Positions 1 through 64,000 of a stretch of 64,000 nt of DNA are shown in pieces (within the stretch, counting starts at the first letter, position 1; each line of letters begins with the position of its first letter). The DNA comes from Kitasatospora sp. SolWspMP-SS2h. Its GTDB lineage: Bacteria > Actinomycetota > Actinomycetes > Streptomycetales > Streptomycetaceae. The notes below the pieces were generated by a model. The model was not told where the DNA came from, did no database searches, and worked only from the letters and a program-made list of their open reading frames with translations. Position numbers and translations under genes: made by a program. The DNA is taken from positions 186,001 through 250,000 of the forward strand of contig NZ_QLLT01000008.1 in NCBI RefSeq assembly GCF_003259315.1. The letters run 5' to 3'.

Positions 1-742
1 GGACGCCCGCGGCGGGCTGGTACAGGAACGCGCCGCGCTGGTCGGCGGCGTCCGCGCAGCCGAGCTGGAAGGAGGCCAGGCCGTCCCAGCCCGAGCGGCC
101 GCCGACGGCGACCCCGGCCGGGTCGAGGCCGGCCGCGAGCAGGCCGTTCAGCACCACGGCGGTGGAGTTGGCGTCGCCGGGCGAGCCCGGGTTGTACGCC
201 CAGCTGCCGTCCGGGTTCTGGTGCGCGCGCAGCCAGTCGGTGGCGCGGGCGACGGGCTGCTGGTGGCCGCCGAGCGCGGTGAGCGCCTGGACGGCCAGCG
301 AGGTGGCGTTGGTGTCCTCGGTGGCGGGGGTGCACGGGGCGCCGCCGGCCCGGTACGAGGGCCAGCCGCCGTCCTCGCACTGCTGGTCGAGCAGCCAGCG
401 CACGGCGGCGTCGGCGGGTTCGACCTTCTCCTGCTGGAGCGCGATCAGCGCCAGCGACTGCCGCCACACCCCGTCGTACTGCGGGTCGCCCTTGCCGTAC
501 AGCCCGGCGGGCACGCCCGAGGACGCGGACGGCGAACCGGACGCGGTACCGGTACCGGACGCGGAGCCGGAGCCCGACGCGGAGCCCGAGGCGTCCGGGG
601 CGGCGGCGTCCGACGCGGCGGAGGACGGCGCGGCGGAGGACGGCGCGGGCGAGGCGGTGTCGGCGAGCGCGGGCGCGGCGGCGGTGCCGGCGAGCAGGGC
701 GCCGGTCAGCGCGGCGGCGCCCAGGCGGGCAGCGGTCAGCAT
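1..742 (-). CDS. Secreted alpha/alpha-barrel (prenyltransferase/squalene-cyclase repeat, transcobalamin-like) protein, 3' part outside window
   Basis: Partial gene; translation from the ATG at 742 runs off the left edge. The first ~28 residues form a signal peptide (MLTAARLGAAALTGALLAGT, ending near ALA-D). A Ser/Ala/Pro-rich low-complexity linker follows, then alpha-hairpin repeats with WLLDQQCEDGGW and NPDGSWAYNPGSPGDANST motifs. These are typical of the prenyltransferase/squalene-cyclase fold, which is also the fold of the alpha domain of intrinsic factor and transcobalamin. The start is supported by an AAAGG-type ribosome site. A cobalamin riboswitch lies directly upstream on the same strand, so B12 supply probably controls it. 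Inference: an exported cobalamin- or cobamide-capturing protein rather than a terpene cyclase; the rest of the operon lies outside the window. The fold assignment is firm, the ligand is inferred. Confidence 0.85.
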   Translation of the reverse strand, partial: MLTAARLGAAALTGALLAGTAAAPALADTASPAPSSAAPSSAASDAAAPDASGSASGSGSASGTGTASGSPSASSGVPAGLYGKGDPQYDGVWRQSLALIALQQEKVEPADAAVRWLLDQQCEDGGWPSYRAGGAPCTPATEDTNATSLAVQALTALGGHQQPVARATDWLRAHQNPDGSWAYNPGSPGDANSTAVVLNGLLAAGLDPAGVAVGGRSGWDGLASFQLGCADAADQRGAFLYQPAAGV

Positions 743-799
743 GGGGGTGGAGCCTTTCTGAGCGGTCGCAGCGGGCCGGGTGGTGCCCCGGTTCCCGCC

Positions 800-955
800 C
801 GTGGACCCACGACGGAGGAGGGCCGCTCGCCCCCGGCCGGGCAGTCCGACTGCGCCGCGCCCCGGCGGCGGGGGCGGCTCACGGTTGCGGGTCAGTACCG
901 GAATCGCACCGGCTTCCCCCGGCCTCGGAGGCGGATGATGAAGTTGTCGGGCGGT
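800..955 (-). promoter_or_regulatory. Cobalamin riboswitch upstream of the barrel protein
   Basis: Read on the minus strand, the leader contains the hallmark AAGCCGGTGCGATTCCGGTA followed by CTGACCCGCAACCGTGAGCC. A later B12-box-like AGTCGGACTGCCCGGCCGG precedes a GC-rich hairpin, and the downstream start codon is at 742. These are the conserved core elements of the cobalamin (AdoCbl) riboswitch class. The edges are approximate because the outer P1/P2 pairing was judged by eye. Confidence 0.85.
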
Positions 956-985
956 CCGGTCGGGCCGGTCCGCGCCTCCACGACT

Positions 986-1660
986 CTAGCCGCCGACCGG
1001 CGCCGCCCCGGCGGCAGGTGGTGGAACGGGTTGCAGTTCCGCCGGGGCGGGCGGAACGTCGGGGACCGGCCCGGCGGGGGTCAGCAGCCGGGCGGCGGTG
1101 TGCAGGTCGGCCCGCACCTCGGCCAGCGAGGCCCGCCCGGACAGCCACACCAGCAGGGTGGCGTGCCAGGTGTGGCCGACCACCCGCAGCGCCGCCTGCT
1201 GCTCGGCGGTGGGCGGCCCGGGCAGCCGGGCGGCCGCCAGCACGATCGCACCGGTCACCTGGGCGACCTCGTCCACCTCGCTGCCCACCGAGCGGTCCGC
1301 GAAGGACAGCGCCCGCACCATGGCCTCGGCCAGCCGGGGTTCGCGCTGCAGCGCCCGGAAGGCGGCGGTGAGCGCCTCGGCGACCCGGGAGGCCGGGTCC
1401 GGACCGGTCGGCGGGTGGCGGCGCACCTGCTCGCGCAGGAGTTCCAGCTGCTCGCGCATCACCGCGACCAGCAGGTGCACCTTGGACGGGAAGTACCGGT
1501 AGAGGGTGCCGAGCGCGACCCGCGCGCCCTCCGCGACCTCGCGCATCTGCACCGCCTCGTAGCCGCCCCGGGCGGCCAGCGCGGTGGCCGCCCGCAGGAT
1601 GCCCCGGCGCCGCTCGGCCTGGCGCGGCGTCAGCGGCCCGTCGGCGGCGGTGGCGGTCAC
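986..1660 (-). CDS. TetR-family regulator, KstR-like
   Basis: TetR repressor of 224 residues. The N-terminal HTH reads RRRGILRAATALAARGGYEA ... VALGTLYRYFPSKVHLL, strongly reminiscent of KstR, the mycobacterial cholesterol/lipid catabolism repressor. The ligand-binding half follows, with a Pro/Ala-rich C-terminal tail. I chose the GTG at 1660, which has a GGAG five bases upstream; an ATG at 1714 in the same frame would add 18 residues with no better ribosome site. The gene is divergent from the glycosyltransferase operon, so it likely controls that operon and itself. A CGTTG-N11-CAACG-like palindrome lies between them. The family is clear; the KstR regulon is not implied, since no sterol genes are nearby. 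Confidence 0.9.
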   Translation of the reverse strand: MTATAADGPLTPRQAERRRGILRAATALAARGGYEAVQMREVAEGARVALGTLYRYFPSKVHLLVAVMREQLELLREQVRRHPPTGPDPASRVAEALTAAFRALQREPRLAEAMVRALSFADRSVGSEVDEVAQVTGAIVLAAARLPGPPTAEQQAALRVVGHTWHATLLVWLSGRASLAEVRADLHTAARLLTPAGPVPDVPPAPAELQPVPPPAAGAAPVGG

Positions 1661-1765
1661 GTGGACTCCAGGAACGGCGGTCGTGGGGAGCGGTCGCGGC
1701 GTGGTGCGAATCACCCGCCGGGGCTCCTGACGACAAGCTACGGGCCGGTAATCTTCGAGGTCCCT

Positions 1766-1786
1766 CGTTGTTCACTTTCTCCAACG
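1766..1786. promoter_or_regulatory. Candidate TetR operator / divergent promoter region
   Basis: The 1661-1881 intergenic region separates the TetR gene from the glycosyltransferase. It contains CGTTG and CAACG as inverted half sites around an AT-richer centre (TTCACTTTCT) and, at 1816-1821, a TACTTT that could be the -10 of the rightward promoter. The symmetric site and its position between divergent genes fit a TetR operator. Which protein binds it is inferred. Confidence 0.4.
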
Positions 1787-1881
1787 ACGAGCCCGCACCG
1801 CTGTGAAACGTGATCTACTTTACCGGTCGGCGGCCTTCTCCGTCGCCGGTCCCGGTGAGTAGCGAGGAATGGGGACTGGGG

Positions 1882-3201
1882 ATGACCGCTGTGTCGCCGC
1901 CGCCGCTGCGGATCGCCCTGCTGTCGTACCGCGGCGACCCGTTCTGCGGCGGCCAGGGCGTGTACGTGCGCCACCTGTCGCGGGAACTGGCTCGGCTCGG
2001 CCACCACGTCGACGTGGTCGGCGCCCAGCCCTACCCGGTGCTCGACCGGGTCGAGGGCCCCGGCACCGTCCGGCTGGTCGAACTGCCCAGCCTCGACCTG
2101 TACCGCGCCGACGACCCGTTCCGCACCCCCGCCGCCGGCGAGTTCCGCGGCCCGGTCGACCTGCTGGAGTACGCGGTGATGCGCACCGGCGGCTTCCCCG
2201 AGCCGCTGACCTTCTCGCTGCGCGCCCGCGCCTTCCTGGCCCGGCACCGGGGCCGCTACGACGTGGTGCACGACAACCAGACCCTCGGCTACGGCCTGCT
2301 CGGCCTGGCCCGGCACGGCTTCCCGCTGGTCACCACGGTGCACCACCCGGTCACCGTGGACCGGCGGTTGGAGATCGACGCGGCCCGCACCCGGCTGGAG
2401 CGGCTCGGCAAGCGCCGCTGGTACACCTTCACCCGGATGCAGCGCCGGGTCGCCGCCCGGCTGGCGCACGTCATCACCGTCTCGGAGAGCTCGAAGGCCG
2501 AGATCGCCGCCCAGCTCGGCACCGACCCGGACGCCCTCGCCGTCGTCCCGATCGGCGCCGACACCCGGCTCTGGTCGCCGTCCGCCGGGGTCGCCCGGGT
2601 GCCCGGCCGGATCGTCGCCACCTCCAGCGCCGACGTCCCGCTCAAGGGCCTGGTGCACCTGGTCGAGGCGCTCGCCAAGGTCCGCACCGAGCGGGACGCC
2701 CACCTGGTGGTGGTCGGCAAGCCGCAGAAGGAGGCCGGGCCGGTCACCGCGGCGGTGCGCCGGTTCGGGCTGGAGGGGCACATCGAGTTCCGCACCGGCC
2801 TGAGCGACGCCGAACTGGTCGACCTGTACCGCTCCGCCGAGGCCGCCTGCGTCCCCTCGCTCTACGAGGGCTTCTCGCTGCCCGCCGCCGAGGCGATGGC
2901 CACCGCCACCCCGCTGGTCGCCACCACCGGCGGCGCCATCCCCGAGGTGGCCGGACCCGACGGCGAGACCTGCCTGGCGGTGCCGCCCGGCGACGCGGGC
3001 GCGCTGGCTACCGCGCTCGGCCGGCTGCTGGACGACCCCGCCCTGCGCGAACGGCTCGGCGCCGCCGGGCGCGAGCGGGTGCTGGCCCGGTTCACCTGGG
3101 CCCGGGCCGCCGAACTCACCGTCGAGCGCTACCGGGCCGCGATCGCCACCGGCGCCGGCGCCACCGCCCGCTCCGGCCCCGGCTGGCGCTACGTCGGCTG
3201 A
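1882..3201 (+). CDS. Glycosyltransferase family 4 (GT-B fold)
   Basis: 439 residues. The N-terminal Rossmann half begins RIALLSYRGDPFCGGQGVYV (Gly-rich donor loop), and the middle contains the HVITVSESSKAEI segment typical of GT4 enzymes. The C-terminal half carries PSLYEGFSLPAAEAMA, the retaining E-x7-E type nucleotide-sugar motif, then GGAIPEV. It should transfer a sugar from an activated donor to an unidentified lipid or small-molecule acceptor in the cytoplasm. The start is the ATG at 1882 after a GGGACTGGGG stretch; an in-frame ATG at 1810 is less likely. It is first in a three-gene run with a methyltransferase and an alpha-toroid protein. The stop-codon region is duplicated (3191-3219). 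Confidence 0.9.
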   Translation: MTAVSPPPLRIALLSYRGDPFCGGQGVYVRHLSRELARLGHHVDVVGAQPYPVLDRVEGPGTVRLVELPSLDLYRADDPFRTPAAGEFRGPVDLLEYAVMRTGGFPEPLTFSLRARAFLARHRGRYDVVHDNQTLGYGLLGLARHGFPLVTTVHHPVTVDRRLEIDAARTRLERLGKRRWYTFTRMQRRVAARLAHVITVSESSKAEIAAQLGTDPDALAVVPIGADTRLWSPSAGVARVPGRIVATSSADVPLKGLVHLVEALAKVRTERDAHLVVVGKPQKEAGPVTAAVRRFGLEGHIEFRTGLSDAELVDLYRSAEAACVPSLYEGFSLPAAEAMATATPLVATTGGAIPEVAGPDGETCLAVPPGDAGALATALGRLLDDPALRERLGAAGRERVLARFTWARAAELTVERYRAAIATGAGATARSGPGWRYVG

Positions 3202-3249
3202 CGCCACGTCGGCTGACGCGCCGTCAATCTCCTGGTACCACTGGTACCA
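3191..3249. repeat. Direct repeats: duplicated gene end, then paired TGGTACCA palindromes
   Basis: ACGTCGGCTGACGC occurs at 3191-3204 and again at 3206-3219; the first copy contains the stop codon of the glycosyltransferase. Directly after it, the 8-base palindrome TGGTACCA occurs twice (3233-3240 and 3242-3249), 26 bases before the methyltransferase start. The palindrome pair could be an operator or an mRNA structure. Function is unknown. Confidence 0.6.
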
Positions 3250-3275
3250 CCCCCTTCGTGAATGGGAGCCCCGCA

Positions 3276-4016
3276 GTGCTGACCGTCGACTTCTCCCGCT
3301 TCCCGCTCGCCCCAGGCGACCGGGTGCTCGACCTGGGCTGCGGCGGCGGCCGGCACGCGTTCGAGTGCTACCGGCGCGGCGCCAACGTGATCGCCCTGGA
3401 CCGGAACGCCGAGGAGATCGCCGAGGTCCGCAGGTGGTTCGCCGCCATGGAGCAGGCCGGCGAGGCCCCCGCCGGGGCCAGCGCCACCGCCATGGAGGGC
3501 GACGCGCTGAACCTGCCGTTCGACGACGACACCTTCGACAAGATCATCATCTCCGAGGTGATGGAGCACATCCCCGACGACAAGGGCGTCCTCGCCGAGA
3601 TGGTCCGGGTCCTCAAGCCCGGCGGCCTGCTCGCCGTCACCGTGCCCCGCTACCTGCCCGAGAAGATCTGCTGGGCGCTCTCCGACGAGTACCACGAGGT
3701 CGAGGGCGGCCACATCCGGATCTACAAGGGCGACGAACTGGTCGGGAAGGTCCGCGAGGCCGGCCTCACCCCGTACGGCAGCCACCACGCGCACGCCCTG
3801 CACGCCCCGTACTGGTGGATCAAGTGCGCGGTCGGCGTCGACAACGACAAGGCCCTGCCGGTGCGCGCCTACCACCGGCTGCTGGTCTGGGACATCGTCG
3901 GCACCCCCGTCATCTCCACCCTCACCAAGGCCGCCGAGAAGGCGCTCAACCCGGTGCTCGGCAAGTCCTTCGTCGTCTACGCCAGCAAGCCCCGCGAGGC
4001 CGGGGCCGACGCGTGA
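3276..4016 (+). CDS. Class I SAM-dependent methyltransferase
   Basis: 246 residues. Motif I VLDLGCGGG is at residues 17-25, an acidic motif II follows, and DTFDKIIISEVMEHI is motif IV of the Methyltransf_11 family. LKPGGLLAVTVPRYLPEKICW is the usual post-strand-5 region. The C-terminal half has two hydrophobic, aromatic segments that may bind a lipid-like substrate. I chose the GTG at 3276 with GGGAG seven bases upstream. The stop overlaps the next gene start (GTGA), so the two are translationally coupled. The substrate is unknown. The neighbouring glycosyltransferase and cyclase-like barrel suggest modification of a shared glycolipid or isoprenoid product. Confidence 0.9.
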   Translation: MLTVDFSRFPLAPGDRVLDLGCGGGRHAFECYRRGANVIALDRNAEEIAEVRRWFAAMEQAGEAPAGASATAMEGDALNLPFDDDTFDKIIISEVMEHIPDDKGVLAEMVRVLKPGGLLAVTVPRYLPEKICWALSDEYHEVEGGHIRIYKGDELVGKVREAGLTPYGSHHAHALHAPYWWIKCAVGVDNDKALPVRAYHRLLVWDIVGTPVISTLTKAAEKALNPVLGKSFVVYASKPREAGADA

Positions 4017-5092
4017 CCGCCGCCGTCCCCGCCGCCCTGCTGCTGGACGGCGTGCTGGACGCCGCGCAGGCCGCCGACACCGTCCGCTCGATCCTCGCGC
4101 ACCAGCAGCCCGACGGCGCCCTCCCCTGGTTCCACGGCGGCCACCTCGACCCCTGGGACCACACCGAGGCCGCGATGGCCCTCGACACCGCCGGCGAACA
4201 CGCCGCCGCCGAAGCCGCCTACCAGTGGCTCGCCGACCGGCAGAACCCCGACGGCTCCTGGTACGCCGCCTACGCCTACGGACAGCCCGGCGTCCCCGAC
4301 GGCACCGCCACCGACCTCGCCCGCGAGACCAACTTCTGCGCGTACGTCGCCGTCGGCGCCTGGCACCACCACCTGTCCACCGGCGACGACCGCTTCCTGG
4401 AACGGATCTGGCCCACCGTCAGCCGCGCCCTCGACCACACCGTCCGGCTCAGCCTCCCCGGCGGCGCCATCGCCTGGCGCCAGGACGAGGACGGCACCGC
4501 CGCGACCGAGGCACTGCTCACCGGCTCCTGCTCCATCCTGCACGCCCTGCGCTGCGGACTCGCCGTCGCCGACCACCTCGACCGGCCGCAGCCCGACTGG
4601 GAACTGGCCGCCGGACGGCTCCGGCACGCGATCGCCCGGCACCCCGAGCGGTTCCTCGACAAGAACCGCTACTCGATGGACTGGTACTACCCCGTCCTCG
4701 GCACCGCCCTGCGCGGCGAGGACGCCACCCGCCGGCTCGCCGCCGACTGGGACCGCTTCGTCGTCCCCGGCCTCGGCGTGCGCTGCGTCAGCGACCGGCC
4801 CTGGGTCACCGGCGGCGAGAGCGCCGAACTCGCGCTCGCGCTGTGGGCCGCCGGACAGTCCGACCAGGCCGTCGACATCCTCCGCTGGATCCAGCACCTG
4901 CGGCACGAGGACGGCTCCTACTGGACCGGCTACGTCTACGAGGACCGCGCGATCTGGCCCGAGGAACGCACCACCTGGACCGCCGGCGCCCTGCTGCTCG
5001 CCGTCGCCGCCCTCGGCGGGGACGACGCGACGGTCAGCGTCTTCGGCGGCGAGCGCCTGCCGGCGGGGCTGGCGGTCAACGACTGCTGCTAG
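4013..5092 (+). CDS. Alpha/alpha-toroid protein (prenyltransferase/squalene-cyclase-like)
   Basis: 359 residues with repeated helical hairpins and QW-type motifs (LADRQNPDGSWYAAY near residue 70; LRHEDGSYWTGYV near the C-terminus). Conserved acidic and aromatic positions such as DPWDHTEAAMAL and YSMDWYYPVLG also occur. There is no DXDD or DxDTTA motif of true squalene-hopene cyclases and no signal peptide, so it is likely cytoplasmic and could be a glycoside-processing or lipid-binding toroid. It overlaps the methyltransferase by four bases (GTGA). It is the last gene of the GT4 / methyltransferase / toroid operon and is followed by a strong hairpin. The fold is confident; the reaction is unknown. 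Confidence 0.8.
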   Translation: MTAAVPAALLLDGVLDAAQAADTVRSILAHQQPDGALPWFHGGHLDPWDHTEAAMALDTAGEHAAAEAAYQWLADRQNPDGSWYAAYAYGQPGVPDGTATDLARETNFCAYVAVGAWHHHLSTGDDRFLERIWPTVSRALDHTVRLSLPGGAIAWRQDEDGTAATEALLTGSCSILHALRCGLAVADHLDRPQPDWELAAGRLRHAIARHPERFLDKNRYSMDWYYPVLGTALRGEDATRRLAADWDRFVVPGLGVRCVSDRPWVTGGESAELALALWAAGQSDQAVDILRWIQHLRHEDGSYWTGYVYEDRAIWPEERTTWTAGALLLAVAALGGDDATVSVFGGERLPAGLAVNDCC

Positions 5093-5193
5093 GCGTTCCG
5101 GCGTCGGGCCGTTCGGCGGGTGCGCGTGCTGCGGGCGGTCCGTCCGGGGAGGGGGTTCTCTGGCGGGGCGGATCTTCGGCGCTGCTGTCTTCC

Positions 5194-5290
5194 GCTGCGC
5201 GCGGTTCCTCGCGCCCCTGGGGTGTTCCTCCGCACCCTCGGTGTGTTCCCCCGAGCCCCTGGGGTGTTCTTCGCGCCTCTGGCGTGTGGG
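5194..5290. repeat. Streptomycete intergenic GCGCGGTTCCTCGCGCCCCT repeat with imperfect tandem copies
   Basis: The stretch beginning GCTGCGCGCGGTTCCTCGCG resembles a short palindromic repeat that is very common between genes in Streptomyces. It is followed by about three degenerate units of 21-23 bases carrying CCCCTGGGGTGTTC or CCCTCGGTGTGTTC. It lies between the convergent toroid gene and membrane-protein gene and has no coding potential that I trust. Confidence 0.5.
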
Positions 5291-5307
5291 GAGCGGGGGG
5301 CAATGGC

Positions 5308-5350
5308 GAAGGTCCGCCCGGGGAGGGGTTTCCTCCCGGGGCGGACCTTC
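5308..5350. terminator. Bidirectional terminator hairpin
   Basis: GAAGGTCCGCCC-GGGGAGG pairs with CCTCCC-GGGGCGGACCTTC around a GGTTT loop, giving a 19-base stem with one mismatch. It lies between convergent genes (ends at 5092 and 5372). Confidence 0.85.
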
Positions 5351-5371
5351 GGTGGTGGGGGTGCTTCGTGG

Positions 5372-6346
5372 TCAGCCGCGCTGGATGCCGCTGGTGTCGT
5401 TCAGGACGCCGTGGGTGCCGTCCGGCAGTTGGGCGACCAGGGCGGCGCCGCGCTGGTCGACGGCCAGGTACCAGGTGCCGGGGACGAGTTCGCCGACCGG
5501 CGGGGCGGCCGGGTTGTCCTTGTTGCCGAGCTGGCGCACCGCCGGGACGGCGAACCAGAACGGGGCGAACGGGGCGGCGGCCTGCGCCGGGACGTGGTCC
5601 TGCACGGCCGGCTGCACCGCGGTGGGCAGCGGGGCGACGGCCTGCGCGGCGGCCGACGGGGCCGGGGCCTGCTGCTGGGCGGCGGCCTGCGGGTAGCCGT
5701 AGCCGCCCGGGGCCGGCTGCTGCTGGCCCTGGCCGAACGGCTGCTGCTGCTGGCCGGCGCCGCCCTGCTCGGACTGCGGCTGGCCGGGGAACGGCTGCTG
5801 CTGGGCGCCCGGGTACCCGTAGGCGCCGGGAGCGCCCTGCTGCTGGGCGCCGTAGGGCGGGAACTGCTGCTGCTGGGCGGCGCCCGGCGCGGCCGGGCCG
5901 GCCAGCGGGGCCTGCAGGGCGGGCAGCGCCGGGGCGGCGATCACGGCGCCGGCCATCACGAGCAGCGCGATCAGGGCGAGCCAGGAGCCCGCCCCGTTCT
6001 TCAGCCCGTCCGGGCCGCCGATCAGGGACCACAGGATGCCCCACAGGGCGATCACGATCGCCGCGGTGCCCCACTGGTCGAGGCGCAGTCCGATGATCTC
6101 CTTGTTGCCCAGCGTCGCCTTCTGGAAGCGGAAGAGCAGGATCAGCACGGCGCCGATGACGCCGAGCAGGAAGACCGACTGGAGCGCGGGGAAGAAGGAC
6201 GCGTCCCAGGCGTTGAACTGGCTCTTCGCGCAGTAGATACCGCCGTCGCAGTCGACGCCTCGGTACTTCAGGAAGGACGAGATCAGGAGCAATACGGCCG
6301 CACCGGCGACGGCGGCGTCTCCCCTGGTGAGAGCGCGCAGATTCAC
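5372..6346 (-). CDS. Four-TM membrane protein with Gln/Pro/Gly-rich cytoplasmic or external tail
   Basis: 324 residues. Four hydrophobic segments fill the first ~150 residues (AVAGAAVLLLISSF; SVFLLGVIGAVLILLF; AIVIALWGILWSLIGG; LIALLVMAGAVIAA). Then come ~110 residues of low-complexity QQQPFPGQPQ / GAYGYPGAQQQ sequence and a short folded C-terminus (WYLAVDQRGAALVAQLPDG). The start is the GTG at 6346 after GAGGGGAA. Conserved streptomycete proteins with this layout have no known function; the flexible tail may mediate cell-envelope protein contacts. It is convergent with the toroid operon and separated from it by a hairpin. Confidence 0.8.
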   Translation of the reverse strand: MNLRALTRGDAAVAGAAVLLLISSFLKYRGVDCDGGIYCAKSQFNAWDASFFPALQSVFLLGVIGAVLILLFRFQKATLGNKEIIGLRLDQWGTAAIVIALWGILWSLIGGPDGLKNGAGSWLALIALLVMAGAVIAAPALPALQAPLAGPAAPGAAQQQQFPPYGAQQQGAPGAYGYPGAQQQPFPGQPQSEQGGAGQQQQPFGQGQQQPAPGGYGYPQAAAQQQAPAPSAAAQAVAPLPTAVQPAVQDHVPAQAAAPFAPFWFAVPAVRQLGNKDNPAAPPVGELVPGTWYLAVDQRGAALVAQLPDGTHGVLNDTSGIQRG

Positions 6347-6550
6347 TGACGTTCCCCTCATTGGTGTAGTCGTGGTCGGCGGCGGTTGACCGGGCCCCCG
6401 TGGTACCGGGACGGTACGACGGGGCAAAAGCCTAGAGCCAACGCGACGCCGCGTGCACAGCGCCCTCCGGATCCGCACCGAATCGGTACGGAACGGGGGC
6501 GCCGGAAAACGGGTTGGCGCGGGGGTCGGGCGGGGGGTGCGCGCGGTGGC

Positions 6551-7606
6551 TCACCCGGTGAGATAGCTGGTCAGGGCGTCGGCGAGGGCCTGCGCGGCGA
6601 GCTGGCGCCACTGCGGATCGGTCATCCGCCCGGCGTCGCCGGAGTTGCGCATGTTGCCGCACTCGATGAAGACCTTCGGTACCTTCGACAGGTTGAGTCC
6701 ACCGAGGTCGGTACGGGTGTCCAGGCCCTGCTCGCCGAGGTAGTTCGAGTACGGCTCGCCGGTGCCCGCCCGGAAGGCGTCGCGCAGCAGCACGCCCAGC
6801 CGGTGCGAGGGCCCGACGATCGGGGAGGTGTCGGCCGCCCCGTCGACCACCCGGCCGGGCAGGATCACGTGGAAGCCGGTGCCGGAGGCCGGCGCGCCGT
6901 CCGCGTGCACCGAGACCGCCGCGTCCGCCTTCGCCGCGTTGCCGATCCCGGCGCGTTCGTCGACGCACGGGCCCCAGGGGCGCTCGCCGTCCTGGGTGAG
7001 CACCACCTTCGCGCCCCGGTCCTCCAGGATCTGCCGGGCCCGGTGCACCACGTCCAGGGTGAACTCCGCCTCCGGGTACCCGGCGTCGGTCGCGGTGCCG
7101 GTGGTGTCGCACTCCTTGCGGCTGTTGCCGATGTCCACCTTGCGGTTGATCTCGGTGGGGTGCTTGGCGTTGCCCGGGTTGTGCCCCGGGTCGAGCAGCA
7201 CCGTCCGGCCGGTCAGTGGCCGGTCCGGGCCGCTCGCGGAGGCCGCCGGGGACGGGGAGGGGGCCGGGGAGGGGGCCGCCGGGACCGTCCGGTCCGCCGC
7301 CGCGGGCCGCTCGGACGCGCCGCCGTCCCCGTCGGTCGGTCCGGCGGCCGCCCGGTCGTTCGCCGCGCCGCCCACCCGGCCGTCCGGCGAGTGCGCGGCG
7401 GCGGACGCGGAGACGTCCCGGGAGCTGTTGGCCACGGCCTGCCAGCCCAGCCAGCCGATCAGGCAGACCGGCAGCACCACGGCCGCCGCCTTCGCGGCCG
7501 GCCGCCAGCGGGCGGCGCGGCCCGCCGGTGCGGAGGCCGCGCCGTACGGGTCGTACGGCTCCTGCTCGCCGGGGTCGTCGTGGTGCGGGGTGGTACGGCC
7601 AGTCAC
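6551..7606 (-). CDS. N-acetylmuramoyl-L-alanine amidase (Amidase_3), membrane-anchored
   Basis: 351 residues. One membrane anchor near residues 39-57 and a Ser/Pro/Ala-rich linker lead to an Amidase_3 zinc hydrolase domain (~130-351). Zinc ligands and catalytic positions are visible: LLDPGHNPG (His142), the PEAEF glutamate near 179-181, SVHADG (His234) and IECGNM (catalytic Glu). It should cut the amide between MurNAc and the stem peptide outside the membrane. The start is GTG 7606 with GAGGA upstream. It begins seven bases after the stop of the Pro/Gln-rich membrane protein, so the two form an operon. A Cys pair (ECDTTG, WGPCVDE) may form a disulfide. Confidence 0.92.
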   Translation of the reverse strand: MTGRTTPHHDDPGEQEPYDPYGAASAPAGRAARWRPAAKAAAVVLPVCLIGWLGWQAVANSSRDVSASAAAHSPDGRVGGAANDRAAAGPTDGDGGASERPAAADRTVPAAPSPAPSPSPAASASGPDRPLTGRTVLLDPGHNPGNAKHPTEINRKVDIGNSRKECDTTGTATDAGYPEAEFTLDVVHRARQILEDRGAKVVLTQDGERPWGPCVDERAGIGNAAKADAAVSVHADGAPASGTGFHVILPGRVVDGAADTSPIVGPSHRLGVLLRDAFRAGTGEPYSNYLGEQGLDTRTDLGGLNLSKVPKVFIECGNMRNSGDAGRMTDPQWRQLAAQALADALTSYLTG

Positions 7607-7613
7607 GTGTTCC

Positions 7614-8993
7614 TCAGATCCTGTCCCCGGTACGGGTGGTCAGCCCGTACGCCTGGGCGATCGGTTTCCACTTCGCGGCGAAGTCCTGCTTGGCCTGGGT
7701 GGCTTTCGGGTTGAGGTCGTTGGCGCGGGCCAGGTCCGCCGTGCTGGGCACCTGGTTGTTGGCGCAGCCCTTGTCGGAGACGGTGCGCGCCCAGGCCGCG
7801 TACGCCCGGTCGATGTCCGCCGAGGTCTGCCAGGCGGTCTTCAGCGAGGCCACCGCCGCGTCGCCCCCCGGCAGGCCGTCGGTCTTCAGGGCGGCCAGCT
7901 TGGTCAGCAGCGCGTCGCGCTGCTCGGCACCGGTGTCGAACACCTTCGCGGCGCTGTCGACCTCCGCCTTCGCCGGGCAGCTGCGCACCTTCGCCACCGC
8001 GTTGCCGATCGGGGCCTTCGCCTCCTCGCCCTCGCTCAGCAGCGCGTCCAGCGCCTGCGCCTGGGCCTGCGCCTGCGGGCCCGCCGACGGCGAACCGGAG
8101 GCCGACGCCGACGCGGACGCGGACGCCTCGGCGGACGCGGAGGGCGAGCCGCCCTGGCTGCCTCCCGTCCCCGTGCCGCCCGAACTCGGCTGCGCGGCGG
8201 GCGAGTTGCTGTCCGCTGCGGACGGGCCCCCGGACGAGTCGCTGTTCTGCACCGCCCACACCACGGCCGCGCCGATCAGCAGCACCAGCAGCGCGGCCGC
8301 GCCGACCAGCAGCGGGGTGCGGCGGCGGCGCGGGTCCTCCTCGTAGTCGAACTCCGGCTGCTGGTAGCCGCCGTAGCCGCCCGGGCCGGTGCCGAACTGC
8401 TGCGGGGGCTGACCGCCGAAGGGCTGGTTCCCGCCGTAGGACGGGCCGCCGGTGGGCGGCGGGGTGAAGCCGGGTTGTCCGCCGAAGCCCGGCTGCGGCG
8501 GGAACGGCTGCGGCTGCTGTTGCTGCTGCGGGGGCAGCTGCTGGGGGGGGTGGGCGCCGAAGTTCTGGCCGCCGAAGCTCTGGGCGCCCCCGTAGGACGG
8601 GCCGTCGGCGGGGGGCGGGGTGAAGCCGGGTTGTCCGCCGAAGCCCGGCTGCGGCGGGAACGGCTGTTGCTGGTGCGGGGGCTGCGGCGGGCCGGCCGGG
8701 AACGGCTGCGGTCGCTGCGGCGTGGCCGCGGGCGTCCGGGCCGGCGGGAACGACTGCTGGGACGGCTGCGACTGCTGGGCCGGAGGCTGCTGCGGCGGCT
8801 GCTGGGCGGCGGGCGGGGGGACGGGCGCGGCCGGGGCGACCGGGCCGTCCGGGACCGGCGGCAGTGGGATCGCGGTGGTGGGCGGGCCCGCCGCGGCCGG
8901 GGCGTCCGCCACCGGGCGGCGGACCCAGCCGCCCGCGCCGTTGTTCGCGGTCGGGTCCCAGACCGCCCTCGCGGTACCGCCCTGTTCCGTCAT
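7614..8993 (-). CDS. Single-TM protein with Gln/Pro-rich N-terminus and Ser-rich linker
   Basis: 459 residues. The N-terminal ~240 residues are disordered and rich in P, Q, F and G, with a repeated PQPGFGGQPGFTPPP module. After an RRRR positive stop-transfer patch comes one TM segment (LLVGAAALLVLLIGAAVVWAV), then a SASASASAS linker and a helical extracellular domain with paired Cys (VRSCPAK and DKGCANN). The ATG at 8993 follows a GAGGGCAGGGC purine run; the 5' in-frame extension to 9098 lacks support. It is encoded with the downstream amidase, so it may organise or regulate that enzyme at the wall. No known family was recognised with confidence. Confidence 0.8.
   Translation of the reverse strand: MTEQGGTARAVWDPTANNGAGGWVRRPVADAPAAAGPPTTAIPLPPVPDGPVAPAAPVPPPAAQQPPQQPPAQQSQPSQQSFPPARTPAATPQRPQPFPAGPPQPPHQQQPFPPQPGFGGQPGFTPPPADGPSYGGAQSFGGQNFGAHPPQQLPPQQQQQPQPFPPQPGFGGQPGFTPPPTGGPSYGGNQPFGGQPPQQFGTGPGGYGGYQQPEFDYEEDPRRRRTPLLVGAAALLVLLIGAAVVWAVQNSDSSGGPSAADSNSPAAQPSSGGTGTGGSQGGSPSASAEASASASASASGSPSAGPQAQAQAQALDALLSEGEEAKAPIGNAVAKVRSCPAKAEVDSAAKVFDTGAEQRDALLTKLAALKTDGLPGGDAAVASLKTAWQTSADIDRAYAAWARTVSDKGCANNQVPSTADLARANDLNPKATQAKQDFAAKWKPIAQAYGLTTRTGDRI
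8436..8665 (-). repeat. In-frame duplicated module inside the Pro/Gln-rich protein gene
   Basis: About 75 bases starting GTAGGACGGGCCG at 8436 recur at 8591 with only a few differences. Both encode GFGGQPGFTPPP-x-GPSYGG. It is a tandem expansion of the disordered region. Confidence 0.75.
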
Positions 8994-9023
8994 GCCCTGC
9001 CCTCGCCCCCCACTGAACCGGTC

Positions 9024-9044
9024 CGGCACCGGTGGCCGGTGCCG
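9024..9044. other. Hairpin in the 9.0-9.27 kb intergenic region
   Basis: CGGCACCGG-TGG-CCGGTGCCG is a perfect 9-base stem, 31 bases before the start of the gene at 8993 and 230 bases after the methyltransferase stop. It could be a terminator or a leader structure. I see nothing else in this intergenic stretch. Confidence 0.4.
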
Positions 9045-9273
9045 TGCTCCGAGACGGGCCGCTCCCCGAACGGGCCGTCCGTCGTCTGCCGCCGACACCG
9101 TACCGGCCGCCGGTGCGACTGGTCACGGCGGATCGGCAACGCGTCGCGGTGGGGACGACGCGGCAGCGGCGGCGATCGTTCCCGCCCCGGGCCGGGAACC
9201 CCGGGCCGGAGCCGGGCCGCGACGGCGTCGGAACCGAGCCGCGACGGGGCCGGGCCCGCCCGGCGGGGCGGTC

Positions 9274-9933
9274 TCAGCCGGCCGTCGCGGCCGGGCGGCG
9301 CAGCACCCGCAGCGAACCCGTCACCGACAGCTCCTCGAAGCCCTCCGCGAGTGCCCGCAGGTAGACCCGGTAGGGGGCCTGGCCGCCGTCCGCCGGGTCG
9401 GGGAACACGTCGTGCACCACCAGCAGGCCGTCCGCGGCGAGGTGCGGCACCCAGCCCTCGTAGTCGCCGGTGGCGTGCTCGTCGGTGTGGCCGCCGTCCA
9501 CGAACACCAGGCCCAGCGGGCCCCGCCAGACCGCCGCCACCTGCGGCGACCGGCCGACCAGTGCGATCACGTGCTGTTCCAGCCCGGCCGCGTGCAGGGT
9601 GCGGCGGAAGCGCGGCAGGGTGTCCATCAGGCCGACCTCCGGGTCGACCAGCGACGGGTCGTGGTACTCCCAGCCCGGCTGCTGCTCCTCCGAGCCGCGG
9701 TGGTGGTCGACGGTCAGCGCGACCGTCCCGGCCCGGCGGGCGGCGTCCGCCAGCAGGATCGCCGAACGCCCGCAGTACGTGCCGATCTCCAGCAGCGGCA
9801 GCCCGGTGCGCCCGGCCGCGTCGAGCGCCGCCGCGTACAGCGCCAACCCCTCGTCCTCCGGCATGAAGCCGGTGGCGGCCCGGAACGCCGCCAGGACCTG
9901 CGCGGACGGGACGGCGGGGGTCGGGTCGGTCAT
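9274..9933 (-). CDS. Class I SAM-dependent methyltransferase (Methyltransf_24 type)
   Basis: 219 residues. The SAM-binding core shows LLEIGTYCGRSAILLADAA (motif I), then TVDHHRGSEEQ and VFVDGGHTDEHATGDYEGW, which fits the Methyltransf_24 family (O-methyltransferase-like, acidic D-G-x-H metal region). The substrate is unknown. The ATG at 9933 has AGGAG upstream. It is isolated, with a short CCCTAC/GTAGGG palindrome 38 bases upstream of its start and the M48 peptidase gene further upstream on the same strand. Confidence 0.85.
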   Translation of the reverse strand: MTDPTPAVPSAQVLAAFRAATGFMPEDEGLALYAAALDAAGRTGLPLLEIGTYCGRSAILLADAARRAGTVALTVDHHRGSEEQQPGWEYHDPSLVDPEVGLMDTLPRFRRTLHAAGLEQHVIALVGRSPQVAAVWRGPLGLVFVDGGHTDEHATGDYEGWVPHLAADGLLVVHDVFPDPADGGQAPYRVYLRALAEGFEELSVTGSLRVLRRPAATAG

Positions 9934-9970
9934 CGCGGGGCTCCTGCCGGACGGGGGTGGCTGACCAGGA

Positions 9971-9988
9971 CCCTACTGGATGGTAGGG
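9971..9988. promoter_or_regulatory. Palindrome upstream of the methyltransferase
   Basis: CCCTAC-TGGATG-GTAGGG lies 38-55 bases before the start codon at 9933. It could be an operator overlapping the promoter; no regulator is identified. Confidence 0.35.
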
Positions 9989-10017
9989 ACCGCCCCGGTG
10001 ACGGTCGGGGACGACGG

Positions 10018-11400
10018 TCAGAGCAGTTCGGCGGCGACCCGGGCCCGGCTCGGGGCCAGCTCGGCCTCGATCGCGGCGGCCCGCCCGGCGTCCAGCACCA
10101 GCGGCGGCCGGTCGACCGCCGGGGCGGCGGTGGCCAGCATCCGCAGCCGCAGGTAGGTCGGCGGGTGCGAGGAGTCGGTCGCCGACACCTCCCGCTCGGA
10201 CAGCCGGACCCGGCGCTCCACCTCGGTGGCCGGGACCGACCGAGTTGCCTCCGCCAGCGCCTCCCACAGGTCGGCCACCGGGGCGGCCGACCGCCCGGCC
10301 CGACCGCCCGCCCGGGGCAGGGCGCGCTGCCGGACCAGCACCGTCTCCAGCGTCTGCGCGTTGAACAGCGCCGTGAGCGCGCCCTGCGCGTCCCGGGCCG
10401 AGGCGAGCCGCGCCCCCATCAGGTCGGCCCGGTACTCCGCGGCCTGCCCGCTGCGCAGGTGCAGCCGGTGCATCAGCCCGGCCAGGGCCCGGACCCCCAG
10501 GTTGACCGCCCCCAGCAGCAGCTTGGCGGCGATCGAGGCGAGCGCCGTCAGCGCGTGGGAGTTCACCTCGTGGTCGCGCGACGGAACGGTGAGCCGGTAC
10601 CACTCGACCAGCGCGTTGAGGGCGGAACCCGTCCACAGCCCGCGCCGGGTGTCCCCGTTGACGCCGTGCCCGATCTCGTGCCCGAGCATCGCGACCCGCT
10701 CCTGCCGCTCCAGCACCGTCCACAGCGGCAGCCCGATCCGCACCTGCCGGTGCCGGCGCAGGCCGTACGTGCCGAAGGCGGCGTTGAACTCGCCGGTCAC
10801 CGCGATCGAGTCCACCCGCGGCGCGCCCAGCTCCGCCGAGACCCGGTCCACCAGCTCGTACAGCACCGGCGCGTCCGCGCGCGCCAGCACCCCGGCGCGC
10901 TCCGGCCGCCCCAGCCTGGGACGCAGCAGGACCGCCACCGCCAGCGCGACCGCGCCCAGCACCCGCAGCGGCCAACTCGCCACCGGCCACCCGGCCAGCA
11001 GCGCCACCCCCGTCAGCAGCACCGTCAGCGACACCAGGTGCACCGCCCCCGCGAGCAGGAACGCGCCCACCGACGCGCCGTGCCGCAGGCCGGAGCCGCC
11101 CGCCGCGACCAGCCGGAACACCTGCTCGGCCCGCTCCCTGACGTCCTGGCGGCGGCGCTCGGTACGGCGCGCCTCCCGGGCGGCGCGGCGCCGCGCCCGC
11201 CCCGTCCGGGCCTCGGTGGGCGGGACGGGCGGCAGCAGGTTCCACTCGCAGGCCGGGCACCAGGTGGGGAAGCGCTCGTGCACGGCCACCGGCGCCCCGC
11301 AGGCGGGACACCGCTCGGCGGCGGGCGCGGGCGCGGGTGCCGGCACAGGGACGGGTGCGGGCGCAGGGACGGGGACGGCGGGGGGTTCGATGACGGACAC
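10018..11400 (-). CDS. M48-family zinc metallopeptidase with N-terminal zinc ribbon
   Basis: 460 residues. A Pro/Ala low-complexity start leads to two CPxC knuckles (ERCPACGAP, TWCPACEW) forming a zinc ribbon. A basic helix and two or three TM segments follow (VGAFLLAGAVHLVSLTVLL; VLGAVALAVAVLL). The peptidase core has AMLGHEIGHGVNGD (HExxH) and AAEYRADLMG as the third zinc ligand, in the HtpX/Ste24 style. It probably handles misfolded membrane proteins. I chose the GTG at 11400 with AGGA upstream; the open frame extends to 11511 but would overlap the divergent promoter. The gene is divergent from the alcohol dehydrogenase. Confidence 0.88.
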   Translation of the reverse strand: MSVIEPPAVPVPAPAPVPVPAPAPAPAAERCPACGAPVAVHERFPTWCPACEWNLLPPVPPTEARTGRARRRAAREARRTERRRQDVRERAEQVFRLVAAGGSGLRHGASVGAFLLAGAVHLVSLTVLLTGVALLAGWPVASWPLRVLGAVALAVAVLLRPRLGRPERAGVLARADAPVLYELVDRVSAELGAPRVDSIAVTGEFNAAFGTYGLRRHRQVRIGLPLWTVLERQERVAMLGHEIGHGVNGDTRRGLWTGSALNALVEWYRLTVPSRDHEVNSHALTALASIAAKLLLGAVNLGVRALAGLMHRLHLRSGQAAEYRADLMGARLASARDAQGALTALFNAQTLETVLVRQRALPRAGGRAGRSAAPVADLWEALAEATRSVPATEVERRVRLSEREVSATDSSHPPTYLRLRMLATAAPAVDRPPLVLDAGRAAAIEAELAPSRARVAAELL

Positions 11401-11555
11401 GGCGGCGGATCCTGCCACATCCGGCTGACCGGCGGGAAGTCGCTCTCCGCCCGCCCCGGACGGCGGCCGATGCGCTATACAGAGGACGGCCCGCGGCAGA
11501 ACGCGTTCCACCCAAGCGCCGCCGACGCGCGGCGGCCGACCCCCGGGAGCAGCCC

Positions 11556-12635
11556 GTGCGCGCAGCGATCCTGCAGCAGACCGGACAGGACACCCTGGAT
11601 GTCCGCGACGACGTCGAAGCGGTCGGCTTCGGCCCCGGCCGGGTCCGGGTCCGGATCCGGGCCGCCAGCCTCTGCCACTCCGACCTGTCCGCGATGGCCG
11701 GCGTCCTGCCGCAGCCCGCCCCGTTCGTGCCCGGCCACGAGGGCGCCGGGGAGGTGGTCGAGGTCGGCGAGGGCGTCAGCGGCCTCGCCCCCGGCGACCG
11801 GGTGGTGCTCTGCTGGATGCCCCCGTGCGGACGGTGCCCCGCCTGCCGGGGCGGCCGCAGCCACCTGTGCGTCGCCTCGCTCCGGCGGCTCTCCACCCCG
11901 GGCTTCCGGATCGGCGGCGGCACCGGCGCGTACGGCTTCTACAGCACCGGCGCCTTCGCCGAGGAACTGGTCGTCGCCGCCGACAGCCTGATCCCCGTCC
12001 CCGCCGACCTGCCGTACGAACTCGCCGCCCTGATCGGCTGCGGCGTCACCACCGGCCTCGGCGCGGTCGTCAACACCGCGCGGGTGGAGGCCGGTTCGAC
12101 GGTCGCGGTGATCGGCGCGGGCGGTGTCGGCATCGCCGCCGTCCAGGCCGCCCGGATCAGCGGGGCCGCCCGGATCACCGTGGTCGACCCGGTCGCCTCC
12201 CGCCGCGAACGGGCCCTGGGCTTCGGCGCCACCGAGGCACTCGCCCCCGAGCAGCTCAAGGCCGCCGCCCGCGCGCTGCCCGCCGGCGGCTACGACCACG
12301 TCTTCGAGGCGGTCGGCCGCGCCGCCACCGTCCGGGCCGGGTACGACGCGGCCCGCCGCGGCGGCGCGGTCGTGGTGATCGGCGCCGGCGCCCAGGACGA
12401 CAGGGTCTCGTTCAGCATGGGCGAGCTCTTCTTCAACGAGAAGCGCCTGCTGCCCTCGCTGTACGGCGGCGGCGACGTCCGCCGCACCGTCGACCTGGCC
12501 GTCACCCTCTGGCGGGCCGGACGGCTCGACCTGGCCGGCATGATCACCCACCGCCTCCCGCTGGCCCGGGTCAACGAGGCGATCGCCCAGATGCGGGCCG
12601 GCGAGGCCCTGCGCACCGTCCTGCTGACGGACTGA
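11556..12635 (+). CDS. Zinc-dependent alcohol dehydrogenase (MDR superfamily)
   Basis: 359 residues. The catalytic zinc site is formed by SLCHSD and the PGHEGAGEV histidine. The structural zinc loop is CGRCPACRGGRSHLC, and the Rossmann motif is VAVIGAGGVGIAAVQ. The length and the GCGVTTGLGAVVNTA region match the class III/NDMA-dependent-like alcohol dehydrogenases of actinomycetes. It oxidises an alcohol or thiol adduct with NAD(P). The start is the GTG at 11556. The promoter lies in the 155-base gap to the divergent M48 gene. A strong hairpin follows the gene. Confidence 0.92.
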   Translation: MRAAILQQTGQDTLDVRDDVEAVGFGPGRVRVRIRAASLCHSDLSAMAGVLPQPAPFVPGHEGAGEVVEVGEGVSGLAPGDRVVLCWMPPCGRCPACRGGRSHLCVASLRRLSTPGFRIGGGTGAYGFYSTGAFAEELVVAADSLIPVPADLPYELAALIGCGVTTGLGAVVNTARVEAGSTVAVIGAGGVGIAAVQAARISGAARITVVDPVASRRERALGFGATEALAPEQLKAAARALPAGGYDHVFEAVGRAATVRAGYDAARRGGAVVVIGAGAQDDRVSFSMGELFFNEKRLLPSLYGGGDVRRTVDLAVTLWRAGRLDLAGMITHRLPLARVNEAIAQMRAGEALRTVLLTD

Positions 12636-12672
12636 CCGCCCGCGCGCCCGTCCGTCCGGCCGTCGAACGGCC

Positions 12673-12718
12673 GACGCCCCCGCTTCCCGTCAGGACGGTG
12701 ACGGGGAGCGGGGGCGTC
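12673..12718. terminator. Bidirectional terminator hairpin
   Basis: GACGCCCCCGCTTCCCGTCA pairs with TGACGGGGAGCGGGGGCGTC around GGACGG (one mismatch). It lies after the dehydrogenase and before the end of the small minus-strand gene. Confidence 0.85.
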
Positions 12719-12752
12719 GACGGTGCGGTGTGGTCTCTCCTGCGGCCGACCG

Positions 12753-12905
12753 TCAGCGGCGGTGGCGGCCGTGCGGGGCCGCCTCCGGGGCGTCGTCGCC
12801 GGCGGTGCCGCCCCGGTGCCGGCCGTGCTCCCCGCCGTCGGCGGTCTGGTCGGCGCTCGGTGCGCGGTGGTCGTGCTCGGTGCTGTCGTCGAAGGACTCG
12901 GACAT
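12753..12905 (-). CDS. Small His-rich hydrophilic protein (50 aa)
   Basis: Begins MSESFDDSTEHDHRAPS and ends with a GRHRR tail; His makes up about a tenth of the residues and no hydrophobic segment is present. The ribosome site is weak (GGAGAAGACTGACCTG, a long spacing). A terminator directly downstream on the correct side supports expression. It could be a metal-binding peptide or a conserved hypothetical; no family was recognised. Confidence 0.45.
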   Translation of the reverse strand: MSESFDDSTEHDHRAPSADQTADGGEHGRHRGGTAGDDAPEAAPHGRHRR

Positions 12906-13177
12906 CAGGTCAGTCTTCTCCGTGCGGGGATCGCGGTCTGCGGGCTCGACGCTGCCGAGGAATCCGGGCAGCGGACAACCGGCCGCCCTCGGGCCCGTCC
13001 GGGGCCACGGCAACGGCCGAATCGGATAGGGAGCCTACCGAAACACCCCGCCGCCGTGCGGAGAACCTCCGACGGACCGCGAAATCGAAGCACCCGGGAC
13101 GGAGGGCGACGAGAGCGGGATACGAGGGAAGCGGACGGGGGACGGGGACGGGGAGGACGAGGGTGGCGGGGGCGGCG

Positions 13178-15202
13178 TCAGGCCGGGCGGCCGGTGCGCA
13201 GGAAGACCGCCAGCAGCTCGTGCAGGACGGCCGAGCCCTCCTCGGCGAGCAGCTCGTGCCCGGCCCCGGCCGCCTCCACGTAGCGGAAGTCGGCGCCCTC
13301 CAGCCGCCCCAGCCGCAGCAGTTCGCGGCGCAGCAGCCGGGACTGCCCGACCGGCACCACCTCGTCCCGGTCGCCGTGCACCACCAGCAGCGGCGCGGGC
13401 AGCAGGTGGGCCACCCGCAGGACGTCGCGCGGGCCCCGGGCGTCCTCGACGTCGAGATCGCCGCCGAGCCGGACGGTCAGCGCCCGGACGGGCGGGCCGG
13501 CCTCGGCCAGCAGGTGGCGGCCGGAGAGGAACGGGGCCACCACCGCGCAGCGGGCCACCGACCCCGCCGGGGCGTGCGCCGCCGCCAGCAGCGCCAGGAA
13601 CGCGCCGTAGCTCACCCCGAACAGGGCCGGCGGCTCCAGGCCCAGCGCCGCCCGCTGCCCGGCGACGCGCTCCAGCAGGGCCAGCACGTCCTCCAGGTCC
13701 GGTCCGCCCCACGCGCCGTGGACCGCCGCCGCGTACTGCGGGCCGTACCCCGTCGAGCCGCGCTGGTTCGGGGCCAGCACCGCCAGGCCGTCCGCCGCCA
13801 TCCGTTGCAGCGCCGGGTCGAACTCCAGCCGCCAGGCGTCCGCCGGGCCGCCGTGCAGGGCCAGCACCAGGTGGGGCGCGGACAGCCAGGACTCGCCGCC
13901 GTACACCACCGCCTCGATCGGACCGGCCGGGCCCGTCAGCTCCAGGCACTGCGCCGACCGCCACCGGCCGCCGTCCCCGGGCGGGGCCGACCCGTCCAGC
14001 CGCCAGCCCGCCCCTGCCGCCGTCGGCACGGGCGCCGTGGGCACGGGCACGGGCGCCGTCGGTACGGGCACGGGCGCCGTCGGCACGAGCGCGGGCACGT
14101 GCGCTGTCGTCGGGCCCGGACTCGCCTGCGGCGCACCGCCGTTGAGCGGGGCCAGCGTCAGCGGCAGCGCCATCGGGGCGCTCCCCGCGCGCGGCTCGGC
14201 GGCCAGCAGCGCCGCCACGTCCAGGGTGGCCAGCGCCGCCGGGCGGTCCGGCGCCGAGTACGGCATCCGCAGGCCCGCCGCCGACCAGTGCCCGACCCCG
14301 CCCAGCCGCCCCGGCGGCACCGGCAGCGGACGCAGCCGCTTCTCGCCCGCCCGCCACAGCACCAGCGCGGACGCCGCGCCGTGGTCCACCTGGAGCACCA
14401 CCTGCGGCTCCGGGTCCGGCTGCCCCGGCCGCCCCGGTGCCGTGGCCACCGGCCGCAGCAGCCGGTCCGGACGGTCCAGGCAGTCCGGGAAGCGCACCGG
14501 CTCCGCGCCGCCGACCAGCCCCCAGCCGAGCCGGTCCCGGCCCGGGGCGTCGCTGCGCAGCATCCCGAAACCCGTCGCCGGGTCGAACAGCACCAGCCGG
14601 TCGTTGCTGTCCTCACCCAGCTCCAACAGCGGGGTGGTGACGCCCCGTTCGAGATCCAGCACCACGGTCCGCAACCGGCCCCCGGCCAGCCGGTCCAGGG
14701 CCAGCAGCCGCCCCGCCGCGTCCAGCCACACCCCGCCGCCGTGCACCCCCGGCAACTCCGCGACCGCCCGCGGCGCGGACCCGTCCGCGGCCAGCAGCCA
14801 CACCGAGGTCACGGGCCGGGCGTCCGTCCCCACCAGCACCGCGACCGGCCCCGCCCCGGACGCCGCCGCCCCCGGCAACGCGAGCATCCGCAGCGCCGGC
14901 ACCCGGACGTCCGCCAGCGGCACTTCCGCCGCCTCCCCGGCCGCCAGCAGCACCACCACGTGCCCCTCCCCGGCAGGCTGACACACCACCACCCGGCCGT
15001 CCGACAGCGCCACCACCTGCGCACGCAGACCCTGGGCGAACGGCAGTCCGGTCGGCACGGCGGGCCCGTCGTCAGGCAGCCGCCAACTCTCCACGTACCA
15101 GCCGCCGTCGGCCCCGGCCGCGAGGCACGCGGCGTGCGAGCCGTCGGGGGCGAAGGCGAAGCCGAAGCGTCGCAGCGCGAGGTGCGTGGTCTGCGTGCTC
15201 AT
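13178..15202 (-). CDS. S9-family prolyl oligopeptidase-like serine peptidase
   Basis: 674 residues. An N-terminal beta-propeller-like half (~1-390) is joined by a PVPTAPVPVP repeat linker to an alpha/beta-hydrolase half. The catalytic triad is visible as FGVSYGAFLA (nucleophile Ser), VVHGDRDEVVP (Asp) and AAGAGHELL (His). It should cleave short peptides in the cytoplasm; no signal peptide is present. I chose the ATG at 15202 with GAAAGG upstream. The same start region is present twice more upstream (ATG at 15379, in frame, and at 15543, out of frame), so the annotated N-terminus could be up to 59 residues longer. A ~270-base non-coding gap lies downstream. Confidence 0.9.
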   Translation of the reverse strand: MSTQTTHLALRRFGFAFAPDGSHAACLAAGADGGWYVESWRLPDDGPAVPTGLPFAQGLRAQVVALSDGRVVVCQPAGEGHVVVLLAAGEAAEVPLADVRVPALRMLALPGAAASGAGPVAVLVGTDARPVTSVWLLAADGSAPRAVAELPGVHGGGVWLDAAGRLLALDRLAGGRLRTVVLDLERGVTTPLLELGEDSNDRLVLFDPATGFGMLRSDAPGRDRLGWGLVGGAEPVRFPDCLDRPDRLLRPVATAPGRPGQPDPEPQVVLQVDHGAASALVLWRAGEKRLRPLPVPPGRLGGVGHWSAAGLRMPYSAPDRPAALATLDVAALLAAEPRAGSAPMALPLTLAPLNGGAPQASPGPTTAHVPALVPTAPVPVPTAPVPVPTAPVPTAAGAGWRLDGSAPPGDGGRWRSAQCLELTGPAGPIEAVVYGGESWLSAPHLVLALHGGPADAWRLEFDPALQRMAADGLAVLAPNQRGSTGYGPQYAAAVHGAWGGPDLEDVLALLERVAGQRAALGLEPPALFGVSYGAFLALLAAAHAPAGSVARCAVVAPFLSGRHLLAEAGPPVRALTVRLGGDLDVEDARGPRDVLRVAHLLPAPLLVVHGDRDEVVPVGQSRLLRRELLRLGRLEGADFRYVEAAGAGHELLAEEGSAVLHELLAVFLRTGRPA

Positions 15203-15625
15203 CGGTGGCCTTTCGGCAGGGGTCCGCCGTGGCCGGCGGGCCCGGGCGGAACTCTCGGCCCTCCGGGAGGGGGGTAGTAGGGGTGGACGGCGGTCAGGGG
15301 CGGGCTGCGGTGCGGGGCCGCCGGGGGTGAAGGCGAAGCCGGACGGTCGCAGCGCGAGACGCGCGATCTGCGTGCTCATCGGGAGCCTTTCGGCCAGGGT
15401 CCGTCCGGCGCGGTCGGTCGGCCCGGGCGGGACTCTCGGCCTTCCGGGAGGGAGCGGGGGTGGACGGCTGCGGCGTGCGAGCCGTCGGGGGTGAAGGCGA
15501 AGCCGAAGCGTCGCAGCGCGAGGTGCGTGGTCTGCGTGCTCATCGGTGGCCTTTCGGCAGCGGCCGACGGGGTCGGTCGCCCGGGTCGGTCGCCCGGGGC
15601 GAGGCTTGCGGCCCTCCGGGAAGGA
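15129..15625 (-). repeat. Tandem triplication of the S9 peptidase start region
   Basis: The start codon, ribosome site and first ~20 codons occur three times with period 177 and 164 bases (ATG at 15202, 15379, 15543). Copies 1 (15129-15219) and 3 (15470-15560) are identical at 90 of 91 positions; copy 2 is diverged (SFG becomes PSG). Spacer blocks carrying CTCTCGGCC-T-CCGGGAGG are repeated as well. Copy 3 encodes a 55-residue orphan ORF whose stop overlaps the copy 2 start (ATGA). Copy 2 reads in frame into the real gene. Confidence 0.9.
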
Positions 15626-17120
15626 GCAGCGGCGGGTGCCGGTCAGGGTGGGCTGCTGTCCGGAACGGCCCGGACGTGGCCGGGGGAGAGGTCACGCAGC
15701 GCGACGCCGGGCCGGTGGGCCCGTTCCAGCGGGGCGAGCAGGGCGGGCGGGAACGGCCCGGCCCCGGCCCGCGTCCACTCGGCCGGTTCGGGCCCCGGTC
15801 GGCCGGAGCCCGAACGGACGGCCGTTCCTGGACCGAGGCCGGTACGCCGGGTGGCCGCAGGCCGGGGGGTGAGCCCGGGAGACGAGGCCGCTGCCGGTGA
15901 GCCGGTCGAGCGGCGCGGCCCGTCGGCGCGGCCCGTCGACGCGGCTCGGTCGACCTCGACGTGTGCCTTCGACGTCCGGTCCCGGTGGCCCTCCGGCGGG
16001 CCACCGCCGCGCCGGGCGCAGGTGTCCGCCCGCCGTCACCCCCACCGCGTACGCCTCCGAAGCAGCCGCCGCGCCGGGTGCCGGGCCCGGGGGCGGGCGC
16101 GGTCCGGGCTGCCGCCGGTGGTCGATCCCGCCCCCTCGACGGGGTCGGCCACCCGGGGCGGTCGGCGGTCGGGCAGGTGCTCGCCCGGGCCGCCGTCGCC
16201 GAGCAGTGCGCCGCAGTGGCGCCCCACCCGACGGCCCGGCCGGTGGCGGCGGGCGGTGGAGACCGCCGGTCCGGGAATTCCGGCGGTGGCCGGGCGGATT
16301 CCCGCAGCGGTCCGCCGGAATTGCCCGCCGTCGCCATCACCGTCGCCGATCCAGGCGGCGACGAATTCCCCGGACGATTTCCGCGCGCCGTCGTGCGCAT
16401 TGACGTCACGCGGAATTCCCCGGTCGGGGGCGGCCGAGGCGACCGCGCAGCGCACCTCGACCGCCCCCGGGGAGGCCGCGCCGACGTCCCACCCCCGACC
16501 CCGACCACAGTTCCGGGCCCGACCCCGGGGCTCGCGGCCGGGCGGCCGGACCGTCCAGCCGGGGCCCCCGGCCGCGACCGTCCGGTCGCCGCCTCCCCGG
16601 GCCCTGCTGCCGGTCGCGGTCGCCCGTGCCACCTCCACCGACGTGCCGTCCACATCCGGCTCGCCGTCGACCGGACCCGGCCCCCCTGTCCTGCGCGGCG
16701 GTGTGTCCGCCCCCATCTGCTCCACACCCCTTCGCGGTGGACTCGACCGAACGGCCTGCGGAAGTCACGGGAGGCTCGGCGGCGCCCGCCGAATTCCTGG
16801 TGGAATTCCGGCCGGTCGCCTTTTTCGACCCCCCTGGTCGAGCAACTCCCGTTCGCAGGACTAGAAGGTACTTTCGGGGCGGGTGTGACTCAACACCGGC
16901 CGGGTCACTTCACCCGTAAGGGTGATCGGGTGCGGTTTCCGCCCGCACCCGGCCGGTCCGGTGCGCCCGGGGAGCGGCGGGCGGCGAACGGTTCGGGGGC
17001 GACGGGCCGCCCGTCGCAGCGCCCCGGCGACCGGTTGACGCGCGGGTGTACGACGGCGGCGGCCGGTCCGCATCCGGGAGCGGGGCCGGGCCGGGCCGCG
17101 GCACGCGGTAGTCTCGACAG
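15626..17120. other. ~1.5 kb region without a convincing gene
   Basis: Open frames exist on both strands but all give Arg/Pro/Gly-rich translations without recognisable motifs, as expected of very GC-rich non-coding DNA. Between 16260 and 16820 the composition is less extreme and words such as GGAATTCC/GAATTCC recur at least five times. The last 250 bases contain a possible promoter (TAGAAG near 16861) and a TTCACCCGTAAGGGTGA near-palindrome (16909-16925). I see no tRNA or other structured RNA. Confidence 0.5.
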
Positions 17121-17957
17121 GTGCCGAAACTCTCCGACGTCATCGCCGTGCTCGAAGAGGTCTACCCGCCGCAGTGGGCGGAGTCCTGGGACGCGGTGGG
17201 CCTGGTCTGCGGCGATCCCGGGGCGGAGGTGCACCGGGTGCTGTTCGCCGTCGACCCCGCGCAGGCCGTGGTGGACGAGGCCGTCGAGTGGGGCGCCGAC
17301 CTGCTGGTCACCCACCACCCCCTCTACCTGCGCGGCACCACCACGGTCGCCGCGACCGGTGCCAAGGGCCGGGCCGTGCACACCCTGATCAAGCACGACG
17401 TCGCCCTGCACGTCGCGCACACCAACGCCGACCACGCCGCCCCCGGCGTCTCCGACGCCCTCGCCGAGGCCGTCGGGCTGAAGGTCACCGGCCCGCTGGT
17501 GGCCGACCCGACCGACCCGGCGGGCCGCCGCGGCAGCGGCCGGATCGGCGAGCTCCCGCAGCCGATGACGCTGGCCGCGTTCGCCGCGCAGGTCGCCGCC
17601 GGCCTGCCCGCCACCGCCGCGGGCGTCCGCGCCGCCGGCGACCCGGAGCGGCTGGTCCACCGGGTCGCGGTCTGCGGCGGCGCCGGCGACTCCTTCCTGG
17701 CCGAGGCCCGCCGGGCCGGCGTGGACGCGTACGTCACCGCCGACCTGCGGCACCACCCGGCCTCCGAGGCCGTCGAGGCGGCCCCGGTCGCGCTGGTCGA
17801 CGCCGCGCACTGGGCCACCGAGTGGCCCTGGCTCGCGCTGGCCGCCCGCGAGCTCACCGACCGCGCCGACCGGCGCGGCTGGCCGCTGGAGACCCGCGTC
17901 TCCACTCGGGTCACCGACCCGTGGACGGCGCACGCGCCGATGCCGTACGCCCCCTGA
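17121..17957 (+). CDS. Nif3-like dinuclear metal-centre protein (DUF34)
   Basis: 278 residues. Family motifs are all present: ESWDAVGLVCGD near the start, LLVTHHPLYLRG (His-His metal ligands), HVAHTNADHA and, near the C-terminus, VDAAHWATEW. Family members form hexamers with two metal ions per subunit; proposed roles include GTP cyclohydrolase-like and quality-control functions, and the true reaction is unsettled. The start is the GTG at 17121. It opens a tight three-gene operon with the zinc-ribbon and RNase H proteins, an order also found in Mycobacterium (Rv2230c-Rv2228c). Confidence 0.93.
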   Translation: MPKLSDVIAVLEEVYPPQWAESWDAVGLVCGDPGAEVHRVLFAVDPAQAVVDEAVEWGADLLVTHHPLYLRGTTTVAATGAKGRAVHTLIKHDVALHVAHTNADHAAPGVSDALAEAVGLKVTGPLVADPTDPAGRRGSGRIGELPQPMTLAAFAAQVAAGLPATAAGVRAAGDPERLVHRVAVCGGAGDSFLAEARRAGVDAYVTADLRHHPASEAVEAAPVALVDAAHWATEWPWLALAARELTDRADRRGWPLETRVSTRVTDPWTAHAPMPYAP

Positions 17958-17994
17958 CCTTCCCCGTCGAACCAACTCAACAGGAGCCCGCCGC

Positions 17995-18738
17995 GTGAAC
18001 GCCGCGCCCGCCGACCAGATCCGCCTGCTCGACCTGCAGGCCATCGACTCCCGCCTCGACCAGCTGGCCCACCGGCGCCGCACCCTGCCCGAGCACGCCG
18101 AGATCGACAAGGCCGCCGCCGACCACACCGCCCTCAAGGACCTGGTGGTCGCCGCCCAGGCCCAGCTCGGCGACACCACCCGCGAGCAGACCAAGGCCGA
18201 GGCGGACGTCGAGCAGGTCCGCTCCCGGGCCGCCCGCAACCAGCAGCGGATGGACTCCGGCGCGGTCACCTCCCCCCGGGACCTGGAGAACCTCCAGCAC
18301 GAGAACGTCTCGCTGGCCAAGCGCCAGGGCGACCTGGAGGACATCGTCCTGGAGGTGATGGAGCGCCTGGAGTCCGCGCAGACCCGGGTCACCGAGCTGA
18401 CCGCCCGCCTGGAGCACTCCTCCGTGGTGGTCGCCGAGGCCGAGGGCCGCCGGGACGCCGAGTTCGCCGAGATCGACGCCGAGGCCGACAAGGTCCGCCG
18501 CGACCGCGAGGCCGTCGCCAACGTCGTCCCCGCCGACCTGATGAAGCTCTACCTGCGCCTGCGCGAGCAGCAGGGCGGCACCGGCGCGGCCCGCCTCTAC
18601 CAGCGCCGCTGCGAGGGCTGCCGCACCGAGTTCTCGATCACCGAGTTCAACGCGATCAAGGCCGAGCCCGCCGACAAGGTGCTGCGCTGCGAGAACTGCG
18701 GCCGCATCCTGGTCCGCACCGGCGAGTCGGGCGTCTGA
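17995..18738 (+). CDS. Coiled-coil zinc-ribbon protein (zf-RING_7/C4 type)
   Basis: 247 residues. Long heptad-rich helices span ~20-180 and are followed by a C4 zinc ribbon: RRCEGCRTEF and RCENCGRIL. Homologues are conserved across actinobacteria next to Nif3 and RNase H and are thought to bind nucleic acid or protein partners through a long antiparallel coiled coil. The function is unproven. The GTG at 17995 has AGGAG upstream. It starts 37 bases after Nif3 and ends four bases before the RNase H gene. Confidence 0.92.
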   Translation: MNAAPADQIRLLDLQAIDSRLDQLAHRRRTLPEHAEIDKAAADHTALKDLVVAAQAQLGDTTREQTKAEADVEQVRSRAARNQQRMDSGAVTSPRDLENLQHENVSLAKRQGDLEDIVLEVMERLESAQTRVTELTARLEHSSVVVAEAEGRRDAEFAEIDAEADKVRRDREAVANVVPADLMKLYLRLREQQGGTGAARLYQRRCEGCRTEFSITEFNAIKAEPADKVLRCENCGRILVRTGESGV

Positions 18739-18742
18739 CCCG

Positions 18743-19993
18743 GTGGCGGGCGCCAGGTACGTCGTCGAGGCCGACGGCGGCTCCCGGGGCAACCCGGGGC
18801 CGGCCGGCTACGGCGCGGTGGTCCGGGACGCCGACACCGGGCGCGTCCTGGTCGAGGTCGCCGAGTACATCGGCCGCGCCACCAACAACGTCGCCGAGTA
18901 CCGGGGCCTGATCGCCGGGCTGCGGGCCGCCCGCGACCTCGACCCGGACGCCCGGGTCGCGGTCCGGATGGACTCCAAGCTGGTCGTCGAGCAGATGTCC
19001 GGGCGCTGGCAGGTCAAGCACCCCGACATGCGTCCGCTGGCCGCCGAGGCCCGCGCCGTCCTCCCGGCCGGGAACGTCACGTACGAGTGGATCCCGCGCG
19101 AGCGCAACAAGGACGCCGACCGGCTCGCCAACGAGGCGATGGACGCCGGGAAGCAGGGCCGCCGGTGGGAGCCCGCCCCCCGGGCCGCCGCGCCCGTGGC
19201 CGCACCCGCGCCCGCCGCACCCGCACCCGATGTGCCCGCACCCGACGTGCCCGCGTCCGCCGTCGCGCCCGTGCCCGCCGGAGTGGACGAGCCGGTGCCC
19301 CCCGCGTCCGCCCCCGGGCCCGCCGCCGCGTCCGCCCCCCGGGCCGGCTGGGCCGGGCCCGCCGACCTCGGCACCCCCACCACCCTGGTGCTGCTGCGGC
19401 ACGGCGAGACCCCGCTCACCCCGCTCAAGCGCTTCTCCGGCAGCACCGGCAGCGACCCGGGCCTGTCCGAGAAGGGCCGCTGGCAGGCCGAGCGCGCCGC
19501 CGACTCGCTGGCCGCGCGCGGCACCGTGCAGGCCGTGGTGGCCTCCCCAATGCTGCGCACCCGGCAGACCGCCGAGGCCACCGCCCGCCGGCTCGGCCTG
19601 GAGGTGCGGATCGAGGAGGACCTGCGCGAACTCGACTTCGGCGACTGGGAGGGGCTCACCTTCGCCGAGGTGGGGGAACGCCACCCCGCCGACCTCACCA
19701 CCTGGCTGGGCTCGCCCGAGGCCGCGCCCACCGGCAGCGCCGAATCGCTCACCGCGCTGGCCGACCGGGTCGCCCGGGCCCGCGACCGGATCACCGCCCG
19801 GTACCCCGGGCAGACCGTGCTGGTGGTCTCGCACGTCAGCCCGATCAAGACCCTGGTCCGGCTGGCCCTGGGCGCCCCGCCGGACGCCGTGCACCGGATG
19901 GAGCTGTCCCCGGCCTCGCTCTGCGCCGTCCAGTACTACCGCGACGGCAACGCCTCGCTGCGGCTGCTCAACGACACCTCACACCTGCGCTGA
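18743..19993 (+). CDS. Bifunctional RNase HI / alpha-ribazole phosphatase-like (CobC) protein
   Basis: 416 residues. N-terminal RNase HI (1-~140) starts VVEADGGSRGNPGPAGYG with the first catalytic Asp at 11, followed by NVAEYRGL (Glu) and VRMDSKLV (Asp). An Ala/Pro-rich linker rich in PAPDVPAP follows. The C-terminal histidine phosphatase has LLRHGETPLT at ~216-225 and VVSHVSPIK later. The mycobacterial orthologue Rv2228c has both activities: it removes RNA from RNA:DNA hybrids and dephosphorylates a cobalamin lower-ligand precursor. It is last in the Nif3 operon. The 3' end, including the stop codon, lies within a 13-base tandem repeat. Confidence 0.94.
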   Translation: MAGARYVVEADGGSRGNPGPAGYGAVVRDADTGRVLVEVAEYIGRATNNVAEYRGLIAGLRAARDLDPDARVAVRMDSKLVVEQMSGRWQVKHPDMRPLAAEARAVLPAGNVTYEWIPRERNKDADRLANEAMDAGKQGRRWEPAPRAAAPVAAPAPAAPAPDVPAPDVPASAVAPVPAGVDEPVPPASAPGPAAASAPRAGWAGPADLGTPTTLVLLRHGETPLTPLKRFSGSTGSDPGLSEKGRWQAERAADSLAARGTVQAVVASPMLRTRQTAEATARRLGLEVRIEEDLRELDFGDWEGLTFAEVGERHPADLTTWLGSPEAAPTGSAESLTALADRVARARDRITARYPGQTVLVVSHVSPIKTLVRLALGAPPDAVHRMELSPASLCAVQYYRDGNASLRLLNDTSHLR

Positions 19994-20088
19994 CCGCCTG
20001 CGCTGACCGCCTGCGCTGACCGCCTGCGCTGACCGCCTGCGCGGACCGCCTGCGCTGACCGCCTGCGCCGACCGCCTGCGCGGCCCGG
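19985..20088. repeat. 13-base tandem repeat, about 8 units
   Basis: Units of CTGCGCTGACCGC run head to tail from the last codons of the RNase H gene into the intergenic region. Units 1-4 and 6 are identical; 5, 7 and 8 carry one or more changes. The stop codon of the gene is in unit 1, and each intact unit carries another TGA. Confidence 0.95.
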
Positions 20089-20114
20089 CGGTGCCCGGCC
20101 GCCGGGCCGGGACG

Positions 20115-20912
20115 TCAGTGCACGTCCGTCACCACCACGTCCAGCTGCCACGGCCTGCGCCCGGTGCCGCGCGCCGAGACCTCCACCCGGTAGCCCGACT
20201 GCTCCAGCGCGTCCACCAGTTCGCCGGGCGCGGCCGGTTCGTGGCCGGCCGCGAGCAGGTCGCGCACCAGCCGGCCCTTGGTGGCCTTGTTGAAGTGCGA
20301 CACCACCGAGCGCCTCGGCACCCCGTCCACCTCGCGCTCCTGCAGCACCCGCACCGTCACCGTCCGGCCCGCCAGTTCCCCGGCGGGCTTCCACGCCGCC
20401 GCGTACGCCGCACTGCGCAGGTCCAGCACCAGCCCGTCCGCGACCTCCGGCAGCACCCCGTCCAGCACGCCCCGCCAGTACGGGCCGAGCGCGCCCAGCG
20501 GCGGCAGCTTGACGCCCATCGAGCAGCGGTAGGGCGGGATCCGGTCGCCGATCCGCACCGCCCCCCAGAGCCCGGAGAACACCAGCAGCGAACGCTCGGC
20601 CCGGGCGTACGCGGCCTCGTCCAGCTTGGCCAGCCCCAGGTTGTCGAACAGCACCCCCGTGTACACCTCGCCCGCCGGACGCGCCCCCGCCGTGAGCAGA
20701 GCCGCGTTCTTGCCGACCTCCCCGCGCAGCCCCCTGCTCAGCCCCAGCACCTCGGCGGCCCGCTCGCCGTCCCCCGCGCACAGCTCCACCAGCGCGCCGA
20801 GCACCCGCTGCCGGGCCCCGGTCAGCCCCGGCAGCGACAGTCCGCCCCACTCCACCGGCGCACCCGCCTCCGGCGCGGCCTTCCCCTCCGACGGCGGCAG
20901 CAGAACCAGCAC
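20115..20912 (-). CDS. yaaA: YaaA family peroxide-stress protein (DUF328)
   Basis: 265 residues. Full-length family match by eye: MLVLLPPSEGK at the start, VYTGVLFDNLG, LLVFSGLWGAVR, IPPYRCSMGVKLPPLG and SHFNKATKGRLVR. YaaA lowers free iron during hydrogen peroxide stress in E. coli and binds DNA through a helix-hairpin-helix fold; the same role is inferred here. The GTG at 20912 follows GAGGATCGCC. It converges on the RNase H gene with the tandem repeat between them, and is divergent from the RNB ribonuclease. Confidence 0.92.
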   Translation of the reverse strand: MLVLLPPSEGKAAPEAGAPVEWGGLSLPGLTGARQRVLGALVELCAGDGERAAEVLGLSRGLRGEVGKNAALLTAGARPAGEVYTGVLFDNLGLAKLDEAAYARAERSLLVFSGLWGAVRIGDRIPPYRCSMGVKLPPLGALGPYWRGVLDGVLPEVADGLVLDLRSAAYAAAWKPAGELAGRTVTVRVLQEREVDGVPRRSVVSHFNKATKGRLVRDLLAAGHEPAAPGELVDALEQSGYRVEVSARGTGRRPWQLDVVVTDVH

Positions 20913-21080
20913 GGCGATCCTCTTTCAACAAGCTGTGGCACCCGAACCCGACCACCCTAACGACCAGCCCACCCGCTCCCCGAATCCCGCCGCGCCCGCG
21001 AGGCCCCCGCCGCCAATCCCCGTGCGCCACAACCTGTTTCCGGTACGACTTTTGCGCCGTCACGCCGTACGCTGCTGAGC

Positions 21081-22535
21081 ATGCCGCGCCGACACCTCAA
21101 CGTCCGGGCCGCCCAGACCGCCAGGATCAACACCGAACTCGCCGACCTCAGGACCCGTCTGGAGATCCGCACCGACTGGCCCCCGGAGGTGCTCGCCGAA
21201 GCCGACCGGGCGGCCGCGCTGCCCCGGCTGCCGGAGTTCGACGCCACCGACCTCGACCTGTTCACCCTCGACCCGCCGGACTCCCGCGACCTCGACCAGG
21301 CCATGCGGCTCTCCCGCCGGGGCAGCGGCTACCGGGTGCACTACGCGATCGCCGACGTCGGCGCGTACGTCACCCCCGGCGGGGCGATCGACACCGAGGC
21401 CGCGCACCGGGTCCAGACGCTGTACTTCCCGGACGGCAACGTGCCGCTGCACCCCGCCCGGCTCTCCGAGGGCGCGGCCAGCCTGCTGCCCGGCGAACTG
21501 CGCCCCGCCCTGCTCTGGCAGCTCGACCTGGACGCCGACGGCGAGTTGGTCCTCGCCGACCTGCGCCGGGCCCGGGTCCGCTCCCGCCGCCGGCTCGACT
21601 ACGCGACCGTCCAGGGCCGGATCGACGCCGGAACCGCCGACGAGCAACTCGCCCTGCTCGCCGAGGTCGGCACCCTGCGCGAGGCCCGGGAGCGGGACCG
21701 CGGCGGCGTCAGCCTGCCCATCCCCGAGCAGGAGGTGACGGCCGACGACGGCGGCTACCGGCTCGGCTACCGCGCCCCCCGCCCCGCCGACGGCTGGAAC
21801 GCCCAGATCTCGCTGCTCACCGGCATGGCCGCCGCCGAGCTGATGCTGGACGCCGGGATCGGCCTGCTGCGCACCCTGCCCGCCGCCCCCGAACCCGCGT
21901 ACGCCCGGCTGCGCCGCACCGCCGCCGCGCTCGGCGTCGACTGGCCGGAGGACCTCTCCTACCCGGCGCTGATCCGCTCCCTCGACCCGGCCCGCACCGC
22001 CGACGCCGCCTTCCTCAACGAGTGCACCGGCCTGCTGCGCGGCGCCGGCTACCGGGCCTTCGACACCGCCCGCGGCACCGCCCCGCCCGCCGACCCGGGC
22101 CACGCCGCGCTGGCCGCCCCGTACAGCCACTGCACCGCGCCGCTGCGGCGGCTCGGCGACCGGTACGCGCTGGAGGTCTGCCTGGCGGTGGCGGGCGGCA
22201 CCGACGTGCCCGGCTGGGTGCGCGACACCCTGCCGCTGGTGCCGGGGCTGATGGAGAGCGGCGACCGGCGGGCCCACGAGGTGGAGCGGGCCTGCGTGGA
22301 CCTGGTGGAGGCCGAACTGCTGCGCGGCCGGGAGGGCGAGGAGTTCGAGGCGGTGGTGGTCGACGTGGACGAGCGGCACCCCGCCGTGGGCACCGTGCAG
22401 CTGCGCGACCCGGCGGTGGTCGCCAAGTGCGACGCCGCCGACGGGCTGCCGCTGGGCCACCGGGTCACCGTCCGGCTCACCCTGGCCGACCCGGTCACCC
22501 GCACGGTGCGCTTCGCGCTGGCGGCCGACGGGTAG
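21081..22535 (+). CDS. RNB-domain 3'-5' ribonuclease (RNase II/R family)
   Basis: 484 residues. The RNB core is identified by FTLDPPDSRDLDQAM (the catalytic Asp cluster near 65-75) and VHYAIADVGAYVTPGG. LYFPDGNVPLHPARLSEGAASL and PYSHCTAPLRRLGDRY follow (the HxTSPLRRxxD-like signature of the family). It is shorter than E. coli RNase R and lacks obvious N-terminal cold-shock and C-terminal S1 domains, like other actinobacterial RNB proteins. It should degrade RNA processively. The start is the ATG at 21081, and the promoter is in the 168-base divergent gap with yaaA. Confidence 0.92.
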   Translation: MPRRHLNVRAAQTARINTELADLRTRLEIRTDWPPEVLAEADRAAALPRLPEFDATDLDLFTLDPPDSRDLDQAMRLSRRGSGYRVHYAIADVGAYVTPGGAIDTEAAHRVQTLYFPDGNVPLHPARLSEGAASLLPGELRPALLWQLDLDADGELVLADLRRARVRSRRRLDYATVQGRIDAGTADEQLALLAEVGTLREARERDRGGVSLPIPEQEVTADDGGYRLGYRAPRPADGWNAQISLLTGMAAAELMLDAGIGLLRTLPAAPEPAYARLRRTAAALGVDWPEDLSYPALIRSLDPARTADAAFLNECTGLLRGAGYRAFDTARGTAPPADPGHAALAAPYSHCTAPLRRLGDRYALEVCLAVAGGTDVPGWVRDTLPLVPGLMESGDRRAHEVERACVDLVEAELLRGREGEEFEAVVVDVDERHPAVGTVQLRDPAVVAKCDAADGLPLGHRVTVRLTLADPVTRTVRFALAADG

Positions 22536-22673
22536 CCCCGGGCCGGGCGGCGGAGCCGGGCGGCTCCGGGCCCGGGCGGTGCGGCCGGGTGGCTCAGGGC
22601 GCGGTCCGTGGAGCCGGGCGGTGCCGCCGGGCGGTGTCGGCCTCACCTCATGAAATGGTGGGATGATCGGACG

Positions 22674-24137
22674 GTGAGTCGACCGAGTACCGCGCCGGAC
22701 CGCCGCCGCAGGCTGCTGATCCTGGCCATCTGCTGCCTCAGCCTGTTCATCGTCGGCCTGGACAACACCGTCGTGAACATCGCGCTGCCCGCCATCCGCA
22801 CCGACCTGGACGCCCCCGCCTCCGGCCTGCAGTGGGTGATCGACGCCTACACGCTGGTGCTGGCCTCGCTGCTGATGCTCTCCGGCTCGGTGGCCGACCG
22901 GATCGGCCGCAAGCGGGTGTTCATGACCGGGCTGGTGCTGTTCGTGCTCGGCTCGCTGCTGTGCAGCCTGGCGCCCGGACTCGGCTGGCTGGTCGGCTTC
23001 CGGGCGGTGCAGGCGGTCGGCGGGTCGATGATGAACCCGGTGGCGATGTCGATCATCACCAACACCTTCACCGACCGGGCGGAGCGGGCCCGGGCGATCG
23101 GCGTCTGGGGCGGCGTGGTCGGCATCAGCATGGCGCTGGGCCCGCTGATCGGCGGCTTCCTGGTGGACACCGCGGGCTGGCCGTCGATCTTCCTGATCAA
23201 CGTCCCGGTCGGGCTGGCGGCCTGCCTGCTGACCTTCCGCTACGTGCCGGAGTCCCGGGCGCCCCGGCCCCGCCGGCTGGACCCGGTCGGCCAGCTGCTG
23301 ATGCTGCTGCTGCTCGGCTGCGGCACCGCCGCGATCATCGAGGGCCCGGCGCACGGCTGGACCTCGCCCGGCATCCTGGCCCTGGCGGTGACCGCCGTCG
23401 CCGCGCTGGTCGCCTTCCCGCTCTGGGAGCTCCGGGTGGCCGAACCGCTGATCGACCCGCGGTTCTTCCGCAGCGCCCCGTTCACCGGCGCCACCGTCAC
23501 CGCGGTGTGCGCGTTCGCCGCGCTCGGCGGCTTCCTGTTCCTCAACACCCTGTACCTCCAGGAGGTCCGCCACTACAGCCCGGTGGTGGCCGGCCTGTGG
23601 ACCCTGCCGATGGCCGGGCTCACCCTGTTCGCCGCCCCGCTCTCCGGCCGGATCGTGGCCGGGCGCGGCCCGCGCCTGCCGCTGCTCGGCGCCGGCGCCG
23701 CGATCACCGCCAGCGGACTGCTGCTGACCCGGCTGGCCGCCGACTCCCCGGCGCTCCTGCTGCTGCCCGCGTACGCGCTGTTCGGCATCGGCTTCGGCCT
23801 GGTGAACGCCCCGATCACCAACTCGGCGGTCTCCGGCATGCCGCTCTCCCAGTCCGGGGTGGCCGCCGCGGTGGCCTCCACCAGCCGGCAGATCGGCCAG
23901 TCGCTGGGCGTCGCGGTGATCGGCACCGTGGTGACCAGCGCGGTCGCCTCAGCCGGCGGCTTCGCCCCCGCCACCCACGCCGGCTGGTGGATCGTGACCG
24001 GCCTGGGCCTGACCGTGCTGGTCCTCGGCCTGGTCACCACCACCCCCTGGGCGGCCGGCACCGCGGCTCGGGTCGCCGCCCGCTTCGACCGGCCGACGGC
24101 CCCCGTCCGGGAGGACGCCGCCGAGCGCACCCGCTGA
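22674..24137 (+). CDS. MFS drug exporter, DHA2 (EmrB/QacA) family, 14 TM
   Basis: 487 residues with about 14 hydrophobic segments. Motif C-like and family signatures are LDNTVVNIALPAI in TM1, LSGSVADRIGRKRVF between TM2 and TM3, and MALGPLIGGFLVD in TM5. It should exchange protons for hydrophobic drugs. I chose the GTG at 22674. The ribosome site is poor and a TATGAT-like GGATGATCGG lies just upstream, so the mRNA may be leaderless. No regulator gene is adjacent. rnpB follows. Confidence 0.88.
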   Translation: MSRPSTAPDRRRRLLILAICCLSLFIVGLDNTVVNIALPAIRTDLDAPASGLQWVIDAYTLVLASLLMLSGSVADRIGRKRVFMTGLVLFVLGSLLCSLAPGLGWLVGFRAVQAVGGSMMNPVAMSIITNTFTDRAERARAIGVWGGVVGISMALGPLIGGFLVDTAGWPSIFLINVPVGLAACLLTFRYVPESRAPRPRRLDPVGQLLMLLLLGCGTAAIIEGPAHGWTSPGILALAVTAVAALVAFPLWELRVAEPLIDPRFFRSAPFTGATVTAVCAFAALGGFLFLNTLYLQEVRHYSPVVAGLWTLPMAGLTLFAAPLSGRIVAGRGPRLPLLGAGAAITASGLLLTRLAADSPALLLLPAYALFGIGFGLVNAPITNSAVSGMPLSQSGVAAAVASTSRQIGQSLGVAVIGTVVTSAVASAGGFAPATHAGWWIVTGLGLTVLVLGLVTTTPWAAGTAARVAARFDRPTAPVREDAAERTR

Positions 24138-24215
24138 CCGGCACCCGGCCCGGGCGCGGTGGACGGGGCCGGACGGCGTGCGGGGGCACCGTGCGGGGGC
24201 ACGCCGCGGAGCGGC

Positions 24216-24221
24216 TACGAT
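24216..24221 (+). promoter_or_regulatory. Putative -10 of rnpB
   Basis: TACGAT lies ten bases before the predicted 5' end of RNase P RNA; no good -35 was seen. Confidence 0.5.
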
Positions 24222-24230
24222 GGCCAGTAC

Positions 24231-24639
24231 GGCGGACGAGCCGGCCGGGCGGTCGCGTCGGGTCCCTTCGGGGCCCGCCGAGGAACGTCCGGGCTCCACA
24301 GAGCAGGGTGGTGGGTAACGCCCACCCGGGGTGACCCGCGGGACAGTGCCACAGAAAGCAGACCGCCCACCGCTCCGGCGGCGGGTAAGGGTGAAACGGT
24401 GGTGTAAGAGACCACCAGCGACCGAGGTGACTCGGCCGGCTCGGTAAACCCCACTCGGAGCAAGGTCAAGATCGGTGCCCCCGGGCACCGTGCGCGAGTG
24501 TTCGAGGGCTGCTCGCCCGAGCTCGCGGGTAGACCGCACGAGGCTGTCGGCAACGGCAGCCCTAGATGGATGGCCGCCTCCCCCGGCCGCGCGAGCGACC
24601 TGGGAGACAGAACCCGGCGTACAGGCCGACTCGTCCGCC
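24231..24639 (+). ncRNA. rnpB: RNase P RNA (bacterial class A)
   Basis: Catalytic RNA of RNase P, which matures tRNA 5' ends. The conserved core GAGGAACGTCCGGGCTCC is near the 5' end (CR-I), GGGTAAGGGTGAAACGGTGGT and ACCACCAGCG follow, and the 3' conserved block AGATGGATGGCCGCC and GACAGAACCCGGCGTACAGG is complete. The 5' GGCGGACGAG pairs with the 3' CTCGTCCGCC to close P1. The ends were set by this pairing. Confidence 0.98.
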
Positions 24640-24653
24640 GCCCTCCGCCTCCA

Positions 24654-24683
24654 GGGCCCGGCCGCGCACCCGCGGCCGGGCCC
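24654..24683. terminator. Terminator hairpin between rnpB and the ABC importer
   Basis: GGGCCCGGCCGCG-CACC-CGCGGCCGGGCCC is a perfect 13-base stem. It serves rnpB on the plus strand and the binding-protein gene on the minus strand. Confidence 0.9.
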
Positions 24684-24705
24684 TCCGGCGTCCCCGGCCC
24701 GGGGG

Positions 24706-26094
24706 TCAGCCGACCGAGGAGTTGTAGCCGTCGATGGCGGGCTGGAGCTCCTTGGCGGCGTCGGCCAGTGCCTGCTGGGCGGTCTTGGAGCCGGAGACGG
24801 TCTGCTCGATCGCGGTCTCCACGCCCTTGCGGGCCTGCGGCATCACGCCGAGCAGGCAGCCCGCGGTGGCCGGGGTCGGCTTGGTGGCGGCGAGCTGGTC
24901 GATGGCGGTCTGGAACTGCGGGTACTGGGCCACCCACTGCTTGTCGGCGGCGACGTCCAGCGCCTTGGTGTTGACCGGGAAGTAGCCGGTGCCGACGTGC
25001 CAGGCGGCCTGCTGCTCGGGGGAGGCGAGGAACTTCTCGAACTCCCAGGACGCCCGCTGCTGCGCGTCCGAGTGGCCCGGGCCGGAGACCCAGAGCGAGG
25101 CGCCGCCGATGACCGGGCCGCCCTGGTCGCCGGTGGCGGTCTTCGGGAACGGCGCGGTGCCGACGGTGAACTTGGCGGCCTCGGTGTAGCCGCGCAGCAC
25201 GCCGGTGGACTCCAGGTGCATGGCCACCGTGCCGGCCTTGAACGCGGCCTGCGCGTCGGTGGTCTGCCGGCCGGTGTTGGCCGCGTAGCCGCCCTTGATC
25301 AGGTCGGCCCACCACTGGACGACCTCGGCGCCCTTGGCGGTGTCGAAGCCGGCCTTGGCCGCCTTCCCGGTGCGGCCGTTGCCGTTGTCGCAGTACAGCG
25401 AGCCGGACTCGGCCAGCAGCTCCTCGACGAACCAGCCGTAGACCGCCGCGCCGAAGCCGTACCGGACGGTCTGCCCGCTGCCGTCCTTCTTGGTCAGCCG
25501 CTTGGCGAGGTCGCCCAGTTCGGCCAGGGTGGCGGGCGGCTTCGCCGGGTCGAGGCCGGCCTCCCTGAAGGCGTCGTCGTTCAGGTACAGCAGCGGCACC
25601 GAGGAGTTGAACGGCATCGAGGCGAGCTTGCCGTCCACCGAGTAGTAGTTGCGGATGTTGGGCTGGAGGTCGTCCAGCGGGTAGCCGTCCCGGTCGGCGA
25701 ACGCCTGGGCCGGGACGGTCTGCCTGGAGTCGATCATGAAGCGGGTGCCGATGTCGTAGACCTGCACCAGCGCCGGGGTGGCCTTCTGCTGCACCGACGC
25801 CTTGTACTTGGCGATCAGGTCGTCGTAGCTGCCCTGGAAGACCGGCTTCACCTCGATCTTCCCCTGGTGCGCGGAGTTGAACGCGGACACCAGCGAGGTC
25901 AGCGTCTCGGCGTTCTTGCCCGTCATCGAGTGCCAGAACTCGACGGTGGTCACCCCGGACGCCTGGTCGAGCGCGGAGGCGGCGGGCGCGGCGGCGTCAC
26001 CGGAGGCGCCGCCCCCGGAACCGCCGGAGCTACAGCCCGTCAGGGCCAGGCCGGACACCAGCAGGGCGGCGAGCGCGCGGGCACTCTTCTTCAC
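24706..26094 (-). CDS. ABC importer substrate-binding lipoprotein (UgpB/family 1 type)
   Basis: 462 residues. A lipoprotein signal (MKKSARALAALLVSGLALTG with the lipobox Cys at 21) is followed by a Gly/Ser linker and a family 1 solute-binding domain beginning TTVEFWHSMTGKNAETLTSL. The QGSYDDL, NIRNYYSVDGKLASMPFN and VIGGASLWVSG segments resemble glycerol-3-phosphate or sugar-binding UgpB proteins. It is encoded with two permeases to its right. The order (permease A, permease B, binding protein in transcription direction) matches ugpA-ugpE-ugpB operons. The ligand is inferred: glycerol phosphodiester or oligosaccharide. Confidence 0.92.
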   Translation of the reverse strand: MKKSARALAALLVSGLALTGCSSGGSGGGASGDAAAPAASALDQASGVTTVEFWHSMTGKNAETLTSLVSAFNSAHQGKIEVKPVFQGSYDDLIAKYKASVQQKATPALVQVYDIGTRFMIDSRQTVPAQAFADRDGYPLDDLQPNIRNYYSVDGKLASMPFNSSVPLLYLNDDAFREAGLDPAKPPATLAELGDLAKRLTKKDGSGQTVRYGFGAAVYGWFVEELLAESGSLYCDNGNGRTGKAAKAGFDTAKGAEVVQWWADLIKGGYAANTGRQTTDAQAAFKAGTVAMHLESTGVLRGYTEAAKFTVGTAPFPKTATGDQGGPVIGGASLWVSGPGHSDAQQRASWEFEKFLASPEQQAAWHVGTGYFPVNTKALDVAADKQWVAQYPQFQTAIDQLAATKPTPATAGCLLGVMPQARKGVETAIEQTVSGSKTAQQALADAAKELQPAIDGYNSSVG

Positions 26095-26202
26095 GGGGCT
26101 TCTCTCTTCTACGAGGGTGGGTGCCGGGAGAGTCGAGCGGATGCGGGTACGGGTACGGGGGTGAGCCCGGGTGCGGGTGAGGGTGCGGTGGCCGGCGGGG
26201 CG

Positions 26203-27105
26203 TCAGCGGACGGCTCCGGCGGTCAGGCCGCGGACGATGAAGCGCTGGCCGAACACCACCAGCGCCAGCGTGGGCAGCAGCGACAGCACCACGCCGGCCA
26301 GGATCAGGCCCGGATCGGCCATCTCCGAGTCGCGCAGCGTGGACAGGCCGATCTGCAGGGTCTGCATCTCGGCGGTGCGGGTGATGATCAGCGGCCAGAA
26401 GTACTGGTTCCAGGCGGACAGGAAGACGTAGACGGCGAGCGCCGCCAGCACCGGCCGGTTCAGCGGCACCAGGATGCGCCACAGGAACCGCCAGTGGCCC
26501 GCCCCGTCGATCCGGGCGGCGTCTCGCAGCTCGGCCGGGAACTGCCGGAACGACTGCCGCAGCAGGAACGTCCCGAAGCCGGAGGCCAGGAACGGCAGCA
26601 CCAGCCCGAAGTAGGTGTTGCCCAGGCCCCAGCCGGACAGCGTCAGGTAGTTGGGGATGACCACGGCCTCCCACGGGACCATCAGGGTGGCCAGGAACAG
26701 CCCGAACACCACCGCGCGGCCGCGCAGCGGCAGGAACACGAAGGCGTACGCGGCCAGGACCGAGGTGAACAGCTGCGCCGCGGTGATCACGCCCGCCACC
26801 AGCACCGAGTTGGCGTACTGGCGGACCAGCGGCACCGCGTGCACCGCGCCGGAGAAGTTCCGCCCGGTGACCGCGTGCGGCACCAGCGCGGGCGGGTACC
26901 CGGCGATCTCGTCCGGGCGCATCAGCGCCCCGGCGAACACGTAGTAGACCGGGAACAGCACCGTCAGCGCGGCGGCCAGCAGCACCAGGTGAACCGCGGC
27001 CCTGGCCGCCACCCCGCGCGGGTGCGCGCGGCGCCGGGCGGAACGGGCGGGACGGGCGGGGGCGGCCCCGGCGGGCGCCCCGGTCTCGGTGCGGGCGGTG
27101 GTCAT
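26203..27105 (-). CDS. ABC importer permease (UgpE type)
   Basis: 300 residues, six TM segments, with a basic Arg/Ala-rich N-terminus. The EAA loop reads DAARIDGAGHWRFLWRILVP, the contact for the shared ATPase. It overlaps the upstream permease by four bases (ATGA), and the binding protein gene follows after 108 bases. No ATP-binding gene is in the operon, as is common in Streptomyces, where the global MsiK/UgpC ATPase energises many sugar importers. Confidence 0.92.
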   Translation of the reverse strand: MTTARTETGAPAGAAPARPARSARRRAHPRGVAARAAVHLVLLAAALTVLFPVYYVFAGALMRPDEIAGYPPALVPHAVTGRNFSGAVHAVPLVRQYANSVLVAGVITAAQLFTSVLAAYAFVFLPLRGRAVVFGLFLATLMVPWEAVVIPNYLTLSGWGLGNTYFGLVLPFLASGFGTFLLRQSFRQFPAELRDAARIDGAGHWRFLWRILVPLNRPVLAALAVYVFLSAWNQYFWPLIITRTAEMQTLQIGLSTLRDSEMADPGLILAGVVLSLLPTLALVVFGQRFIVRGLTAGAVR

Positions 27106-28013
27106 GCGTAGTGCACCTTCCGTTCCAGGACGCCGAACTGGACGGCGGTGCAGGCCAGTACGACCAGCAACAGCACCACGGCCTGGGCGCTGGCGGTGCC
27201 GAAGTCGCTGGAGCCGTAGGCGAACGCCTTCTGGTAGACGGAGTAGACCAGCGTGCGGGTCGAGCCGTCCGGGCCGCCCCGGGTGAGGATGTGGATCTGG
27301 CCGAAGCTCTGCAGCGCGTTCACCGTGGAGACCACGACCAGGAAGAACAGGCTGGGCCCGAGCAGCGGCACCGTCACCGAACGGGCCAGCCGCAGCCCGG
27401 CGGCGCCGTCCAGCCGGGCGGCCTCGGTGATCTCGGCGGGGATCGAGCCGATGCCCGCCGAGAGCACCAGCACGTTGTAGCCCAGGTTCATCCAGACCGT
27501 GGACGCGGCGACCGAGAGCAGCGCGTACCGGGAGTCGGTCAGCCAGCCGACCGGGCCCAGGTGGAACTGCGACAGCAGCCCGTTGAGCACCCCGCTGGCC
27601 GGGTTGTAGAAGACCGAGAAGACCACCGAGGCGCTGGCCACCGAGAAGGCGAACGGCAGCGCGAAGGCCGAGCGCAGCAGCCGCACCCCGCGGATCCGGC
27701 TCTCCAGCAGCAGCACCAGCAGCAGCGCCCCGAGCACCCCGGGCACCACCGTCAGCAGCACGAACAGGGCGGTGGTGAGCAGGGTGTCGCGGAACTCGGC
27801 CGAGGCCAGCAGGTCGGTGTAGTGCCGCAGGCCGACGTAGCGCGAGGGCGCGCCGAACAGGTCGTTGGCGTGCGCGCTGAGGTAGAAGGTGCGCCCGAGC
27901 GGATAGCCGATGAACAGGGCGAAGACGGCGACCGAGGGGAGCAGGAACACCCAGGCGAGGCCGTGCTCCCCGAGGCGGCGCGGCGGCGCCTGCGGGGGTG
28001 GTGCGGTCGGCAT
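27102..28013 (-). CDS. ABC importer permease (UgpA type)
   Basis: 303 residues with about six TM segments and the EAA loop EAARLDGAAGLRLARSVTVP. It begins at ATG 28013 with AAAGGCGG upstream and is the first gene of the importer operon. The operon is transcribed from the 271-base gap that also holds the end of the response regulator gene. An imperfect palindrome (28098-28132) sits about 85 bases before its start. Confidence 0.92.
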   Translation of the reverse strand: MPTAPPPQAPPRRLGEHGLAWVFLLPSVAVFALFIGYPLGRTFYLSAHANDLFGAPSRYVGLRHYTDLLASAEFRDTLLTTALFVLLTVVPGVLGALLLVLLLESRIRGVRLLRSAFALPFAFSVASASVVFSVFYNPASGVLNGLLSQFHLGPVGWLTDSRYALLSVAASTVWMNLGYNVLVLSAGIGSIPAEITEAARLDGAAGLRLARSVTVPLLGPSLFFLVVVSTVNALQSFGQIHILTRGGPDGSTRTLVYSVYQKAFAYGSSDFGTASAQAVVLLLVVLACTAVQFGVLERKVHYA

Positions 28014-28097
28014 GGGGCGCGTCCGCCTTTCGTGACGTCGGTTCCGGCCACACCGTGTCGCGCCCGAACGACCGGCCGGCGAGGGGAGGGTGAGCGG

Positions 28098-28132
28098 GGT
28101 GTGGCGCGTTCCTTACGCGTTCGCGTCACACC
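28098..28132. promoter_or_regulatory. Candidate operator of the importer operon
   Basis: GGTGTGGCGCG and CGCGTCACACC are inverted repeats with one mismatch, separated by 13 bases that include TTCCTTACGCG. It is placed 85 bases upstream of the first permease. The regulator is not identified; a LacI-, GntR- or PhoP-type site is possible. Confidence 0.4.
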
Positions 28133-28284
28133 GGCGGGCCCCGTGTGGTTACCCCTCTCCCGACACTTCTGCACCTCCCGGCCGTCACCGGATCGTCAGA
28201 TTCCTTGACCGGGGCGGCCGTTGGGGAGCAGCTGCTGCCTTGCCGACCTGTTCGGTTGTCAAGGAGCTGGCGGATGGCGGGAGT

Positions 28285-28914
28285 TCAGCGCAGCAGGCGG
28301 CGCTCCTTGGCGATGGCCACCGCGCCGGAACGGGTGTCCGCGCCGAGCTTGGCGTAGATCCGGCCGAGGTGGGTCTTGACCGTCGCCTCGCTGATGAACA
28401 GCGCCCGGGCGATCTCCCTGTTGCCCAGGCCCTGGCCGAGCTGGTCCAGGATGTCCTGCTCGCGGTCGGTGAGCTGGGGGAGCGGGGAGCGCATCTGGGC
28501 CATCACCCGGGAGGCGATCGGCGGGGAGAGCGCGGGCCGGCCCGCCGCCGCGGCGCGGATCGCGGCGAACAGCTCCTCCGGCTTCTCGGCCTTCAGCAGG
28601 TAGCCGGTGGCGCCCGCGCTGATCGCCCGGCTGATGTCGGTGTCGGTGTCGAAGGTGGTCAGCACCAGGACGTGGCTCTCCCCGGGCCCGGCGAGCACCC
28701 GCCGAGTGGCCTCCACGCCGTCGATCCCGCCGCCCAGCTGGAGGTCCATCAGGACCACGTCCGGCCGGAGGGCGGCGGCCAGTGAGACCGCCTCCTCGCC
28801 GGTGCTGGCCTCGCCGACCACCTCGATCGCCGGGTCGCTGGACAGCAGGGCCAGCAGCCCGGCCCGGACCATGGCGTGGTCGTCGCAGATGACCAGCCGG
28901 ACGGTGTCGTTCAT
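28285..28914 (-). CDS. LuxR/NarL-family response regulator (SenR-like)
   Basis: 209 residues. The receiver domain has Asp11-Asp12 (CDDHAMVRAG) and the phosphoacceptor Asp57 (VVLMDLQLGG), with Lys in YLLKAEKPEEL. A C-terminal NarL HTH reads LTDREQDILDQLGQGLGNRE through SEATVKTHLGRIYAKL. It pairs with the kinase gene upstream on the same strand. The adjacent HbpS-like gene points to a SenS/SenR redox-haem signalling pair as in S. reticuli. Targets in this window are not known. The ATG at 28914 has weak ribosome-site support. Confidence 0.93.
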   Translation of the reverse strand: MNDTVRLVICDDHAMVRAGLLALLSSDPAIEVVGEASTGEEAVSLAAALRPDVVLMDLQLGGGIDGVEATRRVLAGPGESHVLVLTTFDTDTDISRAISAGATGYLLKAEKPEELFAAIRAAAAGRPALSPPIASRVMAQMRSPLPQLTDREQDILDQLGQGLGNREIARALFISEATVKTHLGRIYAKLGADTRSGAVAIAKERRLLR

Positions 28915-29149
28915 GAACCCGCTCCTTCCGTGTTGTCCGTTGTCCTCGCCGTGGGGCCCTGAGGCTCTGGGGTCGTGGGGCCGCCCTCGGCGGGTCGTTA
29001 CGGCGACCGACGCTATCGGCCGGGGTGGCCGCCGGGAGGGTTGCCGACTCGCTGCCGGGCCGCTGCCCGGTTGACGCCGGGCCGCCGCCGGACTGCCTTC
29101 GCGGGCGCGGCCGAGCGCCGTCGCCGGATCGCTGCTCAGTGGCTCTCCA

Positions 29150-30451
29150 TCAGCGGCCCTCCAGTGGGATGGCCGCGGAGACCACCGTGCCCTCGCCCGG
29201 GGCGGACTCGACGGTGAGCGTGCCGCCGAGCTGGCGCAGCCGGGCCCGCATCGCCGGAAGCCCGTGCCCCCGGCTCCCGTCGACCGGCCGCTCGCCGCGT
29301 CCGCCGCGTCCGCCGCGTCCGCCGCGTCCGCCGAGTGCGCCGTGGTCGTCGGACGCGCCGCGTTCGCCGGGCGTGCCGGGCTCGCCGGGCTCGGCCCGCC
29401 CGGGCCGTTCGCCCCGCCCGGACCGGCCCGGGGTGAAGCCGCAGCCGTCGTCCGCGACGTCCAGCACCGCCTGGTCGCCCAGGTAGGAGAGCGTGATCGA
29501 GGCGTGCTCGGCCCGGGCGTGCTCCCTGGTGTTGGCCAGTGCGCCCTGGGCGATCCGCAGCAGCGCGGACTGCGCGGCGGTCGGCATCGGCGCGGGGGCC
29601 CCGTCCAGGTGGAAGCGGACGGCCAGGCCGCTCTCGGCGGCCTCCCGGTCGGCCAGCGCGGCCAGCGCGCCCTCCAGGGTGCCCTGCTCCGCGAGGTCGG
29701 CCGGGGCCAGGTCGTGGACGAAGCGGCGGGCCTCCGCGAGGTTCCGCGCGGCGATCGCGGCGGCCGTCCGGACGTGGCCGCGGGCCGCCGCCGGATCCTG
29801 CTCCCACGTCCGCTCCGCGGCCTGGAGCAGCATCCGCTGGCTGGACAGGCCCTGGGCGAGGGTGTCGTGGATCTCGACGGACAGCCGCTCCCGCTCGGCC
29901 AGCGCGCCCTGCCGGCGCTCCACCGCGGCCAGCTCCCGCCGGGTGCGGATCAGGTCGATGATCAGTTTCCGCTGCCGGGCGCCCTGCCGCTGCATGTACA
30001 GGAAGACCGCGGTGGCCAGCGCGGCGACGGCCGGGGGCAGCAGCAGCATCGTCGGGTCGAAGCCGCCGGGCAGCCGCAGCTCGGAGACCACCACCAGCAC
30101 CGTCAGCGCCGTCACCAGCGGGATCGCGGCCCGCGGCGGCAGCGCCCGGAGCACCGTGTACACCAGCGGGACGGCGCACCAGGCGAAGCTCGGCGCCATC
30201 AGCACCAGCACCGCCCAGCTGGCCAGCACCGCCGCCAGCCAGGGCTGCCGCCGCTCGGACAGCCCGGACAGGTGGCCCACGGCCAGCGCCAGGCTCAGCC
30301 CCACCACCCACGGCGTCAGCGGGCTGTACAGGTGGTGCGCCAGGTACCTCGCCAGCGAGGTGCCGAGCAGCAGCAGGAAGGCCAGCCGCATGACGACCGT
30401 GAGCCAGCCCGCGTCCGGGTCGACGGCCCGGGACAGGGGTTGACGCATCAT
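29150..30451 (-). CDS. Histidine kinase of the NarL/HisKA_3 type (SenS-like) with an expanded ATP lid
   Basis: 433 residues. Four or five TM segments fill ~20-155 and form the sensor. HisKA_3 dimerisation follows, with the phosphoacceptor His195 in RLSVEIHDTLAQG. The ATP domain has the N-box NTREHARAEH, the G1 box DVADDGCGF (~334) and the G2 box GSRGHGLPAM (~392). Between G1 and G2 lies an unusual ~50-residue GRGERPGRAEPG ... GGRGGRGGRGGRG stretch encoded by a GTCCGCCGC-type repeat. The first of two ATGs (30451) has GGAGG five bases upstream. It is divergent from the HbpS-like gene. Confidence 0.92.
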   Translation of the reverse strand: MMRQPLSRAVDPDAGWLTVVMRLAFLLLLGTSLARYLAHHLYSPLTPWVVGLSLALAVGHLSGLSERRQPWLAAVLASWAVLVLMAPSFAWCAVPLVYTVLRALPPRAAIPLVTALTVLVVVSELRLPGGFDPTMLLLPPAVAALATAVFLYMQRQGARQRKLIIDLIRTRRELAAVERRQGALAERERLSVEIHDTLAQGLSSQRMLLQAAERTWEQDPAAARGHVRTAAAIAARNLAEARRFVHDLAPADLAEQGTLEGALAALADREAAESGLAVRFHLDGAPAPMPTAAQSALLRIAQGALANTREHARAEHASITLSYLGDQAVLDVADDGCGFTPGRSGRGERPGRAEPGEPGTPGERGASDDHGALGGRGGRGGRGGRGERPVDGSRGHGLPAMRARLRQLGGTLTVESAPGEGTVVSAAIPLEGR

Positions 30452-30818
30452 GGCTGCCTCCTTCGTCCTCGTCGCTCCCGGCGGCGTGCCGCACGCGTGC
30501 TGCCGGCGTGCCGACGTGCCGTCGGCACGCCCCGGGCTTCCCGACGGGAGCACGGCGCGTCACCTCCGCTCGCGGAGCATCACGCTGCGTCACGCCCGTC
30601 ATAGCGATGGTGGACCGGGACGGCCGCCCGCACATCCACCGATCGGTTGACACGGATGTCGTCCATCATGCGCCGCAGAGCGAGCCGGTTCGCCGATCCG
30701 GGGAGGGGGTGCCGGGGCGAAACATGGAGGACGAGGCCGGGGCGCACCGCGATCCGGCACCGAACGAACCCCCTCCCGATCCCCGATACGCCCGATGCAC
30801 CCGATACAGGAGCCGAAA
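30452..30818. promoter_or_regulatory. Divergent promoter region between kinase and HbpS-like genes
   Basis: 367 bases. A perfect inverted repeat CGTGCCGAC-GTGCC-GTCGGCACG (30507-30529) lies near the kinase, and a TTGACA (30647-30652) could be the -35 of the rightward promoter, though no good -10 follows at standard spacing. CGTCAC words recur at 30559-30598. SenR-like autoregulation of both genes would use this region (inference). Confidence 0.45.
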
Positions 30819-31376
30819 ATGAAGAAGCTGAGCACCCGCACCCGCGTCGTCACCGGTGCCGTCACGGTCGTCGCGGTCGGTGCCGGCGTCGTCGGCGCCG
30901 TCTCCGCCAGCGCCGAGACCCCGCAGGCGGCCCCGGCCGGCGCCGTCCACGCCGACGTGCAGAGCAAGAACACCTTCCAGTCCACCCACCTGACGGTCGA
31001 GGCCGCCACCAAGGCCGCCCAGGCCAGCCTGGACGCCGCCGCCAAGGCCGGTCAGAAGGTCTCCGTCGCCGTCGTCGACCGCAACGGCAGCGTGATCGTC
31101 GAGCTGCGCGGCGACGGCTCGGGCCCGCAGTCCTTCGAGTCGGCCGAGCGCAAGGCGTACACCGCGGTGTCCTGGAACGCGCCGACCTCCGAGCTGGTCA
31201 AGCGCCTGGCCCAGGCCCCGAACCTGAAGGACATCCCCGGCACCCTGTTCCTGGGCGGCGGCACCCCGGTCCAGGTCAAGGGCGCCCCGATCGCGGCCGT
31301 CGGCGTGGCCGGCGCCCCGAGCGCCGACCAGGACGAGCAGTTCGCCCAGGCGGGTGCGGCCGTGCTCAACAGGTGA
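30819..31376 (+). CDS. HbpS/GlcG-family secreted haem-binding protein
   Basis: 185 residues. A signal peptide spans residues 1 to ~37 (MKKLSTRTRVVTGAVTVVAV ... ASA). A GlcG/HbpS domain follows: HLTVEAATKAAQASLDAA, VAVVDRNGSVIVELRGDG and ALKAYTA-type ERKAYTAVSWNAPT, then IPGTLFLGGGTPV. HbpS of Streptomyces reticuli forms an octamer that binds haem and iron and tunes the SenS/SenR system under redox stress. The kinase/regulator pair on the other strand fits this. ATG 30819 has AGGAG upstream; an in-frame ATG at 30795 is less likely. A strong terminator follows. Confidence 0.92.
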   Translation: MKKLSTRTRVVTGAVTVVAVGAGVVGAVSASAETPQAAPAGAVHADVQSKNTFQSTHLTVEAATKAAQASLDAAAKAGQKVSVAVVDRNGSVIVELRGDGSGPQSFESAERKAYTAVSWNAPTSELVKRLAQAPNLKDIPGTLFLGGGTPVQVKGAPIAAVGVAGAPSADQDEQFAQAGAAVLNR

Positions 31377-31422
31377 CCCACCCCGCGCGGCGCCGCCGGC
31401 CACCCCCGCGCCCGGCGCACAA

Positions 31423-31460
31423 CCCCGCGGGCCCGCCCCCGGAGGAGCGGGCCCGCGGGG
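31423..31460. terminator. Bidirectional terminator
   Basis: CCCCGCGGGCCCGC-(10 bases)-GCGGGCCCGCGGGG, a perfect 14-base stem between the HbpS-like gene and the end of the membrane-protein gene at 31499. Confidence 0.9.
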
Positions 31461-31498
31461 TCCCCACGGCGTACCCGTGCGGCAGCCCGGGCGGCGGC

Positions 31499-31954
31499 TC
31501 AGTCCTCCCGGTAGGCGCACAGCGCCCAGATCACGAACACGTCCAGCGCGATGATCACCAGCGACCACAGCGGGTAGTACGGCAGCGCCAGGAAGCTGCC
31601 GATCAGGCTCAGCGCGGCCAGGAAGATACCGATGATCCTGGCCCAGGCCGCGCCCTGGATGACGAAGAAGCCGGCCAGCGCGACCAGCGCGCCGATCACC
31701 AGGTGGATCCAGCCCCAGGAGGTCAGATCGAACCGGAAGACGTACCGCGGCGTGCTGACGAAGACGTCGTCCTCGGCGATCGCCATGATCCCGCGGAACA
31801 CCTCCAGGATGCCGTTGACCAGCATCACCACACCCGCGAACAGCACCATCCCGGAGACCCAGCCCCTGTTCCGGTGGCCCGGGGGACCACCGGCGGTACC
31901 ACCGGTGCGGGAACCGGCGGGCGGTGTCGCGGTCGGACCGACAGACGAGCTCAT
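31499..31954 (-). CDS. DUF7144-type four-TM membrane protein
   Basis: 151 residues with a Gly/Thr/Pro-rich start and four TM segments: GMVLFAGVVMLVNGILEVFRG, WGWIHLVIGALVALAGFFVI, ARIIGIFLAALSLIGSFLA and LVIIALDVFVIWALCAY. The pattern of E in TM1 and of W and H in TM2 is typical of this streptomycete family. The function is unknown. ATG 31954 follows TAGGAGG. The heptamer tandem repeat (32086-32197) lies upstream. Confidence 0.85.
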   Translation of the reverse strand: MSSSVGPTATPPAGSRTGGTAGGPPGHRNRGWVSGMVLFAGVVMLVNGILEVFRGIMAIAEDDVFVSTPRYVFRFDLTSWGWIHLVIGALVALAGFFVIQGAAWARIIGIFLAALSLIGSFLALPYYPLWSLVIIALDVFVIWALCAYRED

Positions 31955-32085
31955 GGAACCTCCTAGGCCGAAGCAGGTCTTGCCCCGACCCTCCGCCCCC
32001 GGCCGCCCCCGGGCATTCGGGCGACTCCGTCCGGGTGAACCCGCCCCCGCCCGGCTCCGGCCCGCCCCCCCCGCTCGTTCCTCAC

Positions 32086-32197
32086 CCGGTCGCCGGTCGC
32101 CGGTCGCCGGTCGCCGGTCGCCGGTCGCCGGTCGCCGGTCGCCGGTCGCCGGTCGCCGGTCGCCGGTCGCCGGTCGCCGGTCGCCGGGTGCCGGGTG
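32086..32197. repeat. Heptamer tandem repeat (CCGGTCG), 14 perfect copies plus 2 degenerate
   Basis: CCGGTCG is repeated head to tail from 32086 to 32183 without interruption, then twice as CCGGGTG. It lies in the 251-base gap between the serine hydrolase stop and the DUF7144 gene start. Seven bases is not a multiple of three, consistent with a non-coding position. Confidence 0.98.
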
Positions 32198-32205
32198 CCG
32201 CGCGG

Positions 32206-33249
32206 TCAGTCGCCGGGCAGCAGGGAGCGCAGCGCGCGGGCGCGCAGCTCGGCCAGCCGGGTGCGGTCCCAGCCGTGGTAGACGGCGTTGGTGCAGAGCA
32301 CCACGAAGCGGCGGGTGCGCGGGGCCAGGTAGAGGCTGGTGCCGGTGAAGCCGTGGTGGTAGGCGACCGAGCCCTTCGCGGTGACGATCCAGGCCAGGCC
32401 CCGGGCCAGGTCCGGTTCGACGGGGACCAGCGGGCGGCGGCTCTGCGTGAACCACTCGGGCAGCGGGCCGGACGGGGCGAGCAGGTGTTCGGCGAAGGCG
32501 GCCAGGTCGGCGGCGGACGAGAACACCCCGGCGTGCCCGGCCACCCCGCCGAGCAGGGCCGCGCTCGGGTCGTGCGGGATGCCCCAGGTCCGGGGCGCGC
32601 CGCGCAGCCGCTGCTCGGTCGGCGCGAGCCGGGTGTCGCGCGGCAGCGGGCCGTAGGCGGTGGCGTCCAGGCCGAGTCCGCGCCACAGCGCGTCGGCGAG
32701 CACCGCCAGTGGTCGGCCCAGCAGTTCGGGCAGCAGCAGTCCGAGCAGGATGAAGCCCCGGTCGATGTACCGGTGGTGCGCGCCGGGCACCGAGACCAGC
32801 GGTTCGGCGCACAGGTGCTCGATCAGCGGTCGTCCGGTGTGCTGGTAGCGGGCCAGGCCGGTCTGCGGGAGCAGCCCCGAGGTGTGGTTCAGCAGTTGGC
32901 GAGCCGTCAACTCACCCCCTGGGGAAGGCAGCTGGGGCAGGGCGGCGCGCAGCGGGGCGTCCAGGTCGAGCAGCCCGGCGCGGACGGCGGTGCCGACCAG
33001 CGGCCAGGTGGCGAGCACCTTGGTCAGCGAGGCCAGGTCGTAGCGGGTGTGCTCGTCGGGGCTGGCGTCGCCGCACTCGGGAGCGACCACCCCCCGGCTG
33101 ACCACCGTCCGGCCCGCCCCGGCCTGACCGGCCACCAGCACCCCGCCCGGGAACTGCCCGCCGTCCACCGCCGCCCCGAGCAGGGCGCCCAGCGCGGTGG
33201 CAGTGGCGGCGGTCCAGTCGGCGGCAGGCTGCTGCGGATCGGCTGACAC
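32206..33249 (-). CDS. Serine hydrolase, beta-lactamase/class C esterase family
   Basis: 347 residues, no signal peptide. The SxxK motif SLTKVLATWP (after DLA) carries the nucleophile and Lys. HRYIDRGFI stands where Y-x-N usually is, and HHGFTGTS is the HxG triad element near the C-terminus. LLNHTSGLLP is the typical class C region. Likely an esterase or D-Ala-amidase, or a cytoplasmic PBP-like hydrolase; resistance to beta-lactams cannot be inferred. The GTG at 33249 follows GAGGGACGCC. The gene ends nine bases before the heptamer repeat. Confidence 0.9.
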   Translation of the reverse strand: MSADPQQPAADWTAATATALGALLGAAVDGGQFPGGVLVAGQAGAGRTVVSRGVVAPECGDASPDEHTRYDLASLTKVLATWPLVGTAVRAGLLDLDAPLRAALPQLPSPGGELTARQLLNHTSGLLPQTGLARYQHTGRPLIEHLCAEPLVSVPGAHHRYIDRGFILLGLLLPELLGRPLAVLADALWRGLGLDATAYGPLPRDTRLAPTEQRLRGAPRTWGIPHDPSAALLGGVAGHAGVFSSAADLAAFAEHLLAPSGPLPEWFTQSRRPLVPVEPDLARGLAWIVTAKGSVAYHHGFTGTSLYLAPRTRRFVVLCTNAVYHGWDRTRLAELRARALRSLLPGD

Positions 33250-33352
33250 GGCGTCCCTCTCGTCCGGACCGGCGGGGCCTTCCCCCGGATTGTCACCCGC
33301 CCCGGCCCTCGGAGCCAGGGTGCCGGGGCCGGGGCGGGGCCGGTCCGAGGGG

Positions 33353-33751
33353 TCAGGAGCGGGGCGCCGAGAGCGAGTTGAGCGCCTCCAGGGCCCGGTC
33401 GGCCTCGTGGACGGGCACGAACAGGTGGTCGTGGTGGAAGCCGGCCACCACGTTGCAGCTGATCCCGTGGTCGGCGAGCGCGGTGGCGACGGCGGCGGTC
33501 AGCCCGACGGCCTCCAGCGCGGAGTGCACCCGCAGGGTCAGCCAGGCGGCGACGTACGTGTACGGCAGGCCGAGCGCGTCGGCCTCCTCCTCGGCGACCA
33601 CGAAGGTCACCCCCTCGGGTTCGGCCACCGTCACCACCGGCCGCAGCCCGGCGGGCACCCGCCCGGGGAGGGTGCAGTACACGTAGCGGCCCGGGTTGCG
33701 GACGGGGCGCAGGCCGGAGAGCAGGGCGTCGAGGTCGTGTTCGGCTGCCAT
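33353..33751 (-). CDS. ACT-domain protein (DUF2241/CASTOR-ACT type)
   Basis: 132 residues. It is composed of two ACT-like halves: VYCTLPGRVPAGLRPVVTVA, then YVAAWLTLRVHSALEAVGLT and ALADHGISCNVVAGFHHDH. ACT domains bind amino acids, so an amino-acid sensing or binding role is inferred. The start is the ATG at 33751; no strong ribosome site is seen. It stands alone between the serine hydrolase and a frameshifted gene. Confidence 0.85.
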   Translation of the reverse strand: MAAEHDLDALLSGLRPVRNPGRYVYCTLPGRVPAGLRPVVTVAEPEGVTFVVAEEEADALGLPYTYVAAWLTLRVHSALEAVGLTAAVATALADHGISCNVVAGFHHDHLFVPVHEADRALEALNSLSAPRS

Positions 33752-33953
33752 GGCGTCACGGTAGTGGGTCCGAACGGGTCGGCGGGAGTGGCACGGGCCC
33801 GTGTCGGACGGCGGGTCGGCCCGGGACCCCCTCGACCGTCGACTGCCCGAGGCTGCCGGGGGGGAACCCGTCGAGCGGCGGACCCGGAGCGTGCGGGCGG
33901 GAGCCGGGAGAGCCCGCTCCCGGCCATCCGGCACCCGCCCTCCGGTGCCGGGT

Positions 33954-34419
33954 TCAGGGAGCAGGGTCCTCCCGGTCGCCGTTTCCGATCCACCACTCGA
34001 TGCCATGGCCACCCGCGGCCCAGCTGTCCATGAGCTGCTCGATCACGGGCAGGCCGACCGAGCGGCTGACGGTGGCGACGACGAAGCGCAGGTCCGCCGG
34101 CGCCTCGGCCAGACCGCCGAGGGCGTCGACCGCCGTCCTGAGCTCCGCGAAGGACCCGGGGGTGAAACGGCCCTGCCGATGGGCCTGAACGCACAGGTTC
34201 CCGCCCCGCTCGACGACCTCGAACTCCCCCCTCCTCGCCGACCCGGAGCACGTCGCCGGCCGCACACCCGAGCACCAGGCCCGGGCTGCCGGCCAGTTCG
34301 AACGAGCCCGACTCCAGCGCCCGCGCGGGCAGCACCTCGAACACCGGGCGCCCGGAGGGCGCGTGACCGGCCAGCAGGCGTATGTGGACGGCAGCGGGTG
34401 ACTGCGGTGCGGGCGTCAT
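33954..34419 (-). pseudogene. DUF4265-like gene broken by a single-base frameshift
   Basis: The first part (from ATG 34419) reads AVHIRLLAGHAPSGRPVFEV ... GLVLGCAAGDVLRVGEEG. The continuation GEFEVVERGGNLCVQAHRQG ... WWIGNGDREDPAP lies in another frame (ending at 33954). Joined at the run of six C (34226-34231) with one base removed, they give a continuous ~154-residue DUF4265 protein. Either a real frameshift or a homopolymer sequencing error. The function of the family is unknown. Confidence 0.75.
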
Positions 34420-34662
34420 GCGCGTGATCGTCCCACGACGGCGGGCGGAACGGACGCGGCCGTCGCTCACCTCGGAAGGTTCCCCGGGCCTCGATCTGCC
34501 GACCGGGCGGGTCAACGGACCAGCTCGCCGTCCGCCACCTCGCCGGGGCCGAGCGGCCGTGTCACCTCGGCCGCGTCCCGGCATCGGCCCACCTCTGAGG
34601 GCACGCCGTCCGCCTCCACGGCCCCAGGTCGGAGGCAGAGGTGTCGAAACGGGTTGCCATCC

Positions 34663-34691
34663 GATAGTTAGCGATATATCGTCGAGGTATC
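34663..34691. promoter_or_regulatory. Nested palindromic operator upstream of padR-like gene
   Basis: The perfect palindrome CGATATATCG (34672-34681) is flanked symmetrically by GATA and TATC. It is by far the most AT-rich spot here, 53 bases upstream of the PadR start, and fits an autoregulatory PadR site. The rest of the 34420-34743 gap shows nothing else. Confidence 0.6.
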
Positions 34692-34743
34692 GAGATGCTT
34701 CGGTAGTCGGAGCGTCCGGACTGTGGAAAGACAGGTGTTCGTC

Positions 34744-35424
34744 ATGCGTTACGACAAGCGTTTTGGTGGAGAAGGCCGGCGTCGTTGGGCCGAGGGCCCG
34801 GGGCGGCCGGGGCGTGCGGGGGTGCCCGGTGAGGGGGCCGACGAGTTCGAGGGACGGGCCGCGTTCGGGCCGTTCGGGGCGCCGGGGCGGCCGATGCCGC
34901 CGTTCGGGCCCGGGTTCGGGCCGCGCGGGCGGGGGTTCGGCGGGCACGGGCCGCGCGGGCACGGAGGTGGCCGGCGCGGCGGGCGGGCCAGGCGCGGTGA
35001 CGTGCGGGCCTCGCTGCTCGCGCTGCTGCGGGAGCGGCCGATGCACGGCTACGAGATGATCACCGAGATCGGTGAGCGCACCGGCGGGGTCTGGCGGCCC
35101 AGCCCGGGCTCGGTGTACCCGACGCTCCAGATGCTGGAGGAGGAGGGGCTGATCAAGGCCAACGAGGAGTCCGGCAAGAAGCTGTTCGAACTGACCGAGC
35201 AAGGCTTGGCCGAGGCCGAGCGGGCCGGTGAGTCCCCGTGGGACGAGGCCGGCCGGCAGGGCGACTGGGAGGCCGTGCAGGAGGTCGGCACCGCGCTCGC
35301 GGCGGTGGACCAGGCGGTGCGGCAGGTCATGGCGACCGGCACCGAGGAGCAGCGGGCCAAGGGCCTCGCGGTGCTGGCCGAGGCGAAGAAGAAGCTCTAC
35401 CTGATCCTGGCCGAGGAGGACTGA
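34744..35424 (+). CDS. PadR-family transcriptional regulator
   Basis: 226 residues. The N-terminal ~80 residues are Gly/Arg/Pro-rich and disordered (GFGPRGRGFGGHGPRGH), which could bind nucleic acid non-specifically. The PadR winged helix follows: LLALLRERPMHGYEMITEIG, PSPGSVYPTLQMLEEEGLI and LFELTEQGLAEAE. The C-terminal helices form the dimer. The ATG at 34744 is chosen; a GTG at 34723 would add seven residues. The nested palindrome upstream suggests autorepression. No clear target gene is adjacent; a nearby transporter would be usual. Confidence 0.92.
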   Translation: MRYDKRFGGEGRRRWAEGPGRPGRAGVPGEGADEFEGRAAFGPFGAPGRPMPPFGPGFGPRGRGFGGHGPRGHGGGRRGGRARRGDVRASLLALLRERPMHGYEMITEIGERTGGVWRPSPGSVYPTLQMLEEEGLIKANEESGKKLFELTEQGLAEAERAGESPWDEAGRQGDWEAVQEVGTALAAVDQAVRQVMATGTEEQRAKGLAVLAEAKKKLYLILAEED

Positions 35425-35446
35425 GGCGACGGGGGCCGGGGCCCGG

Positions 35447-35662
35447 TCAGCCCTCCGGGTCGTACTCGTAGCGCCAGCGGTAGCGCCCCTTGGGGCCGTA
35501 CTCCTTGGCGCGGCGGTAGACCAGGGTGGTCGCCGGGGTGTCCCCGTGCGCGGGGACGGGCACCCGGTAGACCTTGGGGACGCTGTGCGTCATGCCCAGC
35601 AGGACCGGCAGGACCCGGCCGTCCAGCGGGCCCCCGGTGAACTCGGTGTCGGCGCTCTTCAC
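35447..35662 (-). CDS. Conserved hypothetical 71-residue protein
   Basis: Starts MKSADTEFTGGPLDGRVLPV and ends RYRWRYEYDPEG. It is hydrophilic, with a predicted beta-rich body. The start is the GTG at 35662 next to a GGTCGGGT purine patch. It is convergent with padR. No family was recognised. Confidence 0.65.
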   Translation of the reverse strand: MKSADTEFTGGPLDGRVLPVLLGMTHSVPKVYRVPVPAHGDTPATTLVYRRAKEYGPKGRYRWRYEYDPEG

Positions 35663-36078
35663 CCGACCAAGGGTAGGCGCGCCGCCGGGGAGGCGGACCG
35701 CCCGGGTATGTCCGTTCCGGGCCGGTGGTGTGGAGCGGGTGTGACGGGGGCGGCACCGCTCCCGGTCATCCGGAGGGTTCCGGGAGCCTTATCCTGCTAC
35801 GTACGCCCCCGGGGATCACCCGGGTCCGCGGGCCCGTACGGGTCGGGCGCGGCGCGCCGAGGTGCGTCCGTCCGCCGGGCGCGACTCTCGCGCCCCGTAC
35901 CCGACCCCGGACGTCGGCCGCCCGGAGACCCCGGCCCGGTCGGCGGCAGGACGCCCCCGCGCGCGGTGCCCCCTCCGGGAAGCAGCGAGCGGCTCCGTGC
36001 GTTGGCGTCGGTTGTTGCGTCGGTGGCCGTGCCGTACCTGGCACGGCGGCTCGGACAGGTGCGTGCGGAAGGGGCCAG
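35663..36078. other. 416-base divergent region with long leader of the Prim-Pol-like gene
   Basis: It holds promoters for the 71-residue gene (left) and the primase-like gene (right). A possible rightward -10 is TTATCCTG near 35789. A hairpin GCCGTGCC-GTACCT-GGCACGGC (36026-36047) lies 32 bases before the ATG and may affect translation. No ORF here was judged real. Confidence 0.4.
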
Positions 36079-36771
36079 ATGGAAACCAGCAGCAGGTGGA
36101 CGTCCTGGTGGCGGCGGGAGCGGGACCGCCCCGGTGCCGGAGGGGACGCGGCCGCGAGGCTGGATCTGCTGCTGGGGGCGGCCGGGGCGGGTTTCCCGGT
36201 GGCGCCCGCGGCGCACCCGGCCGGGCACCGGTGCTCGTGCGACCGGGTCGGCTGTCCGGCCCCGGCCCAGCACCCGCTCTCCTTCGCCTGGCAGTCCCAG
36301 GCCACCACCGACGCCGAGCAGGTGGCGCGCTGGCTCGACCGGGACCCGGAGGCGAACTTCGTCACCGCCACCGGCCGCGCGCACGACGTGCTGGACGTGC
36401 CGGCCGAGGCCGGCGTGCTCGCCCTGCGGCGGCTGGAGGCGCTCGGCGTGGGCGGCCCGGTCGCCGCGGTCGGCGCCGACCGCTACCTGTTCTTCACCGC
36501 GACCCGCGGCACTCCGCAGGACGAGGACGAGTGGTGGACCAGCGCGCTGGACGCCACCCCCGACACCGTCTCCGAGCACCCCGGCCTGCGCTGGCACTGC
36601 CGCGGCTCGTACACCCTCGTCCCGCCGGCCGCGCTGCCGGACGGCTCCGAGGTGCGCTGGCTGCGCGGCCCCGAGCAGCCCCTGCCGGACCCGCTGCGGG
36701 TGCTGGACGTGCTGACCGACGCGTGCACCGAGGTCGGCGCGGTCGCCCAGGAGCAGTGGCTGATCGGCTGA
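36079..36771 (+). CDS. Bifunctional DNA primase/polymerase-like protein (Prim-Pol domain)
   Basis: 230 residues. The Prim-Pol fold is suggested by LDLLLGAAGAGFPVAPAAHP, HRCSCDRVGCPAPAQHPL (a CxC-x4-C zinc-like cluster), VARWLDRDPEANFVTATGR and LDVPAEAGVLALRR. The family's second acidic catalytic region is hard to see (DVLDVPAE stands in its place), so activity is uncertain. It is a stand-alone chromosomal copy conserved beside methionine aminopeptidase in streptomycetes. ATG 36079 follows AAGGGG. A second, clearer Prim-Pol occurs in the integrative element at 59975-60844. Confidence 0.75.
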   Translation: METSSRWTSWWRRERDRPGAGGDAAARLDLLLGAAGAGFPVAPAAHPAGHRCSCDRVGCPAPAQHPLSFAWQSQATTDAEQVARWLDRDPEANFVTATGRAHDVLDVPAEAGVLALRRLEALGVGGPVAAVGADRYLFFTATRGTPQDEDEWWTSALDATPDTVSEHPGLRWHCRGSYTLVPPAALPDGSEVRWLRGPEQPLPDPLRVLDVLTDACTEVGAVAQEQWLIG

Positions 36772-36812
36772 ACCGGCCGCCCGGCCGAACCGCAGGAACG
36801 ACGGCGCACGGC

Positions 36813-36853
36813 AGCGGCCCGCCACCCCGTACCGCACGGGGTGGCGGGCCGCT
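36813..36853. terminator. Terminator hairpin
   Basis: AGCGGCCCGCCACCCCGT-ACCGC-ACGGGGTGGCGGGCCGCT, a perfect 18-base stem between the convergent Prim-Pol-like gene and map. Confidence 0.95.
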
Positions 36854-36888
36854 GTGACGCGCGGTCAGGGCGGTCGGCGGGACGGGCG

Positions 36889-37734
36889 TCAGGGCAGGGT
36901 GAGGATCTCCGCGCCGTCCGCGGTGACCAGCAGGGTGTGCTCGAACTGGGCGGTGCGCTTGCGGTCCTTGGTGACCACCGTCCAGCCGTCCGGCCAGATG
37001 TCGTAGTCGTAGCTGCCCAGGGTGAGCATCGGCTCGATGGTGAAGGTCATCCCGGGCTTGATCACCTGGGTGGCCCGGTCGCTGTCGTAGTGCGGGATGA
37101 TCAGGCCGGAGTGGAACGAGGTGTTGATGCCGTGGCCGGTGAAGTCGCGCACCACCCCGTAGCCGAAGCGCTTGGCGTACGACTCGATCACCCGGCCGAT
37201 CACGTTGACCTGCCGGCCCGGCTTGACCGCCTTGATCGCCCGGTTCAGCGACTCCTCGGTGCGCTCGACCAGCAGCCGGGACTCCTCGTCCACCTCGCCG
37301 CACAGGTAGGTGGCGTTCAGGTCGCCGTGCACGCCGTGGATGAACGCGGTGGCGTCGATGTTCACGATGTCGCCGTCCCGCAGCACCGTCGAGTCCGGGA
37401 TGCCGTGGCAGATCACCTCGTTGACCGAGGTGCAGATCGACTTCGGGAAGCCCCGGTAGCCGAGGTCCGACGGGTACGCGCCGTGGTCGCACATGTAGGC
37501 GTGCGCGACGGCGTCCAGCTCGTCGGTGGTGACGCCGGGGGCGATCAGCTCCGCCGCCTCGGCCATCGCCCGCGCCGCGATCCGGCCGGCGATCCGCATC
37601 TTCTCGATCGTCTCCGCGTCCTGCACCTCGGGGCCGGTGTACGGCGTCGGCGCGGGCTTGCCGACGTACTCCGGACGCGCGATGTGCGCGGGGACCTTGC
37701 GGGTGGGGGACAGCGTGCCGGGTACCAGAGCCAT
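36889..37734 (-). CDS. map: Methionine aminopeptidase, type I
   Basis: 281 residues. It removes the initiator Met from nascent proteins. The metal ligands are all present: Asp127 (NIDATAF), Asp138 (GDLNATY), His201 (GHGINT), Glu234 (TIEPML) and Glu265 (FEHTLL). A ~40-residue N-terminal extension with a PAPTPYTGP stretch is typical of actinobacterial type Ic enzymes, which may dock on the ribosome. The start is the ATG at 37734; TACACT lies seven bases upstream and no ribosome site is visible, so the mRNA is probably leaderless. An in-frame ATG at 37776 is rejected for that reason. Confidence 0.97.
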
Positions 37735-37741
37735 GACGGCG

Positions 37742-37747
37742 AGTGTA
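37742..37747 (-). promoter_or_regulatory. Putative -10 of map (leaderless)
   Basis: TACACT on the minus strand is seven bases before the ATG, placing transcription start at or next to the start codon. Confidence 0.55.
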
Positions 37748-37862
37748 TCGGCCGCCGCCCGCCCGCCCCCGGCCACGTGTAGGGCCGCCGCGGCGGGAAA
37801 GGATCACCACCGACCGCCGCGGCCCGCCCGCCGCGGCGCCCACCAGGACGGGAGACCAGACG

Positions 37863-38078
37863 ATGACGTTCGGCCGCAAGCCCACCGGGCAACCGGGGGA
37901 GTGGTTCTACTGCATCAAGCACGGCAAGGTCGAGGAGGGCCCGGACTGCCCGGCCAAGGACCGGCTCGGCCCGTACGCGAGCCGGGAGGAGGCCGCGCAC
38001 GCCCTGGAGACCGCCGCCGAGCGGAACCAGGAGTGGCGGGACGACCCGCGCTGGAACGACGACGGCCCCAAGGGCTGA
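37863..38078 (+). CDS. Conserved hypothetical 71-residue protein
   Basis: Starts MTFGRKPTGQPGEWFYCIKH with a central CPAKDRLGPYASREEAAHAL segment. This resembles SPOR-domain-like or small oligomer proteins found in streptomycetes, but no function can be assigned. Two Cys are conserved in sequence context (YCIKHGKVEEGPDCP). ATG 37863 with GGGAGACCAGACG upstream. It ends eight bases before the convergent MFS gene stop. Confidence 0.75.
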   Translation: MTFGRKPTGQPGEWFYCIKHGKVEEGPDCPAKDRLGPYASREEAAHALETAAERNQEWRDDPRWNDDGPKG

Positions 38079-38085
38079 CGACCCG

Positions 38086-39381
38086 TCAGGAGACGCCGGC
38101 GGCCTGGCGCTCGTGCTGGTCCCGCACCGCCAGCGCGTGCGGGTCGGTGCGCGAGTCCCAGGCCAGCAGCTTCGGGATCGCCGCGGTCAGCGCCAGCACG
38201 CCCAGCACGCACAGCGCGCCACCGGCCCAGATCGAGCCGCGCACCCCGGCCAGCGCCGCCATCCCGCCGGCCCGCACCTGGCCCAGCTGCGGGCCCACCG
38301 AGTAGGAGAGCACCTCCACCCCGGCGAGCCGCCCGCGCAGCCCGTCGGGGATGGACTGGTTCCAGATCGTCGACCGGGCCACCCCGCTGATCTGGTCGGC
38401 CCCGCCGGCCAGCGCCAGGAACAGCAGCACCAGCCAGATGTTCCCGACCAGCCCGGCCAGCGCCACCGCCCCGCCCCAGCCGAGCGCCGCGAACAGCAGC
38501 ATCCGGCCGTGCCGGTGCACCCGGGCCGTCCAGCCGCCGGTGGCCGCCACCACCAGCGCCCCGGCCGCCGTCGCCCCGTACAGCAGACCGAGCGCCCACT
38601 CCGCGTCCAGCTCCGCGGCCAGGAACGGGTACAGCGCCACCGGGTAGGCGAACACCATCGCCACCAGGTCGATCGCGTACGTGCCCAGCAGGTCCTTGCG
38701 GCTCCAGGCGTACCCCAGGCCCTGGCCGATGGTGCGCAGCGAGGGGGCCTCGGCGCTCTCGGCGGGCGGCACCGGCCGCATCCGGACGATCAGCGCCAGC
38801 GAGAGCAGGAAGGTCAGCACGTCCAGCGCGTAGGCGCTGCGGGCGCCGGCCACCGCGACCACCACGCCCGCCAGCGGCGGACCGGCCACCGAGGCGACGT
38901 TGCGGTACAGCGAGTTGAGGGCGAACGCGGCGGGCAGCTGGTCGTGCGCCACCACCCGGGGGACCATCGAGTCCAGCGCCGGGCGCTGCAGACCGGCCAG
39001 CGCCGCCGTCAGCGCCGCGACCAGGTAGATCGGCCACAGCAGCGGGTGCGGCAGCAGCGCGTTGGCCAGCAGCAGCGCCGACAGCAGGGCCAGCCCGGCC
39101 TCGCTGAGCAGCACCAGGCGCCGCCGGTCCAGCGCGTCCGCCAGGGCGCCGCCCCACAGGCCGAACACCACCAGCGGCACCAGCTCGAACGCGCCGACCA
39201 GGCCCACCGCGAAGGTCGAGTCGGTCAGCTGCTTGAGCTGGATCGGCAGCGCCACGAACGACAGGAAGCTGCCGAAGCCGGTCACGCACCCTGACGCCCA
39301 GAGCAGCCGGAAGTCCCGGGAGGCGCGCCAGGGCGTGAGATCCGGGAGGAGCCTGCGGAAGAACGGGGCGGTACGTGTCAC
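38086..39381 (-). CDS. MFS transporter (MFS_3/enterobactin-exporter type)
   Basis: 431 residues with about 12 TM segments: DFRLLWASGCVTGFGSFLSF (TM1), LVVFGLWGGALADALDRRRL (motif A region), PRVVAHDQLPAAFALNSLYR (central loop of MFS_3). It likely exports siderophore-like or drug molecules; the substrate is unknown. The start is the GTG at 39381; no clear ribosome site. It is isolated, convergent with the small 71-residue gene. Confidence 0.9.
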   Translation of the reverse strand: MTRTAPFFRRLLPDLTPWRASRDFRLLWASGCVTGFGSFLSFVALPIQLKQLTDSTFAVGLVGAFELVPLVVFGLWGGALADALDRRRLVLLSEAGLALLSALLLANALLPHPLLWPIYLVAALTAALAGLQRPALDSMVPRVVAHDQLPAAFALNSLYRNVASVAGPPLAGVVVAVAGARSAYALDVLTFLLSLALIVRMRPVPPAESAEAPSLRTIGQGLGYAWSRKDLLGTYAIDLVAMVFAYPVALYPFLAAELDAEWALGLLYGATAAGALVVAATGGWTARVHRHGRMLLFAALGWGGAVALAGLVGNIWLVLLFLALAGGADQISGVARSTIWNQSIPDGLRGRLAGVEVLSYSVGPQLGQVRAGGMAALAGVRGSIWAGGALCVLGVLALTAAIPKLLAWDSRTDPHALAVRDQHERQAAGVS

Positions 39382-39523
39382 ATGGCCAGATGGTGCGCGA
39401 CCGGGACGGGCCGGGGCAACCGGTTTTCCGGAGCTGCGACGGCGAGGGGCGGCGGTGGCGGTGGCGGCGGCACGGCCGGGGTGGCACGACCGGGCGGCTC
39501 CGGTCGGGCCCGGACGGCCCCGG

Positions 39524-40102
39524 CTACCAGCGCAGCACCGGCGAGGCGGCCAGCCGCTCCGCCAGCCGGGACAGCCGGGAGCGCGACGGAGCGGTCGCGG
39601 CGGCCGAGCTGACCAGGTGCTGGACCAGCTCGAACGGCTCCGGCGCGGCCTCCGGCACGGTGAGCCGCTCGTGCGCCAGGTCGGTCAGCTCCGGGTCGCC
39701 GTCGTCCAGGGCCAGCAGCACCGCCCCGGCCCGGCGGGCGTCGTCCAGCCGCTCCAGCAGCGGCGCGTCGGCCGGGCCGGGCGCCACCAGCAGCACCGTC
39801 GCGCCGGCGCGCGCCTCCGCGAGCCGGGGCAGCCCGCAGGCCAGGTGCTCCGGCGCGCCGGGCGGGACGGCGTGCCGCAGCAGCGTCGGGGCCAGCTCCG
39901 GCAGGCCCCCGTAGGCGGCCTCGTCGCTCAGGTGCGCCGCCAGGTGCCACGGCTCGTAGCGGGGGGTGCCGACCAGCAGCAGGCCGGTCGCGCTGCGCCT
40001 GGTCACCGAGGTGCGCAGCGCGGAGGCGAAGGCGCCCGCCCGCTCGGGCCAGCCGGTGCCGGCCAGCGACTGCCGGAGTGCGGAAACTCTCACCGCGTCC
40101 AT
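39524..40102 (-). CDS. Conserved hypothetical protein (~192 aa)
   Basis: Starts MDAVRVSALRQSLAGTGWPE. An alpha/beta pattern follows: GLLLVGTPRYEPWHLAAHL, EARAGATVLLVAPGPAD and ALDDGDPELTDLAHERL. Streptomycete neighbours of the F420 reductase commonly encode such a protein. It has no known function. ATG 40102 chosen; 40114 is an alternative with GGGGC upstream. It is divergent from npdG with 47 bases between, so the two share a promoter region. Confidence 0.75.
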   Translation of the reverse strand: MDAVRVSALRQSLAGTGWPERAGAFASALRTSVTRRSATGLLLVGTPRYEPWHLAAHLSDEAAYGGLPELAPTLLRHAVPPGAPEHLACGLPRLAEARAGATVLLVAPGPADAPLLERLDDARRAGAVLLALDDGDPELTDLAHERLTVPEAAPEPFELVQHLVSSAAATAPSRSRLSRLAERLAASPVLRW

Positions 40103-40149
40103 GCGCGACAGCATGCTGCCCCGACGCCCGGTTTGGCAGGATCTTGGCC

Positions 40150-40926
40150 ATGACGCAACCCGATTCAGTGAACGCGACGGCAGCGCACGCGACGGCGGCT
40201 GACGAGACAGCCACGGACACGAAGGCCCCGAACGCGAAGGCCCCGGACGCGACGGCCGGACCCGGCCGGGACCTGCCCGACGTCTCCCGCCTCGTGGTGG
40301 GGGTCATCGGCGGCACCGGCGACCAGGGCCGCGGCCTCGCCCTGCGGCTGGCCAGGGCCGGACAGCGGGTGGTGGTCGGCTCCCGCAGCGCCGAGCGCGC
40401 CGCGGCCTGCGCCGCCGAACTGGGCCTGGGCATCCGCGGCGCCGACAACGCGGCCTGCGCCGCCGCCAGTGACGTGGTGATCGTCGCGGTGCCGTGGGAG
40501 GGCCACGCCGAGACGCTCACCTCGCTGCGCGCCGAACTCGCCGGGAAGATCGTGGTGGACTGCGTCAACCCGCTGGGCTTCGACAAGCAGGGCGCCTACC
40601 CGCTCCAGGTCCCCGAGGGCTCGGCCGCCCAGCAGGCCGCCGCGCTGCTGCCCGACTCCACCGTCACCGCCGCCTTCCACCACCTGTCGGCGGTGCTGCT
40701 CCAGGACGAGAGCGTGGAGCGGATCGACACCGACGTGATGGTGCTCGGCGAGGACCGGTCCGCCACCGACACCGTGCAGGCGCTGGCCTCCCGCATTCCC
40801 GGCATGCGCGGCGTCTTCGCCGGGCGGCTGCGCAACGCCCACCAGGTGGAGTCGCTGGTCGCCAACCTGATCTCGGTCAACCGCCGCTACAAGGCCCACG
40901 CGGGCCTGCGGATCACCGACGTGTGA
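40150..40926 (+). CDS. npdG: F420-dependent NADP oxidoreductase (NpdG/Fno type)
   Basis: 258 residues. It moves hydride between reduced F420 and NADP+. The NADP-binding motif VGVIGGTGDQGRGLALRLA is near 50, then VVVGSRSAERA, VVIVAVPWEGHAETL and VVDCVNPLGFDKQGAY. A low-complexity ~45-residue N-terminal leader rich in DATA/KAP (TDTKAPNAKAPDATAG) precedes it. The start is the ATG at 40150 after AGGATC. An in-frame ATG at 40078 is unlikely. Confidence 0.92.
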   Translation: MTQPDSVNATAAHATAADETATDTKAPNAKAPDATAGPGRDLPDVSRLVVGVIGGTGDQGRGLALRLARAGQRVVVGSRSAERAAACAAELGLGIRGADNAACAAASDVVIVAVPWEGHAETLTSLRAELAGKIVVDCVNPLGFDKQGAYPLQVPEGSAAQQAAALLPDSTVTAAFHHLSAVLLQDESVERIDTDVMVLGEDRSATDTVQALASRIPGMRGVFAGRLRNAHQVESLVANLISVNRRYKAHAGLRITDV

Positions 40927-41053
40927 GCCCGGCGCGCGCCGCGGCCCCGCCCGCGCCCCGGCGCGCGCCCCGCCGGGCCCCACCCCGCGGCCCGGCGGAC
41001 CCGTTCGGTCGGCGAGAATGGCCGGGCACACCGCCACTCCGAGGAGCCCCGCC

Positions 41054-41251
41054 ATGCCCCGCAACGCCCTGTACGCCTCGATCGTCCTCGTCCTGGCGGT
41101 GACCGCCGCGGTGGTCTCCTTCGTCAAGGGCAACTGGCTGGGCGTGGTGTGGATCCTGATGGCGGGCGTGGCCAGCAACATCGCCTGGTACCACGTCCGC
41201 AAGGACCGCGCCGAGCGCCGCGCCGCGACCACCGCCGCCGACCGGCGCTGA
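41054..41251 (+). CDS. Small two-TM membrane protein (65 aa)
   Basis: MPRNALYASIVLVLAVTAAV is the first TM and GVVWILMAGVASNIAWYHV the second, followed by a basic tail KDRAERRAATTAADRR. ATG 41054 has GAGGAG upstream. Inner-membrane protein of unknown role. Confidence 0.7.
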   Translation: MPRNALYASIVLVLAVTAAVVSFVKGNWLGVVWILMAGVASNIAWYHVRKDRAERRAATTAADRR

Positions 41252-41307
41252 GCCGCCACCGGCCGGCGCTGAGCCGCCGCCGGGCCGCCGGCCCCGCCGG
41301 ACGGGGC

Positions 41308-42120
41308 CTAGTTCTGCCAGAACCGGAACAGGTGGTCGCCGAGCGCCGGGTAGACCGGGTCGACGCCGAACAGGTCGAAGACGTGCAGCGTCCCCTCCTG
41401 GAGCCACTGCCCGACCTGGCTCTGCCACACCAGCGCGAACAGCAGCAGCATGCCGTACGGCGCGTACGGCGCGATCGCCCGGCGGGTCCGGTACGACAGC
41501 CAGGGCTCGACGATGCCGTAGCCGTCCAGGCCGGGCACCGGCAGCAGGTTCAGGATCGCGGCGGTGACCTGGAGGTAGGCGAGGAAGCCCAGCGCGGCCG
41601 GCAGCGGCGAGAGCGGGTACTCGATGCCGTCGGCGCTCGACGGCAGGTCCGGGTTGTCGAACCAGCCCTGGCTGATCAGCACCAGCGTCACCACGCCGAA
41701 CGCCACGTTCACCAGCGGCCCGGCCGCCGAGATCAGGCTGTGCTTGAGCCGGCCGGAGATCCGGTCCCGCTCGATGTACACCGCGCCGCCGGGCAGGCCG
41801 ATCCCGCCCATGATCACGAAGACCACCGGCAGCACGAAGCTCAGCACCACGTGCCCGTACTTCAGCGGGTTCAGGGTCAGGTAGCCCTTGGTGCCGACCG
41901 TGAGGTCGCCGCCGGCCAGCGCGGTGCGGGCGTGCGCGTACTCGTGCAGGCAGAGCGAGACCATCCAGCCCGCCACCACGAACAGGAACACGCCCATCCG
42001 GTCGTTGCCCCAGCCCGAGGCCAGCGCGATGCCGGAGGCGAGGAAGGTGCCGGCCAGCGCCAGGAAGATCGGGCTGACCCGGCTCTCCGCGCTGCGCTGG
42101 CCGGTGCTGGCGTAGGTCAT
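41308..42120 (-). CDS. Site-2 protease family membrane metallopeptidase (M50)
   Basis: 270 residues, about six TM segments. The zinc motif HEYAH (His59, Glu60, His63) follows WMVSLCL, and NLLPVPGLDGYGI is the C-terminal metal-binding DG motif. It probably performs regulated intramembrane proteolysis or acts on a membrane protein. The ATG at 42120 follows GGAGCCCTCTCGTC. The promoter lies in the gap with the SARP-like gene. Confidence 0.92.
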   Translation of the reverse strand: MTYASTGQRSAESRVSPIFLALAGTFLASGIALASGWGNDRMGVFLFVVAGWMVSLCLHEYAHARTALAGGDLTVGTKGYLTLNPLKYGHVVLSFVLPVVFVIMGGIGLPGGAVYIERDRISGRLKHSLISAAGPLVNVAFGVVTLVLISQGWFDNPDLPSSADGIEYPLSPLPAALGFLAYLQVTAAILNLLPVPGLDGYGIVEPWLSYRTRRAIAPYAPYGMLLLFALVWQSQVGQWLQEGTLHVFDLFGVDPVYPALGDHLFRFWQN

Positions 42121-42235
42121 GACGAGAGGGCTCCGGGGATGGGGGGCGGGACAGGCGTCCGATCATGCCGCCGACCGGGCGCGGCAGACAAGCGGCGGAC
42201 AAGCGGCCCCGGGTGAACGCACGGAAGCGGACGGA

Positions 42236-42335
42236 CGTTCCGCCCCGTACGGAACGCCCGGCCGAGGAGCCGGACTGCCGCCCGGGCCCCCGGACTGCCG
42301 CCCGGACCGTCCCCCCGGCCGGGCGTTCCGTACGG
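42236..42335. promoter_or_regulatory. Large inverted-repeat region upstream of the SARP-like gene
   Basis: Twenty bases CCGTACGGAACGCCCGGCCG (42245-42264) are repeated in inverted orientation at 42316-42335 with a 51-base spacer that contains CGGACTGCCGCCCGG twice. A second symmetric site CGTTCCG-(7)-CGGAACG spans 42236-42256. The right arm ends 39 bases before the SARP start. It can act as operator sites for a dimeric regulator or form a large mRNA hairpin. Confidence 0.75.
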
Positions 42336-42374
42336 GTGTGCGTCCGGCCCCGGCGCGTCCCCCAGAATGGGCGG

Positions 42375-45300
42375 GTGCACTACGGCATCCTCGGCACCAC
42401 CACCGCCCACCACGACGACGGCACCCCGGTCGCGCTCGGCGGCGCCCGGCTGCGCGCCCTGCTGGCCGCGCTCGCCCTGCGCCAGGGCCGCCCCGTGCCC
42501 GCCGAGCTGCTCGCCGACGAGGTGTGGGCCGACGAGCCGCCGCAGGACGCCGCCGCCGCGCTGCAGACCCTGGTCGGCCGGCTGCGCCGCACGGTGGGCC
42601 GGGCCGAGATCGGCTCCGGGCCCGCCGGGTACTGGCTGACCGACCCGCGCACCGACGTCGCCGAGTTCCAGCGCCGGGCCGCCGACGGCACCCGCGCCCT
42701 CCGGGACGGCGACCCGGCCGCCGCCGCCGAGCAGCTCACCGCCGCGCTCGCGCTCTGGCGCGGCCCGGCCCTGGCCGACCTGCCCGACCGGACCGCCCCC
42801 GCCGCCCGCCTGGAGGACCAGCGCGCGGAGGCCCGCCGGCACCGGCTGACCGCCGCGCTCGCCCTCGGCCGCACCGCCGAGGTCACCGCCGAACTCGCCG
42901 AACTCTGCCGCGACCACCCCTTCGACGAGCAGCTCCAGGCCCTCCAGCTGCGCGCCCTGCGGGCCGCCGGCCGCACCGCCGAGGCGCTCGACCGCTACGA
43001 GGAGGTCCGGCGCACCCTGGCCGACCGGCTCGGCACCGACCCCGGCCCCGAACTGCGCGCCCTGCACCAGGAGTTGCTGCGCGCCGAGGCGCCCCCCGCG
43101 CCGGCCCCCGCCGCCGCGCCGCCGACCGCCCCGGCGGCCGGCAACCTCCGCCCCGGCCGGACCAGCTTCGTCGGCCGGGACGGCGAACTCACCACCGTGG
43201 CCGACGCCCTGACGGCCGGCCGGCTCACCACCCTGACCGGCCCCGGCGGCTCCGGCAAGACCAGGCTGTCGGTCGAGGCCGGCCGCCGCGAGCAGGACGC
43301 CGCCCGCTGGCCCGGCGGCGTCTGGCAGGTCGAACTCGCCCCGCTGGAGGACCCGGCCGCCGTCCCCGACGCCGTCGCCTCCGCGCTCGGCCTGCGCGAG
43401 ACCGTGCTGCACACCGGCGGCACCGTCGCCGAGGCCATCGAGGGCGGCCGCAAGGACCCGGTCTCCCGGCTGGTCGACCACCTCGGCCGCCGCCGCGTCC
43501 TGCTGCTGCTCGACAACTGCGAGCACGTCATCCAGGCCGCCGCCGACCTCGCCGACCGGCTGCTCGCCGACTGCCCCGGCGTCACCGTGCTCGCCACCAG
43601 CCGCGAACCGCTCGGCGTCCCCGGCGAGTCCGTGCTGCCGGTCGAGCCGCTGCCCGACCCGACCGCGCTGCGCCTGCTCGCCGAGCGCGGCGCCGCCGCC
43701 CGCCCCGGCTTCCGCACCGACCAGGACCCGGCCGCCTGCGCCGAGATCTGCCGCCGCCTGGACGGCCTGCCGCTGGCCATCGAACTGGCCGCCGCCCGGC
43801 TGCGCGGCATGACCCCGCGCCAGCTCGCCGACCGCCTCGACTCCCGGTTCGCCCTGCTCACGGCGGGCTCCCGGACCCTGCTGCCCCGCCAGCAGACCCT
43901 GCGCGCCGTCGTCGACTGGTCCTGGGACCTGCTCGGCGACCGCGAGCGCGCCGCGCTGCGCCGGCTGTCGGTGTTCGCCGGCGGCTGCACCCTGGAGGCC
44001 GCCGAGCAGGTCGTCGCCGACGGCGAGCTGGTGCGCCGCGAGGAGGTCGCCGACCTACTGCTCTCGCTGGTCGACAAGTCCCTGCTGGTGGCCGGGCTGG
44101 GCGAGCAGCCCCGCTACTGGATGCTGGAGACCATCCACGAGTACGCCGCCGAACGCCTCGCCGAGGCCGCCGAACCCGACACCGGCCACCGCCACACCGC
44201 CCACTACCGCGAACTCAGCCGCACCGCCTACCTGAACCTGCACGGCCCCGGTCAGCTCGACGAACTCGCCCGCCTCGACCGCGAGCAGGAGAACGTCCGG
44301 GCCGCGCTGCGCCGCGCCGTCGACACCGGCCGGGAGCAGGAGGGCCTCGTCCTGGTCCTGTCGATGGCCGGCTACTGGATGCTGCGCGACTACCGCGCCG
44401 AGTCCCGCGCCTGGTACGACGCGGTCGCCGCGCTCGGCCCCGACCCGTACGCGGACGACGCCCCGCCGGCCGTCCCGCTCACCGCCGGGCCGCTGGACGC
44501 GCCGCCGCCGATGCCGCCCGAACTGCTCGACGAGGCCCGCCGCCAGCTCGGCCTGCACCGGCTGATCAGCCTGTTCTCCGGCGACCTGGGCCTGCTCGAC
44601 AGCTCGGGCGCGCTGGACACCGCCGAACGCATCCTGGCCACCTACACCCCCGACCTGCCGCAGTCCTACCGGCAGCCGGTGCTCGCCCGGGTGTTCACCG
44701 TCTTCCTGACCGGCGAGATGGAGCGCACCCGCGAGGTGATGGACGACGCGGTGGCCGGCGCCCGGGTGCACGGCGGCCCGCTCGACCTGGCCTTCGCCCT
44801 GCAACTGCGGGCCCGGCTGCTCAACGACCTGGCCGGCGCGCTGGACCAGGCGATCGCCGACAGCGAGGAGGCGCTCGCCCTCTACACCGCGCTGGGCGAC
44901 CGCTGGGGCATGTCCGACGCGCTCTCCGGCAAGGCCGAGAACGCCACCAAGTACGGCGACGCCGTCCAGGCCGAGGCGGCCTTCCGGCAGGCCATCGAGC
45001 TCTCCGTCCAGCTCGGCGCGCACCAGGAGGTCCCGATGCTGCGGGCCCGGCTCGGCGAGGTGCTGGCCGAGCGCGACCCGGAGGCCGGCGAGCGGATGGT
45101 CCGCGAGGCGGTCGCCGCCGCGTCCGAGGACCGGACCGACGCCGAGGGCGCCCGGATGTACGGGCGGCTGGTGCTGTGCAACCTGTCCGCGCGGCGCGGC
45201 GACTACGCCGGGGCGCTCGCGGTGCTCGACGAGCTGCCGGTCGACCCCGGCGCGCGCGGCCCGGTGCCCTCGGTGTTCACCGGCATCGTCGGCTGCATCC

Positions 45301-45710
45301 GCGGCTGGGTGGTGGCCCGGGCCGGCGACCCGGTGGCCGGGCTGGAGCTGATGCGGGCCGGGCGCCGCGCGATGACCGAGGTCGAGGCCGGCGCCACCGT
45401 CTTCGTCGAGCACATGGCGATGATGCTGATGACCCCGGTGGCCGGCGCCCTGGTCGAGTACGCCCGCGCGTTCGACGATCCCGCCGCCGCCCGCCGCGCC
45501 GCCGAACTGCTCGGCGCCCACGACGGCATCAGCGGCATGCCCGGCTCGTTCATGGAGCGCAGCGAGCACGCCCGGTGCGTCGCCGCGGCCCGCGAACTGC
45601 TGGGCGAGGACGACTACCTGGCCGCGTACGCGCGGGGCGGACGCCTCACGCTGCGCGAGGCGTCCGCCCTGTTGAACGACCCCGGCCCGTTCGGCGCCGG
45701 GTCCCGCTGA
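42375..45710 (+). CDS. SARP/AfsR-type regulator with BTAD, NB-ARC-like ATPase and TPR regions
   Basis: 1111 residues. A winged-helix SARP domain (1-~85, GARLRALLAALALRQGRPV) and BTAD (~90-240, PFDEQLQALQLRALRAAGRT) lead to a P-loop ATPase: Walker A LTGPGGSGKTRL at ~286-296 and Walker B RVLLLLDNCEH at ~373. The C-terminal half is helical, TPR-like. Such AfsR/LuxR-ATPase family regulators switch on secondary metabolism or resistance. It converges on the DrrAB-type exporter genes at 45718-47522. GTG 42375 chosen. Confidence 0.9.
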   Translation: MHYGILGTTTAHHDDGTPVALGGARLRALLAALALRQGRPVPAELLADEVWADEPPQDAAAALQTLVGRLRRTVGRAEIGSGPAGYWLTDPRTDVAEFQRRAADGTRALRDGDPAAAAEQLTAALALWRGPALADLPDRTAPAARLEDQRAEARRHRLTAALALGRTAEVTAELAELCRDHPFDEQLQALQLRALRAAGRTAEALDRYEEVRRTLADRLGTDPGPELRALHQELLRAEAPPAPAPAAAPPTAPAAGNLRPGRTSFVGRDGELTTVADALTAGRLTTLTGPGGSGKTRLSVEAGRREQDAARWPGGVWQVELAPLEDPAAVPDAVASALGLRETVLHTGGTVAEAIEGGRKDPVSRLVDHLGRRRVLLLLDNCEHVIQAAADLADRLLADCPGVTVLATSREPLGVPGESVLPVEPLPDPTALRLLAERGAAARPGFRTDQDPAACAEICRRLDGLPLAIELAAARLRGMTPRQLADRLDSRFALLTAGSRTLLPRQQTLRAVVDWSWDLLGDRERAALRRLSVFAGGCTLEAAEQVVADGELVRREEVADLLLSLVDKSLLVAGLGEQPRYWMLETIHEYAAERLAEAAEPDTGHRHTAHYRELSRTAYLNLHGPGQLDELARLDREQENVRAALRRAVDTGREQEGLVLVLSMAGYWMLRDYRAESRAWYDAVAALGPDPYADDAPPAVPLTAGPLDAPPPMPPELLDEARRQLGLHRLISLFSGDLGLLDSSGALDTAERILATYTPDLPQSYRQPVLARVFTVFLTGEMERTREVMDDAVAGARVHGGPLDLAFALQLRARLLNDLAGALDQAIADSEEALALYTALGDRWGMSDALSGKAENATKYGDAVQAEAAFRQAIELSVQLGAHQEVPMLRARLGEVLAERDPEAGERMVREAVAAASEDRTDAEGARMYGRLVLCNLSARRGDYAGALAVLDELPVDPGARGPVPSVFTGIVGCIRGWVVARAGDPVAGLELMRAGRRAMTEVEAGATVFVEHMAMMLMTPVAGALVEYARAFDDPAAARRAAELLGAHDGISGMPGSFMERSEHARCVAAARELLGEDDYLAAYARGGRLTLREASALLNDPGPFGAGSR

Positions 45711-45717
45711 CCCACCG

Positions 45718-46545
45718 TCAGGTGCGCTTGCGGAAGCGGGCCACCGCCAGCGGCGCGGTCACCACGGTGATCGCCGCCGCCCAGAGCAGCACCGTCACCA
45801 CCGAGTTGCCCACCGGCTGGTCGTTGATCAGGGCGCGGCAGGCGTCGGCCAGCGCGGACAGCGGGTTGTGCTTGGTGAACGCCTGCAGCCAGCCCGGCAT
45901 GGTGGTCGGGTCGGCGAAGATCGAGCTGCCGAACTGCAGCGGCATCATCACGATCATCGACATGCCCTGCACGGCCTGGGCGCTGCGCAGCGACATGCCC
46001 AGCAGCATCGACACCCACATCAGCGAGGAGCCGAACACCAGCGACAGGCCGACCGCGGCCAGCAGCTTCAACGGGCCGCCGTCGATGTCCATCCCGAGGG
46101 CCATCGCGAAGCCGATCAGCACCGCGAAGGCGACCACCGCCCGCAGCGTCTCCGCGATCATCTTCGACAGCAGCACCGCGGAGCGCCCGATCGGCAGGGT
46201 GCGGAAGCGGTCCATCACGCCGGTCTGGAAGTCGGTGTTCAGGCCGGTGCCCAGCGCCATCGCCAGGTTGAGGCCGGTGGTGCCGAGCAGGCCGGGCACC
46301 ATGTACTGCATGTACTGGTGCTGTCCGCCGGCCATCGCGCCGCCGAACACGTAGACGAACAGCAGGATCATGATGACCGGGACCAGCAGCGCGTCCAGCA
46401 TCGACTCCGGGTCGGCCTTGATCCGCATCAGGTTCCGGCGGGTCAGCGCGCCCAGGTGGCGCAGGTTGGCCCGCAGGCCGATCCGGGTGTCGTCCTCGGT
46501 GACGGCGGCCGGCGCGGGGGCGGGGTTCAGGGTGGCGGTGCTCAT
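45718..46545 (-). CDS. ABC-2 type transporter permease (DrrB-like)
   Basis: 275 residues with about six TM segments. DrrB-type elements are ALTRRNLMRIKADPESMLDA, VMDRFRTLPIGRSAVLLSKM and LPIGRSA, typical of antibiotic or lipid exporters. It overlaps the ATPase by four bases (ATGA). The ATPase-permease pair likely pumps a hydrophobic compound; the substrate is unknown. Adjacent to a SARP-type regulator in convergent orientation. Confidence 0.92.
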   Translation of the reverse strand: MSTATLNPAPAPAAVTEDDTRIGLRANLRHLGALTRRNLMRIKADPESMLDALLVPVIMILLFVYVFGGAMAGGQHQYMQYMVPGLLGTTGLNLAMALGTGLNTDFQTGVMDRFRTLPIGRSAVLLSKMIAETLRAVVAFAVLIGFAMALGMDIDGGPLKLLAAVGLSLVFGSSLMWVSMLLGMSLRSAQAVQGMSMIVMMPLQFGSSIFADPTTMPGWLQAFTKHNPLSALADACRALINDQPVGNSVVTVLLWAAAITVVTAPLAVARFRKRT

Positions 46546-47522
46546 GCGACGGGCTCCTTGTCACGGGTCTGGGCGGGGACGGCGGACTTGCCGGTGATGG
46601 ACAGGAACACCTCGTCCAGGCTGGGCAGCTTGGTGTCGATGCCCGCCACCCCGTAGCCGCGGGTGCCCAGCACCCCGATCACGGTGGTCAGCTGCCCGGC
46701 GTCGGTCAGGTGCACCGACAGCAGCTCCGACTCGGCCGAGAAGGTGGCCGGGACGCCGGCCTCACGGAGCACCCGGGCCATCTCCGGCAGCTGCGCCGGG
46801 TCGGTCGGCCGCACCTGCAGGCTCTGCCCGCCCACCTGCGTCTTGAGCTCCTCGACGCCGCCGTTGGCGATCACCCGGCCCTTGTCGATCACGGTCAGGG
46901 CGTGCGCGAGCTGCTCGGCCTCCTCCATGTACTGGGTGGTCAGCAGCACCGTCGACCCCTCGCCGACCATCCGCTGCACCTCGTCCCAGACCTCGTTGCG
47001 GGTGCGCGGGTCGAGGCCGGTGGTGGGCTCGTCCAGGTAGAGCACCCGGGGGCGGCCGATCATCGAGGCCGCGAGGTCCAGCCGGCGGCGCATGCCGCCC
47101 GAGTAGCCCTTGGCGGGCCGCTTGGCCGCCTCGGTGAGCGAGAAGCGCTCCAGCAGCTCGGCGGCGCGGGCCTTGGCGTCCTTCGCGGACAGGTCCAGCA
47201 GGCGCCCGATCAGGTACAGGTTCTCGTAGCCCGACAGCAGCTCGTCCACCGAGGCGTACTGGCCGGTCAGGCCGATGGTGCGGCGCAGCTGCTTGGGCTG
47301 GCGCAGCACGTCGTAGCCGCCGACGAACGCGGTGCCCGCGTCCGGCTTGATCAGCGTCGACAGCACCCGGACCAGGGTGGTCTTCCCGGCCCCGTTCGGC
47401 CCGAGCAGCCCCAGCACCGTCCCCTCGCGCACCGTCAGGTCGACCCCGTCCAGGGCCTTCGTCTCCCCGTAGTGCTTCACGATGCCGTGGACCTCCACGG
47501 CGTTGCGCTCGATTCGTGTCAT
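46542..47522 (-). CDS. ABC transporter ATPase, DrrA family
   Basis: 326 residues. Walker A GPNGAGKTTLVRV (~37-45), signature YSGGMRRRLDLAAS, Walker B VLYLDEPTTGLDPR, and the C-terminal extension seen in DrrA. It drives the downstream permease. The ATG at 47522 lies 37 bases after a 15-base perfect inverted repeat (47559-47593). Confidence 0.95.
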   Translation of the reverse strand: MTRIERNAVEVHGIVKHYGETKALDGVDLTVREGTVLGLLGPNGAGKTTLVRVLSTLIKPDAGTAFVGGYDVLRQPKQLRRTIGLTGQYASVDELLSGYENLYLIGRLLDLSAKDAKARAAELLERFSLTEAAKRPAKGYSGGMRRRLDLAASMIGRPRVLYLDEPTTGLDPRTRNEVWDEVQRMVGEGSTVLLTTQYMEEAEQLAHALTVIDKGRVIANGGVEELKTQVGGQSLQVRPTDPAQLPEMARVLREAGVPATFSAESELLSVHLTDAGQLTTVIGVLGTRGYGVAGIDTKLPSLDEVFLSITGKSAVPAQTRDKEPVA

Positions 47523-47558
47523 GGGACCACCGTGCCGGGCCCGGCTGTCACGACGCTG

Positions 47559-47593
47559 TCAGCCCGCTGTCAGGCGGGCTGACAGCGGGCTGA
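47559..47593. terminator. 15-base inverted repeat between panB and the DrrA-type gene
   Basis: TCAGCCCGCTGTCAG-GCGGG-CTGACAGCGGGCTGA is a perfect 15-base stem. It can act as terminator of panB (upstream) or operator of the exporter (downstream). Confidence 0.8.
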
Positions 47594-47630
47594 CGGGGGT
47601 CCCTGGGGGTCCCGGGGGAGGGGCGGGGTG

Positions 47631-48506
47631 CTAGCTGAAGCTGTGCTCCGGGCCCGGGAAGGCGCCCTCGCGGACGTCGGCGGCGAACTCGGTCGCGGCC
47701 TGGGCCAGCGTCGCGCGGAGGTTCGCGTACTGCTTGACGAACTTGGGGACGCGGCCGGCCGTCATGCCGGCGAAGTCGGTCCAGACCAGGACCTGCGCGT
47801 CGGTGCCGGGGCCGCCGCCGATGCCGACGGTGGGGATCGCGGAGTGCTCGGTGACCTGCGCCGCGAGCTCCGCCGGGACGGCCTCCAGGACGACGGCGAA
47901 GGCGCCGGCCTGCTGGACGGCCTTCGCGTCGCGCAGCAGCTGGTGCGCCGCCTCGTCGCCGCGGCCCTGGACGGGGTAGCCGCCGAAGGCGTGCACGGAC
48001 TGCGGGGTGAGGCCGATGTGGGCCATCACCGGGACGCCCGCCTCGACGAGCAGCTCGATGCTGCGGGCGCTGCGCTCGCCGCCCTCCAGCTTGACGGCCT
48101 GGACGCCGGCCTCCTTCATCAGGCGGGCGGCGTTGTGCAGGGCCTGGGCCGGGGACTCCTGGTAGGAGCCGAAGGGCAGGTCGGCGACGATGAGGGCGCG
48201 CCGGGTGCCGCGGACCACGGCGGCGGACATCATCACCATCTGGTCCATGGTCACCGGCACGGTGGTCTCGTAGCCGAGGTGGCAGTTGCCCGCCGAGTCG
48301 CCGACCAGCAGGACCGGGATGCCGGCCTCGTCGAAGACCCCGGCGGTGAGGGCGTCGTAGGCGGTCAGCATCGCCCAGCGTTCGCCGTCGCGCTTGGCCC
48401 TGGCGAGGTCCCGGACGGTCACCCGACGGTTGGTGACGCCGCCGTAGAGGGCGGTGCCGGCGGGGGCGTCCTGCGTCTGGGCAGGCTGGAGCGGAGAAGC
48501 GTTCAT
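47631..48506 (-). CDS. panB: Ketopantoate hydroxymethyltransferase
   Basis: 291 residues. First step of pantothenate/CoA synthesis: methylene-THF plus 2-ketoisovalerate to ketopantoate. Family features are RWAMLTAYDALTAGVFDEAG, VLLVGDSAGNCHLGY (metal-binding Asp), VKLEGGER and VMAHIGLTPQSVHAFGGYPVQGRG. The N-terminal ~25 residues (MNASPLQPAQTQDAPAGTAL) are extra and disordered. The ATG at 48506 has AGGAG. It is divergent from the TetR-controlled MFS pump. Confidence 0.96.
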   Translation of the reverse strand: MNASPLQPAQTQDAPAGTALYGGVTNRRVTVRDLARAKRDGERWAMLTAYDALTAGVFDEAGIPVLLVGDSAGNCHLGYETTVPVTMDQMVMMSAAVVRGTRRALIVADLPFGSYQESPAQALHNAARLMKEAGVQAVKLEGGERSARSIELLVEAGVPVMAHIGLTPQSVHAFGGYPVQGRGDEAAHQLLRDAKAVQQAGAFAVVLEAVPAELAAQVTEHSAIPTVGIGGGPGTDAQVLVWTDFAGMTAGRVPKFVKQYANLRATLAQAATEFAADVREGAFPGPEHSFS

Positions 48507-48673
48507 CGAACAGACTCCTGGTGTGTGTCGTCTCGTGGCGCCGTACGGCGTCCCCGGATCTGGCTCCATGCTTGCACGCCGCGGGCCGTGCGCAAAGGGT
48601 CGGGGGTCCTCGGCGTGCGCGGGGGACCGGGGGCCCTTGGGGAAGTCTTTGCCTTTCCTTGGCCCCCGGAACC

Positions 48674-48698
48674 TCAATACGAGACGGTTCCGTATTGA
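48674..48698. promoter_or_regulatory. Palindromic TetR-type operator
   Basis: TCAATACG-(9)-CGTATTGA is a perfect 8-base inverted repeat 22 bases before the pump start codon. Its position overlaps the promoter, consistent with repression by the TetR encoded after the pump. Confidence 0.65.
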
Positions 48699-48719
48699 AA
48701 AGGCGTCTAGGCTGTTCGT

Positions 48720-50336
48720 ATGACCTCGCCGACCGCCGCTGTCCAGGCACCCCGGGTGCCCGAAGCAATACACCGCCGACGCTGGTGGATCCTGGGCACC
48801 CTGGTGCTCGCCCTGCTCGTCGTCGTCCTCGACAACTCGATCCTCAACGTGGCGATGAAGACCATCGCCACCCCCGCCCCGGTGGGCCTCGGCGCGAGCC
48901 AGAGCGACCTGGAATGGGCGATCAACTCCTACACGCTGGTCTTCGCGGGCCTGCTGTTCACCGCCGGCCTGCTCGGCGACCGGTTCGGCCGGAAGTGGAC
49001 GCTGCTGGCCGGCATGCTGGTCTTCGGCCTCGGCTCGCTGCTCTCCGCGCTGGCCGCCAGCCCGGGCGAACTGATCGGCTACCGCGCCGTGATGGGCCTC
49101 GGCGGCGCCTTCGTGATGCCCGCCACGCTGGCCATCATCATGAACGTCTTCGAGCGGCACGAGCAGCCCAAGGCGATCGGCATCTGGGCCGGCGCGGTCG
49201 GCCTGGCCATCGCCATCGGCCCGATCACCGGCGGCCTGCTGATCGAGCACTTCTGGTGGGGCTCGGTCTTCCTGGTGAACGTCCCGATCGTGATCGTGGC
49301 GCTCGGCCTGATGGGCTGGCTGGTCCCGGACTCCAAGGACCCCAACCCCGGCAAGCTCGACCCGATCGGCGTGCTGCTCTCCATCATCGGCCTGGTGGCG
49401 CTGATCTACGGCATCATCAAGGGCGGCGAGCTCGCCGACTTCACCGACCCGAAGGCCTGGGTCCCGACCCTGATCGGCCTGCTGGCCCTGGTCGCCTTCG
49501 TGCTGTTCGAGAAGCACAGCCGGCACCCGGCGCTGGACGTCACCTGGTTCCGCAACAAGGTGTTCTCGGCCTCGATCGGCGTGGTCGGCATCGTGTTCTT
49601 CGCGCTGATGGGCGTCTCGTTCTTCGGCGTCTTCTACACCCAGAGCGTGCGCGGCTACAGCGCCCTGGAGGCCGGCGAGCTGATGCTGCCGCTGGCCGTC
49701 GCCCAGCTGGTCTTCGCGCCCCGGGCCCGCCTGGTGGTCGACCGGTTCGGCGTCCGGCTGACCTGCGCCGGCGGCATGCTGCTGGTCACCCTCGGCTTCC
49801 TCGGCTACGCCTTCCTGACCGCGACCAGCCCGATCTGGCTGCTGATCGTGCTCGGCTTCGTGATGGGCGCCGGCATGGCGCACGTGATGCCGCCGGTGAC
49901 GGTCGCCATCATGGGCGCGCTGCCGCGCGAGAAGGCCGGCGCCGGCTCCGCGCTGAACAACACCTTCCGCCAGGTCGGCGGCTCGCTCGGCATCGCGGTG
50001 CTCGGCGCGCTGCTCTCCACGGTCTACCGCAACGGCATGGACGACCACCTGGCCGCCGTCCCGGCCCCGGTCCGCGACCGGGCCGGCGAGTCGATCGAGT
50101 CCACCCTCGGGGTGGCCGAGCGGCTCCACCTGCCCGCCCTGGTCGACCCGGCGAAGGACGCCTTCATCCACGCCATGCACGTGGTCTCCGGCGTCTCGGC
50201 CGGCGTCACCGTGCTGGGCGCGGTGCTGGCCCTGCTCCTGCTGCCCGGCAAGGTCGCCGGCCCCGGCGGCCCGGGCGCCCCGGCGGCCGGCCCGCAGGAC
50301 CGGACCGGCTCCGGCGCGAGCACCGCCAAGGTGTGA
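48720..50336 (+). CDS. MFS drug exporter, DHA2 family, 14 TM
   Basis: 538 residues with about 14 TM segments: [17 protein letters not shown] (TM1), [16 protein letters not shown] (motif A), [19 protein letters not shown] (motif C, TM5). It should export drugs with proton antiport. The start is the ATG at 48720, probably near-leaderless with TAGGCT as -10 at 48708-48713. The palindrome is upstream. The C-terminal tail is [11 protein letters not shown]-rich. A TetR gene follows after 23 bases. Confidence 0.93.
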
Positions 50337-50359
50337 CCGCGAGGGTGGAGAATAGGGCC

Positions 50360-51022
50360 ATGACGAGCGCCGACACTCCGCTCCAGCCGTGCCACGGCCC
50401 CGCCGGGGAGCAGGACGCTCCCCGGCGGGGCCGCCCGCGCAGCGAGGCGGCCGAGCAGGCGATCTACGGCGCCGTCGAGAAGCTGATGGAGGACGGCACC
50501 GGCCTGGCCGAGCTGTCCATCGAGCGGATCGCCGCCGAGGCGGGCGTCGGCAAGGCCACCATCTACCGGCGCTGGCCCAACAAGGAGGCCCTGCTGGTGG
50601 ACGTGGTGGCCCGGCTGGAGGAGCCGCTGCCCCCGCTGCTCGGCCCGACCTACCGGGACGACCTGATCAACGCCGTCGACTACATGCGCCGGCGCGGCCT
50701 GCTCAAGCGCTCCCGCTGGATCGTCAAGTCCGCGCTCGGCCAGATGAACACCTGGCCGGAGCTCAAGCACACCTACCAGGAACGGGTGGTCCGGCCGCGG
50801 CGCGAGCTGGTCCGGCAGATCGTCCGGCGCGGCGTCGAGGCGGGCGAACTCCGCTCCGACCTGGACGTCGAGCTGCTCTGCGAGCTGCTGATCGGCCCGA
50901 TCCTGCTGCGCACCGTCCTGTGGGACGACTCCCCGCTGGAGGACCCGGACCTGCCCCGGCAGATGGTCGACGCCGCCCTCCAGGGCATCGGCGCCCGGCC
51001 CGCCCCGTCCCCCGCGCGCTGA
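50360..51022 (+). CDS. TetR-family repressor of the MFS pump
   Basis: 220 residues. The HTH reads LSIERIAAEAGVGKATIYRR followed by WPNKEALLVDVVARLEEP, then a TetR_C_16-like ligand domain. Divergent promoter logic: operator (48674-48698) plus pump plus repressor. ATG 50360 follows GGAG. It co-transcribes with the pump. Confidence 0.92.
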   Translation: MTSADTPLQPCHGPAGEQDAPRRGRPRSEAAEQAIYGAVEKLMEDGTGLAELSIERIAAEAGVGKATIYRRWPNKEALLVDVVARLEEPLPPLLGPTYRDDLINAVDYMRRRGLLKRSRWIVKSALGQMNTWPELKHTYQERVVRPRRELVRQIVRRGVEAGELRSDLDVELLCELLIGPILLRTVLWDDSPLEDPDLPRQMVDAALQGIGARPAPSPAR

Positions 51023-51220
51023 CCCGCCCTTCCCCCGTACCTCCTCCCTCCTCCCGCCCCGCCTCCCGCCCCTCCTCCCGTGCCGTTCGGCACCCGGTGG
51101 AACTCCCGGGGCGCTCCGCCGCGTCCATCCCGTCATAGGCTGAGCCGAGAATCGGATCGGAGCAGGTCAGGGACGGGGTCGGCGGGAGAGCCGGCCGGGT
51201 GCGGCGGCGAGGAGCGGACG

Positions 51221-52225
51221 ATGGTGCGGGCGGACGGCCCGGCGGTGGCGGCGGTGCGGGACGGACGGGGCGGGGCCCGGCGGGAGGGGCTGCGCCGCTG
51301 GTTCGCCTGGCGCCGGGGATGGCCGCTCACCGTGCTCGGCCTGCTGGTCACCGGGCTGCTGGTGGGCCACGCCCGGGTGCCCAACGCGGTCGGCAACACG
51401 GGCAGCCTGCTGGAGACCTTCCTGCCCTGGCTGGGGCTGGTCGTCCCGGTGCTGCTGGCGCTCGCGCTGTGGCGGCGGGCCGGGGTGGCGCTGGTGGCCG
51501 CGCTGCTGCCCGGCGCGGTGTGGCTGAACCTGTTCGGCGCGCTGCTGGTCGACAAGAGCAGCGGGCCGGGCGACTTCACCGTGCTCACCCACAACGTGGC
51601 CGCCGCCAACGACGACCCGCAGGGCACCATCCGGATGCTCACCGGCTCCGGCGCCGAGATCGTCGCGCTGGAGGAGCTGTCCGCCTCCGCCGCCCCGGTC
51701 TACGCCGCCGGGCTGGCCGGGGCCTTCCCGTACCACGTGGTGGAGGGCACCGTCGGGCTGTGGTCCAGCTACCCGATCGACGGCGTCGCCGTGGTCGACA
51801 TCAAAATGGGCTGGACCAGGGCCTTCCGCGCCCGGGTCAGCACCCCCGAGGGCCCGCTCGCGGTGTACGTCGCCCACCTGCCCTCGGTGCGGGTCAAGTT
51901 CGACAGCGGCTTCACGGCCGGCCGGCGCGACGTCAGCGCCCAGGCCCTCGGGGACGCGATCGCGCACGAGCAGCTGGGCAAGGTGCTGCTGCTCGGCGAC
52001 CTGAACGGCACCATGAACGACCGCAGCCTGGCCCCGGTCACCTCGCAGATGCGCTCCGCCCAGGGCGCGGCCGGCGACGGCTTCGGCTTCTCCTGGCCGG
52101 CCGCCTTCCCGCTGGCCCGGATCGACCAGATCCTCAGCAAGGGCGGCCTGGTCCCCACCGACTCGCGCACCCTCCCGGCCGACGCCAGCGACCACCTCGC
52201 GGTGGCCGCCGACTACCGGTACTAG
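51221..52225 (+). CDS. Endonuclease/exonuclease/phosphatase (EEP) family protein with N-terminal membrane segment
   Basis: 334 residues. Two or three TM segments in the first ~130 (WPLTVLGLLVTGLLVGHA; FLPWLGLVVPVLLALAL; GVALVAALLPGAVWLNL) are followed by the EEP domain: FTVLTHNVAA, IVALEELS, LLLGDLNGTMND and the ASDHLAV C-terminus. It could act on DNA, phosphoinositides or an extracellular nuclease substrate. The ATG at 51221 has GAGGAG. Its stop codon is inside the MITE-like palindrome. Confidence 0.9.
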   Translation: MVRADGPAVAAVRDGRGGARREGLRRWFAWRRGWPLTVLGLLVTGLLVGHARVPNAVGNTGSLLETFLPWLGLVVPVLLALALWRRAGVALVAALLPGAVWLNLFGALLVDKSSGPGDFTVLTHNVAAANDDPQGTIRMLTGSGAEIVALEELSASAAPVYAAGLAGAFPYHVVEGTVGLWSSYPIDGVAVVDIKMGWTRAFRARVSTPEGPLAVYVAHLPSVRVKFDSGFTAGRRDVSAQALGDAIAHEQLGKVLLLGDLNGTMNDRSLAPVTSQMRSAQGAAGDGFGFSWPAAFPLARIDQILSKGGLVPTDSRTLPADASDHLAVAADYRY

Positions 52226-52388
52226 GGCCTGTCTTCACACCCCCGTCTGCCCCGCGACGCCTGGCACGCCCTCTCGCCGCACCGGGCGAAAGGCCGAGGA
52301 CATCCAGTACGCGACCTTCCACCCGGCACGCCGAGAGCACGCACCAGACGCCGCGGGGCTGCGACAGGGGTGTGAAGACGGGCCCTAG
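52222..52388. mobile_element. MITE-like palindromic element (~167 bp)
   Basis: The ends are CTAGGGCCTGTCTTCACACC and, inverted, GGTGTGAAGACGGGCCCTAG, 20-base arms matching at all but one position. The inner arms (CCCCGCGACGCCTGG and CCAGACGCCGCGGGG, inverted) also pair imperfectly, so most of the element is one long hairpin. No ORF inside. CTAG at both edges may be a target duplication. The layout is that of a non-autonomous IS derivative; the parent IS is not in the window. The stop codon of the EEP gene is at its left edge. Confidence 0.7.
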
Positions 52389-52400
52389 CGCCTACCGGCA

Positions 52401-53192
52401 TCAGTTCCTGGCGCCGACCACCACGGTGGCGTCCCGCTCGCCGTCCTGCTCGATCCGGGCCGCCAGGCCGTGCCCGGTCAGCAGTGCGGCGGTGGCCGGG
52501 GCCTGGCGGGCGCTGGTCTCGATCAGCAGGCGGCCGCCGGGGGCCAGCCAGCGGGGCGCGGCCGCGGCGACCCGGCGCTGGACGGCCAGGCCGTCGGCGC
52601 CGCCGTCCAGGGCCACCGCGGGCTCGTGGTCGCGGGCCTCGGGCGGCAGCAGCGGGATCTCGCCGGTCGGCACGTAGGGGGCGTTGGCCAGCAGCAGGTC
52701 GACCCGGCCGCGCAGGGCGGGCGGCAGCGGCTCGTCCAGGTCGCCCAGGTGGACCAGGCCGCCGTACGGGGCCAGGTTGCGGCGGGCGCAGGCCACCGCG
52801 GCCGGGTCGACGTCCGCGGCGTGCAGTTCGACGCCGGGGCCGAGCCGGGCGGCCAGTGCCGCGCCGATCGCGCCCGAGCCGCAGCACAGGTCGAGCAGCA
52901 CCGCGCCGGGGCGGCCCAGCGCGGCGGCCCGCTCGACCAGGAACTCGCTGCGCCGGCGCGGCACGAACACCCCGGGGGCGAGCGCCACGCGCAGGCCGGC
53001 GAACTCGGCGAAGCCCACCACCTGCTCCAACGGGTGTCCGGCGCACCGGAGTTCGAGCATCCGGTCGAGCTGTCCGGGGTCGGGGGCGGCGGCCAGCAGC
53101 AGCCGGGCCTCGTCCTCGGCGAAGACGCACCCGGCCGCGCGCAGCCGGTCGGTGACGAGGGTGTGGGTGGCGAGGGGGTGGGGGAGTGACAC
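52401..53192 (-). CDS. PrmC-like protein N5-glutamine methyltransferase
   Basis: 263 residues. HPLEQVVGFAEFAGL is the usual substrate region, VLLDLCCGSGAIGAALAARL the SAM motif, and LLLANAPYVPTGEI replaces the canonical NPPY. Members with NAPY occur in actinobacteria and may methylate other targets than release factors. The start is the GTG at 53192 with GAGAGGT. Activity toward release factors is not certain. Confidence 0.85.
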   Translation of the reverse strand: MSLPHPLATHTLVTDRLRAAGCVFAEDEARLLLAAAPDPGQLDRMLELRCAGHPLEQVVGFAEFAGLRVALAPGVFVPRRRSEFLVERAAALGRPGAVLLDLCCGSGAIGAALAARLGPGVELHAADVDPAAVACARRNLAPYGGLVHLGDLDEPLPPALRGRVDLLLANAPYVPTGEIPLLPPEARDHEPAVALDGGADGLAVQRRVAAAAPRWLAPGGRLLIETSARQAPATAALLTGHGLAARIEQDGERDATVVVGARN

Positions 53193-53402
53193 GGGGACCT
53201 CTCGAAGAGCCTGGCGGGCTCCCCGTCCGGTCAGGCCGCGACCCGGCGGCGGGGGAGCACCTCGACGACCTGCACGGTGATCTCTCCCACCTCCTCGGTC
53301 CGGGCGCGCCGGGCGTGACCGGGCGCGCACTGCGGCGCTCACCCTAACCCCTCGCGCCCCCGCTGTCAGCCCGCCCCCGTACCGCCTGGCCCGGCGCCCC
53401 GC

Positions 53403-55148
53403 TCAGCCCTGCCGCCAGCGGTTGGTGATGGGCAGCCGGCGGTCGCGGCCGAAGTTCTTCGGCGAGACCTTCGGGCCCGGCGGGTACTGCCGGCGCTTGT
53501 ACTCGGCGGTGTCGACCAGCCGCACCACCCGGTCCACCACCTCGGCCGGGAAGCCGGCCGCGACGATCGCGTCCCGGCCCTCGTCGCCCTCCACGTACCT
53601 GGTCAGGACGGCGTCCAGCAGGTCGTAGTCGGGCAGCGAGTCGGTGTCCACCTGGTCGGGGCGCAGTTCGGCGGACGGCGGCTTGGAGATGGTGTTCTCC
53701 GGGACCGGCGGCACCTCGCCGCGCGCCTCGGCCGCCGCGTTGCGCCAGCGCGCCAGCCGGAAGACCAGCGTCTTGTAGACGTCCTTGATCGGCCCGTACG
53801 CGCCCACCGAGTCGCCGTACAGCGTCGAGTAGCCGACCGCCAGCTCGCTCTTGTTGCCCGGGGCCAGCACGAGCTGCCCCTCCTGGTTGGAGATCGCCAT
53901 CAGCAGCGTGCCGCGCAGCCGGGACTGCAGGTTCTCCTCGGCCAGCCCGGTCAGCTCGGTGGCGCCCAGGTACGCGTCGAACATCGGCGCGATCGAGACC
54001 GTGCGGAAGTGCAGGCCGGTGCGGCGGGCCAGTTCGGCGGCGTCGTCCCGGGAGTGCTGCGAGGAGTAGCGCGAGGGCATCGAGACGCCGTACACGTTCT
54101 CCGCGCCGATCGCGTCCACCGCGATCGCCGCCACCAGCGCCGAGTCGATGCCGCCGGACAGGCCGATCAGCACCGAGCGCGCGCCGTTCTTGCGGACGTA
54201 CGCCCGGGTGCCCTCGACCAGGGCCGCGTACACCTCGGCCTCGTCGTCCAGCCGCTCGGCCACCCGCGGCTCGGCCGGCTCGGCGGGCCGCTCCTTCGGC
54301 GCGCCGCCCAGGTCGACCCGGGTCAGCCGGAGGCCGTCGGCCAGCACCGTGCCGTCCGGCAGGCCGCCCTCGGCCGCGGCCGGCAGGTCGAGGTCGACGA
54401 CCAGCAGCGCCTCCTCGAACTGCGGGCCGCGGGCCAGCAGCTCGCCGCCCTCGGTGACGACCATCGACTCGCCGTCGAAGACCAGCTCGTCCTGCGCGCC
54501 GACCATGTTCAGGTACACCAGCGGGCAGCCCGCCTCGGCGGCCCGGCGCCGGACCAGCTCCAGCCGGACGTCGTCCTTGTCGCGCTCGTACGGCGAGCCG
54601 TTGATCGACAGCAGCAGGCCCGCGCCGGCCTGGCCGGTGGCCGCGACCCGGCCGCCCTCCTGCCAGATGTCCTCGCAGATCGCCAGCGCGACGTCCACGC
54701 CGTGCAGCCGCAGCACCGTCAGCTGGTCGCCCGGCACGAAGTACCGGTACTCGTCGAACACGCCGTAGTTCGGCAGGAAGTGCTTGGCGAACCTGGTCAC
54801 CACCGCGCCGCCGCGCAGCACCGCCGCGCAGTTCTGCGGCTTGCCCGCGTACCGGGTGCCCGGCTCGCCGCGGCCCAGGTAGCCGACCACCACCGGGGTG
54901 TCGCCCAGGCCCTCGGCCCGGAGCTTCTCCGCCAGGTCCACCAGGGCGGCGCGGGAGCCCTCGACGAAGGAGCCGCGGAAGGCCAGGTCCTCCACCGGGT
55001 ACCCGGTCAGCACCATCTCCGGGAAGGCGATCAGGTCGGCGCCGGACTCGGCGGCCCGCTTCGACCAGCGCAGCACCTCCTCGCTGTTGCGGGCGAGGTC
55101 ACCGACCCAGGGGTCGATCTGGCACAGGGCGAGACGCAGATTCGGCAT
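53403..55148 (-). CDS. nadE: Glutamine-dependent NAD+ synthetase
   Basis: 581 residues. The N-terminal amidase (nitrilase fold, 1-~270) has the triad Glu44 (FPEM), Lys122 (RFAKHFLP) and Cys158 (ICEDIW), which makes ammonia from glutamine. The C-terminal synthetase has the P-loop LIGLSGGIDSALVA at ~328-341. It catalyses nicotinic-acid adenine dinucleotide to NAD+. The ATG at 55148 is seven bases from a TACACT -10-like box, so the mRNA is near-leaderless. It is divergent from glnA2. Confidence 0.97.
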   Translation of the reverse strand: MPNLRLALCQIDPWVGDLARNSEEVLRWSKRAAESGADLIAFPEMVLTGYPVEDLAFRGSFVEGSRAALVDLAEKLRAEGLGDTPVVVGYLGRGEPGTRYAGKPQNCAAVLRGGAVVTRFAKHFLPNYGVFDEYRYFVPGDQLTVLRLHGVDVALAICEDIWQEGGRVAATGQAGAGLLLSINGSPYERDKDDVRLELVRRRAAEAGCPLVYLNMVGAQDELVFDGESMVVTEGGELLARGPQFEEALLVVDLDLPAAAEGGLPDGTVLADGLRLTRVDLGGAPKERPAEPAEPRVAERLDDEAEVYAALVEGTRAYVRKNGARSVLIGLSGGIDSALVAAIAVDAIGAENVYGVSMPSRYSSQHSRDDAAELARRTGLHFRTVSIAPMFDAYLGATELTGLAEENLQSRLRGTLLMAISNQEGQLVLAPGNKSELAVGYSTLYGDSVGAYGPIKDVYKTLVFRLARWRNAAAEARGEVPPVPENTISKPPSAELRPDQVDTDSLPDYDLLDAVLTRYVEGDEGRDAIVAAGFPAEVVDRVVRLVDTAEYKRRQYPPGPKVSPKNFGRDRRLPITNRWRQG

Positions 55149-55155
55149 GCCCCCG

Positions 55156-55161
55156 AGTGTA
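55156..55161 (-). promoter_or_regulatory. Putative -10 of nadE
   Basis: TACACT is seven bases before the ATG of nadE, the same layout as at map. Confidence 0.5.
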
Positions 55162-55367
55162 ATCGTCTAACTGACGTTATGTCGCGGGGGGACCCCCTCC
55201 GGCACGGCGGACGCCGCCGTTCCGGTCCGGACCGTCCCGGGGTCGGCAAGTCGGCGAAGATCCGCCATGATGGGGGGCGACGCGGTCCGTGCGAGGTCCT
55301 CGCCGGTCCGGGCCGCCGGTGCGGGCGGCGTAACACGGGCGTAAAGAGCAGAGGTGAGACTGTCCCC

Positions 55368-56729
55368 ATGGGCAAGCAGCAGGAGTTCGTGCTTCGCACG
55401 CTCGAAGAGCGTGACATCCGGTTCGTCCGGCTGTGGTTCACCGACGTGCTCGGGTTCCTCAAGTCCGTGGCGGTGGCCCCGGCGGAACTGGAACAGGCCT
55501 TCGACGAGGGCATCGGCTTCGACGGCTCGGCGATCGAGGGCTTCGCCCGGGTCTACGAGTCCGACATGATCGCCAAGCCGGACCCGACCACCTTCCAGAT
55601 ACTGCCGTGGCGCTCCGAGAACCCCGGCACCGCCCGGATGTTCTGCGACATCCTGATGCCCGACGGCTCCCCCTCCTACGCCGACCCGCGCTACGTCCTC
55701 AAGCGCACCCTGGAGAAGGCCTCCAACCTCGGCTTCACCTTCTACACCCACCCCGAGATCGAGTTCTTCCTCCTCAAGGACCTCCCCGGCGACGGCACCC
55801 CGCCGACCCCCGCCGACCAGTCCGGCTACTTCGACCACACCCCGCGCGGCATCGGCCACGACTTCCGCCGCCAGGCCATCACCATGCTCGAATCCATGGG
55901 CATCTCGGTCGAGTTCAGCCACCACGAGGGCGCCCCCGGCCAGCAGGAGATCGACCTGCGCTACGCCGACGCGCTCTCCACCGCCGACAACATCATGACC
56001 TTCCGCCTGGTCATGAAGGAGGTCGCCCTCGAACAGGGCGTCCACGCCAGCTTCATGCCCAAGCCGTTCTCCCACCACCCCGGCTCCGGCATGCACACCC
56101 ACGTCTCCCTCTTCGAGGGCGACCGCAACGCCTTCCACGAGTCCGGCGCCGAGTACCAGCTCTCCAAGGTCGGCCGCTCCTTCATCGCCGGCCTGCTCAA
56201 GTACGCCGCCGAGACCGCCGCCGTCACCAACCAGTGGGTCAACTCCTACAAGCGCATCTGGGGCGGCTCCCAGCGCACCGCCGGCGCCGGCGGCGAGGCC
56301 CCCTCCTACATCTGCTGGGGCCACAACAACCGCTCCGCCCTGATCCGCGTCCCCATGTACAAGCCCGGCAAGCAGGGCTCCACCCGCATCGAGGTCCGCT
56401 CCCTCGACACCGGCTGCAACCCCTACCTCGCCTACGCCGTCACCCTCGCCGCCGGCCTCAAGGGCATCGAGGACAACCTCGAACTCCCCCCCGGCGCCGA
56501 CGACGACGTCTGGGCCCTCACCGACGCCGAACGCCGCGCCCTCGGCATCCAGCCCATGCCCCAGAACCTCGGCGAGGCCATCGACCTCATGCAGCGCAGC
56601 GAACTCGTCGCCGAGACCCTGGGCGAGCACGTCTTCGACTTCTTCCTGCGCAACAAGCGCCAGGAGTGGGAGGAGTACCGCTCCGAGGTCACCCCGTTCG
56701 AGCTCCGCAAGGTCCTCCAGGTGCTGTAG
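55368..56729 (+). CDS. glnA2: GlnA2-type glutamine synthetase (type I alpha-like, gamma-glutamylpolyamine synthetase family)
   Basis: 453 residues, full-length GS-I. Catalytic motifs are present: FDGSAIEGFARVYESDM, FYTHPEIEFFLLKD, SGMHTHVSLFEGDRN, and NRSALIRVPMYKPGKQGSTR near the end. The NLYDLPP tyrosine that is adenylylated in regulated GS-I is absent (NLELPPGADDD stands there). In S. coelicolor the syntenic paralogue SCO2241 has been described as GlnA2, a gamma-glutamylpolyamine synthetase rather than an ammonia-assimilating enzyme. The ATG at 55368 follows GAGGTGA. A strong terminator follows, then the integrative element. Confidence 0.92.
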   Translation: MGKQQEFVLRTLEERDIRFVRLWFTDVLGFLKSVAVAPAELEQAFDEGIGFDGSAIEGFARVYESDMIAKPDPTTFQILPWRSENPGTARMFCDILMPDGSPSYADPRYVLKRTLEKASNLGFTFYTHPEIEFFLLKDLPGDGTPPTPADQSGYFDHTPRGIGHDFRRQAITMLESMGISVEFSHHEGAPGQQEIDLRYADALSTADNIMTFRLVMKEVALEQGVHASFMPKPFSHHPGSGMHTHVSLFEGDRNAFHESGAEYQLSKVGRSFIAGLLKYAAETAAVTNQWVNSYKRIWGGSQRTAGAGGEAPSYICWGHNNRSALIRVPMYKPGKQGSTRIEVRSLDTGCNPYLAYAVTLAAGLKGIEDNLELPPGADDDVWALTDAERRALGIQPMPQNLGEAIDLMQRSELVAETLGEHVFDFFLRNKRQEWEEYRSEVTPFELRKVLQVL

Positions 56730-56760
56730 TCCCTGGTCGGCGGTCCATACGCGGACATGA

Positions 56761-56808
56761 GAGAGGCCCCGGCCCGGGTGCGGATTCGCACCGGGACGGG
56801 GCCTCTCT
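56761..56808 (+). terminator. Terminator after glnA2
   Basis: GAGAGGCCCCG pairs with CGGGGCCTCTC around an inner stem GGCCCGGGTGCG / CGCACCGGGAC, followed by TTCCTTCC. It also marks the left end of the integrative element. Confidence 0.9.
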
Positions 56809-56841
56809 TCCTTCCTGGGCCGCCTGTGGGCCGTCGGCTCG

Positions 56842-58458
56842 TCAGACCGGGGGCAGCGCGGGCGCTCCCCACGGCTCGGGCCGCGACCGCGCCAGCACCA
56901 CGCGGCTCAGCACGAAGTGCTCCCGCTCGGCCGGGCCGTACCGGTCGCTCATGTCCTCGACGCTCAGCACCTCCATGCCCTGTTGCTCGCAGTGCATCGC
57001 GAGCCACTGCCGAGCGAACCACGACGCCAGGGGCTGCTCGGGTGCCGGGGCGATCTCGACACGACCGAACACCGGCCCGCCGGCCGACTCCTGGACACCC
57101 ACCACCCACCGGTCGCCGTACCGGCCGCCGTGCAGATGGACGACCGCGATCCCGTCGCGGAACAGCTCCTCCGGGAGGTCGAGCGTCGTGGATGCCACCT
57201 GCTGGAGCAGCATGCCCGCGTACAGGCCCAGCAGATCCGGCTGGAACGCCTGGTCCAGCAGGCCGCGCGAACGGTTCGCGGCGTCCTTGACCAGGTGGGC
57301 GTAGACGCGCAGGGTGAACCCCGGATCGCTGTGGCCGAGGTAGCTGCTCAGCGCCTTTGGGTTCTCACCGCGGTGCAGCAGGACCGACGCGAAGTAGTGC
57401 CGGAGCGCGTGCATGCCGTGCTCACGGGCGGCCGGCGCGCGTTTACCACGCTCGGGCGCGGGGATGACGCCCGCCTCCACCAGCGCGGGCTTCCACGCAT
57501 AGGTGTTGAAGTCGCTGCGGCGGATCGGTCCGCCGTCGTCCTTGGTGAAAGCCAGAAGCTTCGTCACCATGCGCCCGCCCGGCCTGATCCATGGCAGGGT
57601 CACCTCGACGGGCGGGTACTCCGCCAGGTGGCCCTGCAAGGCCCGTCCGGTGGCCGGAGCCATCGGCGTGTCCCGCTCCTTCTCGCGCTTCGGCGGAGCG
57701 AACACCAGGTGGCCGCCGATGTCCTTGATCTGGCAGGTGACGTGCACCCAGCCGGTGGCGAAGTCGATCTCGTCGACCGGCAGGCCGAAGATCTCCCCTT
57801 GCCGAAGACCACAGCCGCCGCCCACGTCCACCATTCCCCGGTACCGGCCGGGCAGAGCGGAGCGGACGGCTCCCACCTGTTCGTCCGTCCAGGGCCGCAC
57901 CCTGGCCCGGGTGCTGCTGGGCTTGGTGACGGAACGGGACCGGCACGGGTTCGTCGTCAGGATGCGGTCTTCGACGGCAGCGGTGAAGATGGCTGAGACG
58001 CTGGTGAAGATGACGCGCCGGTAGGACGACGCCGGAACGGCCTTCTCCAGCGCGAACAGCCAGGCGCGGATGTGCGAGGGCTGGAACGACTCCATCGGGC
58101 GGGTACCCAGGTACGGGATCGCGTGCAGGGTGATCTGGCTCCGCACCGACGCCTGTGTGGTGCCGCTGGTGAGCTGGTTCTCCAGCCACCGCTCGGCGTA
58201 CTGGCGGAACGTGGTCCGGGCGGCCTTCGGGTCGACGTACTGGCCCCGGGACATGTCCGTCTCGATCTCGGACAACCAGATCTCGGCCTTGCGCTTCTGG
58301 CGGTCGGGGAAGCTTTTCGACTTCTCAGTGCCGTCGGGGCCGATGTAGCGGGCCCGATAGCGCATGCCGATGCCGTGGCGGTCCGACTTGACCCGGATGG
58401 GCTTGCCGTCGGGTCCGGGCTCGGTCTTGAACCAGCGGTCCTGGACGTGTCCGGCCAA
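56842..58458 (-). CDS. Tyrosine site-specific integrase with C-terminal extension
   Basis: 538 residues. An AP2-like/N-terminal DNA-binding region is followed by a core-binding domain (TFRQYAERWLENQLTSGTTQ) and the catalytic domain: Arg in GCGLRQGEIFG (~216), H-x-x-R in MHALRHYFAS (~350), LGHSDPGF and Tyr in TLRVYAHLV (~385). About 150 residues follow the Tyr (FRDGIAVVHLHGGRYGDRWV ... LASWFARQWLAMHC), far more than usual. The start is probably the TTG at 58458 with GGGAGG eight bases upstream, inside the excisionase gene end; the GTG at 58446 is an alternative. It integrates the element next to glnA2. Confidence 0.92.
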   Translation of the reverse strand: MAGHVQDRWFKTEPGPDGKPIRVKSDRHGIGMRYRARYIGPDGTEKSKSFPDRQKRKAEIWLSEIETDMSRGQYVDPKAARTTFRQYAERWLENQLTSGTTQASVRSQITLHAIPYLGTRPMESFQPSHIRAWLFALEKAVPASSYRRVIFTSVSAIFTAAVEDRILTTNPCRSRSVTKPSSTRARVRPWTDEQVGAVRSALPGRYRGMVDVGGGCGLRQGEIFGLPVDEIDFATGWVHVTCQIKDIGGHLVFAPPKREKERDTPMAPATGRALQGHLAEYPPVEVTLPWIRPGGRMVTKLLAFTKDDGGPIRRSDFNTYAWKPALVEAGVIPAPERGKRAPAAREHGMHALRHYFASVLLHRGENPKALSSYLGHSDPGFTLRVYAHLVKDAANRSRGLLDQAFQPDLLGLYAGMLLQQVASTTLDLPEELFRDGIAVVHLHGGRYGDRWVVGVQESAGGPVFGRVEIAPAPEQPLASWFARQWLAMHCEQQGMEVLSVEDMSDRYGPAEREHFVLSRVVLARSRPEPWGAPALPPV

Positions 58459-58460
58459 GG

Positions 58461-58712
58461 TCAGGCCACCTCCCGTCCCTTGGCGGCCACCCACTGGGCG
58501 ACCTCGGCGGGGTCGTAGCGCAGGTGCCGGCCGACGCGGAATCCGGGCGGGCCGGTGCGCTTGCGACGCCACTGGTAGACGGTCTCGACGGACGGGAGGT
58601 CGAACAGCTCTACCAGGTCCTCGGGCTTGAGGTACCGGTCGGGGAGCGGCGCCGCGGTCTTGTCGGCGCTGTGCACCAGGTGGACGGACGTCGGACGTTG
58701 GGGCTTGGGCAT
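58461..58712 (-). CDS. Excisionase-like helix-turn-helix protein
   Basis: 83 residues: LKPEDLVELFDLPSVETVYQ then WRRKRTGPPGFRVGRHLRYD and VAQWVAAKG, the HTH_17/MerR-like fold typical of Xis and small excision factors. Translation is coupled to the integrase, which starts two bases after its stop. AAGGAA before the ATG at 58712. The GTGACA repeats lie upstream. Confidence 0.88.
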   Translation of the reverse strand: MPKPQRPTSVHLVHSADKTAAPLPDRYLKPEDLVELFDLPSVETVYQWRRKRTGPPGFRVGRHLRYDPAEVAQWVAAKGREVA

Positions 58713-58765
58713 GCGAGTTCCTTGTGTGAGTGAGCGGGGATGGTCTGAACCGAACAGGTAGTGAT

Positions 58766-58878
58766 GTGACAGGCGAAGGGGGTGTCACAGCGGGGTGTCA
58801 CTGCGATTTATGCAGCTCAGAGCCCCGTAGTGACAGCGGTGACAGCTGTGACAGATACAGGCGCGGCGGAACTGTCAC
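58766..58878. repeat. GTGACA/TGTCAC iteron-like cluster
   Basis: Four GTGACA and three TGTCAC copies occur in ~110 bases. Three are strict 9-base direct repeats (GTGACAGCG, GTGACAGCT, GTGACAGAT) at 58830-58856. The last copy lies over the stop codon of the helicase gene. The cluster separates the excisionase and helicase genes. It fits iterons of a replication origin, or Xis/Int arm binding sites. Confidence 0.7.
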
Positions 58879-59978
58879 ACCGGCTCGGGAACGACGTACG
58901 CGCCGCTGGCGTCGGTGCTGAGCTGGCCGTCCTTGGCCATGCGGGCGCACGTCTGGCGGGTGTTGGCGTAGTCGAGTCCGGTGGCGGTGGCGATGTCTTT
59001 GGGGCGTGTGCCGGGGTTGTTGCGGACGTGGTTGAGGATGGTGGAGCGGGTGTCGCCGATGGTGTGGTCGCCGGCGGGTCCTTCGAGGAGGAGCCAACTG
59101 CCGCTCTCGGGTTGGAAGCTGAGGGCGTGTTCGGCTTCGTCGACGTCGCGGCCGGTGATGTGGAGGACGCCGTCGGCTTTGCCGCGGGAGCGTTTGAGGA
59201 CGAGTGTGGCGTCGGCGGCTCCGGCGAGGCCGTTGGTGCCGGAGACCTCGGCGAGGAAGTCGTCGGAGCCCATTTTGCGGACGTGGTGGACCAGGATCGT
59301 TGCGACCGAGTGTCGGTCGGCGACTTGCTTGGCGTAGCCGATGGCGGCGTAGTCGGCGTCGTAGGCGGCGATGCCGGGCGGGGAGGTGCCGCGGACTTTG
59401 GCGAAGACGTCGATGACGACGAGTCGGGCGTCGGGGTTGCGGGTGAGCCAGTTGTCGAGGGCGTCGGCGCCGCCCTGGGGCAGGGCGGGGAATTCGGTGG
59501 CGATGGTGAGGTCGCGGGGTGCGGGGCGGCCGTTGAGGAGTTTGCCCATGCGGGTCTTGAGGCGTCGGGGGGTGTCTTCCAGGGCGAGGTAGAGCACCGG
59601 GCCCGCTTCGACGGGAACGGAGCCGAAGGCGGGTCGGCCGGCGGCGACGTCGAGGCCGAGGCCGAGGGAGAGCCAGGACTTGCCGACCTTGGGCGGTCCG
59701 GCAAGGAGGCTGACGCCTTCGGCGAAGAACCCGGGAACGGCCCAGCGGGGTTCGGGGAAGTCGGTGGCCATCAGGTCGGCCGCATTCCACACCGCGCGGG
59801 GCCTGGGCGGGCCCTGGGCCGCAGAAGCGCCTTGCGGGGGTGCGGGGGTGGCAGCGGCCCACGGGTCCGTGTCGGGGGCGGGTTCGTCGGGCCAGGAGGC
59901 GTCTGCGGGGTCGTCGTGGACGACGCGCAGTCGCGGCGTGGTGGGGCGGGGGTCTTCGGGCCCGGCGGGGCGGGTCAC
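58875..59978 (-). CDS. RepA-like AAA ATPase/helicase (AAA_25)
   Basis: 367 residues. Walker A AGPPKVGKSW (~94-101), Walker B LVVIDVFAKV (Asp190) and sensor-like TILVHHVRKMGSDD (~229-240). The C-terminal ~70 residues form a winged helix (TRPKDIATATGLDYANTRQT). The family acts as hexameric helicase of plasmid and integrative-element replication. It overlaps the primase-polymerase stop by four bases (GTGA). GTG 59978. Confidence 0.9.
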   Translation of the reverse strand: MTRPAGPEDPRPTTPRLRVVHDDPADASWPDEPAPDTDPWAAATPAPPQGASAAQGPPRPRAVWNAADLMATDFPEPRWAVPGFFAEGVSLLAGPPKVGKSWLSLGLGLDVAAGRPAFGSVPVEAGPVLYLALEDTPRRLKTRMGKLLNGRPAPRDLTIATEFPALPQGGADALDNWLTRNPDARLVVIDVFAKVRGTSPPGIAAYDADYAAIGYAKQVADRHSVATILVHHVRKMGSDDFLAEVSGTNGLAGAADATLVLKRSRGKADGVLHITGRDVDEAEHALSFQPESGSWLLLEGPAGDHTIGDTRSTILNHVRNNPGTRPKDIATATGLDYANTRQTCARMAKDGQLSTDASGAYVVPEPV

Positions 59979-60844
59979 GCGGCGCGTCCGACGGTGGCGT
60001 AGCCGTTGGCGACGGCTCGGGCGGCGTAGGCGTGGGGGACGCCGACGGACACGGCGGCGGCGATGAGGTGTTCGGCGGCGGCGTCGAGGGCGCAGGGACC
60101 GGGGCAGCGGGTGTGCTGGGCGGCGAGGAACCCGGCGACGAAGTAGGTCTGCGAGCCCGCGCCGGTCTCGGTGCGGCTGCGGATCCTAGCGACGGCGCGT
60201 TCGATGCCGGTGCGGATGAACGTGTCGTTGTGCCTGCACCCGTGGCCCAGTGTCCGCGTCCAGGGTGCGGCGGGGGTGGAAAGGCCCACCCCTCCCGCGG
60301 GGGCGGGGGTGGTGCTTTCACTGCGGGAGGCGAGTGCCCGGACGGCGTCGGGCAGGGTGGTCATGGTGCCGGTGCCAGGGCCGAGCCAGCGGACGTAGGA
60401 CGCGTGGGACTTGATGTCGACGCCGGGGCGGACGGAGTTCGCGGAGGGCATGACGTCGCGGTAGACCCAGTGCTCACCGCGGTCGGTGGGCACGGTCTTG
60501 GTCGGCGGCATCGCGGAGCGGGCCCAGGCGACCGCGGCGGGGGTGTCGAGGTCGAGGACGGTGACCCCGGCGCCGCCCGGGTGGTAGGCGACCGTGGTGG
60601 CCTCGCGCCACGCGGCCACCCAGGCCGGGCTGGTGAGAACGCCGACGTCGGTGGTCGCGGCGGCCCAGCCGTGGCATGGCCTGGGGCACGCGCAGGACCC
60701 TGCGGCCTTCATGTTCGGTCGGCCGCCGCACGCGTTCGCGGCGCAGTCCCAGCAGTTGCCCACGGGGAGCTTCCCGTTCCGCAGCGGCAGGGCGGGCAGA
60801 TTCGCCCGGGCGAGGTGGACCGCGAGGCGCAGGATGCTGCTCAT
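59975..60844 (-). CDS. Primase-polymerase (Prim-Pol) of the integrative element
   Basis: 289 residues. Prim-Pol core: LAVHLARANLPALPLRNGKL, a Cys cluster (NCWDCAANACGG; CACPRPCHGW), and the catalytic D-x-D GVTVLDLDTPAAVAW (Asp98 and Asp100). VDIKSHASYVRWLGPG follows, then a C-terminal helical region that probably contacts the helicase. RepPP-type AICEs of actinomycetes use such enzymes to prime and copy DNA. The ATG at 60844 has AAAGGAGAA. It is coupled to the helicase gene. Confidence 0.9.
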   Translation of the reverse strand: MSSILRLAVHLARANLPALPLRNGKLPVGNCWDCAANACGGRPNMKAAGSCACPRPCHGWAAATTDVGVLTSPAWVAAWREATTVAYHPGGAGVTVLDLDTPAAVAWARSAMPPTKTVPTDRGEHWVYRDVMPSANSVRPGVDIKSHASYVRWLGPGTGTMTTLPDAVRALASRSESTTPAPAGGVGLSTPAAPWTRTLGHGCRHNDTFIRTGIERAVARIRSRTETGAGSQTYFVAGFLAAQHTRCPGPCALDAAAEHLIAAAVSVGVPHAYAARAVANGYATVGRAA

Positions 60845-60874
60845 GCTGGTTCTCCTTTCAGCGGTGGGGTGTGT

Positions 60875-60895
60875 GGCGGGCCGGCGGGGCCCGCC
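60875..60895. other. GC hairpin between clamp-like and Prim-Pol genes
   Basis: GGCGGGCC-GGCGG-GGCCCGCC, an 8-base perfect stem 31 bases before the Prim-Pol start. It could be an attenuator. Confidence 0.4.
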
Positions 60896-60909
60896 GCGGG
60901 GAGGGACGG

Positions 60910-61605
60910 TCAGGCGGCGCGGAGCGCCCGAGCGGGCTGCGGGTTGGTGGTGAGGGCGTCGGTCCATGCGGTGCGCAGGTGGGTGCGGTCGCGGTGGTCG
61001 ACGGCGGAGGAGTCGAGGCGGATGGGCATCTGGAGGCCGAGGAAGTCGTGGCCGGCGGCGATGAGGAGGGGCTTGTCCGGTCCGGCGGACCAGAGGGTGA
61101 GGGGTTCGTGGCGTTCGGCGGGGGCGTGGTGCCAGCGGGCTAGGAAGTCGGCGCTGTAGTGGGCTTCTTGGGTGAGCTGGGGTTCGGCGGCGAGGGCGTC
61201 GGCGAACAGGTGCCGCCACTTGGGGAAGTGGGAGGCTTCCTCGGCGTGGGCGGACAGCTGAAGGGCGCGGTCGCCGTCGCTGACGGACAGCCATGTCTCG
61301 GCACCGGGCCACGCCTGCTCGTAGGTGAGGGTGTGCTCGGTGCGGTGGCGGCGGCAGGTGAAGAGGGCCTTGAGGGCGGTGAGGTCGGACTTGGCGATGA
61401 GGGCGCGCCAGGGGCCGTTGGCGGTGTCGTCGGGGGTTTCGTGGCGGGTGAGGGCGAAGGTGTAGCGGTCGGTGGCGCAGGCGAACAGGTGGGTGCCGGT
61501 GGCTTCGAGGTAGATGCCGTTGATGCTGGGGAGGGTGGTGTCGGTGCTGATGTGCGGGGCGAGGCGGCGGATGATGCCGGGCAGGTCGGGCAGGGTGACG
61601 GGCAC
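60910..61605 (-). CDS. Two-domain DnaN-like sliding clamp homologue
   Basis: 231 residues. LPSINGIYLEATGTHLFACA followed by TDRYTFALTRHE matches a DnaN domain core (ATD-x-Y-x-LA). The C-terminal half has GPDKPLLIAAGHDFLGLQMP then IRL, much like the DnaN tail (LLMPMRL). Bacterial beta clamps have three such domains and ~370 residues; here only two fit, the length of phage T4 gp45 (228 aa). A role as element-specific processivity factor for Prim-Pol or for host Pol III is inferred. The start is the GTG at 61605 with GGAGG. It is coupled within the replication operon. Confidence 0.7.
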   Translation of the reverse strand: MPVTLPDLPGIIRRLAPHISTDTTLPSINGIYLEATGTHLFACATDRYTFALTRHETPDDTANGPWRALIAKSDLTALKALFTCRRHRTEHTLTYEQAWPGAETWLSVSDGDRALQLSAHAEEASHFPKWRHLFADALAAEPQLTQEAHYSADFLARWHHAPAERHEPLTLWSAGPDKPLLIAAGHDFLGLQMPIRLDSSAVDHRDRTHLRTAWTDALTTNPQPARALRAA

Positions 61606-61621
61606 GGCTAGTTCCTCCTGG

Positions 61622-61977
61622 TCAGAACAGGGCGGCGGGTTCGGCGGGCGGCTGCGCGGCCGCGGCGCTCTTGCGGGCGGCGGTGCGGGCGGCGTGGTGG
61701 CAGGTCGGGCACCAGGCGGCGAGGCGGGCCGCGGGGAGGGCGGCGGCCCGGTGGTCAGGCAGGGCCAGGTCGGCGGGGTCGGCGGGTGCGGCGAGGAGGC
61801 GGACCCGGCCGCCGCCGTGGGTGCGGTGGGAGCCGTCCTCGCGGGGCACCGGTCGCCGTCCTTGGCGTGAGACTTGCCGCAGGCGCCGGAGCACTGGCAG
61901 CGGTCGGCGGCGGCGGCCATGACGGCCCGCCACAGGCCGGTGTCGCCCAGCGGAGCGGGCGCGGTCGGGGCGCTCAC
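61622..61977 (-). pseudogene. Cys-rich small protein gene with a single-base frameshift
   Basis: The start frame reads VSAPTAPAPLGDTGLWRAVM then CQCSGACGKSHAKDGDRCP. The next frame continues REDGSHRTHGGGRVRLLAAP, then ADPADLALPDHRAAALP and AAWCPTCHHAARTA. Joining them at a run of four G on the plus strand (61843-61846) with one extra base gives a ~119-residue protein with CxC-x3-C and CxxC pairs, probably zinc-binding, of a kind common on actinobacterial phages and integrative elements. GTGA couples it to the methyltransferase. Frameshift or sequencing error; function unknown. Confidence 0.6.
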
Positions 61978-62234
61978 GCGGCCCATCCGGTGGCGAGTTC
62001 CTGGCCGGTGACGGCCTCCACCAGGGCGGAGACCAGGACTTCGGCGACGTTGCTGGTGACGGCGTTGCCGAACTGGCGGACCTTCTCGCGCTTGTTGCCG
62101 ACGACCACGTAGTCCGGGAGGAAGGTCATGGCCGCGCCGATCTCGTGCGGCTCCAGCATCCGGAACAGCACGTCGTCGACCGCGGCAGGGCTCCCGCCCA
62201 CGGCGGCGAGGCCGTAGCGGTCGCGGGTGGTCAT
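61974..62234 (-). CDS. C-terminal part (motif X) of the C5-cytosine DNA methyltransferase
   Basis: 86 residues from ATG 62234, which overlaps the stop of the larger ORF (ATGA). It contains motifs IX-X: LPDYVVVGNKREKVRQFGNA then VTSNVAEVLV, which close the SAM-binding fold. In one reading with the larger part (one added base near 62253-62258) the junction is GTGAARP-VAEPVGTMTTRDRYG, a normal full-length enzyme. As written it is a separate, coupled subunit, as in the split enzyme M.AquI. Confidence 0.75.
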   Translation of the reverse strand: MTTRDRYGLAAVGGSPAAVDDVLFRMLEPHEIGAAMTFLPDYVVVGNKREKVRQFGNAVTSNVAEVLVSALVEAVTGQELATGWAA

Positions 62235-63544
62235 CGTGCCGACGGGCTCGGCGACGGGCGGGCGGCGCCGGTGCCGTAGTACGGGGTGAGCAGCGCCGAC
62301 CAGTCGACGGGGCCGCCGGTGGGGAGGGCGAGGCCGTGGTGGTTGCCGGAGGCGGTGACGGTGGCGAGGGCGTCGAGGACGGGGCGGGCGTCGGAGGAGC
62401 CGCCGCGCAGTTCGGCGATGAACGGCAGCCACGCGAGGCCGGTCTCGTTGCGGGCGGTCTGGGTGCGCAGCGGTTCGATCGCGGCGGTGGCGCTCTTGCC
62501 GTCGCGGCCTTCGGTGGGGACGAGCAGGGGCGGCGGGGCGGTGGTGGTGAGGCCGTGGTTGCCGCCGTCGGCGACGACGGTGGCGAGCGGGTCGCGGCCG
62601 GCGAGGAGGGAGCGGTTGCGGTCGGAGCGCAGCGGGACCAGGAACGGCGGGGTGCCGTCGGGGGTGGCGTAGCGGCGAAGGCCGGCTTGGATGCGGGCGA
62701 GGGTCTTGTCGGCGAGGGGCTTGGCGCGGCCGCCGACGCGCTGGCCGGGCAGGGACCAGTCGATGATGCTCGCCGCGGGGACCACCGGCGGTTCGACGAT
62801 CTGGTTGCGGCAGGTGACGTGGGGGCAGCGGTAGGCGTACTGCTGGCGGTAGCGGCCCATGTCCGCGCCGGGGCGCTTGAACGCCTGCACCGCGCGCACC
62901 CACTCCTCGCACGTCGTGCACCACGCCTTGGGGCGCAGCCACTTGTCCCAGTCGGGGGTGCGGCCCAACTCGCGCCGCCAGTAGGCGAGGTAGAGGCGGT
63001 CGCGGGACTGCGGCGCGACGGGGGTGACGGCGGGTCGGGCGTGCATGGAGTTGAGGGCGATCAGGCGGGTGGCGTAGCCGAGGTCGCGGATGTCCTGCAC
63101 CCAGCGGGTCCACAGGTCCCAGGCGCGGACGTCGATGACGTTCTCCACGACGCCGGCGAGGACGGGTTTGCCGCGGCAGGCCATGGCCTCCAGGTAGCGG
63201 GGGACGTCCCACATCAGGGCGCGGGAGCGGTCGGTGGCGGCGTCGGGGAGGGTCTCGCCGAACAGGTCGGGCTGCTTGTCGAAGTCCCGCTTCACCCCGC
63301 GGGCGGTGGACCACTTCGGGCACTCCGGGGAGGCCCAGAACAGGTCTGCGGCGGGGAACTTGGCGACGTCGGCGTCGTGCAGGTCGCCGAGGAAGTGGTC
63401 GGCGTCGGGGAAGTTCGCCGAGTGCGAGGCGATGGCCTTGTCCCAGTGGTTCGCCGCGAGTGCGGCCTTCACCCCGGGCACTCGCTCCGCGCCGGCGCTG
63501 CTGCCGCCCGCGCCGCAGAAGAAGTCGATGTAGGTCAGCGTCAC
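62231..63544 (-). CDS. C5-cytosine DNA methyltransferase, N-terminal part with catalytic motifs
   Basis: 437 residues. Motif I IDFFCGAGGSSAGAE (~7-20), motif IV LFWASPECPKWS (catalytic Cys75), motif VI VVENVID (Glu134), motif VIII PQSRDRLYLAYW (Gln179). A target-recognition region with WCTTCEEW and RCPHVTCRN (Cys pairs) follows. It methylates cytosine within an unknown sequence, perhaps for protection from host restriction. The frame ends in a PSPSPSAR tail after GTGAARP, and motifs IX-X are in the next frame. The GTG at 63544 overlaps the stop of a 31-residue ORF. It belongs to the element's operon. Confidence 0.88.
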   Translation of the reverse strand: MTLTYIDFFCGAGGSSAGAERVPGVKAALAANHWDKAIASHSANFPDADHFLGDLHDADVAKFPAADLFWASPECPKWSTARGVKRDFDKQPDLFGETLPDAATDRSRALMWDVPRYLEAMACRGKPVLAGVVENVIDVRAWDLWTRWVQDIRDLGYATRLIALNSMHARPAVTPVAPQSRDRLYLAYWRRELGRTPDWDKWLRPKAWCTTCEEWVRAVQAFKRPGADMGRYRQQYAYRCPHVTCRNQIVEPPVVPAASIIDWSLPGQRVGGRAKPLADKTLARIQAGLRRYATPDGTPPFLVPLRSDRNRSLLAGRDPLATVVADGGNHGLTTTAPPPLLVPTEGRDGKSATAAIEPLRTQTARNETGLAWLPFIAELRGGSSDARPVLDALATVTASGNHHGLALPTGGPVDWSALLTPYYGTGAARPSPSPSAR

Positions 63545-63636
63545 CGGGCACCCCCGGCCTGGATGGTGCGGTGGTCGCCGCTGTCGCGGTCGTTGTCGTC
63601 GATGAGGGCGGGCGTGCGGGTGGTGAACTCGGGCAT
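63541..63636 (-). CDS. 31-residue ORF coupled to the methyltransferase
   Basis: MPEFTTRTPALIDDNDRDSG then DHRTIQAGGAR. ATG 63636 follows AGGAAG; its stop overlaps the methyltransferase start (GTGA). Acidic and hydrophilic. Possibly a small modulatory or leader peptide. Confidence 0.45.
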   Translation of the reverse strand: MPEFTTRTPALIDDNDRDSGDHRTIQAGGAR

Positions 63637-63672
63637 GCTGGTCTTCCTGATCTCGTGAGAGCGGGTCGGGAA

Positions 63673-63724
63673 GGGCCCCGCGGCAGTCGCGTGCTTGGCG
63701 GCTTGTTCGGCTGCTGCGGGGCCC
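63673..63724 (-). terminator. Hairpin after the SSB gene
   Basis: GGGCCCCGCGGCAG and CTGCTGCGGGGCCC are inverted repeats (one mismatch) with a 24-base loop, 23 bases after the SSB stop. A partial terminator or attenuator within the replication operon. Confidence 0.55.
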
Positions 63725-63746
63725 GTTTGCGCTGTTGGGGCGGGGC

Positions 63747-64000
63747 CTAGAAGGGCGGTTCCTCGCTGAATCCGGCCGGGCTTCCGCCGAAGCCGCCCGA
63801 CGGCGCCGCGGGTCCCGCGGTGGTGGCTGCGGCGGGGGCGGCGGTGGCCCAGGGGTCGGTCTGGGCGGGGGTGTTGGTGCGCTGGGCGCGGGTGACCTTG
63901 GCGGTGGCGAAGCGCAGCGAGGGGCCGATGTCGTCGAGGTCGAGGCCGAGCATGGAGCGGTTCTCGCCCTGGTCGGTCTGCCAGTTGTGCTGGACGAGTC
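63747..64000 (-). CDS. ssb: Single-stranded DNA-binding protein, 3' part (5' end outside window)
   Basis: The visible 84 codons encode the end of an OB fold (LVQHNWQTDQGENRSMLGLD, DLDDIGPSLRFATAKVTRA), a Gly/Pro/Ala-rich linker, and the acidic tip GFSEEPPF, the variant of the DDIPF tail used to bind partners. It is the first gene seen of the element replication operon from the right. Confidence 0.88.
   Translation of the reverse strand, partial: LVQHNWQTDQGENRSMLGLDLDDIGPSLRFATAKVTRAQRTNTPAQTDPWATAAPAAATTAGPAAPSGGFGGSPAGFSEEPPF

Follow-up and report, generated by a model that had tools for sequence, protein, structure and literature searches.

The window, i.e. the whole 64,000-nucleotide stretch of Kitasatospora sp. 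SolWspMP-SS2h DNA that was analyzed (contig NZ_QLLT01000008.1, positions 186,001 to 250,000), carries near its right end a gene encoding a 231-residue protein, P0001, that is related to the bacterial sliding clamp DnaN. The features of this region are as follows:

56842..58509, minus strand: tyrosine integrase (PF00589, 7e-13), with 58509 being the edge of the scanned stretch and not a settled start
58461..58712, minus strand: HTH_17 excisionase-like gene (PF12728, 2e-8; PHROG 66, 1e-7)
58875..59978, minus strand: AAA_25 helicase-type gene (PF13481, 3e-35)
59975..60844, minus strand: Prim-Pol-type (AEP) gene, 289 aa, next downstream of the P0001 gene (PHROG 5852, 9e-6)
60910..61605, minus strand: clamp-derived gene of P0001, 231 aa plus stop (ORF read and DnaN homology)
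61614..61619, minus strand: Shine-Dalgarno-like AGGAGG, 8 bases 5' of the GTG (read directly)
62231..63544, minus strand: C-5 cytosine methyltransferase, N-terminal part (PF00145, 2e-13)
63747..64000, minus strand: SSB gene, C-terminal part (NCBIfam PRK07772, 7e-12)

The P0001 gene starts with GTG at 61605. Directly before it lies a small Cys-rich HNH-like stretch (61622-61986), seemingly spread over two frames; further upstream (61974-63551) the methyltransferase ORF stops at 62231 and the gene looks interrupted, with what we take to be C-terminal methyltransferase motif residues continuing in another frame beyond that point. On the downstream side, the AAA_25 gene, with weaker matches to phage DnaB-like helicase families in PHROG, shares 4 bases with the Prim-Pol-type gene. 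The latter was unrecognized by Pfam, PF09250 included; by profile match it pairs with the PF09250 Prim-Pols of relatives (94.8%, E 5e-8). The SSB gene extends out of the window, reaching about L032:10247, and matches PF00436 at 3e-22 when the longer stretch is scanned; the element also bears a DUF6197 gene and an FtsK/SpoIIIE Tra gene (PF01580, 3e-8). The trio of an actinomycete integrative and conjugative element (AICE), comprising tyrosine integrase, Prim-Pol-type protein (identified by PHROG and profile only) and FtsK/SpoIIIE Tra protein, is found together here, in agreement with the first-pass annotation, which had placed the gene on an integrative element alongside Prim-Pol, helicase and SSB genes; all three neighbors are present (by PHROG/profile, PF13481 and PRK07772, respectively). 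Passages of PMC3218068 describe modules of this kind for AICEs, and the legend of a Frankia AICE figure there includes a 'DNA_pol3_beta_2' gene, which can be likened to P0001 by domain label alone. When att repeats were looked for, L032 2600-2900 and 15000-19000 shared no stretch of more than 10 bases; one 15-base exact pair (L032 4451 and 17477, the former at the xis-int junction) is perhaps due to chance, and no tRNA gene was found.

Among 19 relatives fetched for gene order, all 10 close ones (L095-L104) have the clamp-like gene separated from AAA_25 by an AEP gene, which is of the window lineage in 3, recognized by PF09250 in 6 and assigned by eye in 1 (L100); the Prim-Pol-type lineage varies among these otherwise similar elements while the neighbors stay. 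With window proteins as queries, the order clamp-AEP-AAA_25 was not seen in the 9 wider relatives (L105-L113); in one of these (L106) the Prim-Pol and SSB are present further from the clamp-like gene, and elsewhere (L069) AEP and AAA_25 are adjacent but about 5 kb from it.

Judged by sequence, P0001 is a relative of DnaN, with a likeness beyond chance. Both motifs from which the clamp had initially been recognized, ATDRYTFALT and QMPIRL, are found in it. As a single sequence, P0001 matches Pfam DNA_pol3_beta_2 at E 8e-5 (23.3 bits, under the Pfam cut-off of 27), PHROG 947 (processivity factor) at E 1.3e-9 and PHROG 12598 (labeled 'RusA-like') at E 2e-30, with phmmer placing the top solved DnaN at only E 0.043. 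A profile built from 29 relatives reached a solved DnaN at E 7.4e-21, with profile positions 5-137 covering DnaN 136-271, i.e. the central domain, and a short extra match at the DnaN C-terminus that was not significant alone. By hhalign, 43 family members matched a set of 19 DnaNs with a probability of 99.6% (18 of 24 loci were used for the DnaN set, 6 having been removed for frame or length). The profile search that had been proposed as a check on the clamp homology thus did find a clamp, namely DnaN, and the homology is borne out further by the AlphaFold model of P0001 (pLDDT 88, pTM 0.83). Based on this model and the alignments, the protein is divided as follows:

61228..61605, minus strand: residues 1-126, complete DnaN central domain made of two beta-alpha-beta-beta-beta half-units (AlphaFold secondary structure, profile alignment)
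61165..61227, minus strand: residues 127-147, FPKWR linker and predicted helix 131-139, in the place of the first half of DnaN domain III (AlphaFold, profile alignment)
61015..61164, minus strand: residues 148-197, second half of DnaN domain III with the pocket motif MPIRL at its end (AlphaFold, VIA-align, profile alignment)
60913..61014, minus strand: residues 198-231, tail with predicted helix 207-219 bearing Trp214 (AlphaFold, family alignment)

P0001 is thus predicted to combine a whole DnaN central domain with just the second half of domain III, as evidenced by: 1) VIA-align superposed residues 1-197 of the model on residues 126-366 of E. coli DnaN (chain 6fvl_D) with Z 18.6 and rmsd 2.1 over 180 of 241 residues, so that the half domain sits at its DnaN position; 2) hhalign paired residues 1-138 with E. 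coli DnaN 128-252 and residues 140-197 with 308-366, leaving 54 of the 55 DnaN residues 253-307 unpaired; 3) the model of a relative 38% identical to P0001 (L083) placed residues 1-182 on DnaN 127-366 (Z 18.2, rmsd 2.0, 175 residues), with a core like that of P0001 plus a helical C-terminal region, the two models not being independent since both were built from the same 19 sequences. Neither three complete DnaN domains nor two complete domains (four half-units) are found; P0001 lacks domain I as well as the first half of domain III, and both models show three half-units. While the motifs stand, the two domains that they had been taken to mark do not, the profile alignment and the two models ruling out that reading in favor of one complete and one half domain; similarly, the annotation was right that DnaN parts are absent, but what has been lost is domain I and half of domain III, not a third domain as such. 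The likeness in length to T4 gp45, whose chain is similarly long, also stands, although it is the 34-residue tail and longer linker that make up the length. A gp45-like architecture, and with it a trimeric ring of that type, is not supported by three half-units in place of four. All 50 VIA-align matches listed are bacterial beta clamps, with gp45 and PCNA not among the matches listed. As for a neighbor supplying the lost domain I or III, Pfam scans of the element genes tested yielded none. Across the genome, PF02768 matched the host DnaN only; PF00712 matched it too, along with a MerR fusion that lies outside the window (E 1e-3); and PF02767 matched both of these and P0001. The tail helix is modeled with pLDDT of about 84 over residues 211-220, and Trp is found at position 214 in 37 of 37 ungapped sequences among 38 non-redundant relatives.

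We then compared the parts of DnaN that close the ring with those that hold client proteins, using E. coli pocket and interface residues named in passages of a review (PMC11139829). The 14 interface residues checked, seven from domain I and seven from domain III, comprise 13 named for the interface there and Leu82, which appears there only through a dimerization mutant. By hhalign, all 14 fall within the parts missing from P0001. In the pocket that receives client motifs, all 18 DnaN positions have a partner in P0001 by the same alignment, 13 being the same or similar in character by our judgment and 5 altered (Arg152->Leu, Gly174->Arg, Arg176->Thr, Arg246->His and Val344->Asp, DnaN numbering). 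The Arg replacing Gly174 also occurs in the host DnaN. Given the five altered positions, P0001 may bind standard motifs with a different affinity or no longer bind them. Among 38 non-redundant members, conservation was 0.539 over the 18 pocket columns vs. 0.245 over the 164 other usable core columns (permutation p 1e-4; p 0.008 within structured positions), and dN/dS was lower at the pocket than in the rest of the core (0.49 vs. 0.87). The tail helix with Trp214 could occupy this pocket or form a new interface.

In tblastn searches, P0001 found 13 phage records (9 Gordonia, 2 Mycobacterium and 2 Rhodococcus, several being duplicates of one phage) and 8 plasmid records (6 Streptomyces, 2 mycobacterial). 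In two sets of related genomes, it matched 24 of 150 and 23 of 249, the genome of the window being counted both times; 4 of the 24 matches are DnaN or have a complete domain III by eye. Single-protein scans with P0001 found no relatives in genome contigs or viral contigs; with a closer alignment as query, 4 were found in the former and 3 in the latter. For the family alignment, L001 and L022-L025 were excluded as DnaN or as having a complete domain III by eye; the 43-member set also omits L029, L034, L037, L040 and L065, and L072 and L075 were omitted from A7. The 43 aligned relatives, from phages, plasmids and genomes, have the 1.5-domain plan in common and range from 213 to 401 aa, with 21 of them being at least 329 aa long and carrying a C-terminal extension. 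In Gordonia phage BBQValindra, a 349-aa protein outside the 43-member set (L029:7977-9023) has a clamp-like core and a C-terminal FtsK_gamma domain (E 9e-17), its DnaN match being weak (0.024) and its half-domain plan judged by eye. Phages Eyes and Ewald have proteins equal to it in length. Predicted viral proteins include further clamp-like matches of about 200 aa, among them one of Burkholderia phage AH2 (209 aa), the phage whose gp20, of the same length, is given as DNA polymerase III beta subunit in part of PMC3483164.

The family, the fold and the clamp annotation of relatives are already known. The proteins of REQ2, Horus, Tortellini and Jace, which align with P0001 across the whole core, are annotated 'DNA polymerase III sliding clamp' or 'RusA-like', with the missing half-domain unremarked there. 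The full name of PHROG 12598, 'RusA-like Holliday junction resolvase', looks misleading, a database label to which the P0001 family draws attention: in phage Jace, gp77 is annotated RusA, whereas the PHROG 12598 member, gp60 (L026:7923-8648), is clamp-like. The literature on short or phage clamps gave us no account of a 1.5-domain DnaN, nor did we find there a description of this predicted plan, of an interface apparently lost while the pocket is kept, or of the adjacency to Prim-Pol and helicase genes.

Nei-Gojobori dN/dS of the clamp-like gene ranged from 0.35 to 1.0 across six close pairs, ratios that do not clearly show purifying selection on the whole gene. When the window gene was compared with those of 6 relatives, dN/dS was 0.67-0.98, the highest of 6-8 element genes each time, the 5-7 others not including the Prim-Pol, xis and the 174-aa ORF, and the six comparisons sharing one gene, that of the window. 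These high values fit a conflict with host partners but also relaxed constraint. Synonymous change in codons 1-60 (window 61426-61605) is about half that of other segments (pS 0.124 vs. 0.20-0.29). In the 11 close sequences, two alternative frames have few stops or none; we do not adopt dual coding as the cause of the low synonymous change, as a GC3 of 0.93-0.97 can explain the open frames.

The usual teaching presents sliding clamps as closed rings that must encircle DNA in order to work. In P0001, the retention of a docking surface without the ring-closing parts suggests a docking adaptor or decoy over a ring clamp. With the ring-closing parts lost and the client groove kept, we favor, tentatively and with a confidence just short of even, the view that P0001 is a ring-less clamp-derived docking adaptor for host clamp-binding proteins. 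By sequence and structure prediction, P0001 retains the central domain together with the latter half of domain III in the DnaN arrangement, which rebuilds the groove for clamp-binding motifs; the two sides of the interface that closes the ring reside in domain I and in the first half of domain III, both of which are absent. On this reading, P0001 would be a monomer or a small open assembly, holding Pol III alpha, clamp-loader delta, DinB and the like near the Prim-Pol/helicase complex of the element. Recruitment would proceed via protein contacts and not by encirclement of DNA, and in some phage relatives also via the fused FtsK-gamma DNA-binding domain. Where the clients come from is hinted at by the element itself: none of the 13 element ORFs translated (some starts, and the frame of a 103-aa ORF, being unsure) contains the strict clamp-binding consensus, not even the Prim-Pol, in whose tail a search for such a motif had been suggested, although Gln-less motifs would be missed and the shuffling expectation is itself low (0.01-0.20 per ORF, below 1 in all 13), so that the result weakly suggests that the clients may be host proteins.

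That P0001 forms a ring of a new geometry, e.g. with four 1.5-domain subunits, and serves as a processivity factor, seems unlikely to us. The arithmetic would allow it, as four times three half-units make the 12 of a clamp ring, the gene is linked to Prim-Pol-type, helicase-type and SSB genes, and the predicted helices 131-139 and 207-219, with the constant Trp214, might build a new interface; however, every DnaN interface residue checked is missing, and head-to-tail packing would, going by general clamp geometry, have to join faces that are unpaired in DnaN. We give the same low standing to the proposal that P0001 acts as a decoy, tying up the clamp loader or other host proteins that bind the clamp and thereby slowing host replication or favoring the element. 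In its favor, the gene had the top dN/dS of those compared in each of the 6 relatives, delta is bound about 50 times more tightly by a monomeric beta mutant than by the beta dimer (in passages of PMC11139829), and overexpression of the phage clamps Waterfoul gp48 (376 aa; part of PMC9339283) or Adephagia gene 35 (1,209 bases; part of PMC11373665) inhibits growth of Mycobacterium smegmatis, the latter gene being among the most toxic of its phage and suggested by the authors to interfere with host replication. Nevertheless, both of these are longer and may not belong to the P0001 family, and the same-strand linkage with Prim-Pol-type and helicase-type genes suggests a role in element replication. 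Least probable, and in our view improbable, is a processivity factor that holds DNA directly without a ring in the manner of HSV UL42, since, although ring-less viral clamps exist (UL42 as a monomer, HCMV UL44 as a C-shaped dimer), some family members are basic, and monomeric beta binds DNA, if without being able to tether Pol III for processive synthesis (passages of PMC11139829), the viral clamps are described as rich in positive charge (excerpts of PMC9690074) and the pI of P0001 is 6.3 (family core median 6.3, range 5.0-9.9 among 43 members), which disfavors a basic DNA-holding protein even though several relatives are basic, and only the Prim-Pol-type gene was recognized as a polymerase among the element ORFs scanned.

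The proposed docking adaptor can be placed among known clamps by what it shares and lacks. With DnaN, P0001 shares the central domain and the latter half of domain III, set relative to each other as in DnaN, as well as the pocket positions; it differs in lacking domain I, the first half of domain III and the checked interface residues, and in adding helices in the linker and in the tail, the tail helix bearing Trp214. With T4 gp45 and PCNA it has the clamp fold in common, but it has three half-units instead of four, and both its sequence and its listed structure matches point to DnaN. E. coli beta*, a shorter DnaN made after UV, also lacks domain I but keeps all of domain III, half of which is missing from P0001. 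UL42 and UL44 are a precedent for clamp folds that do not close a ring, differing in that they are positively charged and hold DNA directly (excerpts of PMC9690074). We further postulate, as a possibility that we regard as doubtful, that a protein family found on actinobacterial integrative elements, plasmids and phages has turned the clamp into a ring-less adaptor, reduced to the smallest arc that rebuilds the groove and recruiting host replication proteins "by address" and not by topology; if so, its members would adjoin element replication genes or, in some phages, be fused to FtsK-gamma. A clamp that kept its groove and dropped ring closure would separate the two clamp roles and make the pure-adaptor clamp testable, and the family would offer small natural candidate binders of actinobacterial clamp-client proteins.

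Two further observations concern clamp modules in other settings. On a viral contig, a stand-alone 128-aa ORF (L075:3685-4068) is the counterpart of the helical C-terminal region found in the long clamp-like proteins. The MerR-clamp fusion is a 370-aa ORF (L094:9384-10496) on the same contig as the window, about 9 kb left of its start; it joins a MerR-type domain (PF13411, 6e-14) to a DnaN central domain (PF02767, 5e-9) and a domain III-like end recognized by eye, i.e. a clamp module within a regulator.
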